IMG/VR virus record: IMGVR_UViG_3300022074_000470 | Span: 1-20,609 of that record | Direction: 5' to 3' (one strand) | Length of the DNA stretch: 20,609 bases | From: a virus | Part shown: positions 1 through 20,609 of the stretch, piece after piece | Position numbering within the stretch: position 1 is the first letter of the stretch | Layout of the letters: each line of letters starts with the position of its first letter | Program-made: the position numbers and the translations under genes | The notes under the pieces: generated by a model | Databases searched by the model: none | Seen by the model: the letters and a program-made list of their open reading frames with translations, nothing else | What the model was told of the DNA's origin: nothing

Positions 1-535
1 CACCAGACTCACTAAGAATACTATTGCCAGCAGAATCCTTTAGCGGCAAACCTACGAGCGCACTGGTTTCATTGCGATGAACAACTGCGATTACATCTCC
101 GATAGACGGAGTTTCCGTAAAGCTAACTCGTTTCGTACTGGAATTGATTGAATAGTCCGCTGCAACTAGCTTTACACCGTTTAAATAAACATCCGTATAC
201 GCAGGAATCACATCAGCATTTAGCTGGACTGTGGTATCCCCAGATTGCCAAGTGTACTCGACTCTAGATTCTGATACCGACACACCCAGTGCTAATGCCC
301 GATTGCCCCGAATGACTACAACGTCACCGGAAACAGCAGCATTGGCTAGCGTGATGGTCACATTGTCACTACCCATCGTGTAGTCAGACTCAGAGAGTAG
401 TAATCCGTTTCGTGCGACAGAGACTGCGGAAGGATGAAACCCTCCAGTAATGAAAGCTGTCTGACTAGACGATGGAAAGAATTCTTCTCTGAACTGTGTG
501 CTTTGTAAAACGGGCTGATTGCCTATGTAGCTCAT
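1..535 (-). CDS. Fibre-like structural protein, 3' truncated by window edge
   Basis: The ATG at 533-535 opens a reading frame of 178 codons that stays open to the left edge, so the C-terminus is missing. The protein begins MSYIGNQPVLQST, an N-terminus also seen (MSYIG) in the 85-residue gene at 2214-2471. It contains two tandem beta-type modules: SVARNGLLLSESDYTMGSD...GDVVVIRGN and DVYLNGVKLVAADYSINS...GDVIAVVHRN. This pattern (V-x-x-NG-x-x-L...DY...GD-x-x-x-V) is a recurring repeat in phage tail-fibre proteins. The start codon directly abuts the TAG of an 18-codon minigene, and no strong ribosome binding site is visible, which suggests translational coupling. A role as a virion adhesin or fibre component is inferred from the repeats and the neighbouring genes. 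The specific ligand is unknown. Confidence 0.8.
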   Translation of the reverse strand, partial: MSYIGNQPVLQSTQFREEFFPSSSQTAFITGGFHPSAVSVARNGLLLSESDYTMGSDNVTITLANAAVSGDVVVIRGNRALALGVSVSESRVEYTWQSGDTTVQLNADVIPAYTDVYLNGVKLVAADYSINSSTKRVSFTETPSIGDVIAVVHRNETSALVGLPLKDSAGNSILSESG

Positions 536-592
536 CTACTTACTTTTGATTGGTAATTCAAAGAAGCGTTGTAATTGTTTGGCTGTCGTCAT
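536..592 (-). CDS. 18-residue minigene MTTAKQLQRFFELPIKSK
   Basis: This tiny frame fills the whole gap between two larger genes. Its ATG overlaps the TGA of the upstream 84-residue gene as ATGA, and its TAG directly abuts the ATG of the downstream fibre gene. The peptide MTTAKQLQRFFELPIKSK would form an amphipathic helix followed by a basic tail. It has no ribosome binding site of its own, so translation would depend on re-initiation after the upstream stop. The exact fit between neighbours is the main evidence. Alternatively the frame is only a ribosome bridge keeping translation coupled across the junction, with no function for the peptide itself. Confidence 0.5.
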   Translation of the reverse strand: MTTAKQLQRFFELPIKSK

Positions 593-843
593 ATTATTGA
601 TAATGCTGCTAAGTGGTCTTCATATGCACTAATCACATTTGACGTAAATACTGCTGAACAAACTGCTTGAACTTTTGCATCTCTACTAGAGTAATCGTCT
701 GTCGGTGAAATAACATAACGATGGTAGCTTTGTGAAATAACGTTTCCGTCTTCAAGCACCTGCACTGCTTCCCGAACTTGAACGTGATTGAATTGTCCAA
801 CTACTTCGATCTTGTCAGTTACTGTTTGTTTTGTTAGTGACAT
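589..843 (-). CDS. Conserved-looking small phage protein, 84 aa, unknown function
   Basis: The frame can be extended upstream to 936. The internal ATG at 841-843 is preferred because AAGGG lies a suitable distance before it, and the extension would overlap the neighbouring gene deeply with an unconvincing hydrophobic stretch. The protein reads MSLTKQTVTDKIEVVGQFNHVQVREAV and ends YEDHLAALSII. The KIEVVGxFNxVQVRxAxxVxEDGxxIxxSxHRxVISPxDD pattern looks like a small family that I associate with tail-fibre regions of aquatic phages. That association is from memory and was not searched. It overlaps the next minigene by ATGA. Its position in the adhesin operon suggests a virion or fibre-assembly role. 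No enzymatic motif is visible. Confidence 0.75.
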   Translation of the reverse strand: MSLTKQTVTDKIEVVGQFNHVQVREAVQVLEDGNVISQSYHRYVISPTDDYSSRDAKVQAVCSAVFTSNVISAYEDHLAALSII

Positions 844-853
844 AAAGTAACCC

Positions 854-1303
854 TTACGAATTAGTAAAATAAAATGCAGTTGCAACGAGAAGTGTGCAAG
901 TAGAAGTTGAACCAAAATAAAATTGTGTACTTGCAATTGCTACTTCTCCGCCTATATTGGCACTAATAGCATTAGTGGTAAAATAGCCAGACCCTGTAAT
1001 TGTTGCAGAAAACGGAAGTCCGGAATATTGAGCATAAGAAGATATTGCTAAGTTTGATCCACTAATTTTTATGGAAACGTAGACAACTCTCCCGATTTTA
1101 ACGTACTCACCAGCAGTTGTTGATACCGTTCCAGAAGGCGAAACATCTGCTGAAGGTGTCCAAGTTCCTTCCTCATAATCATCCATAACCTCGCTAGTCA
1201 TCCCGGAAACATTAGCATTGGCGCTAAAATCCAACCCGTATCCACTTGGCATAACAATGTTACTTCCGTCTATCAAACTCGCTAGCATTCGTGCGTTACT
1301 CAT
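854..1303 (-). CDS. Beta-rich tail-fibre / receptor-binding-like protein, 149 aa
   Basis: The N-terminal part (SNARMLASLIDGSNIVMPSGYGLDF) is followed by DDYEEGTWTPSADVSPSGTVSTTAGEYVKIGRVVYVSIKISG and then SGLPFSATITG. The (D)DYEEGTWTP...G-Y-x-KIG-x-x-VYV...GLPF signature is common in small phage fibre-tip and adhesin proteins, where it forms a beta-sandwich. No enzymatic motif is seen. Its ATG overlaps the stop of the chaperone-like gene (1300-1659) by four bases (ATGA), consistent with coupled translation. An adhesin role is inferred from the motif and the operon. It could equally be a trimeric fibre tip or a decoration on a larger fibre. Confidence 0.8.
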   Translation of the reverse strand: MSNARMLASLIDGSNIVMPSGYGLDFSANANVSGMTSEVMDDYEEGTWTPSADVSPSGTVSTTAGEYVKIGRVVYVSIKISGSNLAISSYAQYSGLPFSATITGSGYFTTNAISANIGGEVAIASTQFYFGSTSTCTLLVATAFYFTNS

Positions 1304-1659
1304 GCTTTACTCGGGGGTGTAGGCCAACCAACAACAAGGTTCCCATTTTTATCTAGTGTTGGTTTTGATGTTGCAGGAAGATTGCGTAGTTGTGTCCGAT
1401 AACTAGCCCACTCTGCCTGATCTGAGTACGGGTAGTCTGAAGACATGCGCCAATCTGTAGATGCTAGGAGTTGGTTGCGTTCTAATCTTAGTAATCGCAT
1501 AGGTTCTGCTACTACTAGTTCAGCAATCTTTGCTTGTATTTCTTCCGCAGTAGGTTTTCCCGTAGTTTCATCTAGCCAGACAACATCTTCGTATGCTGAT
1601 GTTTTTAATGACCAAGATGATCCGGGTCTTAGTTTAACTAGTGCAGTTTCTAAATTCAT
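1300..1659 (-). CDS. Phage tail assembly chaperone-like protein
   Basis: The C-terminal half matches the Phage_tail_APC type of tail or fibre assembly chaperone: MRLLRLERNQLLASTDWRMSSDYPYSDQ, then EWASYRTQLRNLP and PTLDKNGNLVVGWPTPP. The LRxxRNxLLxxTDW...W-x-x-YRxxLRxLP signature is diagnostic. The N-terminal half (about residues 1-50) contains a helix-rich stretch, GKPTAEEIQAKIAELVVAEPMRL. Proteins of this family help fold or trimerise tail fibres and are usually encoded next to the fibre they serve. Here fibre-like genes flank it on both sides. It overlaps both neighbours by ATGA, tying its synthesis to theirs. Family assignment is good; the client is unknown. Confidence 0.85.
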   Translation of the reverse strand: MNLETALVKLRPGSSWSLKTSAYEDVVWLDETTGKPTAEEIQAKIAELVVAEPMRLLRLERNQLLASTDWRMSSDYPYSDQAEWASYRTQLRNLPATSKPTLDKNGNLVVGWPTPPSKA

Positions 1660-2210
1660 GTAACCACCTCCATTATTGTCAGATGTGATGTTGCTCTATT
1701 AGCCCAAGTTGCATTAGATGTATCTGCGGCTCTATTGATAATAATGTTAGACCCATTTGTGCAACGTCCTCTTACTTTTACGTTTATAGATGTAACTCCA
1801 GGTGTCCACAAATAATTTAAAGAATGATTGGATGACTTATATATATCACCTGTACTACCACCAGAAACAGTTGAAATCATAGAAGCATTGCTTTGATTCC
1901 CTGTTGCTGTTGTATTTTGGTAAATTACTACATTAGACCCATCAACTATATTCAAAATTCCGTAGTCTCCTTGAGGTTGTCCTGCATACAGATTTACTAA
2001 TATTAAAACTTTATTACCGCTCGCTATAGTCATTGAGCAATTTAAATCAGTTACATCTGTATCTGATGTACCAATAGCTTGTGTACCATTAAATGATGAT
2101 GAAACAGTTTGAATAATATGCCCAGCAGGAAACTTTACACCACTATCCAACACTGCTTTACTATTCACAGTACTCGCTAACGTTAATCCATCTAGTTTAA
2201 TTGAACTCAT
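1656..2210 (-). CDS. Beta-rich virion adhesin-like protein, 184 aa
   Basis: The protein starts MSSIKLDGLTLASTVNSKAVLDSGVKFPAGHIIQTVSSSF and continues with a jelly-roll-like pattern (SGNKVLILVNLYAG, YGILNIVDGSNVVIYQN, SINVKVRGRCTNGSNIIINR) ending SHLTIMEVV. The GVKFPAGHIIQ...KILVxVNL...INRxxD...LTIMEV pattern recurs in small structural proteins and fibre tips of many aquatic phages. There is no signal peptide or catalytic motif. Its stop overlaps the chaperone-like gene start by ATGA, and it follows the 85-residue gene after three bases. It is most likely a receptor-binding or fibre subunit, possibly the chaperone's client. That pairing is inference from gene order. Confidence 0.8.
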   Translation of the reverse strand: MSSIKLDGLTLASTVNSKAVLDSGVKFPAGHIIQTVSSSFNGTQAIGTSDTDVTDLNCSMTIASGNKVLILVNLYAGQPQGDYGILNIVDGSNVVIYQNTTATGNQSNASMISTVSGGSTGDIYKSSNHSLNYLWTPGVTSINVKVRGRCTNGSNIIINRAADTSNATWANRATSHLTIMEVVT

Positions 2211-2213
2211 AAT

Positions 2214-2471
2214 CTAGTACGCATAAAGGGTTCCAGTTATATTGATGTCACCACCACTAAAATTTGGAGATCCACCAGCAATAATCATTTGGCCTTTGAC
2301 GATTATACTGTTTCCGGTAAAGGTAGTGTCTCCGAAATAGGCCCGATTTTCTGAAGTGTTGATTGTGATATTTCCTGTGATTAAATTCTGCTGAGATAGC
2401 CCATCGTGCTCATATACATCTATATCTGCAACAGTAGTTCTTGATTGAGCGTTAGCACCGATATAGCTCAT
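2214..2471 (-). CDS. Small MSYIG-type structural protein, 85 aa
   Basis: The protein begins MSYIGANAQSRTTVADIDVYEHDGLSQQNLI and then becomes a regular beta-strand repeat (ITGNITINTSENRAYFGDTTFTGNSIIVKGQ, then FSGGDINITGTLYAY). The N-terminus resembles that of the left-edge fibre gene (MSYIG). The alternating hydrophobic/polar pattern with Gly turns suggests a short beta-helix or beta-roll. No catalytic residues are evident. Its ATG overlaps the stop of the 117-residue gene by ATGA. The likely role is a small fibre subunit or an attachment peptide with a beta tip. Function is unknown beyond membership in the adhesin operon. Confidence 0.75.
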   Translation of the reverse strand: MSYIGANAQSRTTVADIDVYEHDGLSQQNLITGNITINTSENRAYFGDTTFTGNSIIVKGQMIIAGGSPNFSGGDINITGTLYAY

Positions 2472-2821
2472 GAGTTTTCTAACAATGAGGCTGTTGCTTG
2501 AATTGTGTTTGCTTGATCTGTATTTATGTAAATCTTGTCCGTCTGATTCAAAACAATTTTTGCAGAGACAACTTCTAACGTTGAACCAACAGGCACAGGC
2601 GCATTGCGAATAATGTAGATGTTATCGGATGCTGCACTACTGGCACTTTCTCTTTTATACATATCAACGTTCGCAGTAACGCTTCCAATGTTGCTAGCGT
2701 ATAATCCAATCAAAACTGCTCCAGTCGCATTAGGCACTCCCCCAGAAGCAGTTCCATCGTAAACAACTGTTTCCGTGTTTGCGGCGACAGTAACTCCTGT
2801 GGACTCACTAAGAAATGACAT
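2468..2821 (-). CDS. Small Ig-like/beta structural protein, 117 aa
   Basis: The sequence is beta-rich and Cys-free: SESTGVTVAANTETVVYDGTAS, VLIGLYASNIGSVTANVDMYKR, NIYIIRNAPVPVGSTLEVVSAKIVLNQTDKIYINTDQ. The N-terminal VAANTETVVY and the later VPxGSTLEVV...KIVLNQTDKIYI pattern is typical of small virion accessory proteins with an immunoglobulin-like sandwich. I recall similar proteins near phage fibres but cannot name a family with certainty. It starts 12 bases after the stop of the 626-residue collagen-like fibre and overlaps the next gene by ATGA. A structural role is inferred from fold type and context. Confidence 0.75.
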   Translation of the reverse strand: MSFLSESTGVTVAANTETVVYDGTASGGVPNATGAVLIGLYASNIGSVTANVDMYKRESASSAASDNIYIIRNAPVPVGSTLEVVSAKIVLNQTDKIYINTDQANTIQATASLLENS

Positions 2822-2833
2822 TATTTTACTCTC

Positions 2834-4714
2834 TTATAATGCAATGGCAAATGCAATCCCTTGGGCTTCTGTTAAGCCTCCCCCTTGGGCACCCGTTGGA
2901 CCTACTGGACCTTGAGGACCTGCTGGGCCTTCTGGAATTGTAAAATCAAAAACTGCTGCGGATGTTGTACCCGAATTTGTTACTGAAGCACTTCCTCCAC
3001 TAGGCCCTATCGTAACAGTCCCTGCTGCAATTGTTGCAGCGTTTCCTGCTGGACCTTGTGCCCCTGTTGGTATTACGAAATCTAGTGTTGCAGCAGTTGT
3101 GGAACCACTGTTCGTAACTGCAGCACTCCCTCCAGCGGCTGCTGTGGTCGTTGTTCCAACGTTCACGGTGGCGGCTGTTCCTGCGGGACCAGGAGGAATG
3201 GTTATGTAGTTAGAGTAGGTTGTGGGGGTTGTATCAAACTGAAGTCTTGCTTCTGATGGATTGTTCGTATTTATCTCCCAACCCGCTACCCCTGTTCCCG
3301 TTAGCCCGGTGGCACCCGTGGGACCCTGCGCTCCCGTTGGACCAATTGGGCCTGCGTTTCCTGTCGATCCCGCCGGACCTGCTGGACCTTGTGAGCCTGC
3401 CGGACCTGTTGATCCACCAGGACCTGGAGGACCTTGGGGGCCTGTTGGCCCGATGGGACCTGCTGGACCTGTTGCTCCTGGTGCGCCGTCAGCCCCTGAC
3501 GGCCCAGATGGACCTGCCGGACCAATAGGACCCTGTGCCCCCGCTGCTCCCGTTGCCCCTGCTGGACCAGTTGCTCCTGCTGGACCTGCTACCCCCGCTG
3601 GACCTTGTGCCCCTGTGTCTCCTGCTGGACCTGTGATTCCTTGAATTGACATGTCCAAAACGAACTGCCAGTGATCACTAGTTCCAACGTTTCCTTGACC
3701 TGCTCCCTTGTACAAGTACAACCGGCCATACTCTGTGGCTGTGTCATCTCCCCCAATTACTGCAAATTGCCCCAACGCAATTCCAACGTTCGTGGTAGGA
3801 TCTGTATCAAACAGCAAATCTGATAAACTGTTGTAAATGTGGGCAATGTAAAAAGCCCCTGCTGTTGATCCTGCAATTCCCTGTGGTCCCGTTGGTCCTG
3901 TGTCTCCTTGAGGCCCTGATGGCCCCTGCTCTCCTTGTGGACCTGTCGGCCCCGCTGGTCCTATAGCTCCTGCTGGACCTGTGCTTCCAACATCTCCTGC
4001 TGGGCCTGCTGGCCCCACAGGGCCTTGTTCTCCAGTTGGCCCTGCTGGTCCAGTAGGACCTGTGTTTCCAATTGGTCCTGTCGGTCCTGTTGGCCCAATT
4101 GGTCCTTCGGGTCCCGTAGGTCCTGCTGGTCCCGTTGCACCAGTGGCTCCATCGGTGCCATCTGCACCTGCTGGTCCTGCAACTCCTGCGGGTCCTTGAT
4201 TCCCTGTGATTCCTTGCAGCCCTTGAGGACCTGTTGGTCCTGCTGGTCCCGCTGGTCCCGCTGGTCCTTTGATATTTGGAATTGTGTAAGTGAATCGATT
4301 TGGAAATCCAGTCAGCGCAATTGTATTTCCAATGCCAGCTTGGTTTCCTGACCAATAATGCGCGGTTGATGGGGCAGAACTTCCAACAGTAAACGTTAGC
4401 GTTGCTGAAGTGGGTGCAGATGAAAGGGCTTCAAATGCTGTGGCGAACGTAGCGTAAGTGTTGTAAGTCGTTCCGTCTATGTCGTAAACCACCCCTTCGG
4501 TGCTGCCAAAACCATTCTGATCTGCACGATTGCTGATGGCCAATAGATAGGCATTGTTGCCACCACCGTTAAACACACTGGAATCACTAAGGTCAAAAAT
4601 AAATATGTCATTCAGAACCCCTGTTAACGCTGGAGCTTCTTGGCCACTGCCTCCCGATAGAGTAAGTACAAAATCATTGTTACTGACAGTGACGGCGTAG
4701 GTATATGTAGCCAT
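2834..4714 (-). CDS. Collagen-like phage tail fibre with two Gly-X-Y tracts, 626 aa
   Basis: The layout is an N-terminal beta domain (about 1-149), an uninterrupted Gly-X-Y tract (about 150-284, roughly 45 triplets), a short globular insert (about 285-358, with [17 protein letters not shown] and YGRLYLYKG), and a second uninterrupted Gly-X-Y tract (about 359-477, roughly 39 triplets). A C-terminal region (about 478-626) follows, with two copies of a VTNSGxTxAAxxDFxIPxG module and a final collagen-like patch. Gly-X-Y tracts in phage fibres form trimeric triple helices, so this is probably a homotrimeric fibre shaft. The X and Y positions are rich in Pro, Ala and Thr. The start overlaps the previous stop as TAATG. 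Overlapping frames here are low-complexity shadows of the GGN-CCN codons. The fibre call is secure; the ligand is unknown. Confidence 0.9.
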
Positions 4715-7110
4715 TAGTTTCTACCTGTTGCGTAGAAGTCCAAGAAATCACATCCGACAATTGGTGTGCTTAATCCATTAAAAAATTCAAAACAACGAAT
4801 CACTGCCCAGACTTCTGGACTTGTGCTTTCTTTTTTCTCTAAAATGAAGTCCATTCCTAGCCTTCCACTGTCCCCGCCAGAAAGTGTCAACGTTGGGCTG
4901 CTCTGGAACTCAGAACTTACTCCCGATTTGCTTGCTGTTGCCCCTCCTACCGAAAGTAACGTGTTTTGGAATCCTTCCCACCGAAGTCTGAAATACGAAC
5001 CTCCTGCTGGTAGATTCCCTAACGTCAAGGTGTTTCCACTGATTGATAACGTTGGATAATTTGATCCCAGCGGAGAAACGTAACCCAAATTAAAGGGATT
5101 CGCAGATGTTGAATCGTTTCTATACAAGGTGAAAAAGAAATCTGTTAATTCAGTCGGGTCTGCTTCTGCGTTCGGAGTCAACGTTAACTGCTGTGGAGTA
5201 TTGTTCCCCGATGAAATCAAAGATCCGGTTGGAGTCAACGTTTCTATACCTGTTGCTACAATCGAAACCCCATCAATTTCCATACGTTGCAGGTAGTAAT
5301 TTGCGATAGTTCGATTAAATCTCCAATTGAAACTGGCTGCAGGGGCTGCAGGCCAATCACTTTTCTGATCATACGAAAGAGATGTTGTGCTGGCACGATA
5401 CAACCGTTCCCTTGCATCATCGTATGTGAATTGCGGTGTGCTACTAATTCCTAGAACTTCTGCTCTTGTTTCGTAAATATTGCTGTAATTATAACTAGTT
5501 TCAAATCTTGTAGATGATATTGGATTGGATGAGTACGAAATCACAGTCTCCGAATATCTTTCTGTATCTTCAATCGGATTTCCGTAAGTATAAGTCGTTA
5601 GACTGTCTCGTTTTTTATCGTAAGTGTAATTTGTCCCACTTGCGGAAATTCCATAATTTAATGGATAGACTTTACTGGGAACTCCAAGTTCATAATAAAA
5701 AATTGAAGCGTTTCCTTCGGTTGTTTGTTCGCGTTGATTCCCTTTTTTAAAAATCAATCCAAAATACGGTGTTGGATAGGCAAAAAAGCTATTTGCTACT
5801 TGCTCATCAACATTTCTTGCGTTGGAATAATATGTACCAAAAATATTACCATTTAAAGGTGATGTTAGATCAAAGCCGTTGTAATTCCCATCTAAACGAA
5901 GTTGGATAAATCCTTCATTAAATGCAGGAGTACCAGTAGCCATAAACCCTTCTTTAATATTTGCATACCTCCAATATTTTTTATTTGCCTTGTCGTACAC
6001 ATAATTCCATACAATTCCAGTACGGATTGTATCCCTAGTTACCGTGATGCCACCAACAGTCTTTGTCGTAATCGTTGGTTCTGTTGAATGATAGGTGATG
6101 TCCGTTATCCCATTCATTGAGACTGTAAGTTTGAATGGGTTTGTGCCTCCAACTTGCTCAATCTTCCAATAATCATCTACATCGTACAAATCAGTTTTAC
6201 TGATTACTGTGTCATCTCTTGTGTACAATAAATTATTTTTTTCCCAAAATTTGTCCCCGCCTTTTGTCCACTCGTCATAGCCATCCACCGTTACGGTTGG
6301 CGAAGTTTTTGTGTAACCCATTTGAGGAGCGTTCGTTGGAGTAACATCTACTACTGTTGTTGACGGAGTACGAACTCTTAAATAGGTATCCGTTGTTGAG
6401 TAGTAGTACACTCCATTCTTGCGCCACTGGTAGTACCCATTTACGTCCTGTGACCCAGCACCACTGTATATGTAAGCAATTCCATCGTTCCAGAAATTTG
6501 CATTCGTTCGATTGCTTGAATCAACAATCGTTTCTCTAGTTAAAAACTGAGTTGATTCTGTACGAGTGTACAAAAATCCATTGCTCGGATGCTGCCAACC
6601 TTCGCCTCCCGATACGGTCCATTTCCGATATCCATTCGTGTCATATTCGTTCGTTGCTGAATATCCGTGCAGCCCAGCATTGCTACTTGTCAATTGCTCT
6701 GAAATTGGTGTGTTGATCGGTGCAGAACTAGATTTTATGTTATTACCAATCTGAAAATAAGGGCCAGCACTCCCCTTGTACCATGTGTTGTAGCCTCGGC
6801 TTGAACCACTTTGGGAGTAACCAAACTCTGAGGCAGTTGATGTTGTAATTAATACTTGCTCTGCTGGCACATATTGTCTGCCACCGTTGGATGCGACTAA
6901 CTCCAAATTAGGATTTGAATTGGCATATGCCACATTCATCTGCAGATTTACTGCACCATAAAAATCAGAAAAACTGATGGGATTCCCTGCTCTGGGAATT
7001 ATAGAAGCTACACCATAGTATTCTGACAAAAAGTCCCCACCAGGGATGATGTCCCCAAATTCGTTACTTATCTGATCTAAACTAATTTGTCCGGTTGCTG
7101 GTAGTGGCAT
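4714..7110 (-). CDS. Large Tyr/Trp-repeat tail protein, 798 aa
   Basis: The N-terminus ([19 protein letters not shown] to ISFSDFYGA, about residues 1-52) matches the LPxxGxISLxQI...ISxxxFYG segment found at the start of many phage minor-tail and fibre proteins. Residues about 100-330 hold spaced repeats around GYNTWYKG (106), [11 protein letters not shown] (159), [10 protein letters not shown] (224), [10 protein letters not shown] (277) and [11 protein letters not shown] (312). Several are followed by a YTR/YST-x-x-T strand. The middle is rich in Tyr, Asn, Ser and Thr. The C-terminal part (about 660-798) looks like beta-sandwich domains ([40 protein letters not shown]). No hydrolase motif was recognised. 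It is probably a surface adhesin lying between two collagen-like fibres. Two bases separate it from the preceding stop. Confidence 0.8.
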
Positions 7111-7112
7111 AA

Positions 7113-9845
7113 TTATCCGTTTGAATTATACCCGATGAGCATGAACATTAAACTTGATGAACCAAAAGTTGAATTGATGGTCAATGTTTGATTCGTATTT
7201 TTTTCTAAATAAACTTTTTCAAAACTTCGTAAATAATGAATTTTGGAACCCGTGTATGTATTCCAAAAACTAGAACTTGTTGAATAGTGAGTAAGATAAT
7301 GCTTTATAGTAATGTAGTCTGTTAGATTTGATCTTAAATTTAATGAAAAATTACTGTTCGTTGTAGAACCATGTAAAGATATGTTCCAATGAATGTAGTA
7401 CCATCCATTTTCGGGTATTGTGATTTCGTTATCAGTTGTTGTAGCCCAGCCTGGATAACTATTGTTCGTGTAGCTATTTCTGGTTGAATAATAAATCGGA
7501 AATCTGCCTCCCGATTGAAAAGCAGAGAGACTTGGCACAATTTCACAGAAAACCCCATTACCAGGAGGGCCTGTTGGACCAACAGGTCCTTGAGGACCCT
7601 GCCCTCCTTGAGGACCATCGTTGCCTGCAGGACCTTGTATTCCTTCTGGGCCATCGTTACCAGCGGGTCCTTGGGGGCCTCGCAGGTCGTCTGTTGTAAA
7701 CCCTAGCCCATCATCTGAATTGAATGTGATGATTCCAGTGCTGCTATTGTAGGAAGCCCCTGTGAACCCTTTTCCATCAGCCCCAGAAGAACCATTGAGT
7801 GGGGTGTCAAACTCTCCTACGACTGTTTTTGCTGCGCCTGCAGCGTCATTTGAAAAACCAACAAGCAGTCTTTGTACAGACCTGCCACCTCCTCCAGGTG
7901 TGGCCAGAGTTGCACTTGCTAGCTCCAAAGATGTGACGCCACGACCTGTGTCTCCAGGTGCCCCAGGTGCCCCAGTTTCTCCCGTTGGACCAGGATTTCC
8001 TTGAGGACCTGTCGGAAGCGTTACATTCCCTGTGTAAGAGTTGTCCGATAGCTGGAATCGAATGGTGCTGGCATCTACAATATCCACTGCAGAAACACTG
8101 ACTCCCGCCGTGCCTGGACTTCCGTCGGCTCCGTCGGCTCCGTCAGCCCCTGCATTTCCATCGGCCCCTGCAGGACCTCTCACTGATTGAGTCGTCGTTA
8201 CCGTTGTTCCATCTGAAAACGTAAGAACTAGCTGACTGCTGCTATTGATTGATGCGGCTGTTGGAATGATCTTCGGAAGATTAACGTAGGAAGTGTAACT
8301 TACTGGAGTTGTGTCTAAAGCAAAGCGGACTTGCTCCGAATTGCTTGGGTTTACCTCAACGGCTGTAATGCTGGCACCATCAGATCCATTTGCCCCAGCA
8401 GGACCTGTGATCGTCCCAGTTGTTGTTAAGGTTGTTCCATTGTTTAACGTTAACTCCAACTGATTGCTGTTATTTACTGCAACCGATACGGCAGAAATAA
8501 CAGGGAGATTGATGCTTTGTGTGCTGGAGTCCGTGAACGTAAATGTTGCACTACTTGTCCCCTGCGGTTGGGTGATTGTACTGATCCCCACTCCCGCTGG
8601 ACCCTGCTGTACTAGCCCCACGTCTTGGTAAGTGATTACCAAAGACTCTGTGGCTGTATCAAAATCAATATTAACAATCCCTGGTCCCGTAGGACCTTGT
8701 GTGCCTTGTGGACCCTGCAACCCAACTTGCCAAGCAGTCCCATTCCAAACTTCTAGTTTCTGTGTGGTACTGTTGTAAATAATCGAACCTGTCGCTACCC
8801 CCGTCGTAGGTCTGGCTGATTCGGCATATGCTCCCAAAAACCTTGAATTGATACTGTCCGAAAGTTCTTGAGTCTTTTCCTTGTAGTGCAGAGCAGAGTA
8901 TCCAACGGTGGAACCATCAGACAAAGTAAATTGCGAATCTTCTGGATGGATTGCCAGCTTTTGAGCATCTGCCTCAGAATTGGTTGCGTTGGTTTCGGAT
9001 GTAGAAGCATTGGTTGCTGCTGTTTCTGCACTCGTTTTTGATGCCAACGCCTGTGTTGCGTATCCCTGTGCATCTGAAGAATGATTGGATGCTGAAGTTG
9101 CAGAACCTGCTGCTGCTGTCGCAGAAGTTGCCGCTTCACCAGCCTTTGTGCTGGCTTGATTTAAAGCACTGTTTGAATCTCCAATTGCTGTTGCGACTGT
9201 ATTAACATTCGCAATGTTCGTCCCAACTTGAGATATATTTGAACTTGCCCCTAACGCTAAATCGGTCCCAACAGTATTGACATCTGTCAGATTGTCATAC
9301 ACCCCTGTGATTTTACTGGTGCCACTGTTCAAATCTGTGGCAACCGTAGTGATTTGTGTGTCTGATCCTGCCACTGTGTTGATGTTCGGCATTGCCGTGT
9401 TTACAGCATCTACCGTTGTCATTTCCGCAGTAGTCAACGGAACTGCTTCCAAGATCAATTGGAAGTATGTTGTATTTGTAACAGCATACGTTCCTGACGG
9501 AAGATCTTGAATCACTACATACAAACTATTGTTTGCAGGATCACGAACAAGATCATCTACCTTGTAAGAAAACCCAGCAACGTAATCTCCTTGCCAATCT
9601 AGCCCTGGGGGAATCTCCCTTTCAAATACAAACAAATCCCAATAATCGTTGTTGCCATCCCCGCTAGGCAAGGCTTGATTTGCTGGAACTGACTGAGTTG
9701 CAATGTATAACCTGTTCCGAACGGAATCTCTGACAACGTCACGAACTACATAGGTATTGGAAGCGGCGTGTATCCCACGCCATTGCATCCCTGGTATACC
9801 CTGCGTTCCCTGACTCTGAACAATAACCTGTGCGCGAGTCGTCAT
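7113..9845 (-). CDS. Collagen-like tail fibre with C1q/TNF-like C-terminal domain, 910 aa
   Basis: Two tandem N-terminal modules (WRGIHAASNTYVVRDVVRD...LYIA at about 22-49 and WQGDYVAGFSYKVDDLVRD...LYVV at about 84-111) resemble short carbohydrate-binding folds. A helical Ala/Ser/Thr region (about 140-300, e.g. GEAATSATAAAGSATSASNHSS) is typical of podovirus fibre shafts. Then come short collagen-like patches separated by beta modules with SxQLxLTxxDGTTxTTT repeats, and a final Gly-X-Y run (about 723-763). The last 147 residues (IPENGWYYIHWNISLHG...SFEKVYLEKNTNQTLTIN...LMFMLIGYN) match the C1q/TNF-like jelly-roll pattern. This is probably a long trimeric fibre with a receptor-binding tip. Its ATG overlaps the upstream stop (ATGA). 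The fibre role is secure; the C1q-like fold is inferred from the strand pattern. Confidence 0.9.
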   Translation of the reverse strand: MTTRAQVIVQSQGTQGIPGMQWRGIHAASNTYVVRDVVRDSVRNRLYIATQSVPANQALPSGDGNNDYWDLFVFEREIPPGLDWQGDYVAGFSYKVDDLVRDPANNSLYVVIQDLPSGTYAVTNTTYFQLILEAVPLTTAEMTTVDAVNTAMPNINTVAGSDTQITTVATDLNSGTSKITGVYDNLTDVNTVGTDLALGASSNISQVGTNIANVNTVATAIGDSNSALNQASTKAGEAATSATAAAGSATSASNHSSDAQGYATQALASKTSAETAATNASTSETNATNSEADAQKLAIHPEDSQFTLSDGSTVGYSALHYKEKTQELSDSINSRFLGAYAESARPTTGVATGSIIYNSTTQKLEVWNGTAWQVGLQGPQGTQGPTGPGIVNIDFDTATESLVITYQDVGLVQQGPAGVGISTITQPQGTSSATFTFTDSSTQSINLPVISAVSVAVNNSNQLELTLNNGTTLTTTGTITGPAGANGSDGASITAVEVNPSNSEQVRFALDTTPVSYTSYVNLPKIIPTAASINSSSQLVLTFSDGTTVTTTQSVRGPAGADGNAGADGADGADGSPGTAGVSVSAVDIVDASTIRFQLSDNSYTGNVTLPTGPQGNPGPTGETGAPGAPGDTGRGVTSLELASATLATPGGGGRSVQRLLVGFSNDAAGAAKTVVGEFDTPLNGSSGADGKGFTGASYNSSTGIITFNSDDGLGFTTDDLRGPQGPAGNDGPEGIQGPAGNDGPQGGQGPQGPVGPTGPPGNGVFCEIVPSLSAFQSGGRFPIYYSTRNSYTNNSYPGWATTTDNEITIPENGWYYIHWNISLHGSTTNSNFSLNLRSNLTDYITIKHYLTHYSTSSSFWNTYTGSKIHYLRSFEKVYLEKNTNQTLTINSTFGSSSLMFMLIGYNSNG

Positions 9846-10186
9846 TGACTTACCTCACCCTTTACCTTAATTTTTCCGGCTAAAACTTTTTCTACGACAC
9901 CTGTCAACTCAATCTCTAAATCGTATTCGTATACCCCACTGGCATATCCAGCAGTGCTGGATGCAGATACTGTAATTCGGATGTTCGGACCTGTTGCTGC
10001 CATTGTGATTTCATCTCCACTATTCCAGATTGCTGTCGGTGTGGACTCTCCACGATGCGTCTTGATGTGCATTCGTGCGCTGTAACTTGATAAATCTCGT
10101 GTGTTCCCAGATTCATCCTTAACCGTCAGATCTGCCCCGAATGTTGTTCCTTGCTCTACAACGAAGTCATAAATTCCGTAGGCCAT
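9842..10186 (-). CDS. Ig-like/BppU-N-like small tail protein, 114 aa
   Basis: The sequence FVVEQGTTFGADLTVKDESGNTRDLSSYSARMHIKT, GPNIRITVSASSTAGYASGVYEYDLEIEL and VLAGKIKVKGEVSQ follows a widespread pattern of small phage proteins: QGxTFxxxLTxxDxxGxxxDLSxYxARMxIR...G-x-Y-x-YDLE...L-x-G-x-x-V-x-xEV. These are thought to form an immunoglobulin-like or BppU-N-like sandwich and often sit just before fibre genes. It overlaps the adaptor stop by one base (TAATG) and the 910-residue fibre start by four (ATGA). Its position between connector and fibre suggests a fibre-to-tail attachment role. That role is inference. Confidence 0.8.
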   Translation of the reverse strand: MAYGIYDFVVEQGTTFGADLTVKDESGNTRDLSSYSARMHIKTHRGESTPTAIWNSGDEITMAATGPNIRITVSASSTAGYASGVYEYDLEIELTGVVEKVLAGKIKVKGEVSQ

Positions 10187-11172
10187 TACCGTACAACTCG
10201 GAAATAGGATTCATTTCTACCTTCGCTTCTACTGAAAGAGTTGATTCCTTCGTTTAACTTCGCATCCATTGCCATCTCTAAAAATCTGGAACGATAAACT
10301 TGGCCCTTTTCAGTGTTGCGAGTTTGTCCCTCACGATTGTACGCACGTTCCAACGCACCAAATACCAACGCCTCATGGTAGTAATGACCAATGATCGGAA
10401 CCGCCGTATCTGTTGTCGTGTCCGCAATGCGCGGTAACCCACGCAGTACAAAATCCTTGAAAATTTTGGTACTCGCATTCGGATCTTGGTACAACTCTGT
10501 GTCTTGTGCCGGTAATGGGAATATTCTGAAATTTCGTGCTGATGCATTGTTAAAAACAATTGCCTCTGGATTGCCATTGCGTTCCCGCCACTTTGGCGTT
10601 GCGTTCGTAGCGTAGTTTGATCGGATGGTTGTAAACGGATTGGGAACTACCCCAAAAACCGTGTCCATGAATGCTCCACCAGATGTATGCCGGAACACTG
10701 CTGCGTCCAGTTCTCCTTCACTCATAATCGAAACATTCAAACCATCCAAGGTCGCGGAGACAATCTCTTCAATACTGTCTGGGACTGTGTAGCTAGGGTT
10801 GTACGATATGAATTGTATTGACCCTGCTGTTTGTGTCCCATCCACGATGTATCTGAAAATTGTCTCCGACACCTTGGTGATGACATGTGCATTGTTTTCG
10901 ACAACAACCACATCCCCCGTCGATAATCCGTGATCGCTTGACGTGGTCACTGTTACCGTCTTGCTGTCCACCGTGGTGGTGCCTGCTACGGCAGTTGCGG
11001 CTCCACTAGCAGCCAAGGCAACGGTGGCTGTGACCTGCGGTTGTCGGCTAATCCGAACAAACTCCCGCTGGGCGTCATCGATGTAACGATTGAGTTCGCT
11101 GTTCGTCCAACGTCGGTTGTCAATGTCCTGCAGCGCCTCTTCAACTCGCTCTCGGATTTCACGTCTGTTCAC
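10186..11172 (-). CDS. Head-to-tail connector adaptor protein
   Basis: The N-terminus MNRREIRERVEEALQDIDNRRWTNSELNRYIDDAQREFVRISRQP is the classic start of podovirus adaptor proteins (RVxxxLxDxxxxRWxxxELxxYIxDAQRE). The C-terminal helix region (HYYHEALVFGALERAYNREGQTRNTEKGQVYRSRFLE) matches the second helical part of that fold. Between them is an unusual beta insert (about residues 55-125, TVDSKTVTVTTSSDHGLSTGDVVVVENNAHVITKVSE). Adaptors dock a ring under the portal and start tail assembly. The gene lies downstream of capsid and terminator and upstream of the tail fibres, as expected. Its ATG overlaps the upstream stop (ATGA). Function is inferred from the helical signature and gene order. 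Confidence 0.8.
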   Translation of the reverse strand: MNRREIRERVEEALQDIDNRRWTNSELNRYIDDAQREFVRISRQPQVTATVALAASGAATAVAGTTTVDSKTVTVTTSSDHGLSTGDVVVVENNAHVITKVSETIFRYIVDGTQTAGSIQFISYNPSYTVPDSIEEIVSATLDGLNVSIMSEGELDAAVFRHTSGGAFMDTVFGVVPNPFTTIRSNYATNATPKWRERNGNPEAIVFNNASARNFRIFPLPAQDTELYQDPNASTKIFKDFVLRGLPRIADTTTDTAVPIIGHYYHEALVFGALERAYNREGQTRNTEKGQVYRSRFLEMAMDAKLNEGINSFSRSEGRNESYFRVVR

Positions 11173-11627
11173 TGGTTGATCTCAATCACTTCAAATCGCT
11201 CCATGCTTTCATCTACCGACTTCTCTGCATTTTTGGGCCACCGAATTGCCCGAAGTTGAAACCGTCGCGAAGAGCGGGACACCAACTTCCGCATCGGGTC
11301 AGGTTGCAGATATCGGGTTCTGACTGTGTCACTCAGAGCATTAAAATGCTGAATCGGAAGTAGCACCGGCTTATTGCGAGGGATGACAATTGTATGAGTG
11401 TCCACCGTGACGGGCACTGGACCCGTGTCCCAAATTTCGTCACCACTTTCGATCTGCGCTACAACAAATCCATCTGATGGTCGATGCTTGACATCAACTT
11501 CCTTTGCCATCTCCATCCCGTCTTTGACGAACATGAATTGGTCTTCCCCTGTTCGCACATATGACTGGTGTAGTGTAGACTCTGGAAGTTTATTCGATTC
11601 TGGTAAGAGTCCTCCGGCTACTGCCAT
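11169..11627 (-). CDS. Conserved-looking head/connector-region protein, 152 aa, unknown
   Basis: I do not recognise a named family with confidence. The sequence has GDQ-like N-terminal segments (YVRTGEDQFMFVKDGMEMAKEV), a central strand set (VPVTVDTHTIVIPRNKPVLLPIQHFNALSDTVRTRYLQPD) and a basic C-terminus (RKLVSRSSRRFQLRAIRWPKNAEKS). The VIPRxKPVLLPxxHxxxLxDxVxxxY stretch recalls small proteins encoded between capsid and adaptor in other phages, but this is from memory only. The start has GAGAAGG close upstream and lies just past an intrinsic terminator, so expression would depend on read-through or an unseen promoter. It overlaps the adaptor by ATGA. A head-completion or connector role is inferred from position. 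Confidence 0.7.
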   Translation of the reverse strand: MAVAGGLLPESNKLPESTLHQSYVRTGEDQFMFVKDGMEMAKEVDVKHRPSDGFVVAQIESGDEIWDTGPVPVTVDTHTIVIPRNKPVLLPIQHFNALSDTVRTRYLQPDPMRKLVSRSSRRFQLRAIRWPKNAEKSVDESMERFEVIEINQ

Positions 11628-11650
11628 TGGCCTTCTCGCTTTCTAAGGGT

Positions 11651-11690
11651 TAAAAGATCCCCGACGCCCCCCACGATGGGAGACATCGGG
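11651..11690 (-). terminator. Strong intrinsic (Rho-independent) terminator
   Basis: On the minus strand a perfectly paired 14-bp stem (allowing three G-U pairs) with a UCG loop spans 11690 to 11660. The arms are CCCGATGTCTCCCA and TGGGGGGCGTCGGG. It is followed three bases later by TCTTTTAA (11658-11650). This is the form of a strong intrinsic terminator and works only in the minus direction. It lies between the small capsid accessory gene (11701-12129) and the 152-residue gene (11169-11627), only about 24 bases before the next start. It probably lowers transcription of the downstream connector and tail genes by partial termination. Confidence 0.85.
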
Positions 11691-11700
11691 AGTCAAACGG

Positions 11701-12129
11701 TTAAGAGTACGGTACGTTCGCGTCGAAACGGAAGTCTACCCAGAAGTACATGTCCCCAGCGGTGGAGGCAGTTCCTGCAGTAGTGACGGTTGCCCGTACT
11801 ACATAGTTGCTTTCCCCATCGTCGGTAGCGGTGTACGCGGTGACTGCCGTCATCTGCTTTGCTGCAGCAGATTCCGTCCTCGCAGCAGACTTGATATTCG
11901 TGGAGGCCAAGAAAGAATCCACGGTATTGATGTCACCAATCTGAACAGCGGCACTGGTGCCGTTGTTGAACGCAGTCTTTACAACCACGTTTGCTTTCTC
12001 AACCATCGCGCCTTCGGGCACGACGATGTCAAAAGTGTAGGTCCCCGCAGCAGAAACATCTGCTGATTGAACCCGAACATGCTTACTCGTCTGAGGCATG
12101 TTGATGTGTTTAACAAGAATCGATTCCAT
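11701..12129 (-). CDS. Probable capsid accessory/decoration protein, 142 aa
   Basis: The protein is small and beta-rich without catalytic motifs: HVRVQSADVSAAGTYTFDIVVPEGAMVEKANVVVKTAFNNGTSAAVQIGD, ESNYVVRATVTTAGT and AGDMYFWVDFRFDANVPYS. Its location directly after the major capsid gene, with a good AGGAG ribosome binding site six bases before the ATG and a strong terminator directly downstream, suggests a highly expressed head protein. The VVPEGAxVxKANVVVxTxFNNGTxAxVxIGD pattern looks like a jelly-roll. No named family was recalled with certainty. A decoration or head-fibre role is inferred from position and size. Confidence 0.75.
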   Translation of the reverse strand: MESILVKHINMPQTSKHVRVQSADVSAAGTYTFDIVVPEGAMVEKANVVVKTAFNNGTSAAVQIGDINTVDSFLASTNIKSAARTESAAAKQMTAVTAYTATDDGESNYVVRATVTTAGTASTAGDMYFWVDFRFDANVPYS

Positions 12130-12149
12130 TTTATCTCCTAGTTGGAATC

Positions 12150-12169
12150 GCTCCGGTTTTGGCCGGAGC
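12150..12169 (-). other. RNA hairpin between capsid and accessory gene
   Basis: On the minus strand GCTCCGG-CCAAAA-CCGGAGC forms a perfect 7-bp GC-rich stem with a six-base loop, starting about eight bases after the capsid stop codon. No U tract follows, so it is not a classic terminator. The next gene's AGGAG (about 12135-12139) lies outside the stem and stays free. A 3'-protective hairpin, RNase site or pausing element is inferred. There is no direct evidence for any of these. Confidence 0.55.
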
Positions 12170-12177
12170 TACAATAA

Positions 12178-13236
12178 TTAAATGTCGGTTGCGCCAACTT
12201 CGATGCGGTAGAGATACAAATCCTGCAAAATTACGCAAGAATAGGTGGTGTCCCATGCAACCGTTCCTCTCTGTCCCAATGGATCGCCAGGGCCAGGTTT
12301 TGGAGTCACTACCTTGGATCGGAGTGAATCCTTACCACCCAACGTGGCACATCCACCGAAGTCTTGAGCCATTATCACAATTGGATACACGTCAATGTTC
12401 CCGCCGGTGGACTTTAGTCCCGTGGAACCTACTGATGCACCAGCACCCTTGAAAGGCATCGCCTGCGTAGTCAGGATGAAGCGGACTCCTCTTGCTGCCC
12501 CTACTTCTCCTTCCATCACATCGCTCTGGTCAGCGTATTGCTCTACCGGAACGTATCCAGGGATGGCTTCCAGATCCTGTCGCAGGTCCACATGACCAAT
12601 CGCTACGAAGGATTCGCGCAATGGGCTGGTGGTGACCCCATCGCTGGCGTCCAACTGCTCCTTGATCTTGGTGGCGTCATTGTTTTCCAGAACCCGAATT
12701 GCTCGGTCTAGCAAGGTCGTTGCGGCTGTACCAGCGGCAGCGTTCTTGTTCGCAATGGTGTAGTTTACGTCACTGCGTCCGGTGCTGCCGGTGCTGCGTG
12801 CGTAGCCTACCTGTGAGCCTGCTCGGAATTCCTTGTAGGAAATAAAATCAATAGTTTCACCTGCCTGCTGCGCTTGTCGCTCCGTGATCACTTGGACAAT
12901 CGGATCATGTGATGCTGCCAGCATGATATCGGTGGTATTTACATACGAACCGTACTGCTGCAAAACATGTTTGATTGTGGTGTGCTGGAGGTTTACGAAG
13001 TCTGGAGAAACGCCCTCTGCCAATGGGGTATCCACAATCGGGAAGCGTTCGTATCTTCGGTGCCTGATCTCCAAACCCTCTTTTTGTGGCTTGGTTTCGC
13101 GCTGGGCGAATTTTGCAAAGGTGAGTAAACGCTTCGCAATCGGAAGCATTCGTTTTTGGATGGTATAGGCGTCGTGCTTGCTAAGATCACCGTAAGATGA
13201 TCCCGAAAGCAGGCCGGTTCCTGCGTTAATAGCCAT
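12178..13236 (-). CDS. Major capsid protein, N4-gp56 family
   Basis: The sequence matches the N4-gp56 family of HK97-fold capsid proteins: LTFAKFAQRETKPQKEGLEIRHRRYERFPIVDTPLAEGVSPDF, then TIKHVLQQYGSYVNTTDIMLAASHDPIVQVITERQAQQAGETIDFISYKEF. The combination TPLxEGVxP, LxQYGxYVxxTDIxxxxxxDPIxxxxxExxxxQAGETID is characteristic. Length 352 fits the family. It forms the icosahedral shell, with scaffold encoded immediately upstream (13312-14325) and an accessory protein downstream. The ATG has AAAGGA nine bases before it. A stem-loop lies in the leader and another follows the stop, so the gene is bracketed by RNA hairpins. Confidence 0.93.
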   Translation of the reverse strand: MAINAGTGLLSGSSYGDLSKHDAYTIQKRMLPIAKRLLTFAKFAQRETKPQKEGLEIRHRRYERFPIVDTPLAEGVSPDFVNLQHTTIKHVLQQYGSYVNTTDIMLAASHDPIVQVITERQAQQAGETIDFISYKEFRAGSQVGYARSTGSTGRSDVNYTIANKNAAAGTAATTLLDRAIRVLENNDATKIKEQLDASDGVTTSPLRESFVAIGHVDLRQDLEAIPGYVPVEQYADQSDVMEGEVGAARGVRFILTTQAMPFKGAGASVGSTGLKSTGGNIDVYPIVIMAQDFGGCATLGGKDSLRSKVVTPKPGPGDPLGQRGTVAWDTTYSCVILQDLYLYRIEVGATDI

Positions 13237-13258
13237 TTTTCTGTCCTTTCAACAGAGG

Positions 13259-13297
13259 CTATCTGGTCATTGACCCTTCGGGTCAATCAACAGATAG
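13259..13297 (-). promoter_or_regulatory. Two-tier stem-loop in capsid gene leader
   Basis: On the minus strand an outer 7-bp pair (CTATCTG with CAGATAG) encloses a perfect 8-bp pair (ATTGACCC with GGGTCAAT) capped by a GAA loop. A 3x3 internal loop lies between the two stems. The structure sits between the scaffold stop (13312) and the capsid start (13236), upstream of and not covering the AAAGGA ribosome binding site. There is no U tract, so it is not a standard terminator. An RNase-processing or mRNA-stabilising leader for the capsid message is the likely role, by inference. Confidence 0.65.
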
Positions 13298-13311
13298 TCA
13301 ATTCTTGAAAT

Positions 13312-14325
13312 CTAGACGGCGATGCTCTCCCAGAGTTCTTCGTCGTTCATATCCTCTGGTCTGCGTTCCTGCTGTCTAGGATTACTGTTTTTTAACAGGC
13401 CCTGTGCTGCCTTTCGGCGTACAGCACCTTGCGTCTCTTTTGGTGGTTCTTGCGATTCCACCGGCTGTTGCGTTGATTCCGTTGCTGGCTCTGATCGAAA
13501 CTTTTCCCGCCCTGCTTGGGTGTTGAGAAAGTCGTTCATCACTGCCGCATGATCCACGGGGTCCATCGATTCCGTCATCGCTCGTAAGCGCATGGGACTC
13601 GCATTGACGTATTCGTAAAACTCTGGACTCTTGTCGATGTCCATATAGTCATCCCCCACGTTCGTTCGCATGTGCGCTGCATGTTGCAGACGGTACTGAT
13701 TCGCCTTGTACTGCTGCGCGATCTCCTCCAGTTGCCCGATCCGGTCCTCTGGGACCTCCGGCATCTGAATGTTCTGTGTCGCCTTGGCAATTTCGTGAGC
13801 AATTAACTTTCGATACGCACTGGTCAGTTCTTGGAACTCGTCCAGCGTTTGCTTGGTGGCGGGGTCAAACCAGTCTTCATCCAGTGGCGTTGGACCCTTG
13901 GGCTTGGCTTCTTCCTGGGACGGCGATTCTGGTGTTTTTGCCTTCTCCAGTTGCCGCTCCATCTCCAATCGCTCCAGGCGTAACTGTTGGAACTGCTCCC
14001 GCAATTCCTTCGTCTCCTCGTTGCGACGGTGGAACTCCTTCTCCAAGTCCTTGTAACGCTTCTCGTAGTTATGCTCCTCCTTCTTCTCCTCGGCGGTTGG
14101 CTCAGAGGGTGCCTCTACTTCAAAGACCTCTGATTCCTCCTCTTCCTCGGTAGTGGAAGATGCTTCTACTGCGTCTTCACTTACGTCCTCCACCTCTGCC
14201 GGTGGTTTGCCAACTTGGTCCCATAACTGGTCGTCTGTCAACTCTGGAGCCGCAGGGCTTGTGTCCTCCATCTGGGGAGACAACCCCTCCGACGCCAAAG
14301 TCTCCTGTGCGGTAGACTCTGCCAT
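13312..14325 (-). CDS. Capsid scaffolding protein
   Basis: The protein is highly charged and helical. It has an acidic, low-complexity N-terminus (about 1-85), a long coiled-coil (about 83-130, NYEKRYKDLEKEFHRRNEETKELREQFQQLRLERLEMERQLEKAK), a helical central region (150-275) and a basic/acidic C-terminus. This composition and its position between portal and major capsid protein are the hallmarks of phage scaffolds. A short motif occurs at both ends: LTDDQLWDQV (29-38) and MNDEELWESI (326-335). Scaffolds of this type usually bind capsid through a C-terminal segment, so the end motifs may be interaction sites. The start has AAGGA five to six bases upstream. No protease domain is visible. Confidence 0.85.
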   Translation of the reverse strand: MAESTAQETLASEGLSPQMEDTSPAAPELTDDQLWDQVGKPPAEVEDVSEDAVEASSTTEEEEESEVFEVEAPSEPTAEEKKEEHNYEKRYKDLEKEFHRRNEETKELREQFQQLRLERLEMERQLEKAKTPESPSQEEAKPKGPTPLDEDWFDPATKQTLDEFQELTSAYRKLIAHEIAKATQNIQMPEVPEDRIGQLEEIAQQYKANQYRLQHAAHMRTNVGDDYMDIDKSPEFYEYVNASPMRLRAMTESMDPVDHAAVMNDFLNTQAGREKFRSEPATESTQQPVESQEPPKETQGAVRRKAAQGLLKNSNPRQQERRPEDMNDEELWESIAV

Positions 14326-14355
14326 CTTTTTCCTTACTCACGTTAGTTTAGCCTC

Positions 14356-14661
14356 TCAGGGTGCCCCATAATGGCTGGGATCTGAGTTTTGGCGTACTGC
14401 CTGTGGGTTCATCGGCAATCCAAGGATCTCCTGCATTGCCACCCGATAGCCCTGCAATTGGGCAAATTGAAGCCTCTTGGCTTCAGTATCAATGGTTGCG
14501 GAAACCAATTGCTCCTCCGTGTCTCTGATCGATTGGTGTAAATGCTGATACAGCACTTTCCAACCTGGAGAGTCCACTAAGGTGGAAATTAGTCTTGCGT
14601 CCATTTTGTTTGTGTTTCCTTCAAGTCGAATCCTACGCATGAACTTCGATTCGTAGACCAT
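14356..14661 (-). CDS. Small helical protein between portal and scaffold, 101 aa, unknown
   Basis: The stop codon of the portal gene directly precedes this ATG (TAAATG), so translation is likely coupled. The sequence is helix-rich: NKMDARLISTLVDSPGWKVLYQHLHQSIRDTEEQLVSATIDTEAKRLQFAQLQGYRVAMQEIL, with one probable coiled-coil. I do not recognise a named family. Small helical proteins in this slot are common in podovirus head operons and may help portal or scaffold assembly, but that is inference from position. Confidence 0.75.
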   Translation of the reverse strand: MVYESKFMRRIRLEGNTNKMDARLISTLVDSPGWKVLYQHLHQSIRDTEEQLVSATIDTEAKRLQFAQLQGYRVAMQEILGLPMNPQAVRQNSDPSHYGAP

Positions 14662-17004
14662 TTAATTCATTACGTTCGTTTGGTCATTCGCGGCTTCTTG
14701 ACGCTGCTGTGCCATCAACTGGCGGGGATTGTTCTCCCCACCTTGGGCCTGCTGCTGTGCCTGCTGTCCTCTCTGTTGTGCCAACTGGTTCAACTGCGCT
14801 ACCTGCGCCTGTCGCATCCGCTGCTGCTCCTGCTGTGCAGCTTCCATCGCCTGTGCTTGTGCCTGTTGCGCCTGCATCGCCTGCTGTGCCTGCGCCTGCA
14901 TCTGCTGCTGCTGCATCTGCTTCTGCTGTTCCTCGTTGATCAACATGCTCATTCCATAATAATCTGGGATCGCGTCCTTCAGTACATTCCCCTGCCGTAA
15001 CAACTCCATCCGCTCTTGGATCTGACTCTGGCGGATGTCCTCGCTTGCCGCCTTTTTTTCATCCAAAATGGCCTTCGTTGTTTCAAATTCGCTGCGTAAT
15101 TGGAGTTCCTGCTGCAACGATTGAATCTTCAACTGCTCCGCTTGCTCCGCTTGCTGGGCCTGCTGCTGCGTTAGCTGTTGCTGGGCCTGCTGTACCTCCG
15201 GCTCACTCTTGACAATTACCTCTGGGTCCAAGTTGAACGCTCTTACGAGCGGTTGTACGAACGCATCGTACCGGATGTAGTTCTGTAACTGCGGTAACTG
15301 GCCGATTGTTGATAAAAATTGGATGAGCTGCGTGTTGTGAACTTCCTTCGCTACATACTGCGTCCAGCCCGTACAAAGCGCCTCGTAGTCCCCCTTCAAA
15401 CTCATGTCCCCACTGTCTACCATCAACCATCGGTAAATCGCGCTGATGTTGCGGGTGATCATGTCTGATACCGAACGAACAATGTCCGCCGTTGTCTTGT
15501 TCGCGTTGGAATTTAGGATGGACATGCCCGTGGCCGTTCGCGTCTGCGAGGGGGACATCTCCCCATACCCAATTGCCGTCTGGCCACTGTCCAAATCCGC
15601 TTCCCGCTCCAACACTTGGATCAAATTGAGCAGCCCGTTCGTTACGTCTGGGATCACAATCGATGCGAATGCGTCCTGCACACTCATCCCACTGCGAACC
15701 TTAAATTGCTTTCCTGCGCGGATCGACTCCAAATCACTGCCACTTTCAAACGCGGCGGGGTTCACCACGGTCATTGGGACTGCACTCAGTTCTTTGCCCT
15801 CCACCAACATCGCATAAGAGAAATTGATCAGATGTTGAATGTCCCGTATCGCGTAGTAAATTCCATCGCCCCAGACACTTTCTGGGTTGCGCTGCCAGTA
15901 CGCAAAATCATACGGCTTGCGCCCATCGAACGGGTTGATTGCCATCTTGATTACCTTGTGGCCTACCACATGGCATACAATGTCCAACGTTCCCGTAAAG
16001 TCATCCTCTATCGGTAGATGCGCCTTCAAATCATCCGCATCCATCTTGCCCCAGAACTCCAGCACCTCAAATTTCTTCACACGGTGCGAGTTCGTCTCAT
16101 CCAACGTCTTCGGATGTTCGCTCTGGTCCTGCCCCTCGACACTGCCAATGTTGCTACTGATCACCTCATCGATGACCTCCGGTAGGAATCCTTCCTGCGA
16201 TTTGCCCAACTCCCTCAACTGGATGGAAGAAAGGAAACTCCGCTGGATGACATACTCCGCGTCATCGATGCTTGTTGCCTCCGGCGTTGGGAACACATTC
16301 CAAATGCTCACAAAGTCCACTGATGGAACCAACTCTGATTCAATCTGGGACTCTACCTGCTCCATAAACTGGCCCGTGTTCGGGTCCATCGTTCTCTTTG
16401 TCTCGTATACCGGATAATTTACATATTCCAGCATCGGACTTTTTGTGACACAGGTGCCGTACAAACAGAGTTCGTGGATGCTGTCGAGTAACGAATCCAA
16501 GTAGTGCGTCTGGTCCAACACATCCCTTATCCGGTCCTCCATGTTCTGCGCTCTTTGCTGCACTGCGTCCAGCAATTGATAGCCCTGCAAACCCTGCTGT
16601 ACCAAATCTGGTGGCAAGTACCTCGGCTTCCTTGACGGCGTTACCGAAAATGGGATTCTTCCATCGTCAAAGAGGAGACTGCCAATCTTCACCTTCGCAC
16701 TGTTCACCTTGCGGCGGGTCTGGTTGATGTAAATCCCCCGTCTTGCCGCTACACTCTCTCCTGCAGATGTGATCTTCTCAGGGTACTTCGCACGATACGC
16801 ATCATACGCATCCCGCCAGATTAATTCGTTCTCCTGACGGTACTCCTTACTCTTCTCAAACAACTCCCGAACCGCCTTGCCAATGTCGTCCAGCGGGGCT
16901 GTGATGACCTTGACCTCCACGGCAACAGCGGCATCTTCCTCCTCCAGATCTGGATCACCTCCTTCCTGGGCTAGAATTTCTTCTTCACTTGGGGCTACTG
17001 CCAT
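14662..17004 (-). CDS. Portal protein (head-to-tail connector), 780 aa
   Basis: The sequence fits large podovirus portal proteins: RRGIYINQTRRKVNSAKVKIGSLLFDDGRIPFSVTPSRKPRY near residue 90, then PYDFAYWQRNPESVWGDGIYYAIRDIQHLINFSYAMLVEGKELSAVPM, VLEREADLDSGQTAIGYGEMSPSQTRTATGMSILNSNANK and DMITRNISAIYRWLM. The last 170 or so residues are a Gln/Ala-rich coiled segment (QQQQMQAQAQQAMQAQQAQ) that may form a barrel-like stem as in P22-type portals. That comparison is inference. The ATG overlaps the stop of the HNH-like gene (TAATG), with GGAAGAAG upstream. The dodecameric portal would serve as the DNA channel, working with the terminase encoded upstream. Confidence 0.92.
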   Translation of the reverse strand: MAVAPSEEEILAQEGGDPDLEEEDAAVAVEVKVITAPLDDIGKAVRELFEKSKEYRQENELIWRDAYDAYRAKYPEKITSAGESVAARRGIYINQTRRKVNSAKVKIGSLLFDDGRIPFSVTPSRKPRYLPPDLVQQGLQGYQLLDAVQQRAQNMEDRIRDVLDQTHYLDSLLDSIHELCLYGTCVTKSPMLEYVNYPVYETKRTMDPNTGQFMEQVESQIESELVPSVDFVSIWNVFPTPEATSIDDAEYVIQRSFLSSIQLRELGKSQEGFLPEVIDEVISSNIGSVEGQDQSEHPKTLDETNSHRVKKFEVLEFWGKMDADDLKAHLPIEDDFTGTLDIVCHVVGHKVIKMAINPFDGRKPYDFAYWQRNPESVWGDGIYYAIRDIQHLINFSYAMLVEGKELSAVPMTVVNPAAFESGSDLESIRAGKQFKVRSGMSVQDAFASIVIPDVTNGLLNLIQVLEREADLDSGQTAIGYGEMSPSQTRTATGMSILNSNANKTTADIVRSVSDMITRNISAIYRWLMVDSGDMSLKGDYEALCTGWTQYVAKEVHNTQLIQFLSTIGQLPQLQNYIRYDAFVQPLVRAFNLDPEVIVKSEPEVQQAQQQLTQQQAQQAEQAEQLKIQSLQQELQLRSEFETTKAILDEKKAASEDIRQSQIQERMELLRQGNVLKDAIPDYYGMSMLINEEQQKQMQQQQMQAQAQQAMQAQQAQAQAMEAAQQEQQRMRQAQVAQLNQLAQQRGQQAQQQAQGGENNPRQLMAQQRQEAANDQTNVMN

Positions 17005-17246
17005 TACTGCTTCTTCCGGTTTGCCGTCTTGCTGATCACTCGCAAATTGCTCGGTTTGTTGTTTCGGGGGTTCCCGTCTCGGTGGTCTACTTCCTTACTC
17101 CGGTTCCCCTTCGTAAGGCGTCCCGCTCCCACCATGCGCCGACGGGCCTTGTTCCTTGCGGCACGGGCCTTCTTCTGCTCCGGTTTCGCATGAAACTGAT
17201 CATACTCCCTCCGGTAATTACGGACTCTTGGCTTTTTGGTCGTCAT
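17004..17246 (-). CDS. Small HNH-like protein, 80 aa
   Basis: A basic N-terminal half (KPRVRNYRREYDQFHAKPEQKKARAARNKARRRMV) is followed by EVDHRDGNPRNNKPSNLRVISKTANRKK (residues 52-79). The DHxDGNPxNNxxxNLRVxSxxxN string is the core of the HNH nuclease fold (DH at 54-55, Asn at 59, 62-63 and 67). No zinc-binding Cys pairs are present, and the protein is shorter than most free HNH nucleases. HNH proteins encoded beside terminase genes support cohesive-end cutting in some phages; whether this one does is unknown. It overlaps the preceding 53-residue ORF by 29 bases and the portal start by one. Confidence 0.8.
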   Translation of the reverse strand: MTTKKPRVRNYRREYDQFHAKPEQKKARAARNKARRRMVGAGRLTKGNRSKEVDHRDGNPRNNKPSNLRVISKTANRKKQ

Positions 17247-17379
17247 CTACGTTCCAACGGTCCTCAACGTGGTAGACCAGGCGTTCTAACAACGCCCGAA
17301 TCTCCACTAGTTCATCCACCAACGGGTCCATGTCTACTACGATCACGTCGTAGTTCTCGTTCCCTTCTTCTGGGGTCAC
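17218..17379 (-). CDS. Small acidic/helical ORF, GTG start, 53 aa
   Basis: The frame starts at GTG (17377-17379), which overlaps the TGA of the upstream Lys/Met-rich ORF as GTGA, a typical coupling junction. It reads on to TAA at 17218-17220. The peptide begins MTPEEGNENYDVIVVDMDPL, followed by VDELVEIRALLERLVYHVEDRW and an acidic/basic tail, so one amphipathic helix is likely. An ATG at 17329-17331 is a shorter alternative without a clear ribosome binding site. It overlaps the HNH-like gene start by 29 bases. No family recognised. The GTGA junction and helix-like content support it moderately. Confidence 0.6.
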   Translation of the reverse strand: MTPEEGNENYDVIVVDMDPLVDELVEIRALLERLVYHVEDRWNVDDDQKAKSP

Positions 17380-17498
17380 TTTTTCTTCATCCCCTTCTTC
17401 GCCTTCATCATCATCATCCGCTTCTGCATCGCAGGAGACATTTTCTTTGCGGATTTTCCTGCTGGTTTCTTCATCATTTTGCTCTTGCTTCCGTACAT
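17376..17498 (-). CDS. Lys/Met-rich mini-protein, 40 aa
   Basis: The ATG at 17496-17498 has AGGAG nine bases upstream (minus strand GTAGGAGTAGAAGACC). The protein starts MYGSKSKMMKKPAGKSAKK, contains four consecutive Met and ends KAKKGMKKK. This very basic, Met-rich composition with MYG-type start recalls small DNA-associated or virion proteins of aquatic phages, by memory only. Its TGA overlaps the GTG of the next ORF (GTGA). A DNA-binding or internal virion role is plausible given the net charge, but unproven. The good ribosome binding site is the strongest evidence. Confidence 0.65.
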   Translation of the reverse strand: MYGSKSKMMKKPAGKSAKKMSPAMQKRMMMMKAKKGMKKK

Positions 17499-17535
17499 GG
17501 TCTTCTACTCCTACGTTAGTTGGGGTTGATGATGA

Positions 17536-17709
17536 TTACCTGCTTGGGGTGCAACACCCACAAGCTCCTACGTCCAACGCACTCAGGGCGTAGCCCTTTG
17601 TCGTGGTTTTCTTCTTGGATCTTTTAGGGAGCCGATAGCCCACCTTACGGGCGCTGGCGGCTCTGCCTCGGTCCACCGTTTGGCGGCTGGTTTCTTGCGT
17701 TTGGTGCAT
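17536..17709 (-). CDS. Small basic ORF with Cys-rich C-terminus, 57 aa (alternative frame)
   Basis: The frame runs from ATG at 17707-17709 to TAA at 17536. It contains a basic stretch RKVGYRLPKRSKKKTTTKGYAL and a C-terminal DVGACGCCTPSR with three Cys. It overlaps a second frame (17583-17732) over most of its length, so only one is probably a real gene. This one fills more of the gap and ends shortly before the next ribosome binding site. The upstream AAGAAAA is a weak ribosome binding site. No family is recognised with confidence. Confidence 0.4.
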   Translation of the reverse strand: MHQTQETSRQTVDRGRAASARKVGYRLPKRSKKKTTTKGYALSALDVGACGCCTPSR

Positions 17710-17732
17710 CGTTTTTTCTTGAGTTTAGACAT
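17583..17732 (-). CDS. Small basic ORF, 49 aa (alternative frame)
   Basis: The frame starts at ATG 17730-17732, about 30 bases after the large terminase stop, and ends with TGA at 17583. The peptide begins MSKLKKKRCTKRKKPAAKRW and ends DPRRKPRQRATP. A weak GAG lies about six bases upstream of the start. It competes with the overlapping frame at 17536-17709. It is possible that the two form one product through -1 slippage near the A6 run at codons 5-7, but no canonical slippery heptamer exists. Support is modest. Confidence 0.4.
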   Translation of the reverse strand: MSKLKKKRCTKRKKPAAKRWTEAEPPAPVRWAIGSLKDPRRKPRQRATP

Positions 17733-17761
17733 TGTTACTCAATTTAACTAAGACCTCAATA

Positions 17762-19681
17762 CTATATACTCGGCGGAATGTAAACACCCCACTTGGTTTG
17801 TTGGTACGCTGGGGCACCCTGCCAAGTGTCCCGATACGAGGGTGCGCTCGTCCACGGATGCAGCTTGCAGGACAACGCCGCGAGGGCTAATGCCATCACA
17901 CAATCGTCGTGACTCCCAGGTTGCGCCGCTGTCTTGCCGTTCGGTAAAAAGACGAACGTCTGTAACTCGTCTATGACCTTTGGAGTGCGAACGATCAGTT
18001 CGCGCTCTCGGATCAGTTCGCGTAGGTAGTCCACTAAGACAGGTTTGCTCTTCACCGATGTCTTGAAGCCAATCTTGCGGGTTGCGCGGTTCGATCTCTC
18101 ATCCAACGTCTTGTCAAAATACAAATTCGGGTAGTTGTGGAACTCCTGCAGGAATTTGAGTGTGACCAGCCCATGATTATTGCTCTCCACCGTGAGAAGG
18201 GCTTCGTTGTACCACCGCCCCAGCGCACATACCTGCCATGCCAGCAAATCGGGATCGATCTTCGTTCTGAGAGTGGCGCATTCTTCGTAGGTTTCCGCGT
18301 CCAAGACCACCGCTACACTGTAATCCGTGTCCCTGGTGCCCACTTCCAACCCCTCACTTACGTCTACCCCAATCCGGTACTCCCGTGATGACCTTGGCGC
18401 ACGCCATACCGTTAACTCTGCACTCGTTTCCTCCCCCTCCATCGCCGGTTCCAGCAAATAAGCGTTCCTTCCATCCGGTTTCCTCCGTTTTACTGGGATC
18501 GTGTACAACATCGGCGGGTCTTCCCGCTGCCCACGCTGCATCTTCAAGTACATCTCGTTTAATGCATCCCTGTCGAATACCCCACGCCCCGTTGTTACGA
18601 ACGATTCACGAGCTGTACTCGGATACTCCTGGTGAAACTTGTCTAAATCCCCCTGACACTGCGTCCGAATACACTCCCGACGCCAATGCAGGTTCTCTAA
18701 TGTCACCGTGAAGACGTGAATGTTGCTGTCGTCTGGGTCCAACGTGTGGTTTGCGGACAATTTCGGGATTGTGATGTCCTCCAGCGGCGGTAACCCATCG
18801 TCTGTTCCCAAGTCGAAGCTGATTTCCTGACCCAATAACAGCTTTTCTTCCTCTCCCCCGTACCGTGGGTCTGTTCCCAATGTCTCTACGAAGTCCGCCT
18901 TGGATTGTTCGTCTAAAAATGGCTTGCTGTAGTGGCTGTAACAGTACCAAGGGATAAATACTGACTCAAAACCACTGTCTCCCGCCTCCGCATCCCAATA
19001 TAACTGGTAAAATACTCCGCCTACACCGTTGGCGGTGGATTCTAAGACGACCTCTGTGCCATATCCCTGCACCACCGTGTTCAATAGGCCCGTTAAGTAG
19101 TCCTCTCCACCGTCCCCCCAGAATGCGACCTCCGAACAGTGCAGGAAATCGGTTTTTGAGCCTCGGACTTCGCGTCCTCCCACCGTGGCCAAGCCGTATT
19201 CGGAACCTAGTTTTCCCCATACCAACTCGTTCTTGCCACTGTATCTTACCTCCGGCTTCAAAATCGGGGGCAGGTTCTCCTCCATCACCCGCGTCATCCC
19301 AAACATCGTGTTCGTTGCCGCCCTGCTGTGCGTCACAATCATCACGTTCTTGTTCTCGCGGGTGGCTGCTCTCTGGAAGAAGCGGCCTTGGACCCAAGTT
19401 GATACCCCAAACCGGCGGGCCTTCAATACAATTAGGCGTACATGCCCATCCCTGCGTAACTGCCGTTCCGCAATGCGATGGAGTATGTACTGGATCGGGT
19501 TCAACTGGAATGGAATCAACTCGCCACTGCCGAACTGCTGCACCTTCAACGCATGTTCGTAATACCACATCGGATAGTGGTACGCCGTCGTGACGATCTT
19601 CCGTAACGCTTCGATGTCCATCGGTAGTTGGTCATCGATGGTGGGGTCTTGGGTAGGGGCGCTATCGCTGGTGGGGGTCAT
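17762..19681 (-). CDS. Terminase large subunit (TerL)
   Basis: This packaging motor has an ATPase and a nuclease domain. An atypical Walker A, KARRFGVST (about 87-95 from the ATG at 19679-19681), is followed by FLHCSEVAFW (about 179-188) as Walker B with catalytic Glu, and LESTANGVGG as coupling motif. The nuclease part shows RIGVDVSEG...TDYSVAVVLD, VESNNHG and HDDCVMALALA, giving the acidic active-site set. An in-frame GTG at 19706-19708 adds nine residues but lacks a ribosome binding site, whereas AAGAAGG precedes the ATG. Either way it overlaps the Cys-rich ORF. Length fits TerL. Neighbours TerS and portal agree with the role. Confidence 0.95.
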   Translation of the reverse strand: MTPTSDSAPTQDPTIDDQLPMDIEALRKIVTTAYHYPMWYYEHALKVQQFGSGELIPFQLNPIQYILHRIAERQLRRDGHVRLIVLKARRFGVSTWVQGRFFQRAATRENKNVMIVTHSRAATNTMFGMTRVMEENLPPILKPEVRYSGKNELVWGKLGSEYGLATVGGREVRGSKTDFLHCSEVAFWGDGGEDYLTGLLNTVVQGYGTEVVLESTANGVGGVFYQLYWDAEAGDSGFESVFIPWYCYSHYSKPFLDEQSKADFVETLGTDPRYGGEEEKLLLGQEISFDLGTDDGLPPLEDITIPKLSANHTLDPDDSNIHVFTVTLENLHWRRECIRTQCQGDLDKFHQEYPSTARESFVTTGRGVFDRDALNEMYLKMQRGQREDPPMLYTIPVKRRKPDGRNAYLLEPAMEGEETSAELTVWRAPRSSREYRIGVDVSEGLEVGTRDTDYSVAVVLDAETYEECATLRTKIDPDLLAWQVCALGRWYNEALLTVESNNHGLVTLKFLQEFHNYPNLYFDKTLDERSNRATRKIGFKTSVKSKPVLVDYLRELIRERELIVRTPKVIDELQTFVFLPNGKTAAQPGSHDDCVMALALAALSCKLHPWTSAPSYRDTWQGAPAYQQTKWGVYIPPSI

Positions 19682-19847
19682 CGTCCTTCTTGAGGAAGCC
19701 AACGGCACCCATCATCGGACGGCACCAGGAAGATAAATCTGCGGGGACGCCCCATGTAGCAGTCGGTATGTTGCCAACGTGACGGGCACACATGCGACGG
19801 CGGGGGCACTCCACCGCCGTGCAAAGACAATAGGATCGGTTGTTCAT
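19662..19847 (-). CDS. Small Cys-rich protein, 61 aa, unknown
   Basis: The N-terminus MNNRSYCLCTAVECPRRRMC then ARHVGNIP contains a C-x-C-x5-C-x5-C-x2-H pattern that could bind a metal, followed by WGVPADLSSWC and the tail GFLKKDDDPHQR. It overlaps the large terminase start by 20 to 47 bases. There is no clear ribosome binding site, which lowers confidence. The Cys/His spacing and ADLSxxC stretch look like real protein. No named family recognised. It may be a small zinc-binding accessory to packaging, by inference only. Confidence 0.5.
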   Translation of the reverse strand: MNNRSYCLCTAVECPRRRMCARHVGNIPTATWGVPADLSSWCRPMMGAVGFLKKDDDPHQR

Positions 19848-19899
19848 AAGGTTGGGGGCGGAAATGACTAGGGGACTCCTAATATATATATGGGGGCTA

Positions 19900-19919
19900 C
19901 CCCTGGCCAGGGCCAGGGG
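19900..19919. repeat. GC-rich palindrome upstream of large terminase
   Basis: CCCCTGGCC-AG-GGCCAGGGG is an inverted repeat with 9-bp arms around AG. A run of eight G overlaps the right arm (19916-19923), and a GGGGGC stretch lies just to the left (19892-19897). It sits beside an ATATATATAT tract (19882-19891). No U tract follows in either direction, so it is not an obvious terminator. It could be a transcription pause, a terminase-recognition element or a recombination scar. Confidence 0.6.
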
Positions 19920-19935
19920 GGGGTCAGTCTTTGAA

Positions 19936-20016
19936 TAAATTGATATTAAAAGATATTAATATCAAAAGATGTCAATATCAAAAGATGTCGATATCAAAAT
20001 GTAATGTTTATCAAAA
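19936..20016. repeat. Tandem 16-bp repeat array between small and large terminase
   Basis: Three near-identical 16-bp units (19952-19967, 19968-19983, 19984-19999) have the plus-strand form GATGTCAATATCAAAA, with one to three substitutions. Two more degraded units (19936-19951 and 20001-20016) flank them in register or one base off. The units contain GATATC- and AATATT-like palindromic cores. Such iterons are typical binding sites for a DNA-binding protein. Between the terminase subunit genes, a packaging-initiation (pac/cos-adjacent) or transcription-control site is the leading guess. No function is shown by the sequence. Confidence 0.75.
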
Positions 20017-20081
20017 TATTTAGCTTTCTGAATACAACCAAGTGAACGCGATTTTTTCCGGTATCTTGAGAAAACGGAAAA

Positions 20082-20498
20082 TTAGTTGATTTGTTTCGGA
20101 GATTGTTCAAGTGCTTTTGGAATACTTCCCAGTAAATGTTCTACCGTAACCGTCTGATTTATTTGCTTGTTTTCCTGCAAAGCACCTACTTCTGAACCTA
20201 GCATTCCAAGTATTCTTGCGGCCGGTGCGTATTGCTTGGCCTCTCTTGCTTCCTTGTATAGTTGAACGGCCTCACCTACTACCCACCGCTTAGAAAGCAT
20301 ATCGGCGGCCGCCGATGTTGTTTGCAAATCCTGCAAATATGCTTTGATTTTCGGCCGTTCTAGCAATCTCTTGATTTGAACAGAAGGATTTACTTCTGAA
20401 TATCCCGCTTTTTTCAAAGCATCTAAACTATTGTAATCATTATTGAAATAGCTATTGCAAAATACTATCTCTTGTTTTGTTAGTGCTTCGTTTGACAT
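20082..20498 (-). CDS. Terminase small subunit (TerS), Terminase_2-like
   Basis: The N-terminus MSNEALTKQEIVFCNSYFNND then YNSLDALKKAGYSEVNPSVQIKRLLERPKIKAYLQDLQ matches the Terminase_2 small subunit pattern LTxKQExFxxxYxxxxxxxxAxxxAGYSxxxxxxxxxRLLxxPKxxxxLxxL, which forms a helix-turn-helix DNA-binding domain. The C-terminal half is helical and probably oligomerises and contacts TerL. Length 138 is in the normal range. TerS rings recognise viral DNA for packaging. The tandem repeats just downstream are candidate binding sites. The gene is visibly more AT-rich than the large terminase and portal genes. The ribosome binding site is weak. Confidence 0.85.
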   Translation of the reverse strand: MSNEALTKQEIVFCNSYFNNDYNSLDALKKAGYSEVNPSVQIKRLLERPKIKAYLQDLQTTSAAADMLSKRWVVGEAVQLYKEAREAKQYAPAARILGMLGSEVGALQENKQINQTVTVEHLLGSIPKALEQSPKQIN

Positions 20499-20531
20499 TC
20501 CAAGCCAATTCTAGATATAATTGTTCCAACG

Positions 20532-20588
20532 TCAGACACGGCAACGCAAAAGCAAGCCAGTCTGATGCAAATCAAATCCTATCAGACT
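20532..20588. promoter_or_regulatory. TCAGAC boxes and 8-bp inverted repeat upstream of small terminase
   Basis: AGTCTGAT (20559-20566) and ATCAGACT (20581-20588) are perfect inverted repeats with a 14-base spacer, so the half-site centres are 22 bp apart, about two helical turns. A third TCAGAC copy lies at 20532-20537. They are 35 to 90 bases upstream of the small terminase start. This could be an operator for a dimeric regulator or an RNA stem-loop. A weak minus-strand promoter (TTGCCG with TATATC, long spacer) may lie between, but it is not convincing. Confidence 0.4.
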
Positions 20589-20609
20589 TATTTCTATAAA
20601 GTGTTAGGC

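Follow-up and report, generated by a model that had tools for sequence, protein, structure and literature searches.

Matching, co-varying tryptophan motifs at both ends of a probable internal scaffolding protein next to an N4-gp56-type major capsid protein

Scaffolding proteins evolve fast and are largely disordered, and their grip on the coat is known for few phages, where the site is C-terminal. The locus described here raises the question why a scaffold-like protein should carry the same short tryptophan motif at both of its ends, and which surface these ends could bind. The protein is encoded in the window, by which we mean the whole stretch of viral DNA analysed, 20.6 kb in length and occupied by a head-and-tail gene cluster on the minus strand. 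The genes for the portal protein, a small ORF, the scaffold-like ORF and the major capsid protein (MCP) follow one another in this order on that strand (Table 1). The score of the MCP exceeds the TIGR04387 cut-off, which identifies an N4-gp56-type head module, and the protein matches the capsids of N4 (9e99), B2 (9d82) and DEV (9bgn) by sequence and by fold.

Database searches with the scaffold-like ORF gave little guidance. A Pfam search revealed no fitting family, and only unnamed families were found among the PHROGs, the best being phrog_13678, for which no function is given; this family matches the scaffolds of vB_Pun_Y3 (E 3.6e-9) and ctsTn925 (2e-7), and weakly the window ORF (E 0.019). 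A fold search of the PDB returned no match at E ≤ 0.001, while several BFVD models named as scaffolding or capsid assembly proteins were found with weak E-values. In Stenotrophomonas phage StenR_269 the syntenic ORF bears the annotation 'scaffolding protein'. The AF2 model of the scaffold alone, computed with 36 alignment rows, is mostly helical and consists of an acidic disordered N-terminal tail, a long helix, a helical core and a C-terminal tail that is first basic and then acidic. Judged by its position, the annotation of one relative and the predicted helical fold, the ORF probably encodes an internal scaffolding protein. Elsewhere in the cluster, small ORFs occupy the same position as the 101-aa ORF in StenR_269, Rollin, ctsTn925 and N4-like phages; a small HNH endonuclease ORF (17004-17246, minus strand; HNH_3, E 5.8e-9) lies between the portal and terminase genes, and two collagen-like proteins with Gly-X-Y repeats (2834-4714 and 7113-9845, both minus strand) are perhaps tail fibres.

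Table 1. Position of the features discussed, and matching end pairs (N-terminal/C-terminal) of scaffold ORFs from other lineages.
Feature	Residues	Window position	Strand	Remarks
Portal protein, alternative partner		14662-17004	-	phrog_332 E 6.6e-45; phrog_1216 E 1.7e-25
101-aa ORF in the portal/scaffold gap		14356-14661	-	no convincing family match
Scaffold-like ORF, 337 aa		13312-14325	-	candidate scaffold, between portal and MCP genes
N-terminal motif LTDDQLWDQV	29-38	14212-14241	-	predicted helix 31-38 in disordered tail; W35 invariant
Long helix, probable oligomerisation coiled coil	87-130	13936-14067	-	AF2, block pLDDT mostly 85-95
Helical core	155-276	13498-13863	-	AF2, block pLDDT 65-96
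Basic C-tail helix	299-309	13399-13431	-	invariant R304 and A307; precedes C-terminal motif
C-terminal motif MNDEELWESI	326-335	13321-13350	-	predicted helix 328-336; W332 invariant
MCP, N4-gp56 family, proposed partner		12178-13236	-	TIGR04387 E 5.6e-69, 232.9 bits, cut-off 60
vB_Pun_Y3 end pair				DAAALFTTLAG/DPVQLFTHLAS
L201 end pair				YEDLFEEMYG/YEEMFDAMWG
L131 end pair				DAVSFFNEIS/DPVAFFNQIT
L340 end pair				DDFEAAFKEL/DDFDAAFEQF
L225 end pair				GGFEAGYAST/DPFEAGYKAA
Schitoviridae RD-1410W1-01 end pair				NMSDDEFMAL/NLSDEEFAKL

A preliminary description of the window, made from the sequence alone, had pointed out that the two ends share the form D-(D/E)-x-L-W-(D/E)-x-(V/I). Both motifs do fit this form, the second one ending two residues short of the C-terminus, and the likeness turned out to reach further than had been claimed. 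Among 50,721 non-overlapping pairs of 10-mers in the window protein, the two motifs are the top-scoring pair; their score was reached by 28 of 300 shuffles of the whole protein, and a comparison limited to the first 90 and the last 35 residues gave p = 0.022. The single window sequence would thus be modest evidence for twin motifs, which the homologues make firm. Here the motif reads [ST]-D-[DE]-x-[LI]-W-[DE]-x-[VIA].

As an initial search for homologues had used patterns that contain the motif and was biased, homologues were gathered through the MCP by reading the ORF just upstream of it, and were in this way not selected on the motif. The loci found by pattern (L001-L016) were kept in the pool, and the representative L003 stems from that search; its contig was also recovered by the MCP, as L018. 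The MCP was present in 369 loci, of which 345 had an upstream ORF of at least 140 aa (24 without one were left out); 25 of these ORFs were open at the 5' end, and the 320 that were 5'-complete included 253 distinct ones. Seven loci were dropped because the longest ORF in front of the MCP was another than the scaffold (L130, L280, L258, L262, L248, L252 and L282), which left 313. In two loci (L027, 4474-5801; L028, 6001-7328) the MCP match extends over 1328 bases for 352 aa, where 1056 are expected, so the capsid gene appears to carry an insertion of about 270 bases, perhaps an intron; in StenR_269 an ORF annotated 'intron homing endonuclease' directly precedes the MCP gene.

In 64 of 67 different, 5'-complete scaffold ORFs whose loci had been reached through the MCP, both ends hold a tryptophan preceded by a hydrophobic residue, E or Q. 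Two of the three exceptions reflect interrupted readings, an in-frame stop in L031 and a frame shift in L082, where the N-terminal motif stands in another frame, and only L122 truly does without it. Neither W35 nor W332 varies in any of the 36 rows of the alignment, even though rows of the wider clade have come down to 18-45% identity with the window scaffold. The N-terminal motif forms a conserved island in an acidic tail that is otherwise poorly conserved, its mean top-residue frequency (0.54 at residues 27-38) being higher than those of the stretches before (2-26, 0.30) and after it (39-80, 0.40); at the C-terminal end the values are 0.67 (324-337) and 0.24 (281-298). In a deep sister clade (L103-L117) both ends have shifted together, to EEIWAKI/QAFWNKL or RDELWAKL/KLAFWSKL. 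Conservation of both motifs, on which the preliminary description had staked its reading, is therefore what the homologues display, and not that of one motif or neither. L121 and L122 of the wider clade carry LTGEALFDAIE at the C-terminus with no N-terminal twin and are possibly one-handed scaffolds.

Next to distant N4-gp56-type MCPs, the scaffold ORFs mostly lack the LW motif and have a matching pair of their own instead (Table 1). The shape common to these pairs is a short acidic amphipathic helix in which aromatic or hydrophobic residues recur at intervals of three to four; the 10-mers are mostly acidic, with a mean net charge of -2.0 at the N-terminus and -1.4 at the C-terminus in 29 lineages. 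Three of the dropped loci (L280, L252 and L130) have twin ends in a reading frame further upstream of, or beside, the ORF that had been picked. A different kind of twin, between two proteins, was seen in the human-faecal phage contig L039, in which the N-terminal peptides of scaffold and MCP (the latter near 4381) are alike (LKKLHTHMFD and LKKLHTQMFD).

The resemblance of the two ends was then quantified across lineages by scoring the N-terminal 90 against the C-terminal 35 residues, own pairs being compared with swapped pairs, for one representative of each MCP cluster (57 clusters at 70% identity, 14 at 50% and 8 at 40%; MCP readings of 150 aa or less were left out of the clustering). Over the 57 lineages, own ends scored 31.3 and swapped ends 23.6 (z = 10.8; 0 of 20,000 permutations). 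Coarser clustering gave z = 3.7 for 14 clusters (10/20,000) and z = 2.2 for 8 clusters (374/20,000), and removal of the nine representatives with tryptophan at both ends left z = 9.3 for the finest clustering. The score of the N-terminus of one lineage against the C-terminus of another was 28.7, 26.0, 23.6, 22.1 and 22.5 as MCP identity dropped from 60-99% to below 25%, and a Mantel test of this score with MCP identity gave 0 of 2,000 permutations. Taken singly, 31 of the 57 representatives reached p ≤ 0.05, as against 11 of 57 swapped pairs, and 17 reached p ≤ 0.01. The 26 lineages that were not individually significant include L122 and a Firmicutes-type set (L039, L040, L363, L364 and L370), in which no convincing twin was found. 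The mere presence or absence of tryptophan at each end showed a borderline association across lineages (Fisher p = 0.056).

Several controls define what is special about the scaffold ends. Within the same 57 lineages, the N-terminus against the middle of the protein gave z = 3.2, the N-terminus against residues -95 to -60 gave z = 0.3, and residues 90-180 against the C-terminus gave z = 2.7; at 14 clusters the last control, with z = 2.8, is little weaker than the main test. Part of the effect may therefore be due to composition or to weak internal copies, yet the residual values near 3 are far below the main effect at 57 lineages. The ends of the MCP (z = -0.2, n = 56) and of the portal protein (z = 1.1, n = 47) showed no such twinning, while in the 47 loci of the portal control the scaffold ends gave z = 4.2. 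The ends of P22 gp8 (p = 0.51), T7 gp9 (p = 0.25) and lambda Nu3 (p = 0.55) were likewise without twinning. In the significant pairs, codons were shared at 91 of 215 identical residues, with 99.7 expected; as this is chance level, the ends are kept alike by selection on the protein rather than by recent copying of DNA. At the level of sequence, the twin motifs exist, are conserved and co-vary, and they do so at the ends of the scaffold and not at those of the MCP or the portal.

In the AF2 model both motifs are isolated short helices of lower confidence in tails that are otherwise disordered, as would be expected of docking peptides. Of the co-folding that the preliminary description had proposed, that with the MCP was approximated as a single chain by reading through the in-frame stop of the scaffold into the MCP (TAG as Q, TGA as W; 715 aa, 58 rows). 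The pLDDT of the N-terminal block was 57 in this chain and 61 in the scaffold alone, and that of the C-terminal blocks 70 and 72 as compared with 78 and 73. Judged by pLDDT alone, the read-through chain revealed neither a rise in motif confidence nor a sign of docking to the MCP, and it is uninformative as to the partner.

Which protein owns the surface was approached from the sequences of the candidate partners. Motif similarity follows that of the MCP (partial r 0.13) much as it follows that of the portal (0.11), with 0 of 1,000 permutations in both cases, so these data do not tell the two partners apart. Correlations of MCP columns with the motifs were weak, the highest being a nominal 0.20, with Y24, Q27 and K28 among the top nine, and are given no weight here. 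A third copy of the motif was sought in 19 other ORFs of the window, in 51 of 51 other CDS of Y3, 34 of 55 of ctsTn925 and 24 of 38 of DEV, the DEV stretch beginning at record position 30000, and no clear one was seen in the proteins examined from these four phages. The best match in another protein scored 20 in the window, 21 in Y3 and 22 in ctsTn925, compared with 32, 25 and 30 for the respective twins. A packaging tag of the T4 type was accordingly rejected for these three phages, in which the other proteins examined score below the twin. DEV does not discriminate, because its twin scores only 22 and other proteins up to 23. Residues 198-208 of DEV gp76, which is N4 gp55-like (L373, 30085-30750, minus strand), read PQLSEDELESL near the C-terminus and weakly resemble the DEV scaffold motif.

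From lineage to lineage the ends change together, as a shared surface would lead one to expect and a pair of different proteins would not, and it is from this co-variation that we infer a common binding surface for both motifs. By analogy with other scaffolds, the MCP would be its most likely owner. The reading that we prefer, and to which we give about an even chance, is that the ORF acts as an internal scaffold bearing the same docking peptide twice, once on each of its flexible tails, with both copies directed at a single surface, probably that of the MCP. The helical middle would associate with itself and leave the two tails free, each with a docking helix, and the inner face of the MCP is the most likely site of the surface that both copies would read. 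Such a bivalent scaffold could hold two coat subunits per molecule or grip one lattice twice; weak sites would add up during assembly and let go at maturation. Whenever the surface drifts, both copies would have to drift along, which would appear as concerted change across lineages. By analogy with P22, the C-terminal motif would be the coat-binding end, and the N-terminal motif would grip this surface as a second hand.

Among the alternatives, homotypic association survives best, although we regard it as unlikely. Here motif would bind motif, and the N- and C-termini of different scaffold molecules would join into rings or a lattice in which the capsid is not a direct partner. This main rival likewise predicts co-variation of both ends, and it agrees with the amphipathic character of the motifs, with their spacing of aromatic or hydrophobic residues, and with the P22 scaffold lattice, which is built through dimers of the base domain (PMC12005531). 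A contact of like with like is, however, disfavoured by the mostly negative charge of the motifs, and the AF2 monomer models keep the two as separate helices of lower confidence. Somewhat less probable still is a role of the N-terminal copy as a competitor or release peptide, which would enter the same pocket as the C-terminal copy and either displace it when the scaffold exits or mask it before assembly. The evidence for a same pocket is consistent with this idea, as is the acidic, unresolved N-loop of P22, implicated in release during packaging (PMC12005531); the two tryptophans are equally conserved, which would suit a grip as well as a competitor.

The preliminary description had suggested two docking sites and had named, as an example, the portal as partner of one motif and the capsid as partner of the other. 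Two terminal docking sites remain well in line with the findings, as both motifs are conserved and are predicted helices within disorder, but the division between portal and capsid is not favoured by ends that co-vary by lineage, and we consider it doubtful, slightly more so than a release peptide. In its favour, two docking-like motifs are conserved, motif similarity follows portal and MCP to much the same degree, and the P22 scaffold touches both portal and coat (PMC12005531). Two different pockets, however, would not keep the motifs alike and changing in step, and the portal contacts described for P22 come from the base domain, the C-loop and some hooks, with none described from the unresolved N-loop (PMC12005531). 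Finally, it is very improbable that the likeness has no common binding function behind it and stems from the acidity and low complexity of the tails or from repeated copying at the DNA level: the tails are indeed very acidic, shuffles occasionally reach the pair score and two controls lie near z = 3, but such generic amphipathic noise and DNA copying are largely refuted by the permutation, end-control and codon tests, together with the decay with MCP identity and the invariant tryptophans.

Bivalent docking to one surface, as preferred here for the window scaffold, might be shared by the majority of phages whose capsids are of the N4-gp56 type, the Schitoviridae among them: their 'two-handed' scaffolds would carry two lineage-specific peptides for one co-evolving capsid pocket and hold it by a bivalent grip instead of one C-terminal hook. 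To this generalisation we give slightly less than an even chance. No paper on paired end motifs of phage scaffolds was found in the open-access literature; the scaffolds described there have a single coat-binding site, at the C-terminus. Matching, co-varying ends would provide a sequence rule by which contact residues could be located in hundreds of phages, cultured or not, and this rule could flag scaffolds that are unnamed, such as phrog_13678, or misnamed, such as the 'tape measure' family phrog_2120. Whether the shell is held by one grip or by two becomes a question that two point mutants can address directly.

The comparison with known systems begins with P22 gp8. Like the protein described here, this internal scaffold is helical, and its gene directly precedes that of the coat protein. 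Its tails are flexible, its N-loop is acidic, and the module that binds the coat stands at the C-terminus (PMC12005531). The P22 hook binds the N-arm of the coat protein electrostatically, through basic residues (PMC12005531), and is the single one of its kind, at the C-terminus and with no N-terminal twin (p = 0.51), whereas the motifs described here are acidic and stand at both ends. A P22-type scaffold whose sole motif is C-terminal was considered and set aside, the N-terminal copy being conserved too. The authors of PMC12005531 remark that every scaffold in their comparison binds the coat through a C-terminal region. In the herpesvirus UL26/UL26.5 scaffold, a C-terminal stretch of 25 residues binds the major capsid protein; the likeness lies in this description, which gives a single C-terminal site for that scaffold (PMC12005531). 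The capsid targeting sequence of T4, too, is short and conserved; it guides proteins into the head during assembly (PMC3012670) and is common to several cargo proteins, while here the scaffold itself holds two copies and no clear third was seen in the other proteins examined of four phages. For DEV, scaffold density was sought, and none is described in the accessible text of the preprint (PMC10925440). A further parallel is offered by the N4 gp57-like proteins of the Schitoviridae (phrog_2120), which occupy the same position 5' of an N4-gp56-type MCP and have twin acidic ends of the MSDDEF/MSDEEF type. They differ in the type of the motif, form a separate group linked by blastp, and bear the database name 'tail length tape measure protein', as do the gp57-like proteins of L365-L369 in RefSeq and in phrog_2120. 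This name is a probable misannotation, as gene position and twin ends would fit a scaffold.
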